Virus record (IMG/VR): IMGVR_UViG_3300030106_005215
Coordinates: 1-35,520 of that record
DNA: 35,520 nucleotides
Direction: 5' to 3' (one strand)
Origin: a virus
Both the position numbers and the translations under genes were made by a program. The number at the start of each line of letters is the position of its first letter. Within the stretch, counting starts at the first letter, position 1. The notes under the pieces were generated by a model that was given only the letters and a program-made list of their open reading frames with translations, was not told where the DNA came from and ran no database searches. Positions 1 through 35,520 of the stretch are shown piece after piece.

Positions 1-2
1 TC

Positions 3-431
3 CTTGATCCAGATCAGTGGAAGCAGGTTGTCGATAGCGCAACCATTGACGCAGATTACAATGGTCTTCAAGTGTGGGAGAAATTGTCGCTAGACAAGAC
101 AGACAACATTCCTTCGGTTAAAAATAGTCTTACCGGAACGATTAGACCAATTTCAGAATTGTCTTATTCAGGTCATAAGGATTTCCGTAATCCAATCTCT
201 GAGTGGTTTGACCATCATCCAGACAGAGCTGAGGGTTCCAACATTAAGCCTGTATATGTAACAATACAGAAGCCGAAGAATGACCTTCCCGCAAGATATT
301 GGTTGGATGCACCGAGTCAAAGCGACTACGACAAGTATGATACGATAACACACCTAGAATATCCTGACGCACCATTCAGAATGATGTTACAAGACAATGA
401 GCAGAATATCCGTAATATGGTGGGCAATTAA
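3..431 (+). CDS. 3' end of a gene cut by the window edge; unknown virion-region protein
   Basis: The frame is open from the first full codon at position 3 to TAA at 429-431. This is the C-terminal 142 residues of a longer protein, and the in-frame GTG at 72 is probably not the start. I do not recognise it with confidence. The stretch around residues 65-100, with a phenylalanine/aspartate-rich segment followed by NIKPVYVTIQKPKND, resembles the 'PVYL-x-I-x-NP' region of the ADP-ribosyltransferase-like domains found in phage large polyvalent proteins. That is only a weak resemblance. It is followed two bases later by the next gene, so it belongs to the same plus-strand virion-type operon. Confidence 0.7.
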   Translation, partial: LDPDQWKQVVDSATIDADYNGLQVWEKLSLDKTDNIPSVKNSLTGTIRPISELSYSGHKDFRNPISEWFDHHPDRAEGSNIKPVYVTIQKPKNDLPARYWLDAPSQSDYDKYDTITHLEYPDAPFRMMLQDNEQNIRNMVGN

Positions 432-433
432 TT

Positions 434-1399
434 ATGGCTGATAATAATAAAGTTTCACCTGAAGTCCTTGAATACTGGGAGGGCATGAAGAATCTAGAGG
501 CAGATGGCGGTGGCCCTGTATCTTCACCAGCAGAGGGATCCATTGAAGAGTTTTTGCAGAGGGTGGATCAGGAGGAGTATGATCCAACCGAGAGAATAGA
601 TCCTATACCATCTAATCCGACCAGCCCTGAGGATGTGATACGAGCAGCACGATCAATGCAGAATATGGCCGCACCTGTTAAAGGCATTGAGTGGCATCAC
701 AACCCAGAGACTGGTGAGAAGATGGGTCGCCGTTGGAACTGGGGGCCGGGGCTAACCGAGGAAGAGCAATGGATGTATGACAAGATAGAAAATACATCTA
801 TACCTCAAGGGGCACAGGAATATATAAACTTAGCTAACATGTCTAAGGGCCTCATGGGAACGTCACCTTCAGCTGTGGGGATTAATGACTATAAGCAGAG
901 ATATCAGCTAGCCTATGAGACGCTATCGAATCATTTAAAAGATCCTATCATGAGGAATGCGCAGTCTGAAATCAATACAATGAAGTCCGATCCGACATTT
1001 TTATCTCAACCGGAAAACTGGGGTAGAGCTAAGAGGTACTTCCCCAATATTGATTCGGATCACTTGGGTCTATTTAAAATGCAGCCCGCGATCAATGAAT
1101 CAGGTCAGCAGTATATCGACAAGCAAAGATATGTTCCGGGACAAGACCCGGCGATGTTTTTGGGTGAACCCGATAATGATTTAATGATGCAGGCAATGGC
1201 TGAGGATAAGGCTAGGGCTCTGCATCGCATCTCTACTTCACCACCCGGTAGTTTCAGGGATCAGCTATCTAGAGATTTTGCTGAGCTGTCACAGATGTTT
1301 AGAAATATGAATCTGATGGGTCTAGAAGTTCCTCAGGCCGGATATTCACCAGAATTTTTGATGGATGCTGAGGAAATAATCAGAGGAAATAGGCAGTAA
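434..1399 (+). CDS. hypothetical virion-region protein, 321 aa
   Basis: ATG at 434 follows the previous stop by two bases and the stop lies two bases before the next ATG, so this is the middle gene of a tight three-gene unit. The protein is hydrophilic, rich in Met, Glu, Pro and Asn, and has no signal peptide or membrane segment. The first 60 residues are acidic and probably flexible. A Trp-rich patch (GRRWNWGPGLTEEEQW, about residues 97-112) is the most distinctive piece. No family is recognised. Its place before a giant virion-type protein suggests a structural or ejected protein, which is inference from position only. Confidence 0.75.
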   Translation: MADNNKVSPEVLEYWEGMKNLEADGGGPVSSPAEGSIEEFLQRVDQEEYDPTERIDPIPSNPTSPEDVIRAARSMQNMAAPVKGIEWHHNPETGEKMGRRWNWGPGLTEEEQWMYDKIENTSIPQGAQEYINLANMSKGLMGTSPSAVGINDYKQRYQLAYETLSNHLKDPIMRNAQSEINTMKSDPTFLSQPENWGRAKRYFPNIDSDHLGLFKMQPAINESGQQYIDKQRYVPGQDPAMFLGEPDNDLMMQAMAEDKARALHRISTSPPGSFRDQLSRDFAELSQMFRNMNLMGLEVPQAGYSPEFLMDAEEIIRGNRQ

Positions 1400-1401
1400 A
1401 C

Positions 1402-4400
1402 ATGCCAAGATTTATTCCACTAACTTCAGGACTACGTGCGCTTCCTACTAATACCGTTGATATGACACCGGCATTACAGGAGGAGTCTGCTCGTGGAATA
1501 TTAGATTCCATGAAGGACTGGGGCATGTCTGCCCTAGGGTATGTGGGTGAGACCTTAGACAAGTTTGGCCGACCAGTTAGACAGGGTTTAGCTAGTGTCT
1601 TCAACCCCGACCATGAGCTTAATGTTAGTGAACTATTCTCTTGGGTTCCACTCTCAGACACTATCGGGCTAACTGACCCAAAGAATATTGCTTATGGGGA
1701 AGACATCACAGGGTGGGACGACTCTGACTCTTGGATAGATAACGTAGCCAACTTCGGTATTGAGGTTATTGCTGACCCGCTAAACTTCGTTACGTTTGGT
1801 GGCAAGGGGGCAATGACATCCATCGGTAAGTCCATGAACAAGATGGGCAAGATGGATGAGGCTGTAGATCTGTACGCCTCCAATGTAATGAAGCGGCATC
1901 CCAAGTTTGGGACAGAGGACTTTGTTCCAAAGAAAGAAATTATCACTAGTGTGCCAGCTAGAGATATTATTAATAACTATCGTGACCACCTGAGGACACA
2001 TGCTGGAAGGCCGGGGTCTGGATTAGCCTCAGTTAATAATTTTGATAATCAGCTTAGCGCAACGCTCAAGACAGAGGGCATAGAGACCGCTAAGCAAATG
2101 GACGATGCGCTAAATAATACACTAGGTGGCATGTTTGGTGTTGGCCCACTACCGTTTATGCAGCCGACCCGAGTTATGGGTCAGGGTGGTAAATATTCTA
2201 AGCCAATGTCCAAGGTGTGGGACTGGATGGGAGATAAGTTCAAGCAGACTCCTGTCCTGCGTGAGCTATGGAGTACGTTTAGCATGAAGATGGGAGGCGC
2301 ATCCACCCGTCTTGGCCGATACTTCATGGGGAAAGGCATCGACAACATGAATGATGCCACAGCCATGGCCAATCTCCATGCCGCTAAGGCTCTTAGAACT
2401 CTTGAGGACTCTGGTCTGTATGATGTGGCTACCGCCGGAAGCCAAGAGGCTGTGATGCGGAACTGGATGGACACACGTAGATTTCTAGAATGGAATCAGG
2501 AGTCTGTTAATAAGCTTAAAAAAGATGGCGACATGCAGGCTTATAAGGCAGCTATGATAGCTAAAGATAGGATGGATGAGCTATTTAAGCAGGTTCCTCA
2601 GGAGGTGCGGGGAGAATTGATGCTGCTTAAAGATATGCAACAGCATGTATTCGATCATGCAAGAGCCTTAGGCGTAGATCTCAATCCCCTTAACGATCCA
2701 GAAATAAACTATTGGAGAAGAAGGCTTAACGATCTTTATGATAATGTTGAAAACGATGTCGATGTAGCTGAACTTCTTGCAGTCAAAACATCCACCCCCG
2801 CCTCCACCTTCAGAGAGGGATGGCTAAAGGGGATACCCGCTGGTTCCGTTGGTATTATGGAACTGAGTCTAGATAAAAATATTTCTGGAGCAATCAGGAG
2901 GGCACAAGCTACAGTAGCAGACCTGAAATCGCAGGGAATTAAGACTGTTCCCCCTGAGCTGAAAGGTATTGGCGGTGCGAACATGGACATGCAGAAGCTG
3001 ATGGATAACCCAGCTGATGCAATAGATGAATACATTACCAATTCAGTCCGATACCTCAAGAAGAGATCTCGCAATCTGGGTGACAGGCTTGAGAGCGTCA
3101 TACCAGTTCATTACGCTGGTTCAGGGAAAAAGATTAATCCCACTACTAGGCATGGTGATGAATATATTAATAACCAGCTTGAGGAGATCGTTCGTAAGCT
3201 TGGCGGGATTGACCCACGCCATGCAGAAGATGGTGTTCCATTCTTCAAGCCTAACGTAGTGGAAGACTTCGTGGACTGGATGCAGCATTCACACCGTGCA
3301 TTAATGTCTGCTGAGGTTACACACGATACTCTAGCTAGTGCTGCTAGATTCTCAGTTGACACTATCGGATCTACGGAAAGGCATCTAACTGTTCGGGAGG
3401 CTATTGATACGATATTTAAGTACGATGATGAAGTCGTTGACGCTCGTGAATCAGCATATAGAAATATCATAGGTCGTTTGGATAACCCAACTCTTGCACG
3501 CCTTGGAAAGATTCTAAAGCAAGAGAATCCTATCAGTCAAACGGATCCACCGGCGCTAATAGCCATGGCTCTGGATAAGCTTAATGTTCCTAGCAGATTT
3601 GCTAAGGATGCACTGGCAGCAATCGGGCTATACACTAACCCCAAGAGTAACTCAGGGTTCATGAGGGCGATACGCTTATGGCAAAATGCTTGGCGTGCGG
3701 GTGTCACTATTATCCATCCTAAGTTTCACGACAGGAACTTTGTTGGTGGTCAGTTCAATAATCTAATATCCGGTCAGTTCAGTGCGAAGAGCCTTAGTGA
3801 TACTACAAATATTTTACTAGGCAATGCCGTTAAAGACGCTAGAAAGATGTTTCCCCATGCTGCAAATGATTTAGAAGCAACCAACATGTTGCTTAATGAA
3901 ATCTATGCACACCAAGTTTTCAATCCTGAGACACCATACAAAGCATTTGATGCAGCGATGGATGATCCAACCAGTGACATGGTACTAATGTCAGCTACCC
4001 CCGGTCAGCGAAGTGTTGGGGAAGGGCTCAGGAGATATTTAGTTGGGACAGATCCAAAAGATGCTGGCATCCTAACTAATAAGGAACTGGGGAATAAGTG
4101 GGGTACAGGTGCAGATATAGTATCGGCAGCAATGGGTATAGGTACAGTTCCCGGAGCAGTATTCGGTAAGGGTGGCTTAGATTTCAGGCCTATATTCGAC
4201 AAGACCGCTAGGAGGGATGTCCCCCTTAATGCCATAGCTGAATCCCGAAAGGATGTGTCCAAGCTGTACGCCATAGGGCATAAGATGTCGTCCTCGGTTG
4301 AAGCATACAATCGTATCTCCCCATATATTACGCTCAGGCGACAGGGATACTCCGCAAAAGAGGCGGCACGCAGGGTGGCTTTAGCACAGGTAGATTATAG

Positions 4401-5220
4401 AAATCTATCTGTAATGGAGAGAAGGTACATAAGAAACTTCTTCCCATTCTACTCCTTCACCAAGGGTATGGTTCCATTCGTAGTGCAAGATGTTCTAACA
4501 CGTCCATCGTCAGGCATACAGGGGCAGCTGATTCAAGCGTTGGGTAGAGCTGAAAGGACAGACGAGCAAGCAGTCTTTGCTCCTAGCTGGATGAGAAAAG
4601 GTTCAGCCCTCAAGGTTGGAACTGATCCAGTTAATCCAAATAGGGTGACATATCTTAGATCAATGGGTCTTCCGTTTGAGGATATAGGCGACTTGATTGG
4701 TGCAGATAATCCGTTTGAAGGATTGATGACACGTGTAGCCCCATGGATTAAAGCTCCGATTGAAAAGGCTATGGGGCACAGCTTCTACTTTGACAGGCCG
4801 CTAGAGCTATTAGAGTCTAAGTATGCTGATACCCCAGTAGGTCAGTTCTTCGGGGTAGGGAATGACCCACTGATTGATCTCATACCGGGAACATCAAGAT
4901 TCCAATCTACCCGTAAGATGCTTAAGGAAGATCCACTTCTCGAAGGGCTGTGGAATCAGATCAAGCCATGGCATACCAGAGAGGCTAGCATCGACAAGTC
5001 TCGTGCGTTTGCTATTCAGGATTACTTGAAAGAGTCAGGCATGATGCCCTCAAATATTATTAAGTCTATACCTGATGTCAGATATTTACCCAAGGAGCTA
5101 GCGCCGCAGCTAAGCCCGAACCAATTGCAACACTGGCTCATGTATCAAGCACAACAGAAGGCGATCCGTCAGGCATCAGATGAGGCACGTAAGCGACGAG
5201 AGGCTGGGCTTCCTAGATAA
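1402..5220 (+). CDS. giant virion-associated protein, large-polyvalent-protein type, 1272 aa
   Basis: This is the longest plus-strand gene. It starts at ATG 1402, two bases after the previous stop. It lacks long membrane segments and reads as a mostly helical protein. Two motifs are typical of giant phage proteins carrying large-polyvalent-protein-associated domains. One is a 'HP-x-FH-x-RN-x-x-x-x-x-x-NN' stretch near residues 771-788 (HPKFHDRNFVGGQFNN). The other is an aromatic 'NFFPFYSFTKG' stretch near residue 1012. In other phages such proteins are internal virion or ejection proteins, so delivery with the DNA is a reasonable inference. No enzymatic motif was recognised. Its end overlaps by 8 bp the end of the convergent tail-fibre gene, leaving no room for a terminator between them. 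Confidence 0.85.
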   Translation: MPRFIPLTSGLRALPTNTVDMTPALQEESARGILDSMKDWGMSALGYVGETLDKFGRPVRQGLASVFNPDHELNVSELFSWVPLSDTIGLTDPKNIAYGEDITGWDDSDSWIDNVANFGIEVIADPLNFVTFGGKGAMTSIGKSMNKMGKMDEAVDLYASNVMKRHPKFGTEDFVPKKEIITSVPARDIINNYRDHLRTHAGRPGSGLASVNNFDNQLSATLKTEGIETAKQMDDALNNTLGGMFGVGPLPFMQPTRVMGQGGKYSKPMSKVWDWMGDKFKQTPVLRELWSTFSMKMGGASTRLGRYFMGKGIDNMNDATAMANLHAAKALRTLEDSGLYDVATAGSQEAVMRNWMDTRRFLEWNQESVNKLKKDGDMQAYKAAMIAKDRMDELFKQVPQEVRGELMLLKDMQQHVFDHARALGVDLNPLNDPEINYWRRRLNDLYDNVENDVDVAELLAVKTSTPASTFREGWLKGIPAGSVGIMELSLDKNISGAIRRAQATVADLKSQGIKTVPPELKGIGGANMDMQKLMDNPADAIDEYITNSVRYLKKRSRNLGDRLESVIPVHYAGSGKKINPTTRHGDEYINNQLEEIVRKLGGIDPRHAEDGVPFFKPNVVEDFVDWMQHSHRALMSAEVTHDTLASAARFSVDTIGSTERHLTVREAIDTIFKYDDEVVDARESAYRNIIGRLDNPTLARLGKILKQENPISQTDPPALIAMALDKLNVPSRFAKDALAAIGLYTNPKSNSGFMRAIRLWQNAWRAGVTIIHPKFHDRNFVGGQFNNLISGQFSAKSLSDTTNILLGNAVKDARKMFPHAANDLEATNMLLNEIYAHQVFNPETPYKAFDAAMDDPTSDMVLMSATPGQRSVGEGLRRYLVGTDPKDAGILTNKELGNKWGTGADIVSAAMGIGTVPGAVFGKGGLDFRPIFDKTARRDVPLNAIAESRKDVSKLYAIGHKMSSSVEAYNRISPYITLRRQGYSAKEAARRVALAQVDYRNLSVMERRYIRNFFPFYSFTKGMVPFVVQDVLTRPSSGIQGQLIQALGRAERTDEQAVFAPSWMRKGSALKVGTDPVNPNRVTYLRSMGLPFEDIGDLIGADNPFEGLMTRVAPWIKAPIEKAMGHSFYFDRPLELLESKYADTPVGQFFGVGNDPLIDLIPGTSRFQSTRKMLKEDPLLEGLWNQIKPWHTREASIDKSRAFAIQDYLKESGMMPSNIIKSIPDVRYLPKELAPQLSPNQLQHWLMYQAQQKAIRQASDEARKRREAGLPR

Positions 5221-8200
5221 CCCTGACTTCTATATTTCCACTACCATCCTGTGTAACAACAGTCTCGCTTCCAGCAGATATCTTTACACCCTGTGCACTG
5301 ATGATCTGGTTTGCACTATGAGATGTTGGTGCTAGTGGGCCAGCCTTAGTCTTAAGTTTGACAGCTCCATCTCCAGTCTGAACTAAAACTATATTGTTAA
5401 GGCCAGAGATATGTGTTCCGGTTGAAACTATCTGGTTTGATAGTGCATTGTTTACAGGTTCGGCAGGCCCGAATCCTTCCAGTATATGCAGCTCACCCAC
5501 GTTATTCTGAAATATAACTACGTTGCTATAGTTTTGGGTGATACTCCCAAGCGATAGTATTGGCTGCTGTATGTCAGCTACAGTTGCATCTGGGGCTGTT
5601 GCAGACATTCTTGCAACTGGGTGGAGAACAGTTGTTCCCGCTGCTATCGTTCCTATCGTCGTGCTGGCCGTAGATGTAGCAGGGTCTATGAATACTACAT
5701 TCTCTACTTCTGCTAAGTACGTGATGATTAGCTGTGGAATTGCAAGATGCCAATTAGGGTTAACGAGGGCAAAATCCTTCCAACGCTGGTTCTTGATAAT
5801 GGGAATGGAATCCCTGCTGCCTGTCGCAAAAAATATATTGCTAGCGTATAGATAATCTGTATCTTCAGGGGGAGCTAAGGTTGGCTCTTCCCAGAATATT
5901 GTTATATGGTTTCCATCCTCCCAGTTTCTATTACTTATAAGATCCTGCATCAAACTGGTTATATCTGTTGTTATAGAGCAGGCTTCGATCTCTGATTCTG
6001 TAACGTCTTCTCTATATCCAAGATCATCGTCAATCCAAGCCCCCCTACCTGCACTATAGTCCTGCTCTACATATGCTGATCTGAGTGATCGAGAGTTGTA
6101 CACTTCTATAGCGTCGTAATCGAAAGCGGGAGAGTCATCATAGTCTCCAAGGTGTATCTTGGCTCTTATATCTCTCCATTGACTTGATTCTGGATCAGTA
6201 ACGATGCTTGTTCCGTATTTGCCCCCTTTGGTGGGCCATGACCTGTATATCTTAATTTCAAATTTAACAACACTCCTTCCAGTTATAAAGTTTCCAAATC
6301 TTAAAAACATTGTATGCAAATATGTGATGGTTGGGTGCGGATACTTGGATGAATCTACTCCCATCATTCTAGGCCAGCTAATCATTCTAACTTGACGAGC
6401 TGTCCAAGGATCATCTGCTGTCCCTCTATCCGTAGGGATCCACTCGCGGTTAATGTCTTGATCTAGGGACATACCATCTCGATTGACGAATCTTGCATCT
6501 CCTCCTCTGCCAATAATCTGGCCCATAGAAGGGTTCCACGTTCTGACTTCCTCTTGTATCGCAGTGACTTTAGTAGATATTGCACTTGATGATGCATCAG
6601 CAGAGTCCACGATACTGATAAGAAGCTCAGATGGAGACTCAACCAGTGCGATGAATGCAGAAGATATTATCGTAATCGCTTCCGGTTGAATTGACGGCAC
6701 CATTGTACCGGATGCTGCTATGTTGGCTGTCTCAGGTGTTATTGTGAGGGGTATTGCGCATGAAGCAGAAATCCCTGCATGTGCTGGAGTAACTATTGTT
6801 TCCAGAGACATGACCACTGCATGTGACATTGATGCAGGTGGTGGAATGACGGCAAGAATATTTTTATGGGCACTTGCCGTTACCGAACAGTGAACAACAT
6901 CTATGGCAAGGGTATCATTGTGCGATGTTGCTGTAACTGATGGGGCTGTAGGTATTACAACAGTTGGGGGAGGCTCTGCTGATGCAGTAATTGTCGCTGG
7001 AGCTGGCGTGTATTCCCGTAAATTATCTACTGCGGTAGCTGTGATGGTTGCGGGTGCCGGTATTACTTCATTGAAGTCATCGGCTGCTGTAGCGGTTATG
7101 GTTGCAACGGATGGCAAGACAGCTAGTATGGTGCTGTGTGATGTTGCTGCTATTGATGCATGTGTTGGGGTAACTACAAGAGGGCCAGTTGCAGCAGTCG
7201 CCGTGATGCCAGCATTAACAGGCTGGACAGCATGTAAGTCTGCGTGTGCAGCTGCTGCGATCCCAGCATTTACAGGGATAACTGAATGTAAATCTGCGTG
7301 TGCTGTACCTGTTATCCCAGCATTCAGGGGTGCAACAGCATGGAGATCTGCATGTGCTGTACCAGTAATACCGGCATTAGTTGGTGTAACATTGACTACT
7401 GATACTGCGGTTTGATCGGCACCAATATCCCACGTATCACCCTCTGCATCCCTATCCCTGCCATCAATGTCTATGTTGACACCAGTTGGGGATGTGCCAA
7501 GATCGACACCCGCACCTACAGCATCTGAACTCGTCTTTATATGGAGATCTTCGGTTCCCGCCGTATCAGAAACAAACAGATCTCCGTATGCTTCTCCAGT
7601 TACAGAGTTTGTTCCGGTTGCAGTACTGTCTGTTGATAAGTTATAGTCTTTCGTCGCACCAGAAAAGCCTGTGCCACCAAATGATTTATCATCACCGCCT
7701 ATAGGTCTTGCTGCAATATTATTTTTCAGAACGGCATCTGTGTCATTCACCGCTATGCAGTATGCATCCTCAGATCCAGATCCGGTTTTGACATAGTACA
7801 CCGTATTGTTGTACAAATTTATCGGATAGTTTGAAGACGCAACTCTAATGCCAAATGCTGAGTCATTGCTGTCCTCAATGTTGTAAACAATATTATTTAG
7901 GCAGTGTCGAGTGTTGGATCCACTCCCGCTTCCCCAGACATAGATTCCATTTACATCGTTGGATTGATTTTTTAGGTCACGAACTATATTGTGCTTGAAG
8001 AATACATCGGTATGTGCGTTTGCACCAAAGTTCATTCCTGAGAGAACCCCTGAACCAGTGCTGCTTAAATCAAATTCAAGCCATTCCACTGTTACATCAT
8101 TACGCTTAAGCACGACAGTGGGTGAGGTGGATCCTGTGTATTGAATTCTTGCTCCACTATTTTCGGTTCCATCATGTCTCTGCGATGATGGAGATGTTAG

Positions 8201-8650
8201 CTTAACGCTATCAAGACCTACCGTTCCGCCTCCATCTATAATGAATCTCTCATTTAGAACCGAGTCGTTGTATACTTCACCAACGGCATCATCTCCACTT
8301 GAATAGTAACTCGTATTATCTAGGTCACTTTCCCATGCAGTGATGGTGCTATAGGTTCTTTTGAATACCCCAGACGCTTGGCTGTATGACATGTCAACGA
8401 TGCCATATGGGTTTGTGGCTGACCAGCCACCTGATATCCACTTGAGCGTGTAGTTACTGCCAGATATATTTGTAACTAGATATACATATACAGTCCCCAT
8501 TCCATTATCGAAATGAACAGAGTCACCAACGCTAACCCCAGTGGGGTCGGTACTGAATGTCACTGTATATGGATTAGATCCTGAACCACTGCTTGGTACT
8601 TCAGTATCAATACTGGTATTTGTGCCAATGCTAGTTGTGACAGTTGCCAT
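5213..8650 (-). CDS. tail fibre/spike-like protein with beta-helix and 18-residue repeats, 1145 aa
   Basis: The N-terminal 100 residues are a small beta-rich domain. Residues about 115-415 look like a right-handed parallel beta-helix: repeated 'NNIVYNI / NNTVYYV / KNNIAARP' turns ending in the DIDGRDRD...DIGAD segment common at the end of pectate-lyase-like folds. Residues about 417-665 hold roughly 14 degenerate 18-residue repeats of the form PxxAxITATAHxxLxAV. A globular region at 700-990 follows, then a beta-rich C-terminal tail. These features suggest a receptor-binding or glycan-processing fibre on the virion surface; no catalytic site could be assigned. The start ATG (8650) overlaps the TAA of the upstream gene by one base. 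It is on the strand opposite to the other virion genes and converges with the giant protein gene. Confidence 0.85.
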   Translation of the reverse strand: MATVTTSIGTNTSIDTEVPSSGSGSNPYTVTFSTDPTGVSVGDSVHFDNGMGTVYVYLVTNISGSNYTLKWISGGWSATNPYGIVDMSYSQASGVFKRTYSTITAWESDLDNTSYYSSGDDAVGEVYNDSVLNERFIIDGGGTVGLDSVKLTSPSSQRHDGTENSGARIQYTGSTSPTVVLKRNDVTVEWLEFDLSSTGSGVLSGMNFGANAHTDVFFKHNIVRDLKNQSNDVNGIYVWGSGSGSNTRHCLNNIVYNIEDSNDSAFGIRVASSNYPINLYNNTVYYVKTGSGSEDAYCIAVNDTDAVLKNNIAARPIGGDDKSFGGTGFSGATKDYNLSTDSTATGTNSVTGEAYGDLFVSDTAGTEDLHIKTSSDAVGAGVDLGTSPTGVNIDIDGRDRDAEGDTWDIGADQTAVSVVNVTPTNAGITGTAHADLHAVAPLNAGITGTAHADLHSVIPVNAGIAAAAHADLHAVQPVNAGITATAATGPLVVTPTHASIAATSHSTILAVLPSVATITATAADDFNEVIPAPATITATAVDNLREYTPAPATITASAEPPPTVVIPTAPSVTATSHNDTLAIDVVHCSVTASAHKNILAVIPPPASMSHAVVMSLETIVTPAHAGISASCAIPLTITPETANIAASGTMVPSIQPEAITIISSAFIALVESPSELLISIVDSADASSSAISTKVTAIQEEVRTWNPSMGQIIGRGGDARFVNRDGMSLDQDINREWIPTDRGTADDPWTARQVRMISWPRMMGVDSSKYPHPTITYLHTMFLRFGNFITGRSVVKFEIKIYRSWPTKGGKYGTSIVTDPESSQWRDIRAKIHLGDYDDSPAFDYDAIEVYNSRSLRSAYVEQDYSAGRGAWIDDDLGYREDVTESEIEACSITTDITSLMQDLISNRNWEDGNHITIFWEEPTLAPPEDTDYLYASNIFFATGSRDSIPIIKNQRWKDFALVNPNWHLAIPQLIITYLAEVENVVFIDPATSTASTTIGTIAAGTTVLHPVARMSATAPDATVADIQQPILSLGSITQNYSNVVIFQNNVGELHILEGFGPAEPVNNALSNQIVSTGTHISGLNNIVLVQTGDGAVKLKTKAGPLAPTSHSANQIISAQGVKISAGSETVVTQDGSGNIEVRVI
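6660..7400 (-). repeat. about 14 tandem 54-bp coding repeats inside the fibre gene
   Basis: The encoded unit is 18 residues long, with consensus P-x-x-A-x-I-T-A-T-A-H-x-x-L-x-A-V. The first units are close copies (NAGITGTAHADLHAV, NAGITGTAHADLHSV, NAGIAAAAHADLHAV), while later units are diverged. The N-terminal end of the array (near 7200-7400) is therefore the most recently duplicated part. The fixed period suggests a regular beta-solenoid or shaft. Confidence 0.8.
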
Positions 8651-9426
8651 TAGAGTAGCCCACTTGTTACCTTATTAACTTCAGTGTCATCAAGTTGTGG
8701 ACTTCCAGAGTCTAGTCTGGCATCAACCATCATCGTAGAATTTCTTACATCATCTACATTAACCCCAAGTTCTGAAGCCAAGTCCCAGTAGGGAACCATC
8801 CACTCTCTGCGGGCGATTAGTATGGGTTCAGGGGTGCCGTTATCTTCCGTGACAGAATGGGTTCGTAGCTCAGCAGTTGGGTGAGAGATATCATCCTCAT
8901 GTCCATGATGCCCGCAACATGAGATAGGAAAGAAGAATACAGATTCAGCTGGAGAGAGATGCCAGTGCTTGTTATTTACTCTGAGATGGTCGGATCGGTT
9001 CTCTATTTCATCCCATAGTATTTGCGAATCGTAATTAACAGATCCACCGTACCAATACTCTGCCCCGGTGGTGCCAAAAATATTATGGCTAGCGGACAGG
9101 AGTCGTCGTCTTAGGTATTCCTCTACGTCTATACGCTCATCAGTAGTCTTGTTATGTACAGTGACTTGACCCGTACCTAGATTGGTACGCTCTACATTGC
9201 CGCCAACACGAACAAACTTATACTCAGAGCTAATGATTAGCCGAGCTTCGTGAATGGTGCCACTTGCGTTGAGTCCAGATACATCATCCAACTGGCGTTC
9301 AGTTGACGAGCATATGGTTTCGGCATTAGCCTTTAATATTCTATCTGTGCTAAACGCTTCAACTATATCCCCATCTTTGTAGCCAGTCGGAGATCCTGAG
9401 TCACCGACCTTGATGAGAATTTCCAT
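8650..9426 (-). CDS. hypothetical tail-region protein, 258 aa
   Basis: The frame is open back to 9477. I choose ATG 9426 because it lies four bases after the upstream stop and gives a compact N-terminus (MEILIKVGDSG...YKDGDIVEAF) that looks like the start of a folded domain. The longer form would overlap the previous gene by 47 bases. No strong Shine-Dalgarno sequence precedes either start. The protein is soluble, with a His/Cys-rich patch (CCGHHGHEDD, about residues 181-190) that could bind metal. It lies between two virion-type genes in a minus-strand operon, so a tail or fibre-attachment role is likely. The family is not recognised. Confidence 0.8.
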   Translation of the reverse strand: MEILIKVGDSGSPTGYKDGDIVEAFSTDRILKANAETICSSTERQLDDVSGLNASGTIHEARLIISSEYKFVRVGGNVERTNLGTGQVTVHNKTTDERIDVEEYLRRRLLSASHNIFGTTGAEYWYGGSVNYDSQILWDEIENRSDHLRVNNKHWHLSPAESVFFFPISCCGHHGHEDDISHPTAELRTHSVTEDNGTPEPILIARREWMVPYWDLASELGVNVDDVRNSTMMVDARLDSGSPQLDDTEVNKVTSGLL

Positions 9427-9430
9427 GTTG

Positions 9431-9922
9431 CTACGACAGTCTGATTTCCATATCCTGCAATGATAGCTTCTGCCCATCAGATACGCTTCGGTCAGATCCT
9501 AGATCCCACCAAGCAATCACTTTATTTGCTGTATTATCGGCAGCACTTCCAGCATTATCCATTAGTATGGCATAGCGTGCGCCATCACCGGAGTTTGGTA
9601 TTGATCCACCGCCAGCAGTCCATTCAATATTTTTGAGTTGAATATGGCCGTAGTTGTTGGATTCTGCTGTGGCATCTGCACTGATAACATCAAAGTCTGT
9701 AGTGCCTCTTGTTACCGATGTTCCACCAGCAGTGTAGTTATTTCCGGTAGCTATCTCCGCACTATTGAGATCGTTCCATGTATCATGGTTTGCATTAGGT
9801 GTAGTAGCTGCGGTAATTAACGCAATGTACATAGTATCATTGGTTGATGCACCGTTCATTTGCTTCCGAAAGGCAGTCTCAAGTATCCAAGCCTTACCTT
9901 TATCTGTTACTCCGCTGGCCAT
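9431..9922 (-). CDS. phage structural protein, 163 aa
   Basis: The sequence follows a pattern I know from many phages and prophages: MASGVTDKGKAWILE at the start, a 'YIALIT' strand, 'EIATGNNYTAGGTSV', 'DGARYAIL' and a closing 'WDLGSDRSVSDGQKL' segment before 'LQDMEIRL'. Members are small all-beta proteins annotated as putative structural or tail proteins. The start is supported by a strong GAGGAGAT ribosome site a few bases upstream. It is the first gene of the minus-strand fibre operon. A 15-bp dyad lies about 60 bases upstream of its ATG. Confidence 0.85.
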   Translation of the reverse strand: MASGVTDKGKAWILETAFRKQMNGASTNDTMYIALITAATTPNANHDTWNDLNSAEIATGNNYTAGGTSVTRGTTDFDVISADATAESNNYGHIQLKNIEWTAGGGSIPNSGDGARYAILMDNAGSAADNTANKVIAWWDLGSDRSVSDGQKLSLQDMEIRLS

Positions 9923-9982
9923 ATCCTATCTCCTCGTTTGACTACTGTGTCTCGTGTGTGAACTTTCATCTGGTACTCCGAA

Positions 9983-9997
9983 TGGAAAATTTTTCCA
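9983..9997. promoter_or_regulatory. dyad element, copy 1 of 3, upstream of the fibre operon
   Basis: TGGAAAATTTTTCCA has 7-bp arms around one central base and is preceded on the plus strand by GAA. The same 18-base core (GAATGGAAAAWTTTTCCA) recurs at 23488-23505 and 30473-30490. Each copy lies just upstream of the first gene of a minus-strand unit. On the minus strand a TATAAT sits 13-18 bases before this copy (complement of attata, 10005-10010 area), so the dyad would overlap a transcription start. Operator or phage-specific promoter is the likely role; this is inference. Confidence 0.55.
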
Positions 9998-10011
9998 ATA
10001 GTGTATTATAG

Positions 10012-10371
10012 CTATTCAATCTCAGTTATTTCTATGTCTAAACAACCGGGAGATAGAACTTCTCCTCGTATGATTCTTAGGTCGTCGATCTGCTCATCGT
10101 CTCCAAATATACCAGCATATCCCAACCCATCCAATGCTGCCTTGTTTATATTATCTATATCTCTGCGCCTCTTGTCCGGCATGGTAGCATGAATCACAAG
10201 TCGGAGTCTGTTAAGAAGTGGTAAATCACTAATGTCCAACTGACGAATAGCATAATCAACAGCATCGCGATACTCTCTTCCTCGTTTAGAAATGATGACC
10301 CTCCCTTTAACAGCTCGCCAGTATGTGTTTACACTTGGTGGGTACGGTATTACTAGATTAAGTGTGGTCAT
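10012..10371 (-). CDS. rusA: RusA-family Holliday junction resolvase
   Basis: A 119-aa protein matching the RusA family in length and motifs. It has PYPPSVNTYWR near the N-terminus, and DKRRRDIDNINKAALDGL followed by DDEQIDDL, which carry the conserved catalytic aspartates. RusA dimers cleave four-way DNA junctions symmetrically and so clear recombination or replication intermediates before packaging. Its ATG overlaps the upstream stop (ATGA), so it is translationally coupled to the HNH-like gene. It is the last gene of the long minus-strand recombination operon. Confidence 0.93.
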   Translation of the reverse strand: MTTLNLVIPYPPSVNTYWRAVKGRVIISKRGREYRDAVDYAIRQLDISDLPLLNRLRLVIHATMPDKRRRDIDNINKAALDGLGYAGIFGDDEQIDDLRIIRGEVLSPGCLDIEITEIE

Positions 10372-10763
10372 TTAGGGTGTCCCTCTTTGAGCAGTGTTTT
10401 AACCTCGGCGAGTATTTCCTCAATGGTAACCCGCTTTGGCGCTCGTAGCTCTGGGTCTCTAAGTTTGAGCCAATCTTCTAGGTGGAAGTACTTATCATCG
10501 TATAAGAATTTATAGGCGAGCTGTTTCGGGTGGGGCATGGCAGCAAGATCATCCATGTGGCATTTCTTACAGGCTCTGAAGTAATTGCATTTGTGTGCCC
10601 ATCTATAGTTGGGGGCATGGCTTCTGCGTTCTACTTCATGAGTCTCTAGTGGGAAGCCTCGATACTGTTTACTACCACATACCCAGCATTTAGTTCTCTT
10701 CTTTGCCCAGTGGGTTCGCTGATCCATCAGCTCTTTGATTTCCCTCTTGGTCGGCTTGGGCAT
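10368..10763 (-). CDS. HNH-like zinc-binding nuclease, 131 aa
   Basis: The core has CWVC (residues 26-29), then LETHEVERRSHA and later FRACKKCHMDDL. This is the CxxC...His...CxxCH layout of small phage HNH endonucleases with a structural zinc site. The catalytic His would be in THEVERR and the last His in KKCH. The C-terminal third is a charged helix. The neighbours are RusA and a helicase, so a role in DNA processing or recombination fits. HNH membership is by motif layout only and a non-catalytic zinc protein cannot be excluded. The N-terminus overlaps the upstream small gene by 74 bases; an alternative start at 10727 would shorten this. Confidence 0.7.
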   Translation of the reverse strand: MPKPTKREIKELMDQRTHWAKKRTKCWVCGSKQYRGFPLETHEVERRSHAPNYRWAHKCNYFRACKKCHMDDLAAMPHPKQLAYKFLYDDKYFHLEDWLKLRDPELRAPKRVTIEEILAEVKTLLKEGHPK

Positions 10764-10887
10764 ATTCTTCTTTCATCTCTTGGTATTGCGCCTCAGTATA
10801 CACAACAAGTTCTTTGTCGTCGAAACTATTCTCGTAGAAGACATAATAGTTTTGCCCCTCTTCAGTTACCATCTTCTTCATTAACAT
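10690..10887 (-). CDS. hypothetical acidic protein, 65 aa
   Basis: A small acidic, aromatic-rich protein with no recognised domain. It starts at ATG 10887 (AAGGATGA precedes it) or at one of two further in-frame ATGs within six codons. Both ends overlap neighbours, 26 bases with the upstream gene and 74 with the HNH-like gene. Such overlap is unusual even here, and its C-terminal 25 residues are low-complexity. It is kept because it fills an otherwise empty gap in the operon and has a ribosome site, but it is less certain than its neighbours. Confidence 0.5.
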   Translation of the reverse strand: MLMKKMVTEEGQNYYVFYENSFDDKELVVYTEAQYQEMKEEYAQADQEGNQRADGSANPLGKEEN

Positions 10888-11254
10888 ATGTCATCATCCT
10901 TTCACGTATGGAGTCTAGAGTTGAAATGAAATGTTCGGGGTTATAGTGTGCTGTATTCTTGAGGAGAGTAGAAGATATCTCACACTCCCCTTTGAACACA
11001 ACCTCTCTTAACCTGTTCAGTATTGATTCGATAACTGTTTCACCTGTCTCTTCAACACCGTATGCCTTGAGAAGGCTGTATACACCCTCTTTATTTCCAT
11101 CATATATAGCATCAAGCAGGTAGTAGATACCGTCAGAGCCAGCAACATGGTCAGGTTTTACCCTAAGCTGTAGCATCTCCCTTACCTCATTGCTTCCCAG
11201 TGCACCTCCTATAGCTATTAGCATTAGTGAGTGTTCATTTTCAGATAGTCTCAT
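10862..11254 (-). CDS. hypothetical protein, 130 aa
   Basis: The start at ATG 11254 overlaps the helicase stop as ATGA and has AAGGATGGGCGGACA upstream; the longer frame to 11311 would run into the helicase. The protein is soluble and mainly helical, and resembles a small helical-repeat protein: MRLSENEHSLM, then two or three helix pairs including DGIYYLLDAIYDGNKEGVYS. There is no recognised family. Translational coupling to the helicase suggests the two work together, which is inference. Confidence 0.72.
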   Translation of the reverse strand: MRLSENEHSLMLIAIGGALGSNEVREMLQLRVKPDHVAGSDGIYYLLDAIYDGNKEGVYSLLKAYGVEETGETVIESILNRLREVVFKGECEISSTLLKNTAHYNPEHFISTLDSIRERMMTYVNEEDGN

Positions 11255-12879
11255 TGTCCGCCCATCCTTTCTCTTTTGTCTACCTCTCGTGATATAGCAG
11301 AGCGTAGCCAATCATGTGCTATATATGGCTGCCCTGCTAAGCATCCGTTGAGATACCAACTAGGTACGTCCTCTATTAACATTCCCTTGAACTTACCGAA
11401 CAGCATCCTTGCTCCTCGCTTCTTCTTCCTTACACCAGCTTGAGCTGATGCTGAGTGATCGACACGTATCTTTCTGTACTTAGCAAGAGCTTCTACTCTC
11501 GCTCTCTCGTCCCTCTCATCAGCCTCTCGCTCTTCAGCTAGTTCTTTCTTTGCTTCGAGTAGTGCTTCATCTATATCCTGAAGTTCATCTTTCTCTAGTA
11601 TCCTCTCCCTTGCCCTATTGATTACATCATCACCTAGCTCACCACCCATGACATCAACACTAGTTACTACCTTATGTGCTAGGCTAGCATCTACTAGGTC
11701 AATCATTTTGAAGTGAGGCTTAGCACTCTTAGCTATAGCTTCTCGTCTAGCTTCCGCATCACTGTTAGCAAAGTCAACAACGCCAGCAAGAGGCCGAGTA
11801 CCCCTACCGAAGATCTGAGTATATAACGCTTTAGACTTGGTGGGCCGTGCCATGACGATGCATTCCAAGGCAGGATAGTCCCATCCTGTTGTAAGAATAC
11901 CAACATTGCAAACATGAGTAATACCATAGCTATCTTCTTGAAAGCTTTTGAGTATCTCTCTTCGTCGTTGGGGGGTGCATCTTGTGGTGTCTGATGCGAT
12001 CCAGTCTGCCTTGATTCCATAAGAATCTACTAACCTTTCTGCCACCATCTTGGCTTCGTCAACACTGCTGCAATAGATTACTGTCTTCTTGCCTGACGTT
12101 TCCTTTGCCGTGATATCTGCTATTTCAAATATTGTTTCCCATCTTTCCAGCAAGCTGTTGAGTTCATGTTGATTAAAGTCACGGCCAAATACAGTGCCGG
12201 TAGTTGATACACTACTAAGGTCTAATGACTCTAGTTGAACACAGTCAGTCAGCGCTGGGACGAGCCACCCTTCTGGGACAGCTTCAGTAATTCCGAATTG
12301 ATATACACAATCTTCATAGATATTCCCCATTGATTTCTTGTCGTGTCGTTTTGCTGTAGCGGTAACACCAAGAACCTTGGCACCATCGTTACGATAAAAG
12401 TCTATCACTTCTTTCCAGCCTTTGGTAACTGAGAGGTGCGCCTCGTCAATTATTAATAGGCCAACATCTCTTATCCTTTCATATCTCTTTGGATCTCCTG
12501 CTAGTAAAGTGTCCTTGCTTCCAACAATATATTTAGATCTCCCCCATGGTGTCTCAACTGACCAGTGCTGAGCCTGCTCAACTCCGGGTTGCTCACCAGT
12601 ACGCTGGAATATTTTTTGGGCAGCTTGACCTATCAGTTGTATGTATGGTGCTACCACTAGGCACCTACCTGATTGCCAGTCTTTCATTAGCTGTGTAAAT
12701 ATCTCTGTCTTACCTAGCCCAGTAGCTATCTCAATCAGAACAGAGTCATGCTCCCTGAAGGCATCCTCCACTGTCTCCCTAGCTTCTGTTTGGTACTGTC
12801 GTTCACAAAAATAATTTACTTGTCCCGGCTTTCCACTCCGGTTCGGCTGAGAAAACCCGTCGAATAACAGTTGTTGCAT
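11251..12879 (-). CDS. SF2 DEAH-box helicase, 542 aa
   Basis: An ATP-dependent helicase of superfamily 2, of the type-III-restriction/UvsW/RadD-like kind. It has Walker A ATGLGKTE (K57), the DEAH box IIDEAH (about 144-148), motif III GVTATAKR (about 172-178) and motif VI QIFGRGTRP (about 355-363). After the helicase core there is a charged helical segment, then a C-terminal FGKFKGMLIEDVPSWYL module seen as a small add-on domain in other phage and bacterial proteins. ATG 12879 is chosen because GGAGG lies seven bases upstream; the upstream ATG at 12894 would place that ribosome site inside the gene. A role in recombination or fork processing with ERF, RecE-like nuclease and RusA is likely. Confidence 0.92.
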   Translation of the reverse strand: MQQLLFDGFSQPNRSGKPGQVNYFCERQYQTEARETVEDAFREHDSVLIEIATGLGKTEIFTQLMKDWQSGRCLVVAPYIQLIGQAAQKIFQRTGEQPGVEQAQHWSVETPWGRSKYIVGSKDTLLAGDPKRYERIRDVGLLIIDEAHLSVTKGWKEVIDFYRNDGAKVLGVTATAKRHDKKSMGNIYEDCVYQFGITEAVPEGWLVPALTDCVQLESLDLSSVSTTGTVFGRDFNQHELNSLLERWETIFEIADITAKETSGKKTVIYCSSVDEAKMVAERLVDSYGIKADWIASDTTRCTPQRRREILKSFQEDSYGITHVCNVGILTTGWDYPALECIVMARPTKSKALYTQIFGRGTRPLAGVVDFANSDAEARREAIAKSAKPHFKMIDLVDASLAHKVVTSVDVMGGELGDDVINRARERILEKDELQDIDEALLEAKKELAEEREADERDERARVEALAKYRKIRVDHSASAQAGVRKKKRGARMLFGKFKGMLIEDVPSWYLNGCLAGQPYIAHDWLRSAISREVDKRERMGGQ

Positions 12880-13697
12880 CCTGCACCTCCACACTTGTCA
12901 CACTCTTCTGATGGTTCACATTGCTTGAATATATCTTCAGCTTCCCTCAATAGAGTTTGATACCTCGTTTGTTTAGTAGCAATATACGCCCCCCTGATAG
13001 GGTCGGTGCATATATCATCCATGTCTCTAATGATGCGTTGTATATCCAACACAGCTCTTCGGTATGGGACAGCCATGTTAGTGAGGTTGTCTGAATCAGG
13101 TAGTGCCTTGGATATGCTGGGAGATTTGCCAGTCTTAACCTTACGTACTACCTTCTGCTGGTCATCACCACTAACCTTAGCAAGCATCTTTGCTTCGGAC
13201 TTTGTTATAGATACTCCACCATTAAGTATCTCTTTGCGCACCTCCTGCTCCATGCTGTCTAAATTCTTAGCGAAGTTAATATCATTGCGGATAGTGCGAG
13301 ATGTCACCCCATTACTGTCAGCTACACGCTTAACTACATTCATCCGGTTCACACCTTTGGATGATGTCTTCAGAACTATCTGCCCCCTGATGTAACTCAT
13401 CTCATGTTGCGTAAGATTACGCCTACCATACTGGTTCTGTATGATCCACATCTTAGCCTCATGCTCATTATCAAACTCCATCCGGTGGATGGTGAATGGT
13501 ATGTCATGCTCAGTGCAGATGTTGTACCTGTTGTGTCCATCTATGATGGTGTCATCCCATACCACAATAGGATCAATAGCCCTCCCCTCTTCAATAATAT
13601 TTTCTTCTAGTGTCTTGTATTCATCCTTTGATAGCTTACGCATCAAGTCTCGGAATACATTATTGATTGTCAAAGTAGCTTGGCTCTCTACCGCCAT
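12816..13697 (-). CDS. ParB/sulfiredoxin-like protein with C-terminal zinc motif, 293 aa
   Basis: The N-terminus has the ParB-type fold signature: DPIVVWDDTIIDGHNRYNIC (about 42-61) contains the 'GHNRY' motif that corresponds to the nucleotide-binding GxxR region of ParB/Srx proteins. A helix-turn-helix follows (VADSNGVTSRTIRNDINFA, about 125-143). The C-terminus carries CDKCGGAGCNNC (about 269-280), a DnaJ-like zinc motif unusual for this family. In phages, such proteins act as DNA-binding regulators, nucleases or partition proteins; which applies here is unclear. The helicase start lies inside its 3' end, so the two are coupled. The start at 13697 overlaps the upstream gene by 38 bases. Confidence 0.8.
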   Translation of the reverse strand: MAVESQATLTINNVFRDLMRKLSKDEYKTLEENIIEEGRAIDPIVVWDDTIIDGHNRYNICTEHDIPFTIHRMEFDNEHEAKMWIIQNQYGRRNLTQHEMSYIRGQIVLKTSSKGVNRMNVVKRVADSNGVTSRTIRNDINFAKNLDSMEQEVRKEILNGGVSITKSEAKMLAKVSGDDQQKVVRKVKTGKSPSISKALPDSDNLTNMAVPYRRAVLDIQRIIRDMDDICTDPIRGAYIATKQTRYQTLLREAEDIFKQCEPSEECDKCGGAGCNNCYSTGFLSRTGVESRDK

Positions 13698-13875
13698 TGG
13701 CTTTCAGCTCCTCTTTACGTGATGAATAGATGAGACGGAGGACTTCCTTGGTTTTCTCTCCGTAGTTAGATGCCTTGATCCCTCGGGCTACCTCATGCAG
13801 ATCATCTAGGGTTTCGGCATTGTTAATAGCTTCAGCGACTACAGCCACTGCTAGAGTGTTGATGAACTCTGACAT
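13660..13875 (-). CDS. hypothetical protein, 71 aa
   Basis: A small soluble helical protein. The N-terminal 30 residues form an amphipathic Ala-rich helix and the C-terminus is charged. Its ATG overlaps the ERF stop codon (TAATG), and a purine-rich ribosome site (AGGAGGT) lies just upstream. There is no recognisable family. Its place between ERF and the ParB-like gene suggests an accessory role in recombination, by position only. Confidence 0.7.
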   Translation of the reverse strand: MSEFINTLAVAVVAEAINNAETLDDLHEVARGIKASNYGEKTKEVLRLIYSSRKEELKANGGREPSYFDNQ

Positions 13876-14489
13876 TAACCTACCTCCTGTAGCTTGTTCT
13901 TGTAAACATTATTCAAGTCATCAAGTTGTTCACCTGAGAACTCAGCACTATCATATGACTGGATCTTCTCCATCATTTCATCTAGCTCCTCCTTGCTCTG
14001 GCATTTAGATAGTGCCGTAACAGCACGGCTGACATAGTAGGAGTTATCCTTATCTCTTGACTGGACTACAGCATCAGGATCATCACCTGTTTCAATGAGG
14101 AAGAACTCTCGCAGTGCATACTTCTTAGCTAGTGTCATAGCTTTGGATGCACGTTTATCTCCACCATCACTAGCCTCTGCATATACCTTGACTATCCTCA
14201 CCTCTCCACTGTCTATATGTTCAAAGGCAAACTCCCTTACCCCAAGGATTAATGAGGCACGGTTACCATTGTTAGTTGTGTAGTCTTCTGTTGAATATAT
14301 ATCAGAGCCAACAGGATACATGACTATCCCGTGCTCTATCATGCTTGGCCTTAGCTGTGCAATAAGCTCAGCTTCACCAGCGTAGGTGTAGCCATACTTG
14401 CCATTACCAACCTTCCCTTTCTTCTGTACATATCCAACGTCCTTCATTACTGCTAGCTGTGCAGCTGGTAGTGATTCATGTTTACTCAT
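13875..14489 (-). CDS. erf: ERF-family single-strand annealing protein, 204 aa
   Basis: It matches the ERF family, phage annealing proteins that pair complementary single strands and promote genome circularisation. Visible features are KYGYTYAGEAELIAQLRPSM (about 31-50) and the diagnostic block DGGDKRASKAMTLAKKYALR followed by FFLIETGDDPDA (about 108-140). The C-terminus is a charged linker and helix. ATG 14489 overlaps the stop of the preceding 50-codon gene as ATGA. It lies with a RecE-like exonuclease gene upstream in the same operon, so this is a complete exonuclease-annealase pair. Confidence 0.92.
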   Translation of the reverse strand: MSKHESLPAAQLAVMKDVGYVQKKGKVGNGKYGYTYAGEAELIAQLRPSMIEHGIVMYPVGSDIYSTEDYTTNNGNRASLILGVREFAFEHIDSGEVRIVKVYAEASDGGDKRASKAMTLAKKYALREFFLIETGDDPDAVVQSRDKDNSYYVSRAVTALSKCQSKEELDEMMEKIQSYDSAEFSGEQLDDLNNVYKNKLQEVG

Positions 14490-14638
14490 TCTTCAATCTC
14501 CTCAACTTTCATTTCATATTCACCAGATTGTAACCATTCAATCATGCAGGTTCCCGCTTCCTCCTTTGCTTCTTCTTCTGTTTCTGCAAAGTTTGTGATG
14601 CAGATGTTAGATAGTGTTACAGCATATGTTTTACTCAT
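14486..14638 (-). CDS. small hypothetical protein, 50 aa
   Basis: A 50-codon gene between ERF and the next small gene. It starts ATG 14638 with GAGGAG nine bases upstream, reads MSKTYAVTLSNICITNF followed by an acidic segment, and ends in TGA overlapping the ERF ATG. It has a beta-strand then acidic-helix pattern and no recognised family. Its first three codons (ATG AGT AAA) overlap the stop of the upstream gene in the octamer ATGAGTAA, the same junction used at two other gene borders here. Confidence 0.7.
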   Translation of the reverse strand: MSKTYAVTLSNICITNFAETEEEAKEEAGTCMIEWLQSGEYEMKVEEIEE

Positions 14639-14828
14639 CTTCCATCTCCTCTTCTGCTACGACCCACTCAACGAGGTCGATATGTTTATCTTCCGACAGT
14701 GCAGCAGACATAGCTTGATTGACTACATGCACCTCATCTTCACCATGAAATATCATCTCATTTAAGAAGTTCTCTCCGTGATGACGATATCCAATTGAAT
14801 ACTTTTTAAGTGTTCTAGGATTACTCAT
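14631..14828 (-). CDS. small hypothetical protein, 65 aa
   Basis: A soluble protein of 65 residues with a basic N-terminus and a strongly acidic C-terminus (VAEEEMEDE). Its pattern (KYSIGYRHHGENFL...DEVHVVNQAMSAAL...IDLVEWVV) resembles the next 50-aa protein and other short beta-alpha proteins in phage operons, possibly a paralogous pair. Its ATG overlaps the RecE-like stop within ATGAGTAA. No function is known. Confidence 0.72.
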   Translation of the reverse strand: MSNPRTLKKYSIGYRHHGENFLNEMIFHGEDEVHVVNQAMSAALSEDKHIDLVEWVVAEEEMEDE

Positions 14829-15636
14829 TGTTAATCATGTCCTCCAAGTTAATGACCTGACCCCATCCATCAGTGTGCCAGTCATCTTGAGATACACACC
14901 AATTGATACGGTCTAAAGTTTGATAGTTAATCATCCGTGCTTGACCCATCATCTCTTCTGGTATTTCAAACACGAGTGTTTCGTATGGTGGAAAGTTTCT
15001 TACCACTATGAATATGAATCTCTCAGCATCAAACACATCACAGTAGTGTGCTGCTTGGAACTGATATCCATATTTGTATATGGCATCCTTGGCAAACTGA
15101 ACTCCCAAGTGTTGCCGTGTTGTCTTGAAGTCCACTAGTATCCCACGGTCGGAGAAGTCTGCGTCACACATGGCCTTGCATTCCATCCCCTGAATATTTT
15201 TAATGCCCACCACTTCGTTTCTTTCCACTGTTAAGTCGGTGGCATATCCGGCAGCGGCAGGGTTAGCATACACAGAGTCTTTCATCCTCATCACCATGTC
15301 CATTTCTTCTGGTGACAGAACGATCTTCCCTTCGTTTATCTCTCTAAACTCAGCCATCCATTCACGATGAGCCTTAAGCCTCATGTTCACTGGGTCTCCC
15401 TTGATGGTGACAGGTGTGACAACCGCACTCTCACTGAACACATCAAAGTCAGCCATGATTAAATGGAAGGCTGACCCTATACGCATAGCATCTGAAGGTG
15501 ATGATGGCCTGATACTTCTCTTTATGTGGGTGTGATAGAAAGTCCAAGGCCCTTTATCCCTGAAGTCTTTCATCATTGAGTTAGATATCTCAGGCCGTGC
15601 AAAGTATTCTTCCTGAGAGATGCTAAGCTTCTCCAT
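14821..15636 (-). CDS. RecE-like exonuclease (PD-(D/E)XK superfamily), 271 aa
   Basis: This is the exodeoxyribonuclease VIII-type PDDEXK domain. GSAFHL places the conserved His at 58, ECKAMCDADF supplies the first acidic residue (D158 or D160), ILVDFKTT gives D169 and K171, and YQFQAAHY gives the downstream Gln (Q194). Such enzymes digest one strand of double-stranded DNA from ends and produce the substrate for an annealase such as ERF, encoded two small genes downstream. The length of 271 aa matches phage stand-alone RecE nuclease domains. The start overlaps the upstream gene by 14 bases. Confidence 0.88.
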   Translation of the reverse strand: MEKLSISQEEYFARPEISNSMMKDFRDKGPWTFYHTHIKRSIRPSSPSDAMRIGSAFHLIMADFDVFSESAVVTPVTIKGDPVNMRLKAHREWMAEFREINEGKIVLSPEEMDMVMRMKDSVYANPAAAGYATDLTVERNEVVGIKNIQGMECKAMCDADFSDRGILVDFKTTRQHLGVQFAKDAIYKYGYQFQAAHYCDVFDAERFIFIVVRNFPPYETLVFEIPEEMMGQARMINYQTLDRINWCVSQDDWHTDGWGQVINLEDMINNE

Positions 15637-15844
15637 CTATAGTCCTCCTTATAATTTCAATCTCGTACATGATATCTGGCATATGCTCTAGGCTCACTAC
15701 GTACTCACTATCCAGTGCACGCCCAGCCATATCCATTTCAACATCATCTAAGATGTCGTAGGTTAGATCTTTGAACAGGTAAATGTGTGTCTCTAAGACC
15801 TTGCCACTAGGGGCTGACACTGCAAATCTAAATCCGTGTTTCAT
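15623..15844 (-). CDS. hypothetical protein, 73 aa
   Basis: A small soluble acidic protein with alternating strands and helices and no known domain. Its ATG overlaps the stop of the alpha-CTD-like gene as ATGA (15841-15844), so the two are translationally coupled. A GTGGAAA stretch is the only ribosome-site candidate. It lies at the transition from the regulatory cassette to the recombination genes. Confidence 0.68.
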   Translation of the reverse strand: MKHGFRFAVSAPSGKVLETHIYLFKDLTYDILDDVEMDMAGRALDSEYVVSLEHMPDIMYEIEIIRRTIDGEA

Positions 15845-16206
15845 TTTCCACGGCGGATAGTTATCTCATCCGTTAAAATTCTTTTAATCTCCGCCACTCC
15901 CTTGGGGCCACATCCCTGTACCCGTTGCATTAAATATTGTTCATCCACTCCGGCCATGTCTCCTATGGTTAGGAACCCAGCACGCTCTAGTGCATTAACA
16001 ATCCTGTCATCCAGCTCTGTCTGAGCTAGAGGTTTACTAAATAGTGGTGACTTTTCTACCTTCTGCATGGATAGCTCTGCTTCATCAAGGCATAGGTGTG
16101 CTGCCTCAAACCTACCAGACTTGAGCAAGTGGAATACTCTGTCAGCGTATAGCTTTGCATCCCACTCAGTCATCGAGAATGACGTTGACTTGTAGTTCAT
16201 CCTCAT
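15841..16206 (-). CDS. RNA polymerase alpha-CTD-like protein, 121 aa
   Basis: Residues about 57-113 read as a bacterial RNA polymerase alpha-subunit C-terminal domain (helix-hairpin-helix): LDDRIVNALERAGFLTIGDM and then GCGPKGVAEIKRIL. The residues that contact DNA in E. coli alpha-CTD have clear counterparts: R68 for R265, N71 for N268, G100 for G296 and K102 for K298. The N-terminal 55 residues are a separate helical region with no alpha-NTD. This is therefore a stand-alone DNA-binding module, not a polymerase subunit. It could redirect host polymerase or bind UP-element-like DNA. It overlaps csrA by 41 bases; a shorter start at 16173 is possible and neither start has a strong ribosome site. 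Confidence 0.82.
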   Translation of the reverse strand: MRMNYKSTSFSMTEWDAKLYADRVFHLLKSGRFEAAHLCLDEAELSMQKVEKSPLFSKPLAQTELDDRIVNALERAGFLTIGDMAGVDEQYLMQRVQGCGPKGVAEIKRILTDEITIRRGK

Positions 16207-16372
16207 TATCCAGTAGTTCGTTGCGTAATATGGTTACACTTGATGGTGCCTCGATAGATATTGAGCAGCGTTTAGAACCCTCGTTCCTTATCTTCTCAAT
16301 GGTTATCGTGACACTAGTGTCCCCATCTTCTAGTGTTATTGACTCGCCTTCTCTTCTAGATAGTACTAGCAT
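16166..16372 (-). CDS. csrA: CsrA-family RNA-binding translational regulator, 68 aa
   Basis: The N-terminus MLVLSRREGESITL is the CsrA signature, and IEAPSSVTILRNEL carries the second RNA-binding arginine (R50, equivalent to R44). L4 and R6 are also present. CsrA dimers bind GGA motifs in mRNA leaders and block or stabilise transcripts, so a phage copy could reprogram host metabolism or phase phage gene expression. The acidic C-terminal tail (residues 52-68) is somewhat longer than usual. The start overlaps the HTH gene's end by 17 bases; the stop lies inside the alpha-CTD-like gene. Family assignment is firm and targets are unknown. Confidence 0.93.
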   Translation of the reverse strand: MLVLSRREGESITLEDGDTSVTITIEKIRNEGSKRCSISIEAPSSVTILRNELLDNEDELQVNVILDD

Positions 16373-16571
16373 CTTCTTCCTTCCTTGGCCTACCAGCCTT
16401 TCGTCTGGTTAATTGATATTGAGATACTTCTTCCTTGTCTATGAACCATATGCCCGAGGACATCCGATGTCCATCAAGTTCACCGGCTCTTAGTAGCTGT
16501 CGTACTCGGCTACTAGTTACCCCAAGTATTTCAGCTGTGTCTTTTGTAGATAGATAATCTTCAATAGTCAT
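16356..16571 (-). CDS. small HTH regulator with AT-hook-like tail, 71 aa
   Basis: A winged-helix/excisionase-type DNA-binding domain (MerR-like 'helix-turn-helix 17' kind): YLSTKDTAEILGVTSSRVRQ, followed by LLRAGELDGHRMSSGIWFI and DKEEV. The C-terminus RRKAGRPRK is an AT-hook-like minor-groove motif. It is the first gene of the long minus operon. Its promoter places the start of transcription at or next to the ATG, and there is no ribosome site, so the mRNA is probably leaderless, as for lambda cI from its maintenance promoter. A repressor or switch role at the divergent 16.6-kb promoter is a reasonable inference; excisionase is the alternative. Confidence 0.85.
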   Translation of the reverse strand: MTIEDYLSTKDTAEILGVTSSRVRQLLRAGELDGHRMSSGIWFIDKEEVSQYQLTRRKAGRPRKEEDASTI

Positions 16572-16577
16572 GGTATA

Positions 16578-16605
16578 ATTCTACCGTGAACGGAATAATT
16601 GTCAA
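16578..16605 (-). promoter_or_regulatory. sigma-70-type promoter of the regulator-recombination operon
   Basis: On the minus strand TTGACA (16605-16600, perfect -35) is followed after 16 bases by TAGAAT (16583-16578, five of six matches). The ATG of the HTH gene begins seven bases after the -10 box, where transcription should start, so the transcript is predicted to be leaderless. Confidence 0.75.
16584..16593. promoter_or_regulatory. candidate operator between the -35 and -10 boxes
   Basis: CCGTGAACGG, an inverted repeat CCGT/ACGG with two central bases, sits inside the promoter spacer and is flanked by further partly symmetric AATT sequences. A protein bound here would block the minus promoter and could affect the divergent plus-strand cassette. 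The HTH protein encoded next to it is the obvious candidate. Confidence 0.45.
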
Positions 16606-16634
16606 ACAGTTTATTGATTAGAATGGAATGTATT

Positions 16635-16880
16635 ATGCCGAGACGACGACGAAGCCGACGAACGGAGGAGGTTGATTCATTGCCACCCTCTAATGATAAA
16701 CGAGAACAGCGTGATGAAAAGCGTGATGATAAGCAGACCTTCAAGGTGGATAAGACACATGCTAAGGCTGACCTGCAACGTGCTAAGGCTAGCAAATGGA
16801 AATGGTTGTTCATGCTTATCGCATTGATTGCTGCTATCATGGGATATTTCAAGTTCAAGATTCCCGGTATCGGAGGTTAA
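16635..16880 (+). CDS. small basic membrane protein, 81 aa
   Basis: The start at ATG 16635 (GGA nine bases upstream) is preferred over a TTG at 16599. The first 60 residues are very charged (PRRRRSRRTEE..., then a Lys/Asp/Arg-rich helix) and one membrane segment follows (KWLFMLIALIAAIMGYF, about 56-72). A short Gly/Pro tail ends the protein. This suggests a single-pass inner-membrane protein with a large cytoplasmic basic domain. It is the first gene of a four-gene plus-strand cassette with two more membrane proteins. A lysis-accessory or membrane-anchoring role is possible; no endolysin is nearby. Confidence 0.72.
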   Translation: MPRRRRSRRTEEVDSLPPSNDKREQRDEKRDDKQTFKVDKTHAKADLQRAKASKWKWLFMLIALIAAIMGYFKFKIPGIGG

Positions 16881-16886
16881 ATAATT

Positions 16887-17105
16887 ATGGATTATATTAA
16901 GACATTACTTAATGATTTTCTAACGGCACTTAAATCTAAACGTGTTGTCACCACCATTGTCGGTGCCATCCTTACCATACTTGCTGCCAAGTACGAGTGG
17001 ATTCCACAGGATAGGATCGACGACATTGCTACATTCGTTGCAGCACTAGTAGTTGGTGACTCGCTTCGTCCTACTAACCCTAGCAAGATTGAAGACGAGA
17101 CATAG
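16887..17105 (+). CDS. holin-like small membrane protein, 72 aa
   Basis: An amphipathic start (MDYIKTLLNDFLTALKSKR) is followed by a hydrophobic segment (VVTTIVGAILTILAAKYEWI, about 20-39) and a second weaker one (IATFVAALVVGDSL, about 47-60), then a charged tail. Length, two segments and the 'IPQD...VVGDSLRP' ending are like small phage holin-type proteins. Holins form membrane holes that time lysis. The assignment rests on topology and context, because no endolysin was recognised within the window. Confidence 0.65.
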   Translation: MDYIKTLLNDFLTALKSKRVVTTIVGAILTILAAKYEWIPQDRIDDIATFVAALVVGDSLRPTNPSKIEDET

Positions 17106-17108
17106 TAA

Positions 17109-17363
17109 ATGGAATGGATCTCCGAAAATTTATTAACATTAATATGTATGGTATGTGGCGCACTATCCACCATCGTCGGCGGCGTGTGGTGGATGAGTGC
17201 CTTGTACTCAAAGGTCAAGCAAATCCACGAGCGAGTAGATGAATTTGTAGACGATTACAAATCATCTCAAGCTCGCATGTGGACTGCCATTCAAGAGATT
17301 GATGTTCGTCTTGATGACCATAGCGAACGCCTCACTCGTATTGAATCAAAGGTGAATCAATAA
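17109..17363 (+). CDS. membrane protein with coiled coil, 84 aa
   Basis: An N-terminal membrane segment (LLTLICMVCGALSTIVGGVWW, about 8-28) is followed by a heptad-rich helix (about 33-82, with KVKQIHERVDEFVDDY and LDDHSERLTRIESKV). This one-segment-plus-coiled-coil design resembles haemolysin XhlA-like or spanin-like phage lysis accessories, but no lipobox is present. It ends in TAATG overlapping the next gene, so the four cassette genes are co-translated. Confidence 0.68.
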   Translation: MEWISENLLTLICMVCGALSTIVGGVWWMSALYSKVKQIHERVDEFVDDYKSSQARMWTAIQEIDVRLDDHSERLTRIESKVNQ

Positions 17364-18049
17364 TGAAACCCTATCAAAGACAACAGCCTCAGCAAGACCT
17401 TAATAGGGCTGCACCTCAACGCCACCCTAGGGATGTGGAAGGATACATCGAACCTTCTGAACCTGACCCTTCATTACCTTGGGTGGATGAACAATATTTA
17501 AAGCAACCGGGTGGTGGCGGTTGGGGGGGAAATTTTCGTGACGCTTTCGGGCCAATCAGTAAGCCATATCAGCAGCCTATCTCTCAGCCCAACACCGCCA
17601 AGCACAATCGTATTACTGGAAACAAAAGACGTAAGGGTTATACACCTCCTAGTTCACGATCGAAAAAGAAACAGTACAACAAAAAGAAAAACTATATCAA
17701 TCCAAAGAACCGCCGCATAACTGGCAAGGTCAAGCCTAAGCCTAAGCGTAATCCGGTGTTTCCAATTCCAGCACCACCTCGTCCCCCACGTCCTCCTTGG
17801 ATTATAAATCCTCCTCTCCCTCCTCGTCCTCGCCCACCAATCCCTAATCCCCCACCACCACGCACTGAACCCATTGGGCCACCTATCGTAGGGCCTATGC
17901 CTGTACCTCAACCTCCACCTTGGTGGCGGGGTGAGTGGCCACCGAAACGGCCACCGAAACGCGAACCGTGGGAAATTGATAGACCATCACCTTGGCGACC
18001 GACTGACCCACCTTGGTATGGTTTAGATAGGCCATATGCTATGACATAA
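17363..18049 (+). CDS. proline-rich basic protein, 228 aa
   Basis: The N-terminal third is Gln/Pro/Asp-rich and carries a glycine run. The middle is strongly basic (several KK and RR clusters around residues 90-130). The C-terminal 90 residues are dominated by Pro with Arg and Trp, mostly PPRP and PPLP units. Such chains form extended polyproline-II rods that could cross the periplasm or cell wall, or hold partners. No family is recognised. It is coupled to the coiled-coil membrane protein upstream, and its 3' end overlaps the convergent serine recombinase by 11 bases. Confidence 0.72.
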   Translation: MKPYQRQQPQQDLNRAAPQRHPRDVEGYIEPSEPDPSLPWVDEQYLKQPGGGGWGGNFRDAFGPISKPYQQPISQPNTAKHNRITGNKRRKGYTPPSSRSKKKQYNKKKNYINPKNRRITGKVKPKPKRNPVFPIPAPPRPPRPPWIINPPLPPRPRPPIPNPPPPRTEPIGPPIVGPMPVPQPPPWWRGEWPPKRPPKREPWEIDRPSPWRPTDPPWYGLDRPYAMT

Positions 18050-18818
18050 CTGAGCTATGTCTAGCCAATCTTTGTTCAACGGTGAATGGGTCAGGCATAC
18101 CACCATGTAGTGGGAAGTTATCCTTTGCTGCATGATATGCCTGCCTAACATTTTTATTTCCCCATGTGCCACCAGTATTTCTTTTGGTTGCGAACGCTAG
18201 CTTCTTGCATATCTTTAGCCACGGCCATTGGTGTACATCTCTCCACTCTACTATCTGCACAGCAGTGGCACGCTCACTCCAGTCTGGTTCAAAATGGGAA
18301 TCCTTTCCCTCCCCTACCTGCCGATAACCAATAGGCGGGTGTTGATTAACAGGCAGGCCATCCTTGATTTTCTTTTGCATACCTATCTTGGTACGCTGCT
18401 TAATCATCTCCCTCTCAAACTCAGCATAGCTAGCTAGTGTGGTATACATCAGCCTGCCGATAGGAGAGGAGAAGTCTATGCCTACCGACATGATATGTAA
18501 AAATATATTTCGGTTAAGCAAAGACTCCTGTGTTAGCAGTGCATCAACCACACCACGGAAGCACCTGTCTAGTGCAACACATATGATATGGTCTCCATCA
18601 CGTAGCCTTAGGTGCATCTCCCCACCTGCTGGCCTGTCAAACAATGGGATACCACCACTAACATCCTCATCGGCAAACACCCCACCGAATACTGTTCCCT
18701 CTAGGCTGCCTGACTTTGAATGATATTTATAATAGTCCTCTATCCTCTGCTTCTGTGTCTCGAATGAATTGCTTTGATCGTCAGTGGATACTCTGGCGTA
18801 TCCATATACTGTAGACAT
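18039..18818 (-). CDS. serine recombinase (resolvase/invertase type), 259 aa
   Basis: The N-terminal catalytic domain starts MSTVYGYARVSTDDQS, with nucleophile Ser11 and the conserved Arg9. It continues with VALDRCFRG and the IGRLMYTTLASYAEFEREM helix region typical of resolvase/invertase enzymes, and EREMIKQRTKIGM leads into a C-terminal DNA-binding region of about 80 residues. The length lies between simple resolvases and large serine integrases. ATG 18818 is chosen because GAGGGCAGG precedes it. The gene begins 15 bases after the T-tract of a strong terminator, so it would be made from read-through of the SSB operon. It might invert, resolve or integrate DNA; the target site is not identified. 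Confidence 0.88.
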   Translation of the reverse strand: MSTVYGYARVSTDDQSNSFETQKQRIEDYYKYHSKSGSLEGTVFGGVFADEDVSGGIPLFDRPAGGEMHLRLRDGDHIICVALDRCFRGVVDALLTQESLLNRNIFLHIMSVGIDFSSPIGRLMYTTLASYAEFEREMIKQRTKIGMQKKIKDGLPVNQHPPIGYRQVGEGKDSHFEPDWSERATAVQIVEWRDVHQWPWLKICKKLAFATKRNTGGTWGNKNVRQAYHAAKDNFPLHGGMPDPFTVEQRLARHSSVMS

Positions 18819-18833
18819 CCTGCCCTCGCTCAA

Positions 18834-18876
18834 TAAAAAAATCAGGGGGTGGCGGATTTGCTGAGCCACCCCCTGA
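18834..18876 (-). terminator. rho-independent terminator before the serine recombinase
   Basis: On the minus strand a perfect 12-bp GC-rich stem (TCAGGGGGTGGC and its complement, 11-base loop) is followed by an eight-T run. It ends the SSB/MoxR operon and leaves the recombinase gene directly downstream, which gives an attenuator-like arrangement. Confidence 0.9.
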
Positions 18877-18991
18877 CCTAAAGGAGTTCTTACATGAACA
18901 ACTAGTGCGGTTACTAAGCCACTCACACCTAGGCTCGACATGCTGATAGTAAGGAAGAATCAGCGTAGACAAGTCGGTGTCTTAGTTCAGT

Positions 18992-19366
18992 TTAGAATAT
19001 ATCATTCTCAGGTGCAGCATGAACTGGCTGTGCTATAGCCTGCTGTGATGTACCCTGACCTGCTATATTCTCTACTCGTGAAGCTGTAACCTGTAGTTTA
19101 GAGTACTGCTTCCCATCTTTTTCCCATGAGGATTCCTTAACAGTACCCTCAATGAATACCTCACTACCCTTACTTAGGTAGTCGTTAGCCATCTGTGCAT
19201 TGCTAGCCCATAGGGTAACAGGTACACGACTAGTGGTAGTCTTGCCTTTGAATGTGCTATCAATAATCAAAGTGATATCGGCTACTGCCCTATCACCATT
19301 GATATATCTAAGCTCCACATCATCGGCAAGCTTACCCATTAATAAGACCTTATTATAATCGGCCAT
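18992..19366 (-). CDS. ssb: single-stranded DNA-binding protein, 124 aa
   Basis: An OB-fold SSB: MADYNKVLLMGKLADDVELRY, then SRVPVTLWASNAQMANDYLSKGSEVFIEGT and WEKDGKQYSKLQVTA. A short disordered linker leads to an acidic-hydrophobic tip (ENDIF), the counterpart of the DDDIPF tail that recruits repair and replication proteins. It coats single strands during replication and recombination and would serve the ERF/RecE system. ATG 19366 has GGAGGG upstream and lies two bases after the VWA stop. It is the last gene before the terminator. Confidence 0.93.
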   Translation of the reverse strand: MADYNKVLLMGKLADDVELRYINGDRAVADITLIIDSTFKGKTTTSRVPVTLWASNAQMANDYLSKGSEVFIEGTVKESSWEKDGKQYSKLQVTASRVENIAGQGTSQQAIAQPVHAAPENDIF

Positions 19367-19368
19367 AG

Positions 19369-20991
19369 TTATCGTCCCTCCAGAACAATAGTTTCTATCC
19401 AGTCCGGCACAGGATATGCCGAGAGGCTACCACTACAGGTGATAGCCGCTATAACCGGACAGTTAATTTCATCCTTGCTTTCAGGCCACGGTGTATAGCC
19501 ATCAGTGACAGCTAACATAATGTGAGGTGGCTTCTCTGACATCTCATATGCCTCCTTCAGTAGTACACCAACGTCTGTACCACCACCACCTTCCAGCTTT
19601 AGCTTATTAATCTTACGAGCTGAGACCATCATGGCCTTGGCATTAGTATCACCAACAACAATATTAATACCTTCTCTACTCCTGAAGGATTTAATTACCT
19701 TATTGATGATGTCTAATGCACAGCCATAGTCTTCCTCAGACATAGACCCAGAGGTGTCAAGGCATATAGTGATCCGTGGTATGCTCTCTATGTTAGCTCC
19801 CATAATGAATGGAGCTTGTGAGAATCTACGGTTAGGTCGGCGGTATGTTCTATCACCTACACCATAGATCTGCTCGACTCTCTTTCGGACTTTCCTAATT
19901 ATAACTTTCCTAGGATCTTCCTTAACTTTGAGAGTCTTATCTGCCCACCCCTTCCAGCTACCACCACCCTCTCCTTGGTCATGTATCTTAGCTGCAACAT
20001 TATTAATGACAGCTTGGATCTCCTCCTCCGTTAGTCCAACACCTGATTCCTCAGGGGCTGACACTTCCCACGGTCTTACTGCTCCATGGGCTGAGGAACC
20101 TTGGTCGATTGGTTGTCCGTCCCATTCGAGTTCACCTGAGGCACTAACCCTGAGGCTTCCATTACCTGAGCCATTGCCATCACTGCGTCCCTGATCTGAT
20201 TCATCTGAGCGTCCATCGTTCGGAGAGCATTGCTCATCCCCGAATTCACTTTCATTATCTGATCGTTCAGTGTTGCCATTGCCCCTTCCAGCTTTGCTAC
20301 CCTGTCCTGCAACCCCTCTGCCTTGTCCTTTAGGGATGTTAGGTTGCTGACTGCTGTCTGGATCTCCACTACTTTCTCCGTGAGACCCTGCTCCACCTCG
20401 TGAATCTTGGTTAGAGTTGCTTGGGATATTCTCGCTGTAGTTTTCTTCTTTGTCTCCACCATGGTCTGGCTCCTTGTAAAGTAATCTAAACGTCTGCTCA
20501 ACTGAGCGTGGTATGTTATCTAATCCTAGTGTCAGATTTGTTGGATCGCTTAACACACTCCAACTCATCTTAGCTGCCTTCTCATAGTGCAAGTCTTCAT
20601 ACTGCTTGTCCAATAAGAAGTTAGCGGTTGCTAAGGATGAGTCCCTTATGGTTTCCACCTTGTCTTCACTAGGTGATTCGCCAAGTATGACACCGCATCT
20701 CTTAGGGTAACGATGAAGTAGAAACAATATCTCTCGCATGAGAGTTGTCGCTATAAATTCCTCGCTACAATCCTCAACAAACTCTGGGTCATAGTAGATA
20801 TTCCAGTGCTTATCAGCAGTGATGCCACCAAGTTTGTTTACCCGTATAGATTTCATACTCATTACAGCATCCCGAGCAAACGGCCATATAAAACATATGG
20901 CTCGCTTGGCACGGGACAATCTTGGGTGTACATTTTCGGTGGCGGAAGTAATTATACTGGGCGATAATACATCTGTCAAATTGTCGCTCAT
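19369..20991 (-). CDS. VWA-domain protein of CobT/DUF2201-like architecture, 540 aa
   Basis: There are three parts. Residues 1-175 form a helical domain with a degenerate metallopeptidase-like segment (LMREILFLLHRYPKR; the usual HExxH is absent). Residues about 176-320 are a Gly/Ser/Asp/Asn-rich disordered linker. Residues 330-540 form a von Willebrand A domain with an intact MIDAS (CLDTSGSMS near 412, GGGGTD, and VTDGYT). VWA partners of MoxR ATPases, such as CobT with CobS or NorD with NorQ, act in ATP-driven insertion of metals or remodelling of complexes. The MoxR gene is immediately upstream. The linker DNA also carries a second frame (20076-20462). The ribosome site AAGGAG precedes ATG 20991. 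Confidence 0.88.
   Translation of the reverse strand: MSDNLTDVLSPSIITSATENVHPRLSRAKRAICFIWPFARDAVMSMKSIRVNKLGGITADKHWNIYYDPEFVEDCSEEFIATTLMREILFLLHRYPKRCGVILGESPSEDKVETIRDSSLATANFLLDKQYEDLHYEKAAKMSWSVLSDPTNLTLGLDNIPRSVEQTFRLLYKEPDHGGDKEENYSENIPSNSNQDSRGGAGSHGESSGDPDSSQQPNIPKGQGRGVAGQGSKAGRGNGNTERSDNESEFGDEQCSPNDGRSDESDQGRSDGNGSGNGSLRVSASGELEWDGQPIDQGSSAHGAVRPWEVSAPEESGVGLTEEEIQAVINNVAAKIHDQGEGGGSWKGWADKTLKVKEDPRKVIIRKVRKRVEQIYGVGDRTYRRPNRRFSQAPFIMGANIESIPRITICLDTSGSMSEEDYGCALDIINKVIKSFRSREGINIVVGDTNAKAMMVSARKINKLKLEGGGGTDVGVLLKEAYEMSEKPPHIMLAVTDGYTPWPESKDEINCPVIAAITCSGSLSAYPVPDWIETIVLEGR
20076..20462 (-). CDS. probable nested out-of-frame gene: coiled-coil protein, 128 aa
   Basis: A second frame on the same strand, shifted +1 from the VWA gene, lies entirely inside it. 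ATG 20462 is preceded by AAGGAG with seven bases between, an ideal ribosome site. The product begins MVETKKKTTARISQATLTKI and continues as a long heptad-patterned helix (EVEQGLTEKVVEIQ, SLKDKAEGLQDRVAKLEG, TMDAQMNQIRDAVMAMAQVM). It ends in a short polar tail with TAA at 20076-20078. Composition and heptads are those of a real coiled-coil protein, whereas the VWA frame here is only a low-complexity linker. An overprinted gene is the best explanation; a chance open frame biased by the linker's codons is the alternative. Confidence 0.65.
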   Translation of the reverse strand: MVETKKKTTARISQATLTKIHEVEQGLTEKVVEIQTAVSNLTSLKDKAEGLQDRVAKLEGAMATLNDQIMKVNSGMSNALRTMDAQMNQIRDAVMAMAQVMEASGLVPQVNSNGTDNQSTKVPQPMEQ

Positions 20992-21001
20992 TCTTTTCTC
21001 C

Positions 21002-22108
21002 TTAGTAAGGTAGTGTTAGGTCGGCACGGTCTTGTTCCATATCACTGAAGTATTCATTAGCTTCAGGTTGGTGACCATCAGGTTTAATCTTCCACACTCT
21101 ACCTTTGAATGCTTGTGCAACATCAGGATTCTGTTTGTTGCATGAAGCTAAGAATATTCGTAGGTTCTCCCACCGGGTAGGTGTGTTGTCCTCTCGAACT
21201 CTACGAACGACACTGCCGATGTAGCTTATAGCTAGGTGACATACTGAAGGCACCTTCACATCGTATGGATCAGATAGTATTTCCTCAGGGGTTTTTAGTT
21301 CCTCATGTTTCATGAAGTCTAAGAACATCTGACCTGCCTCAGCACCTACACATCCAGTGACTAGCACTCTACGTGTATGTTCATCAGCACCAACGCTATC
21401 TGCTGCACCAAGTAGGCGACAGGCATTAGTCCATGACCGTTGGCTTGGGAATGGTAGCATACCCTCATCAGTGGGTGCCACGTTTAGTAGCTCAGGTCTA
21501 GCTAACACATGATTGGTGTCACTTAGGAATGTGCTAGCCTGTGCTGAGTAGAAAGCTATCCCTTCTTCCCAGTCGCTAGGCAGTAGAGGTACATCAGGCT
21601 CAGGGAAATCTATACCATTCCCCTCCATGCCCTGCTTCCACGACTCAACATCAGGTTCCCACTCCATAATGCAGAGCCTATTAACCATCGGTGCTTCTAG
21701 TGGTGTACCATTAGCTGCGATATCTGGGGGGTTAGCTGCTGCAAACTTCCAACAGTTAGGTATATCCTCTAGTACCCACTGCAATGCCGCCGCTTGTACT
21801 GCTGGTGTAGCACAGGTTAGCTCATCTAGGAATAACACTGAGGGCTGTAGCTTGCAGAGTAACATGCCCTCATCTAATAATCTTTTAACTACATGGTATT
21901 CATCACCCTCATACTCTACCTTGGTAGGCACAGGGAACCCACCTAGATCTTCAGGTATCTGTTGACCTAGGTACAGTGGATAGTAGTAGCGATTACTCTC
22001 CTTGGCTAGTGAGCTAGTGAAGGCAGACTTACCAGTACCACTAGCACCAAGAGCCAGAGGTGTGACACCTGCTTGACCTGCAATCATGTATGCTTGGTTA
22101 GTTGACAT
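21002..22108 (-). CDS. MoxR-type AAA+ ATPase, 368 aa
   Basis: Walker A GASGTGKS (K27), Walker B VLFLDELT (91-98) and sensor-1 AAANPPD (123-129) mark an AAA+ enzyme of the MoxR/CbbQ/NorQ/CobS group. Members form hexamers that work with a VWA-domain partner to remodel or load cofactors into target complexes; the VWA partner is the next gene downstream. ATG 22108 is chosen for the AAAGGAG site and the MSTNQAYMIAG start; the frame is open to 22159 but would overlap the upstream gene. The C-terminus ends in LTLPY, similar to the SDLPY end of the upstream protein. Confidence 0.9.
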   Translation of the reverse strand: MSTNQAYMIAGQAGVTPLALGASGTGKSAFTSSLAKESNRYYYPLYLGQQIPEDLGGFPVPTKVEYEGDEYHVVKRLLDEGMLLCKLQPSVLFLDELTCATPAVQAAALQWVLEDIPNCWKFAAANPPDIAANGTPLEAPMVNRLCIMEWEPDVESWKQGMEGNGIDFPEPDVPLLPSDWEEGIAFYSAQASTFLSDTNHVLARPELLNVAPTDEGMLPFPSQRSWTNACRLLGAADSVGADEHTRRVLVTGCVGAEAGQMFLDFMKHEELKTPEEILSDPYDVKVPSVCHLAISYIGSVVRRVREDNTPTRWENLRIFLASCNKQNPDVAQAFKGRVWKIKPDGHQPEANEYFSDMEQDRADLTLPY

Positions 22109-22121
22109 ATTAAACTCTCCT

Positions 22122-23060
22122 TTAGTAGGGAAGATCGCTAAAGATAGCGTCATCTTCAATCATAGAAACAGCACTAGCATTAGCCTGAACAGATAAGGCA
22201 CCTGCCTTAGTCAGCCTATCAACTAGTGCATCCATCCTGCTACCAAGAACACCTTGATAACTATTAACAATATAAGACAGTCGCTCAGATAGTTCTTTAC
22301 GCTTTCTGAGATGGAAGTCAGTGGCCTCACTTGATGCCATCATTCCCTCCAGCTTAGATACATCCTCGGTTAAAGAATTCTCTAGTGCCACAAACAAACT
22401 ATCTAATGTGTTTGCATCACCCGCTTGAGAGAATAGTTGGACGGGAACAATACTATGCAATTTATTTTGTATGTTCTTCCACATATCCTTCCTTGATGGT
22501 GGCAGCCAGTACATAGATCCACCGTCCTTAATAGAGAAGGCATCACCCCAAGTATCCAGAATCTCTTTGAATGTTTTAGTTACCTCACCACCACTAAGGG
22601 AGTCAATGAACTGAGCCTCCATCCTAGGGAATCGCCTAAGGAATGCATCCTGTGCCGTGATATTATCCGCATCACCAAGGGCTATTTGTATGTTGCTAGA
22701 TATGTCATCAAAGGTACGGTAGAAACCCAGCTCTTTTGTTGATCTCCTATAGGTAACAGTCATCAGTCTAGTCTTGGCATTATTCTTCCATGAATTCCTT
22801 TCCGTTCCAAAGATATCCCAGCTACAGAAGTCGGGTTCCTTTCTACCTGTCCACTTACGCTCACACTTGATTGAGTCAAACCCATTGAACCCAGCAGCAT
22901 GATGCCCACACTTATTGAGTATGTACTCCATGTTCTTTACTGTGTTTGGCATAGGTACATGTTGACCTAAGCCAAGACCATCAAGTGCTTGGAAGAATTG
23001 GTCTCTATCAATACGCTTGCCACTCCAGCTGGCAATATTCCCTACGATATCTATGCTCAT
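22122..23060 (-). CDS. hypothetical protein of the MoxR-VWA operon, 312 aa
   Basis: A soluble protein with no recognised family, starting MSIDIVGNIASWSGKR at ATG 23060 (AAGGAA upstream). The N-terminal half is mixed alpha/beta with many aromatic residues. The C-terminal third (about 215-300) is helical with a probable coiled coil and ends EDDAIFSDLPY, resembling an SSB-type tip. It lies 13 bases before the MoxR gene, so it is likely the third component of the same machine, perhaps the client or an adaptor. Confidence 0.75.
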   Translation of the reverse strand: MSIDIVGNIASWSGKRIDRDQFFQALDGLGLGQHVPMPNTVKNMEYILNKCGHHAAGFNGFDSIKCERKWTGRKEPDFCSWDIFGTERNSWKNNAKTRLMTVTYRRSTKELGFYRTFDDISSNIQIALGDADNITAQDAFLRRFPRMEAQFIDSLSGGEVTKTFKEILDTWGDAFSIKDGGSMYWLPPSRKDMWKNIQNKLHSIVPVQLFSQAGDANTLDSLFVALENSLTEDVSKLEGMMASSEATDFHLRKRKELSERLSYIVNSYQGVLGSRMDALVDRLTKAGALSVQANASAVSMIEDDAIFSDLPY

Positions 23061-23080
23061 GAAAAATTCCTTAAGTAAAA

Positions 23081-23473
23081 CTAATCCTCGAAACGTAACC
23101 TAAGTATCTCCTCCTCCATGCTCTTAAACATATCGAAGATAAACTCAGGCCCACCTTTAGTCGCCTCCTCTATGGTGAAGGGGAAGACCATTACAATATC
23201 GTCCGGTTGAAATGTTCTCTCATCTCCACCAGCTACCTTCCTTAGTGTGATGCTATCGTCCGTTCTCTTAGATAACCAACCAAGATATAGAACACCGCCT
23301 TCACGTATCAGGTCAGCTAGACTTTCTACTCCCTCATCACTATCAATATCTGTGTCGGATGATTCGACTAGTTTCTCTAGCTTCCTGTCTATATCACATA
23401 GAATAAGTTGGCCTCTCTTAAGCGGAGGTATTTCACCATCGCCACTGCTAAATGATTTGAATACAGTAGGCAT
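23081..23473 (-). CDS. hypothetical acidic protein, 130 aa
   Basis: ATG 23473 has an excellent GAAGGAG site and is preferred over 23506, which would run through the dyad element. The protein is acidic, with a beta-rich middle (GGVLYLGWLSKRTDDSITLRK) and a helical C-terminus. No family is recognised. It heads the operon that continues into the 312-aa protein, MoxR, VWA and SSB. Confidence 0.75.
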   Translation of the reverse strand: MPTVFKSFSSGDGEIPPLKRGQLILCDIDRKLEKLVESSDTDIDSDEGVESLADLIREGGVLYLGWLSKRTDDSITLRKVAGGDERTFQPDDIVMVFPFTIEEATKGGPEFIFDMFKSMEEEILRLRFED

Positions 23474-23490
23474 ATAAACTCCTTCTCGAA

Positions 23491-23505
23491 TGGAAAATTT
23501 TTCCA
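23491..23505. promoter_or_regulatory. dyad element, copy 2 of 3, at the head of the MoxR-VWA-SSB operon
   Basis: TGGAAAATTTTTCCA with GAA before it, identical over 18 bases to the copy at 9980-9997. It lies 17 bases upstream of the ATG at 23473, inside the mRNA leader or over the start of transcription. An AACAACAACC leader motif and a large hairpin lie just beyond it. Confidence 0.55.
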
Positions 23506-23528
23506 ACGGCTGCGGTCAACAACAACCA

Positions 23529-23573
23529 CCCCCCTTTTCTCTCCTCACTTCGTGAGGGGAGAGAAAAGGGGGG
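23529..23573. promoter_or_regulatory. 45-base near-perfect hairpin in the operon leader
   Basis: A C6 run with a pyrimidine tract pairs with the matching purine tract and G6 run (14 bp), then 6 more bp (CCTCAC/GTGAGG) around a TTC loop, with a two-base bulge. Neither strand has a T-run after it, so it is not a classical terminator. It may be an RNase III site, transcript stabiliser or attenuator. It lies 56 bases upstream of the operon's first ATG. Confidence 0.6.
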
Positions 23574-23718
23574 TGTTAGTGTCATAATGGGAGACACTGG
23601 GGGGTCTATGCACGTGCGTACATCAGGTCGTCCGGTTGAGACAAGCGGGGTGGGTCGTACACTTAGGGGTTTTATTATGGACGTTCCCTCTTATCTTTAG
23701 TAGGTTCAACTCGCCAAT

Positions 23719-23764
23719 AAAAAAATACCTAGCTCACGTTCGCACGTTCACTAGGTATTTTTTT
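23719..23764. terminator. bidirectional rho-independent terminator
   Basis: AAAAAAATACCTAG and CTAGGTATTTTTTT form a 14-bp stem around an 18-base loop. A and T tracts lie on both sides, so it should work in both directions. It ends the minus-strand unit whose last gene stops at 23783. Confidence 0.85.
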
Positions 23765-23782
23765 CTTAGCGTTTAAGGTTGT

Positions 23783-24034
23783 TTAAATAAATGTAGTCTC
23801 GCCTATTGGGGATACTATATAGAACTCTCTCTCTTGTTCTATTGTTTCCCTAATGGTTTCGTAGTGTTCCTTTGCTTCGCTTAGCGAATCATAATCTCCA
23901 AAGAATACTACCCTAGATTCCATGATTAAACAGGCATAAAGTCTCCACACTCCATTCTCAATGCTGTGTTCGATGACTTTATCTGCTGTGTTTAATGGGA
24001 TTTTATTCCCATCATGTTCTCTAATAACTGACAT
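23783..24034 (-). CDS. hypothetical protein, 83 aa
   Basis: A small soluble protein with a beta-strand-rich centre (WRLYACLIMESRVVFFGDYDSL) and a charged helix, in the style of several other short phage proteins here (possible shared fold with the 65-aa and 50-aa genes near 14.6 kb). ATG 24034 has AAGGAGGAG upstream and follows the previous stop by four bases. It is the last gene before the terminator. Confidence 0.75.
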   Translation of the reverse strand: MSVIREHDGNKIPLNTADKVIEHSIENGVWRLYACLIMESRVVFFGDYDSLSEAKEHYETIRETIEQEREFYIVSPIGETTFI

Positions 24035-24038
24035 GTTA

Positions 24039-24695
24039 CTACTCCTCCTTGTTTAGTTCCAACTCTTCCTCAACCTGACGCTTAGCATCTGGCTTGCTCA
24101 CTCCATCCTTGAGTGGCTGAGCTATACGTGCATTGGGTGCACCCTTCAAGCTAATCATTCCAGACATGCGAGCATCTAACTCACGTCCATCAGGAAGTGT
24201 AACCTTGATAGGCTGTCCCCACTGAGGACGTACCGGGTCACAGATTTTAAATCCATACGTGTATGGCTTATCTTTATCCCAACCATCACGCCTTCTGGAT
24301 ATATCAGTAGGCTGTGCATCAAATGGTACAGCTATAACTGGTTGACCTTGAAGCTGGAGAGTTATGTTCTCTGCCATCTTGAAGAATTCATCAGGTGATA
24401 CTGGACAAATATATTTATTAGAGTTACGTACTCCAATCTTATATCTATCCCATACCCTACGTTCAACTGTCTTGAAAGACATGGCATCCTCAAGACTGAA
24501 GCCTAACTTATTAACCAACTGAATCATCACCAAGTCCATCTCTTCCTCTGTAGTTGAGACATACCATGTCCTCTCTACATCTAAGAGTTTATCCTTGGTA
24601 GTTTCTGGTGTTTGTACTTCACCAGAGCTGGTTGTTGCACCGTTGTTAGCTGCTGTAATAACAGTTTCAATGTCAAGTTTAGTAGCTTCACTCAT
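24039..24695 (-). CDS. hypothetical protein, 218 aa
   Basis: It starts at ATG 24695 with AAAGGAAAC upstream. The N-terminal 40 residues are a Thr/Ser-rich flexible arm. The middle contains a helical segment, and residues 120-195 look beta-rich (DPVRPQWGQPIKVTLPDGRELDA in two strands). The C-terminus is acidic. No family is recognised and no catalytic motif is seen. It is part of a five-gene minus unit. Confidence 0.75.
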   Translation of the reverse strand: MSEATKLDIETVITAANNGATTSSGEVQTPETTKDKLLDVERTWYVSTTEEEMDLVMIQLVNKLGFSLEDAMSFKTVERRVWDRYKIGVRNSNKYICPVSPDEFFKMAENITLQLQGQPVIAVPFDAQPTDISRRRDGWDKDKPYTYGFKICDPVRPQWGQPIKVTLPDGRELDARMSGMISLKGAPNARIAQPLKDGVSKPDAKRQVEEELELNKEE

Positions 24696-24717
24696 GTTAA
24701 GTTTCCTTTAAAAAAAA

Positions 24718-25026
24718 TTAAACAGACTCAGGCTGGTCATGATTAAACATATAATCAAAGTCGATCCCAGTCTTAAGCCATTCCCTATCTGTGTCTGTTA
24801 GATAGGGAAATATATCTTGTATGAAATCAGTACCTGTTTCATACCTAACCAAGTCACTAAGGTAAGCAATGATAGTATGTAATCTAGTACTATCATTACT
24901 CCACTTGCCGGTAATACTAATGACTCTTAGCTCCTCACTCCCTATGTTGAGAGTGATAAGCTTGTTGCCATGCTCACGTCGGGTAAACCAATGCTCACCC
25001 TCAATGAATTCAATATCTTTACTCAT
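24718..25026 (-). CDS. hypothetical protein, 102 aa
   Basis: The frame is open to 25041, but ATG 25026 is preferred: it overlaps the upstream TAA within ATGAGTAA (25019-25026), the same junction used twice near 14.6-14.8 kb. The product is a small soluble acidic protein, MSKDIEFIEGEHWFTRRE..., with a helical C-terminus. No function is recognised. Confidence 0.72.
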   Translation of the reverse strand: MSKDIEFIEGEHWFTRREHGNKLITLNIGSEELRVISITGKWSNDSTRLHTIIAYLSDLVRYETGTDFIQDIFPYLTDTDREWLKTGIDFDYMFNHDQPESV

Positions 25027-25345
25027 CTTTGGTTTCATCACACATTACCTCCATCTCTAAGCCACCTATGGCTGTACGAAAAAGCTCAATGAATAAGGCG
25101 GCAGTTAAGATAGCAACTGATAGTTCCTTTTTCATATCACCTATAGTTGTTTCGTCACCAGCAGGGCTAACAATAAATGTCATGATAAAAGTTAGCAGCG
25201 TTTCATTCTCTGCGATTAGCTGCATCCCTTCCTCTGACATGTAATCTCCCATGTTGCCATGTTTATCATGAAGCTTATCGCAAGTAGCCAACACAACATC
25301 TGAAGTAATATATTTATCTGGTCGTTCACCTATTTTATAGGCCAT
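25019..25345 (-). CDS. hypothetical protein, 108 aa
   Basis: A small protein with charged N-terminal helices and a hydrophobic C-terminal helix (ELSVAILTAALFIELFRTAIG, about 75-95), possibly membrane-associated or a buried bundle helix. It starts at ATG 25345, overlapping the previous gene by 11 bases. No recognised family. Confidence 0.7.
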   Translation of the reverse strand: MAYKIGERPDKYITSDVVLATCDKLHDKHGNMGDYMSEEGMQLIAENETLLTFIMTFIVSPAGDETTIGDMKKELSVAILTAALFIELFRTAIGGLEMEVMCDETKDE

Positions 25346-25547
25346 CTTTATCTACCTCACTGAGTAAAGTTTCTAAGTGTTCAATTAAATACTCTGCATA
25401 TCTTGTGTATATAACGTGGTTCTTATATGTAAATGATTGAACCTCATTATCTTTACAGTCTTTATGCATTACTTTAATCTCTTCCAGCTCCTCCTTTCCT
25501 ACTTGAATGCCAGTTTCATTTGTAAATAATGTAATGCTCTCGCACAT
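25335..25547 (-). CDS. hypothetical protein, 70 aa
   Basis: ATG 25547 has an AAAGGAG site six bases upstream and gives MCESITLFTNE; the frame is open to 25592, but that part would be leader. The product is a soluble acidic protein with several Tyr/His residues and no recognised domain. It is the first gene of its unit, placed behind a TATATT-like element and an AACAACAACC leader motif. Confidence 0.7.
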   Translation of the reverse strand: MCESITLFTNETGIQVGKEELEEIKVMHKDCKDNEVQSFTYKNHVIYTRYAEYLIEHLETLLSEVDKDGL

Positions 25548-25571
25548 AACACTCCTTTCATCATTAAAAAA

Positions 25572-25623
25572 AACAACAACCTTCCATCCCACACCGGGGA
25601 GGGAAGAAAAATATATTGAGGCC
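25572..25623 (-). promoter_or_regulatory. recurring leader/promoter element, copy A
   Basis: On the plus strand AACAACAACC (25572-25581) and AGAAAAATATATTGAGGCC (25605-25623). On the minus strand this reads GGCCTCAATATATTTTTCT followed by GGTTGTTGTT shortly before the ribosome site. The same two motifs precede 26662, and the AT-rich one also precedes 27506. Possibly a phage-specific promoter plus a common leader. Confidence 0.5.
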
Positions 25624-25655
25624 GGTCCAGTTGAGACAGAGAGAGCCGGCGTCTG

Positions 25656-26273
25656 TTAGATCTCCTTTCTTATATCTAGTACTGGTACTATCCATACCTT
25701 TGTTTCTATGCAGTAGGTATCTGATAGTGGTATCATCATTGTGTGTAGTCCTAACTCTTTGATTGGAAAGAGTTCAGGGTTACATTCCTTCATCAATGAC
25801 TGGCATATATCTTGTATTCCCTCACCCTCTAAGCGAATGCAGGCATCCCACTCGGTGAATGGCATATATAAATGTCCTTCTTCATCTGACTTGGCTTCCC
25901 AAGTGAAGCCACCTTTATCTTCCTCATAACCCTTTATCAACTTAATCCTTGGGTCAGCTGGTATTGCTTTGGCTTTCTCTAGTTCATAAGTCAGCTCCTC
26001 TTTTATGTTTTCTAGTTCTCCTGCCTTCTCTTCTAATGCATTTGCTTTTACTGCTAGTGCATTCAGTTCAGAGATAGCCTCACTCTTTTGGAGGCGGGTA
26101 AGATCTTTTACTTTCACTACACTACAGCAATGCTGATGTTCGGCATGATCTAATGCTGCGTTCATTGCCTCACACTTATCCTGTGCTTTGCAATAGAAAT
26201 CTACATGTTTAAACCTGTAGTCTCCAGATATAGATGCCATAAGAATTCTCATCTTAAATATTTTATTATTCAT
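25656..26273 (-). CDS. hypothetical protein with coiled coil, 205 aa
   Basis: ATG 26273 overlaps the upstream stop as TAATG and has GGGAGAGG just before it. Residues about 60-100 form a heptad-patterned helix (ISELNALAVKANALEEKAGE). The C-terminal half is mixed alpha/beta with several Cys and Trp residues. No recognised family. Confidence 0.72.
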   Translation of the reverse strand: MNNKIFKMRILMASISGDYRFKHVDFYCKAQDKCEAMNAALDHAEHQHCCSVVKVKDLTRLQKSEAISELNALAVKANALEEKAGELENIKEELTYELEKAKAIPADPRIKLIKGYEEDKGGFTWEAKSDEEGHLYMPFTEWDACIRLEGEGIQDICQSLMKECNPELFPIKELGLHTMMIPLSDTYCIETKVWIVPVLDIRKEI

Positions 26274-26662
26274 TATCCTCTCCCTTTGTTATGTAGATAC
26301 TCTTCATCCTCTTGAAGCTCACGCTCTCTATCACGCACACGTTGAAGTAATCTTTTACTTCTATCTCTCATGTCCTTCTTGCATACGAATGCTGAGAATA
26401 TAAACTCTCGATGTTCCCATTCAATAAATTCTTCTTGATCTACACCCTCATAGAATGCACCTCCATTCATATAGAGTTCATTCAAATCAGACTCGAACTC
26501 CTCACTGAAATCTTCAAGTGAAATTAGAATCATGCTATCGAGGTACTCAATGTAAGATCCTATTGATACTGTAAAGATGTGCTTAAGCTGTAGCATCTGA
26601 GCCTCATCCTCAATGCTTTTCTTCTCATCCTTGCTGAAATCTAAAAATGTTTTAACTAACAT
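26273..26662 (-). CDS. hypothetical acidic protein, 129 aa
   Basis: It starts at ATG 26662 with AGGAGATAGAG upstream. The protein is acidic with a basic-acidic helical C-terminus (KRLLQRVRDRERELQEDEEYL) and an N-terminal helix-strand pattern. No family is recognised. First gene of a two-gene unit behind leader copy B. Confidence 0.73.
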   Translation of the reverse strand: MLVKTFLDFSKDEKKSIEDEAQMLQLKHIFTVSIGSYIEYLDSMILISLEDFSEEFESDLNELYMNGGAFYEGVDQEEFIEWEHREFIFSAFVCKKDMRDRSKRLLQRVRDRERELQEDEEYLHNKGRG

Positions 26663-26678
26663 CTCTATCTCCTAAAAA

Positions 26679-26728
26679 AACAACAACCAAAACGGACACA
26701 AGGAACCGAGAGAAAAATATATGAGGCT
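26679..26728 (-). promoter_or_regulatory. recurring leader/promoter element, copy B
   Basis: AACAACAACC (26679-26688) and AGAAAAATATATGAGGCT (26711-26728) on the plus strand. In the minus direction AGCCTCATATATTTTTCT leads, after 22 bases, to GGTTGTTGTT and then to the ribosome site at the 26662 ATG. The spacing is close to copy A. Confidence 0.5.
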
Positions 26729-26851
26729 ATAAGACAAGCCCGAAGGGAGAGGAGAAGAGAGGAAGAAGGGAGGCAGAGGCTACTGGTTGATACATAATTA
26801 TCTGTATTGTTCCAGCTGTCGTTTGGTTTATACATCATTACTTAAAACCTT

Positions 26852-26922
26852 TTACCTTTAACGCAGTTAAAGGTAAGCATTTGCGTAAGCAAATGACTTA
26901 AAACCTTGCGAGCTTGCTCGCA
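26852..26922. repeat. cluster of three perfect hairpins
   Basis: TTACCTTTAAC/GTTAAAGGTAA (11 bp, GCA loop), CATTTGC/GCAAATG (7 bp, GTAA loop of the GNRA type) and TGCGAGC/GCTCGCA (7 bp, tight loop) follow each other with only 1-11 bases between. The cluster lies between two copies of a direct repeat. Confidence 0.65.
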
Positions 26923-26954
26923 TATCCTTACCTTAAACTTTAACTGACGAGCAT

Positions 26955-26989
26955 AAAAAAACCCTGCATGGCATCTCTACCATACAGGG
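26955..26989 (-). terminator. rho-independent terminator
   Basis: On the minus strand CCCTG-x-ATGG pairs with CCAT-x-CAGGG (26962-26989, one mismatch) and is followed by a seven-T run. It lies eight bases beyond the stop of the gene ending at 26997. Confidence 0.85.
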
Positions 26990-26996
26990 CAGCTTA

Positions 26997-27506
26997 CTAG
27001 CTGGTGACTTGAACTATCAGAGATCTTTTCTCTGGATTACTAGTGAAGAACCCGGGAACTTTTCTCCCTAGGCGATTCCTCCACTCTCCCTGACCATTCT
27101 TAGATGAAAAGGATCCATAGCTAATCAGATTGATTAAAGCTCCAATAAATCCCTCACAATGGAAAAGATCTAATACCCAATCATCGACATTTATATCAAC
27201 GACTTCACCTTCTGATAGGGATATCTTTTTAACAGACGGCTTAATAACACGGGCACATGTAGACAAATCGGACAGATCTGCTCCGACAACTCCAACTCCC
27301 CAGACGATCTTAAGATCTTTAGATAACTTTAACTGCTGAGCATATTGCATCCCATCGGACACGAATGATCCAGCGGCATCTAGAGATACAGTGGACTTAC
27401 ACTCCTTCTCGGCACGCTTAAAGAAATCGGCATCACCTTTAGGAAGGGAATTCCAAAGACGAAGGATACCCTGCTGATGATTGGACAATGAAGGTAATTT
27501 TGACAT
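26997..27506 (-). CDS. hypothetical protein, 169 aa
   Basis: A single-gene unit with its own terminator. The start ATG 27506 has TTAGGAGTTTCGTA upstream. The protein is soluble, mixed alpha/beta, with a glycine-rich turn (WGVGVVGADLSDLS) and a basic C-terminus (RNRLGRKVPG). No family is recognised. Solitary transcription behind its own promoter-like element suggests strong or specially timed expression, for instance an early host-takeover protein; that is inference. Confidence 0.72.
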   Translation of the reverse strand: MSKLPSLSNHQQGILRLWNSLPKGDADFFKRAEKECKSTVSLDAAGSFVSDGMQYAQQLKLSKDLKIVWGVGVVGADLSDLSTCARVIKPSVKKISLSEGEVVDINVDDWVLDLFHCEGFIGALINLISYGSFSSKNGQGEWRNRLGRKVPGFFTSNPEKRSLIVQVTS

Positions 27507-27919
27507 TACGAAACTCCTAAAGAATAAAGATTAGATGGAAGAGAACAAACACTCTCTTCACTTTCACAAGGGATAAGTAGAAAAGTATATTAGGCTATGC
27601 AAAGCAACCCGCAACTTAGAAGCCCCGTTATTTAAAACGGAACGCCCCACTGCCATGGGGCTGGAATTGTAACGTCCTCCTTACGTCGGACGTGGATCCT
27701 GAGCTATAAGCTTAACGGTTAAGGTATTATAATGCCGGTCGGCACTGAGATGCCTAACGGCCTGAGGCTTAAGGCTTTAAGGATCGAGTATAGTACCCCT
27801 TAAGGTCCCCATTGGGGTTCAGTCCTATGTTACGTCCTCCGCAGAGATTTTTTCACACCCTATGGCCAAAAGGCTGGGTTTGGTGTCATTGTCGGCCAAG
27901 TCCAGTAGGCCGCGATTGT
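27507..27919. other. 413-base spacer rich in small palindromes
   Basis: No gene is seen. Besides copy C it holds a dense series of perfect dyads: CCGTT/AACGG (27625-27640), CCCCA/TGGGG (27645-27660), ACGTCC/GGACGT (27672-27693), CTTAACGGTTAAG (27711-27723), TGCCGGTCGGCA (27733-27744) and CCCCATTGGGG further on. A TATAAT lies at 27727-27732 on the plus strand without a good -35. It may be a structured RNA, an origin or a multi-site protein-binding region. Confidence 0.5.
27579..27596 (-). promoter_or_regulatory. recurring promoter-like element, copy C
   Basis: AGAAAAGTATATTAGGCT on the plus strand, that is AGCCTAATATACTTTTCT on the minus strand, 72 bases upstream of the ATG at 27506. It matches copies A and B except at a few positions. 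A 7-bp hairpin (27538-27559) lies between it and the ribosome site. Confidence 0.5.
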
Positions 27920-28270
27920 TCACTTGGTTAGCGTTCTTCTATGTCCAAGTGGGTGAATATCTCGATTTTTAAGTTCTAGGTCGTAATTAGAGGTTATTAC
28001 GTTATATGAGCGAACTTTTATTCGTCTGATATAATGGCCGCGCGGGTCAACGAAGATGAGTAGTGTGTAGCGTTTATGTTGAATCTTCATGGGTTCGTGT
28101 TTCATAACCCTGAAATCTTCGTATCTGAGTCCGTTGCGCGTATTTGAGAAGAGAAGTAGTTGATTGAAGTCGTTTGCTCTTCTATCTACTATATTCCAGA
28201 CAGCTCCATCGTAGACATCATCTACGTGGTATTCGTGTCTAGGTAGTGTTAGAATGAGAATTAACCACAT
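27920..28270 (-). CDS. hypothetical basic protein, 116 aa
   Basis: A basic protein with many Arg, His and Tyr residues and a beta-strand pattern (RYTLLIFVDPRGHYIRRIKVRSY). No Shine-Dalgarno sequence is visible before ATG 28270 and no family is recognised. It is divergent from the plus-strand gene at 28294, with 23 bases between the starts. Slightly less certain than neighbours, because the start region is weak. Confidence 0.6.
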   Translation of the reverse strand: MWLILILTLPRHEYHVDDVYDGAVWNIVDRRANDFNQLLLFSNTRNGLRYEDFRVMKHEPMKIQHKRYTLLIFVDPRGHYIRRIKVRSYNVITSNYDLELKNRDIHPLGHRRTLTK

Positions 28271-28293
28271 AGTACTGATTATAGGTGACGGTC

Positions 28294-28605
28294 ATGGCAT
28301 ACAGAATTCCATATCCTCAGGATGACGAGCTAGATATCCTTGATTCCATTATTGAGATGGAACTGAAGCTTGCGAAAATGCGTAAGCCACTCGGTCAGCC
28401 GGTTGCGCCGGGTGGAGCTGGCATAGAGATAGAGCTTGGCGAGGAAGTGGTTGAGCCGAGAGGGTGGCATCCACCTATGCAACTGCCATTACCTCCGGTT
28501 GATAGGGCTCCGCAGGGGCCTCCGGGCTTTAATTGGGGAGATATCCAGAAGATTATAGGGCAGGGTAACGGTCGGGGGTTCGCTCCGGTTATTCCGCCAA
28601 ATTGA
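28294..28605 (+). CDS. lone plus-strand proline-rich protein, 103 aa
   Basis: ATG 28294 is preceded by AGGTGA at a good distance. The protein has an acidic helical N-terminus (DELDILDSIIEMELKLAKM), then a Pro/Gly-rich C-terminus with PPMQLPLPPVDRAPQGPPG, and ends IPPN. It is the only plus-strand gene between 18 and 30.7 kb and converges with the 93-aa gene (17-base overlap). The style resembles the small virion-operon proteins at 32.2-32.9 kb, so it may be a displaced structural accessory or a late-acquired gene. No function is recognised. Confidence 0.65.
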   Translation: MAYRIPYPQDDELDILDSIIEMELKLAKMRKPLGQPVAPGGAGIEIELGEEVVEPRGWHPPMQLPLPPVDRAPQGPPGFNWGDIQKIIGQGNGRGFAPVIPPN

Positions 28606-28870
28606 TATCTTCTTTAAGTTTCTCAGATACGATATTTATCTCTTTGTAGGCCGCCTCTATGTGTTTAAGAGCCGCTGTGTAGTTTAGTACATATCGTCCA
28701 TCCAGCTGTTTGAAGCCTTCTACGACTCCTTCTAGGGTGCTGACAGCTATATCTATGGTGGATCTCATGTTATTAGCTATGCTGAGTTCCCACCTTAGGT
28801 CTTCGGCTTTTTGCTTTCTGGATATTTTTCGGCCATTTTTTCGCTTACGTCCTGAATTGTCACTAGCCAT
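28589..28870 (-). CDS. hypothetical helical protein, 93 aa
   Basis: A basic N-terminus (RKRKNGRKISRKQKAE) is followed by an all-helical body with likely coiled-coil pairing. Its first 76 bases overlap the end of the SNase-like gene, in another frame. The family is not recognised. A DNA- or RNA-binding role is possible from the basic arm. Confidence 0.65.
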   Translation of the reverse strand: MASDNSGRKRKNGRKISRKQKAEDLRWELSIANNMRSTIDIAVSTLEGVVEGFKQLDGRYVLNYTAALKHIEAAYKEINIVSEKLKEDINLAE

Positions 28871-29127
28871 CTTCCGTATTTCCCTGTCTTTTTGGTTTCT
28901 ATATATAGATATCCATCATCGTCAGTTGCTTGGAACAGCAGCTCATGGATCATACTTTTGGCTTCACTGTACCCTTCTTTGCCTCTTTCAGGTGCATTTA
29001 TCCCTAAAAGGCGTGCCTTTATTATATGTATAGTGTGAAACCCTAGATCTACATTAAGAACTATTGTGTCTCCGTCGATGACTCGTTTGAGTGTGGCTCT
29101 GTACTGGTAGAAGTTCTTTGGTTCCAT
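28795..29127 (-). CDS. SNase-like (thermonuclease family) nuclease, 110 aa
   Basis: The staphylococcal-nuclease fold is recognisable: RVIDGDTIVLNVDLGF (calcium-site aspartates), then ARLLGINAPERG, with the arginine and glutamate of the active site (R35 and E43 equivalents), and KTGKYGRWLVTI, with the second arginine (R87 equivalent). It is short but complete for the family. Such enzymes cut DNA or RNA with calcium. No signal peptide is visible, so it would act inside the cell. Its ends overlap neighbours by 67 and 76 bases. Confidence 0.88.
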   Translation of the reverse strand: MEPKNFYQYRATLKRVIDGDTIVLNVDLGFHTIHIIKARLLGINAPERGKEGYSEAKSMIHELLFQATDDDGYLYIETKKTGKYGRWLVTIQDVSEKMAEKYPESKKPKT

Positions 29128-29261
29128 TTTTCTATATTATCCTTATAGTTCCCTGATCCTGCTGGCCCACGCGCATCGCACTCACTGCACCATACATAAG
29201 TACCGAAACTTAGCGTTGTTGGTTTCTTGTTGCCACAGAATGGGCATGGTTCAACTTTCAT
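29061..29261 (-). CDS. Lar-like zinc-ribbon protein, 66 aa
   Basis: MKVEPCPFCGNKKPTTL, YVWCSECDARGP and a closing NIEKWNQR follow the pattern of the Lar restriction-alleviation family (CPFCG...C-x-x-C-x-x-x-GP...WN-x-R). Lar proteins of phage and prophage origin lower host type I restriction; whether this one does is not known. ATG 29261 has GGAGAAAGAGT upstream. The 20-residue Ser/Thr-rich tail is extra and overlaps the SNase-like gene. Confidence 0.8.
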   Translation of the reverse strand: MKVEPCPFCGNKKPTTLSFGTYVWCSECDARGPAGSGNYKDNIEKWNQRTSTSTEPHSNESSTETQ

Positions 29262-29439
29262 ACTCTTTCTCCAGCTCTTCAAGCCGATGTATAACCTCGC
29301 TTAACTTGAAGCATATGTTCTTTGATGATCTAAAAAGCATGTGGTCTTTTATGTCAGAGTAGTTTTCGAGTATGTTGCACGCCGTTCGCGTTGCAGATTT
29401 TGCATATCTAATGTCTGCTAGTTCTTTTCTTGGATCCAT
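29251..29439 (-). CDS. hypothetical helical protein, 62 aa
   Basis: A small all-helical protein with a Lys/Arg-rich first half and a leucine-rich C-terminal helix (KLSEVIHRLEELEKEYE) suited to dimerisation. ATG 29439 overlaps the DUF3310-like stop by one base (TGATG). No recognised function. Confidence 0.7.
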   Translation of the reverse strand: MDPRKELADIRYAKSATRTACNILENYSDIKDHMLFRSSKNICFKLSEVIHRLEELEKEYES

Positions 29440-29651
29440 CAACCGTCACTTTCTATCTGTCTTACCTTCTCTTGTATATAGTTCAGGGCTTTTTTGTAGT
29501 CTTCTAGTGCTGTTGCGCCATCTTTCTTTCCTGCGCGGCAGATGTATTTAACTGCGTTACCATCGAAGAATCCCAGCTTCCAGTCTATTATTACATCCCA
29601 AGGCTGTATGTCGCCCGCGCTGTAATGCTTTGGAGGAGTTATCTTGTACAT
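29439..29651 (-). CDS. DUF3310-like protein, 70 aa
   Basis: It matches the small phage family DUF3310: PPKHY at the start, a central LGFFDGNAVKYICRAGKKDG block and a closing DYKKALNYIQEKV helix. The family is widespread in phages and its function is unknown; a nucleotide or DNA metabolism link is often assumed from position. ATG 29651 (AGAGG five bases upstream) is chosen because it agrees with the family's start. The frame is open to 29729. Confidence 0.87.
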   Translation of the reverse strand: MYKITPPKHYSAGDIQPWDVIIDWKLGFFDGNAVKYICRAGKKDGATALEDYKKALNYIQEKVRQIESDG

Positions 29652-29924
29652 GTCGCCTCTATTAAAAAAGGTGCTAGCTGTCTCTGGATTCCCCACCCAG
29701 AGCACCATTCTCGCAATAACCGGGAACAACGGCCTACGAGTGACTAAAACGCTTTTGTCCTACGAAATAGCCCTTCCCATATAAATCACACTATGAGAGC
29801 TACCCATATCAACCGAAGATATCCACGGCCCCGAAAGCAGGCTTCAATCTTCACAGCTAGCGATTATCAGGGGTACTAGCCCCGATTCAGTAATGATACC
29901 GATATCGGAAGGTATTTCAAGGAC
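29652..29924. other. spacer with dyads, no gene
   Basis: Nothing convincing is encoded here. Two dyads lie close together near the right end: ATCAGGGG/CCCCGAT (29866-29886) and ATACC/GGTAT enclosing the 10-bp palindrome CCGATATCGG (29896-29914). They lie just beyond the stop of the gene at 29925, so they could help end or process its transcript, although no T-run is present. Confidence 0.5.
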
Positions 29925-30167
29925 TTAGTTACGAGAATCGTATTGAACACAGCCATAATCTTTGCGCGTTTGCAGGATAGCCGTCATCTCATCATCCTTG
30001 GGTAGAGGTATCCACATTTCACCCTCAGGATCCCACACATATAGAAGTTGGTAGGTTAATACCTCATGGGCATCCGGCACGGTCAATAAGCATTCAGAGT
30101 AGTCTCCATCTGCTGGAGGCATCTTCCAATGAAGGCATGTGCCACATTTAGGTGTTCGCTTAGACAT
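29925..30167 (-). CDS. hypothetical protein with CxxC motif, 80 aa
   Basis: The start MSKRTPKCGTCLHWKMPP resembles small phage proteins with a single zinc-binding CxxC, and two more cysteines follow. A Trp/Pro-rich middle and a C-terminal helix complete it. Its ATG overlaps the upstream stop in ATGTCTAA, the same 8-base overlap geometry as the ATGAGTAA junctions. Function unknown. Confidence 0.72.
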   Translation of the reverse strand: MSKRTPKCGTCLHWKMPPADGDYSECLLTVPDAHEVLTYQLLYVWDPEGEMWIPLPKDDEMTAILQTRKDYGCVQYDSRN

Positions 30168-30435
30168 TATGTGGAGTATTCCAGATCTTTCGGAATCCCG
30201 GAGGCGACCTGTGTGTTTTATCGGGACTCTCTAGCTGCCCCTCTGATACTACTTCTAACATATCAGATCTGGGGATCAAGAAGTAAAAACCGTCATAGTC
30301 AAATATATAGCGAGCTATGTAGGTTTCATCCCCAGAGGGGGAGTCATTCCAAATCTCACCTTCCCAGACCATGACATCACCTCTCTCTGGGCCGGGATCT
30401 AAGTCTTTATTTAATATGTAGTATCTCTTAACCAT
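30160..30435 (-). CDS. hypothetical protein, 91 aa
   Basis: A beta-rich small protein: KRYYILNKDLDPGPERGDVM, then IARYIFDYDGFYFLIP. It is similar in style to short phage 'barrel' proteins but not assignable. There is no good ribosome site at ATG 30435. It is the first gene after a long spacer that carries the third copy of the dyad element 40 bases upstream. Confidence 0.7.
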   Translation of the reverse strand: MVKRYYILNKDLDPGPERGDVMVWEGEIWNDSPSGDETYIARYIFDYDGFYFLIPRSDMLEVVSEGQLESPDKTHRSPPGFRKIWNTPHNV

Positions 30436-30475
30436 AGTTACACACCGTGGGCTCAGAATTTACGCTTCACAGGAA

Positions 30476-30490
30476 TGGAAAAATTTTCCA
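30476..30490. promoter_or_regulatory. dyad element, copy 3 of 3
   Basis: TGGAAAAATTTTCCA preceded by GAA on the plus strand, differing from copies 1 and 2 only in the central base, which is A instead of T. It lies 40 bases upstream of the first ATG of the minus-strand unit at 30435. Confidence 0.55.
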
Positions 30491-30620
30491 TTACAGGATC
30501 AACTCAGGCTTCCTGCTCTTATTTTACAAGTACAAGAACCGAAGTTCACTCCCATCGTCGGTAGCGACAGGCTCACCTTCGGCAGTTCTTTAGCCACTTA
30601 TTGCGCTGGCGGAGTTGAAA

Positions 30621-30696
30621 AGTCCCCGATGACATGGAGGTCGGTGCATGGACTACACCGGATGGAGCGAATTGGTTGGTCACGCCATCGGGGACT
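30621..30696. ncRNA. candidate structured element of 76 bases
   Basis: A perfect 11-bp terminal stem encloses an inner hairpin CGGTG/CACCG and a second GATGG segment that could instead pair with the CCATC inside the terminal stem. Two mutually exclusive folds are therefore possible. It is not a tRNA, because no T-loop GTTC or D-loop pattern fits the size. It may be RNA (leader or stable) or a DNA site such as an origin. Confidence 0.4.
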
Positions 30697-30729
30697 GAGG
30701 TATGTCTGGGAAGGAATATAACATTGATG

Positions 30730-30757
30730 TTTGCTAGGCTTCAAGTAGCCTTATAAT
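30730..30757 (+). promoter_or_regulatory. plus-strand promoter before the metallophosphoesterase
   Basis: TATAAT (30752-30757, perfect -10) lies 16 bases after TTTGCT (weak -35). The spacer contains the dyad AGGCT/AGCCT (30736-30751), which could be an operator. A GGAGGG ribosome site follows at 30775-30780, seven bases before the ATG. Confidence 0.6.
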
Positions 30758-30786
30758 AAAAATACAACTTTTTTGGAGGGAATTTT

Positions 30787-31911
30787 ATGGCTACTAAGTT
30801 TTGGACGGATGAAGACGTTCGCGTTCTCAAGGAGATGATGAGCGCTGGATATAGTAATAATGATATAGCTGCTCGCTTAAGAAGGACTCCAAGCTCCGTA
30901 AGGAACAAGAAGTCTGACGTGTTACATGAAGATCGGCTACCTGTAAATGAATCTTCTAAAGTAGATGAAGAATTTTCAGAGGTTGTGTATGATTTCGAGA
31001 ATGCTGCTTTAAAGAATGAGATTAAGGAACTTGCAGAAAAGGTACAGGAGTATGAGAAACATATTGTCGCGCCTCAATGGGATGACGAGTGGGATGGGGA
31101 TTCTGAGTGGACTCGCGCAGAAAAGAAAAGTGCGAAGAGAATTGAAAAGGAGACGCTTAGAGGAAGATTTGACGTTCACTTTCCTAGTGGACCCATCGCA
31201 ATCTCAGTTATCTCCGACCAGCACATCGCCCCCGGCACCGCATGTGACTTCAAGCGAATGCGAGAAGACGCAGAGCTTATTAGGGACACTCCGGGGTTTT
31301 ACGCAGTATTTGGAGGAGACGGGGTTGATAACCACATTAAGCACCGTTCCGCACTCATTGGAGCCAACTCTACACCTGATGAGCAATGGAAGCTGTTCGA
31401 TTACTACCTCCAATTGTTTGGAGATAAAATCCTCGCCATTATCAGTGGTAATCACGATGCTTGGACAGCCCAGATCGGCGGAGTGGATTACCTGTCAAAG
31501 ATAGCCCAGCAGAGGAAGATATGTTACGCACCTGCTGAAGCGAGACTTGAGATTACTGTTGGTGAGCAGCCATACAAAATGGTCGTGCGACACCAGACTG
31601 GTAGGTTCAATTCAAGCCTGAATCAGACTCATGCAGTAAAAAGGTTTTACGAATATGGTGAGGAAACATTCGACATCGGTGTAATTGGTCACCACCATGA
31701 GGCAGCGATTGAAATGTTTATACGACATGGGCTTAAGCGGTATGCAGCAAGGCCGGGATCCTATCAGATTACCAGTCCTTATTCCCATCAGTATGGCTTC
31801 TCACGAGCCATACCAACTTGCCCTACGTTTATGTTATTTCCAGATGAACGGAGAATGATTGGGTTCGCAGATGTGAGAGATGCAGTATGGGCATGGAACA
31901 AAAACAAGTAG
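30787..31911 (+). CDS. metallophosphoesterase with N-terminal DNA-binding-like domain, 374 aa
   Basis: The calcineurin-like motifs are complete: SDQH (D144, H146), GGDGVDN (D178), GNHDA (N222, H223), VVRHQTGR (H269) and GHHHE (302-304). They coordinate two metal ions for phosphoester hydrolysis. Residues 1-45 read as a SANT/Myb-like or homeodomain-like helix bundle (TDEDVRVLKEMMSAGYSNND, then IAARLRRTPSSVRNKK), and a charged coiled segment (70-120) links the two. This suggests a nuclease or phosphatase targeted to DNA, perhaps comparable to SbcD-type enzymes. It is the first gene of the plus virion region, behind its own promoter. Confidence 0.9.
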   Translation: MATKFWTDEDVRVLKEMMSAGYSNNDIAARLRRTPSSVRNKKSDVLHEDRLPVNESSKVDEEFSEVVYDFENAALKNEIKELAEKVQEYEKHIVAPQWDDEWDGDSEWTRAEKKSAKRIEKETLRGRFDVHFPSGPIAISVISDQHIAPGTACDFKRMREDAELIRDTPGFYAVFGGDGVDNHIKHRSALIGANSTPDEQWKLFDYYLQLFGDKILAIISGNHDAWTAQIGGVDYLSKIAQQRKICYAPAEARLEITVGEQPYKMVVRHQTGRFNSSLNQTHAVKRFYEYGEETFDIGVIGHHHEAAIEMFIRHGLKRYAARPGSYQITSPYSHQYGFSRAIPTCPTFMLFPDERRMIGFADVRDAVWAWNKNK

Positions 31912-32060
31912 CAGTAATTTGTCCTTCTTGCATGAAGGTCATGACGCTTATAATAAATCGCAAGGAGGGTGAGGTTAATAAGTGTCCGCACTGCGGTGCG
32001 GTACGAATTAGATGGAGAGGCAAGGAAAATGACAAAGCCGAGGTGTCAGATAGCGTTTAA
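31887..32060 (+). CDS. small zinc-ribbon protein, 57 aa
   Basis: A short gene overlapping the end of the phosphoesterase by 25 bases in another frame. It encodes VICPSCMKVMTL and NKCPHCGAVRIRW, a two-knuckle CxxC zinc ribbon, with a charged tail. ATG 31887 has GAGAGA upstream; the in-frame ATG at 31893 is an alternative. Zinc ribbons of this size are common in phages, but no specific role can be given. Confidence 0.7.
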   Translation: MGMEQKQVAVICPSCMKVMTLIINRKEGEVNKCPHCGAVRIRWRGKENDKAEVSDSV

Positions 32061-32274
32061 TTTTTTTGGTACTATTTTTTTCATAATGGCTACAGCGTAC
32101 TTTGGGATGCTTCTGTGGAAGTCCTACGTTTGGTACAAGTGGCTCAGCGAAATGGAAAAAGCACTAATACGACAGACTCCGCCAACCAGCGATCCACTCG
32201 TTAATCCCAGAGGTAGATGGGATGTCACTCACTGGTACGGCCCACTAACTAAGGAAGAAAGAGATGCCGTTTAA
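32029..32274 (+). CDS. single-pass membrane protein, 81 aa
   Basis: ATG 32029 is preceded by GAGAGGCAAGGAAA. A short basic N-terminus is followed by a membrane segment (FNFFGTIFFIMATAYFGMLLW, about 10-30), then an amphipathic Trp/Tyr-rich helix and a polar tail. It overlaps both neighbours (32 and 11 bases). It may be a holin- or anchoring-type protein of the virion operon; not assignable. Confidence 0.68.
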   Translation: MTKPRCQIAFNFFGTIFFIMATAYFGMLLWKSYVWYKWLSEMEKALIRQTPPTSDPLVNPRGRWDVTHWYGPLTKEERDAV

Positions 32275-32569
32275 CGATTACAGGATTCCAGAGATTGGAG
32301 ACAATATATCCTCGGGTCAGCATCTATACAATCTCATAGACAATGCTAGGCGTCGCCAAAATAGAAATCAACCAAAATTCCAATTCCCCTCATCATCCGA
32401 TAAAAGCAACGAAATTTTTCACGAACTTGAATTTAAGAGAATGCAAGATCAGTCTAAACAGAGAGATATCGAAGACATGAAGAAGCTCAAGTATCCACCT
32501 AATCAGAAGTGGATGCTTGATAATAGAATTGCTTTTGACTCGCCATTCAGAGATGCATTTGGAGGATAG
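32264..32569 (+). CDS. hypothetical protein, 101 aa
   Basis: A hydrophilic basic-acidic protein, probably largely disordered or helical, with Arg/Asn/Gln-rich middle and an aromatic end (FDSPFRDAFGG). No family. Located in a chain of overlapping small genes before the scaffold gene, two bases before the next ATG. Possibly a minor virion or head-assembly protein. Confidence 0.7.
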   Translation: MPFNDYRIPEIGDNISSGQHLYNLIDNARRRQNRNQPKFQFPSSSDKSNEIFHELEFKRMQDQSKQRDIEDMKKLKYPPNQKWMLDNRIAFDSPFRDAFGG

Positions 32570-32571
32570 AT

Positions 32572-32892
32572 ATGCCTAGACGCGGCCCACTGTACAACGC
32601 ATTGTCAGGTACAAAGTCAGACTACGATAATATGCCAGTTCCACCGTGGCAAGATAATGAATCTTTGGGTGCGTTCGAGCCGATGGTTAAAAATCCATTA
32701 GGTAAGACTCACCAAAGAATATATGACCAGAAGATGGCAGATGAAGCATTCGGTCGTCAGTCAATCTACGAGCAGCAGTTGAGGGAGTTTGCGCTAGATC
32801 CACAGGCTCAGTTCGAAGCTGAGGGTGAGCGTCAAAGACAGATTCGCATGAATCGAAGGCAGCATTTTGAACCTTGGCGCCAACACGAGTAG
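32572..32892 (+). CDS. hypothetical protein, 106 aa
   Basis: A hydrophilic protein rich in Gln, Arg, Pro and Glu, with a helical C-terminal half (IYEQQLREFALDPQAQFEAE). It resembles the preceding gene in composition, and both may be minor virion proteins. No recognised family. ATG 32572 lies two bases after the previous stop and has GGAGGATAG just upstream. Confidence 0.7.
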   Translation: MPRRGPLYNALSGTKSDYDNMPVPPWQDNESLGAFEPMVKNPLGKTHQRIYDQKMADEAFGRQSIYEQQLREFALDPQAQFEAEGERQRQIRMNRRQHFEPWRQHE

Positions 32893-32915
32893 AGATCCAT
32901 TCAAAGGAATTAATA

Positions 32916-33104
32916 ATGAAAAGAAGATTTATCGTTCCACACGAAAAGCGAAGAATCATGGTTCGCTCTCGATGCTGTGAAGACTTATGTACTCTAGCTA
33001 AGGGTGTAAAAGCCTTGGGCTATGAAGAGGTAGGACTTGTTAAGTTCTTACTACATATAGCTTTATGGTGGAAGAAGCCCAAAGATGCTATTGCAGAGGA
33101 GTAG
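32916..33104 (+). CDS. small basic protein, 62 aa
   Basis: ATG 32916 is preceded by AAAGGAATTAATA. The frame is open to 32874, but that would overlap the previous gene. The product is basic, with two Cys (RSRCCEDLC) and a hydrophobic helix (VKFLLHIALWWKK), so a small helical DNA- or membrane-associated protein is possible. Not recognised. Confidence 0.68.
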   Translation: MKRRFIVPHEKRRIMVRSRCCEDLCTLAKGVKALGYEEVGLVKFLLHIALWWKKPKDAIAEE

Positions 33105-33164
33105 TAAAAATATTTATTGTAGTAGTAACCAAGACACTATTACCCATACCCAAGGAAAGTAGCA

Positions 33165-34337
33165 ATGGCAGAAGAACAAGTAGTAGAGACTGAAGAACAA
33201 TACGAAGAGGCCGTTTCTGAGCCAACAGAAACTACCGATCCTGTTGTTGAAGCTGATAGTCAGACAGCTTCTGAGGCAACGGATTGGTCCGAAGTATATG
33301 ACGAGACTCCCGAAGAGCCGTCTTATTCGCCGGAGCCTGAACCTGCTCCTGAACAGTACAGTCCCTCCTTTCATGAGCAGGTAAATACATACGGCTTCCG
33401 TACCGATAATGACGCGGATGCCCAAAATACATTACTGCAATCGTATCATGCTGCCCAGCAGCAGAACTACGCAATGCAGCAGCAGCAAATGCAACAGCAG
33501 CAATATATGCAGCAGATGCAACAGCTTGCTGAAGCGGGGCAGCACTACCAAGAGCTGTCCCAACAACCCGAATTCCAAGAGTGGGCTCAGGCCACATATG
33601 GTCCAGAGGAAGCCCAACAGGAAGATGTTTGGTGGAGTCCTCCCGAACTAACTGAGGATGATATCAAGAAATGGCGTGAACCTCGTCAAGACCAAAGGAC
33701 GGGCCAGTGGTACTGGGACTGGAAAGTAAACGCGCCAGCGGACATACGTGAGAGAGCAGAGGAATATATTGATTACCACAAACAGTGGACTCAAGATCTT
33801 GCTCAGCGACCTCACGAAGTATTACCCGAAATCATTGAACGTGAGTTCGATAAGTTGTTTGTAGATCGTTACGGTAAGCTACTCGATGAGTATCAAGACC
33901 GTCAGGATGTTCAAACTAGAGAAACCACAATCAATGATATTAATAGGCGTAACGCTGATTGGATCTACCAGAGTGACCAGAGCGGTAATATCGTAATGGA
34001 TTACAACGGTAACCCAGCTTTTACTCCCGAGGGGGCAGAGGTTGTTGGATACGTGAATTCGCTTCGCGAATCCGGCATGACTGATCCCGAACAGATGTGG
34101 GATGTTGCTACCAGAATGATGGCTGGCAAGTTAGCAACCCAACGGCTGCAAGCGCAACAGCAAGCACCTCCTGTTTACGACAGGAACCGCGAGCACTTAC
34201 AGCGTGGTGCGGGTCATATTACCAATCGGGAAGGTAGTGTGGCTCCACAGGGGTATCCATCAAGTACCTCACAGAACCAGAACCTGTCTGCTGGTGAAAA
34301 GTTAAGACAGCAAGCGCTGTCTGACGGTTTATTTTAG
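33165..34337 (+). CDS. probable capsid scaffolding protein, 390 aa
   Basis: The first 65 residues are strongly acidic (Glu/Thr/Pro-rich). Residues about 90-135 are Gln-rich with alternating Met/Ala and could form a coiled coil. The rest is charged and helical, without membrane segments. This composition, and a position directly before the major capsid gene with 23 bases between, are typical of phage scaffolding proteins, which guide prohead assembly and leave before packaging. AAGGAAAG precedes ATG 33165. Assignment is from composition and position, not from a sequence motif. Confidence 0.78.
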   Translation: MAEEQVVETEEQYEEAVSEPTETTDPVVEADSQTASEATDWSEVYDETPEEPSYSPEPEPAPEQYSPSFHEQVNTYGFRTDNDADAQNTLLQSYHAAQQQNYAMQQQQMQQQQYMQQMQQLAEAGQHYQELSQQPEFQEWAQATYGPEEAQQEDVWWSPPELTEDDIKKWREPRQDQRTGQWYWDWKVNAPADIRERAEEYIDYHKQWTQDLAQRPHEVLPEIIEREFDKLFVDRYGKLLDEYQDRQDVQTRETTINDINRRNADWIYQSDQSGNIVMDYNGNPAFTPEGAEVVGYVNSLRESGMTDPEQMWDVATRMMAGKLATQRLQAQQQAPPVYDRNREHLQRGAGHITNREGSVAPQGYPSSTSQNQNLSAGEKLRQQALSDGLF

Positions 34338-34360
34338 TTTCTTTGTGAAAGGTAAAGAAA

Positions 34361-35488
34361 ATGGCCTATCAAGGTTTTAATCCTGTTGCATTTTCACGTA
34401 CCGCCGCAACCACACTAGCTAAGCACATCCGTGACGTTGAAGAAGCTATGCTTCGCAACTATCAGCTGGGCGCTTTGTTGGAAGCAGCTGGACGAGTAAA
34501 TTACAACAATAGTGGTGAAGGTTTAGATTGGCCGGTTCAATATCGTCTACATACTGTAGAAGGTAATACTGGCGAAACTCAACGTAACTTCGCACGACGT
34601 AACTTGTGGAAGACGGCTAACTTGGAATATCGTGGCTACCAAGCTACGGACTCCATGTACTACCGTGAATTCCGTTCTAACCGTGGTGAAGAAGGCATCG
34701 TCAAAGTTTTTGATAACTTTGTAGAACGTCTTGAAACTTCTATTACGCAAGCCCTCGGTGGTGAGTACTACGGTAATGGTGATAGCAATAAGCAGGCTTG
34801 GCACGGTCTTGAGTCTATGTTTGGAACAATTTCCCAGACATATACTATTAATGATAACACGCCACGTACTGCTGCTGCAGCAGATCAAGTTGGTGTTCCA
34901 ACCGTAACCTATGCTGGAATTTCAACTATTCCGGGAACTTATGGTGGTGAGCAGGAAGCAAGCACTTCTTGGCCTACTGGAATCGCTGACAGTGAGTACG
35001 ACTTCTGGAGCCCGCTAGTTGTGAACTATAAATCAACTGCATTTAGCGGTGCGACTGATGATTTCGCTGGTCAGGGTGATGAAGCAATGCGTTTTGCCAT
35101 TATTCACGCACAGCGTAATAGTAGCCAGAATGGTCAGATTACTAACGTAATGCTGGCTCGTGATCTGTTCATGGATCTTTTGAATCTTATTGATGAAAAA
35201 GAACGTATCCAGATTACTAGTGAACATCAGCTTCGAGCACTTGGTTTCAAGAATACTATCAACTTTGATGGTATTGAAGTTAGCTGGGAAGCTGCCATTC
35301 CTAATAATGTTGGCTATGGTTTGAACTACGATAATATCGAACTTAAATCAATGGATGACGCACTGCTTCGCAGTGAAGGTCCTGAGTACGATATTCATAG
35401 TCAGGCTTTCAACGCTGTTGTTAGTACATTGTCTAACTTGAAATTCTCAACTCCGAGAAACTTCTTCAAGTTGCAAGGTCTCGCTTAA
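34361..35488 (+). CDS. major capsid protein, 375 aa
   Basis: Its size, its place after the scaffold gene and several segments fit the HK97-fold major capsid proteins: an N-terminal helix (FSRTAATTLAKHIRDVEEAM), a GEGLDWPVQYRL stretch, a long helix (YREFRSNRGEEGIVKVFDNF), and a C-terminal domain ending STPRNFFKLQGLA. It forms the icosahedral shell. An AAAGGTAAAG site precedes the ATG at 34361. High expression would be expected. Confidence 0.88.
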   Translation: MAYQGFNPVAFSRTAATTLAKHIRDVEEAMLRNYQLGALLEAAGRVNYNNSGEGLDWPVQYRLHTVEGNTGETQRNFARRNLWKTANLEYRGYQATDSMYYREFRSNRGEEGIVKVFDNFVERLETSITQALGGEYYGNGDSNKQAWHGLESMFGTISQTYTINDNTPRTAAAADQVGVPTVTYAGISTIPGTYGGEQEASTSWPTGIADSEYDFWSPLVVNYKSTAFSGATDDFAGQGDEAMRFAIIHAQRNSSQNGQITNVMLARDLFMDLLNLIDEKERIQITSEHQLRALGFKNTINFDGIEVSWEAAIPNNVGYGLNYDNIELKSMDDALLRSEGPEYDIHSQAFNAVVSTLSNLKFSTPRNFFKLQGLA

Positions 35489-35512
35489 TCCCTTAAATGA
35501 AAGGTTAGAAAA

Positions 35513-35520
35513 ATGATCCA
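35513..35520 (+). CDS. start of the next virion gene, cut by the window end
   Basis: ATG at 35513 follows AAAGGTTAG, the same ribosome-site style as the capsid gene (AAAGGTAAAG). Only two codons and two bases are visible, so the product is unknown. In comparable phages a minor head or head-completion protein gene follows the capsid gene. Confidence 0.55.

Follow-up and report, generated by a model that had tools for sequence, protein, structure and literature searches.

The window analysed here, a 35,520-nucleotide stretch of viral DNA (positions 1 to 35,520 of IMG/VR record IMGVR_UViG_3300030106_005215), very probably carries a genuine overprinted gene with its own translation start at 20076–20462, nested within a phage VWA gene that lies downstream of a MoxR-type ATPase gene. 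Conservation of the nested frame in a related phage (contig L002) is, in our judgement, decisive for its reality. The relevant features, all on the minus strand, are as follows.

18992–19366, minus strand: gene directly downstream of the VWA gene, resembling a single-stranded-DNA-binding protein by eye and preceded by a ribosome site of its own (GGAGG); 81% identical in the L002 contig.
19369–20991, minus strand: VWA gene, 540 aa, with DUF2201_N and VWA (DUF2201) domains (Pfam PF13203 and PF09967; phrog_1314, 4e-28).
20076–20462, minus strand: nested (overprinted) gene for a predicted long-helix coiled-coil protein of 128 aa, in the +1 frame of the VWA gene.
20076–20463, minus strand: linker of the VWA protein (about residues 177–305), disordered, rich in Gly/Ser/Asp/Asn and variable between homologues (33% identity over 113 codons).
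20470–20475, minus strand: Shine-Dalgarno sequence AAGGAG of the nested gene; AGGAG is kept before the L002 start, and the more distant L012 locus has TGGAGA.
21002–22159, minus strand: gene for a MoxR-type AAA+ ATPase, immediately 5′ of the VWA gene (phrog_1297, 1e-38); 73% identical in L002.
22122–23060, minus strand: gene preceding MoxR, with a homologue in the L002 contig (42%).

The nested frame runs from 20462 to 20076, contains 128 codons from ATG to TAA, and lies wholly within the 540-codon VWA gene; its ATG is offset from the VWA start by 529 nt, placing it in the +1 register. AAGGAG precedes the ATG at 20462 with a 7-nt spacer (AAGGAGccagaccATG), and its AAG and GAG triplets are the codons for Lys-Glu in the VWA protein. 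A first-pass annotation had described this frame, its start and stop codons and the double use of the Lys-Glu codons, and translation of the minus strand agrees on each point.

The VWA protein passes the curated cut-offs of both Pfam families (PF13203, 42.8 versus 23.2 bits; PF09967, 35.9 versus 26.4 bits) and consists of an N-terminal metallopeptidase-like domain, a long Gly/Ser/Asp/Glu/Asn linker on which the nested gene lies, and a VWA domain. The VWA metal-site motif DxSGS...T...D is present (DTSGSM at 412–417, with GGGGT and TDG conserved in a three-way alignment). The HExxH zinc-peptidase motif, kept in 17 of 21 aligned homologues, is replaced by MREILF in the window (20686–20760, minus strand; VWA residues about 78–102) and by MRILVH in L002; in this clade the DUF2201_N domain is probably inactive as a peptidase. 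The linker had been read as disordered and Gly/Ser/Asp/Asn-rich, in keeping with its composition and its 33% identity between homologues; AlphaFold gives it a pLDDT of about 26 and no secondary structure, a low-confidence model that supports disorder weakly.

The MoxR, VWA and single-stranded-DNA-binding-protein-like genes each have their own Shine-Dalgarno sequence, the MoxR and VWA genes are probably on the same mRNA, and the surroundings contain DNA-metabolism genes. At the place of window 22122–23060, L012 has a gene matching Pfam DUF6744, which suggests that DUF6744-like, MoxR and VWA genes form a three-gene block.

The scan of viral contigs matched two: L001, whose VWA gene does not differ from that of the window, and L002, from a related phage with a 50% identical VWA protein. 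Since L001 equals the window here, the independent sequences with an alignable inner gene are two, the window and L002; scans of viral contigs and bacterial genomes found no third close relative. L002 has a 118-codon frame (3536–3892) at the same place and in the same +1 register with its own AGGAG and ATG. Identity between the inner proteins is 72% over 112 residues; between the VWA proteins it is 33% in the overlapped linker, 46% in the N-terminal part and 63% in the C-terminal part. The inner and outer alignments agree base for base and are gap-free over the overlap. Where an inner-gene homologue exists, the inner frame is free of stops and keeps its ATG and ribosome site.

The substitution pattern follows the inner frame. 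Over the 113 gap-free codons of the overlap the mismatch at outer codon positions 1, 2 and 3 is 60, 18 and 14%, compared with 44, 34 and 68% upstream and 29, 16 and 56% downstream, and the third-position deficit is highly significant (Fisher p about 1e-19). The suppression of outer synonymous variation predicted in the first-pass annotation for 20076–20462 is thus present and confined to this stretch, and its claim that the inner frame is the constrained one holds. At the inner ATG third-position change drops from 70% to 5%, and it recovers around VWA residue 280–290, opposite the variable tail of the inner protein; outer first positions, which are the inner wobble bases, differ by 85–90% in the first windows of the overlap. 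Where the outer residue is identical, the codon differs in 3 of 36 cases inside the overlap and in 114 of 212 elsewhere (p about 1e-7). A control scan covered 781 windows of 40 codons in 36 homologous gene pairs shared by the two phages, and the ten strongest inversions all fall in this stretch. A weaker stretch in which third positions are less variable than first and second positions relative to the L002 contig occurs at 5213–8650 (minus strand; residues about 746–835), in a repeat-rich protein, and likely reflects misalignment or a variable module.

There are 103 base differences in the overlap, of which 61 alter the outer protein but leave the inner one unchanged (26.9 expected) and 11 are of the reverse class (26.5 expected). 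The latter are 11 of the 42 inner-changing differences, versus about 35% expected to be outer-silent, and by this comparison the VWA frame shows no clear purifying selection in the overlap other than to stay open and polar. A/G exchanges make up 34 of the 61 inner-silent changes, and the outer replacements seen most often are Asp/Asn (12), Gly/Ser (9) and Gly/Arg (9), all of them tolerable in a disordered linker. The VWA frame would therefore pay little for the nested gene, because changes synonymous in the inner frame mostly swap these residues.

The predicted inner protein has near-continuous hydrophobic residues at a/d-type positions from about residue 17 to 101 (96% versus 25% elsewhere; positions assigned by eye). 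In 3000 synonymous shuffles of the VWA gene with the protein sequence kept, none reached the heptad score of the window (5.36, versus 2.72 ± 0.53 [SD] in the shuffles), nor that of the L002 inner protein (4.96; 0 of 3000). AlphaFold predicts for the single chain one 103-residue helix (residues 2–104) followed by a disordered tail, with block-mean pLDDT of 92–98 over residues 11–100 and near 98 for most of the helix. The regular heptads over about 85 residues noted at first pass are thus corroborated, and a helical, coiled-coil-like product is supported by these models. We have moderate confidence that the helix would oligomerise as a coiled coil; a long heptad helix need not oligomerise. Non-core positions of the helix are as conserved between the window and L002 as the core (78% and 72%), which suggests that the inner protein has a binding partner. 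It lacks cysteine and aromatic residues and has no membrane stretch (highest hydropathy over 19 residues, 0.88). Its matches in Pfam, PHROG and NCBIfam are all generic coiled-coil ones and fall below the curated cut-off wherever a family has one, structure searches with the predicted helix give nothing significant, and the viral contigs, phages and plasmids searched contain no free-standing relative.

A possible further instance is present in L012 (VWA 29% identical, MoxR about 42%), where the same linker contains a 67-codon +1 frame (7315–7518, plus strand; TGGAGA then ATG) whose stop lies within about a codon of the aligned L002 stop. Its heptad score is equalled in 41 of 3000 shuffles (p about 0.014) and its +1-frame codon score in 6 of 2000 (p about 0.003); an equally long +1 frame is expected there under shuffling. 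Its product has no detectable similarity to the inner protein of the window (hhalign probability 0.9%), so homology was rejected and the frame is kept as a positional parallel, suggestive of a nested gene. In fourteen other phage VWA genes, mostly from Schitoviridae, no +1 or +2 frame with a clear ribosome site reaches 50 codons, and inspection of the L041 and plasmid VWA linkers, which are shorter, shows no such gene. Linkers are 140 and 143 residues long in the two phages with the gene, 109 in L012, and 19–74 in 18 homologues without it. This absence from most distant VWA genes limits the age or spread of the nested gene without refuting it, and shows that the MoxR–VWA machine works elsewhere without it.

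In the proposed mechanism, ribosomes would initiate within the VWA coding sequence, at the nested ATG that follows AAGGAG, and translate the +1 frame. The product would be a soluble 14-kDa protein with a short basic N-terminus, a long amphipathic helix and a variable polar tail, presumably translated from one mRNA with MoxR and VWA. It may act as a third component of the MoxR–VWA machine, as an adaptor (put forward at first pass as possibly dimeric) or oligomer-setting partner; this role is speculative, stands somewhat below an even chance, and is suggested by position, as the gene lies inside VWA and next to MoxR.

Phage pairs of MoxR with a metallopeptidase-VWA protein are known as gp24/gp25 of N4 (Schitoviridae) and in group 2.2 jumbo phages (PMC7824862), and are of the same gene kind as those of the window (phrog_1297; PF13203/PF09967 and phrog_1314). 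The 14 phage VWA genes of this kind differ in having no nested gene and linkers of 19–61 aa, versus 140 here, and the window has lost HExxH. Relation of the phage to Schitoviridae (N4-like) is found only in MoxR and VWA, and it is not placed in the family. The small genes between MoxR and VWA in Schitoviridae were considered as free-standing counterparts of the nested gene and rejected, being not coiled-coil-like by eye and having no Pfam match. MoxR–VWA pairs elsewhere are chaperone pairs acting on larger complexes. In Acidianus two-tailed virus (ATV), MoxR p618 binds VWA p892 and three virion proteins, one of which (p800) is filament-forming (PMC4124505); the likeness is a viral MoxR–VWA chaperone pair that binds further virus proteins, made by description rather than by sequence, and ATV is an archaeal virus in which the pair concerns virion and tail development and no nested gene is reported. 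A virion-assembly role has been proposed for the jumbo-phage pairs (PMC7824862). For the nested protein a role in the replication or recombination phase is at least as likely, because the locus lies among DNA-metabolism genes and the gene between MoxR and VWA in PEV2 is noted as early-transcribed.

Nearly an even chance attaches to a real nested gene that acts apart from MoxR and VWA, for example as an early host-takeover, counter-defence or small structural protein lodged in a tolerant linker. Its lack of family homology past generic coiled-coil matches and its absence from most MoxR–VWA loci agree with this, as does the accessory nature of many de novo overprinted viral proteins (PMC8227390). 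Against it, the gene is kept within the same VWA gene in two phages at 50% VWA identity, and possibly in a third at 29%, and no free-standing copy occurs in the sequences searched.

An improbable alternative is ribosomal frameshifting out of the VWA frame into the inner one, which would yield a fusion of a truncated VWA N-domain with the coiled coil. The +1 frame is indeed open 5′ of the nested ATG for about 19 codons in the window (with a TTG start at 20501) and for 16 in L002, but this extension is not conserved, with 72% base mismatch over 60 nt versus 33% just inside the gene. Because conservation begins at the ATG, behind a conserved ribosome site, and the upstream +1 codons are unrelated, internal initiation is the reading that we infer. 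Conservation as an RNA or DNA structure, to which low third-position variation alone would be suited, is very improbable, as outer first positions vary by 60% and the other two are nearly fixed, a rhythm given only by +1 codons.

The openness of the frame is ordinary. In the synonymous shuffles an ATG-started +1 frame of at least 128 codons appears in 241 of 3000 (8%; 8–13% overall). The linker is poor in +1 stops because 61% of its codons start with two purines, so that +1 readings start with a purine and cannot form stop codons; shuffled linkers have about 1.6 stops per 128 codons in this frame, versus roughly 3–10 per 100 in the +1 frames of the other genes of the phage. A long frame in such a linker is therefore weak evidence, and frame length was rejected as evidence for the nested gene; the frame reported at first pass stands, and the weight given there to its openness does not. 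A tendency of the linker code to yield a helix-favouring composition was likewise tried as an explanation and has a small effect only (0.46 in the shuffled linker versus 0.38–0.49 in +1 frames of other genes). We give practically no credence to a chance frame carried as a passenger of purine-rich linker codons, with which the ordinary length and scarcity of stops agree, since conservation is higher in the inner protein than in the outer, the inner heptads and +1-frame codon score lie beyond the shuffles, and the substitution pattern and the 781-window control contradict it.

Within the preferred reading of a separately initiated nested gene, the usual codon-usage criterion makes the inner frame look newer, as its synonymous codon usage is below that of every same-length window of the phage's genes in both the window and L002, and the linker is typical; in L012 the trend is reversed. 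The linker may have grown longer as the inner frame arose. It is possible, although as a whole rather doubtful, that a third, coiled-coil subunit of the MoxR–VWA machine was overprinted in the VWA linker, that this newer frame is now the constrained one and the older drifts, and that L012 acquired its frame by descent or by repeated birth.

Small genes nested with their own start in another frame of a larger gene are known in tailed dsDNA phages from the embedded spanins Rz/Rz1 of lambda, a membrane protein and a lipoprotein for lysis. The likeness is the nested gene with its own start; the protein described here has no Cys or membrane stretch and lies in a MoxR–VWA locus. In apple stem grooving virus a conserved movement protein overlaps a fast-evolving polymerase/coat-protein linker (4% versus 39% divergence; PMC8227390), and this layout of a conserved protein over a linker is shared, although that is a plant RNA virus whose proteins are unrelated to the coiled coil of this tailed phage. 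According to a review of viral overlaps, the de novo protein varies more in 23 of 23 asymmetric cases with known genealogy (PMC8227390), whereas here the newer-looking frame is the conserved one. No open-access paper was found describing this nested gene (subscription literature lay outside the search). Nested phage genes and genes over interdomain linkers are known kinds; the novelty lies in the locus, in the protein, and in a newer frame that is conserved while the older one drifts.

At 128 aa the nested gene exceeds the overlap allowed by common gene callers, so that such genes would be systematically missed. The question of when a new frame takes control of old DNA becomes directly testable at this locus, and the nested protein is a candidate missing component of the phage MoxR–VWA pair, whose function is proposed rather than established.
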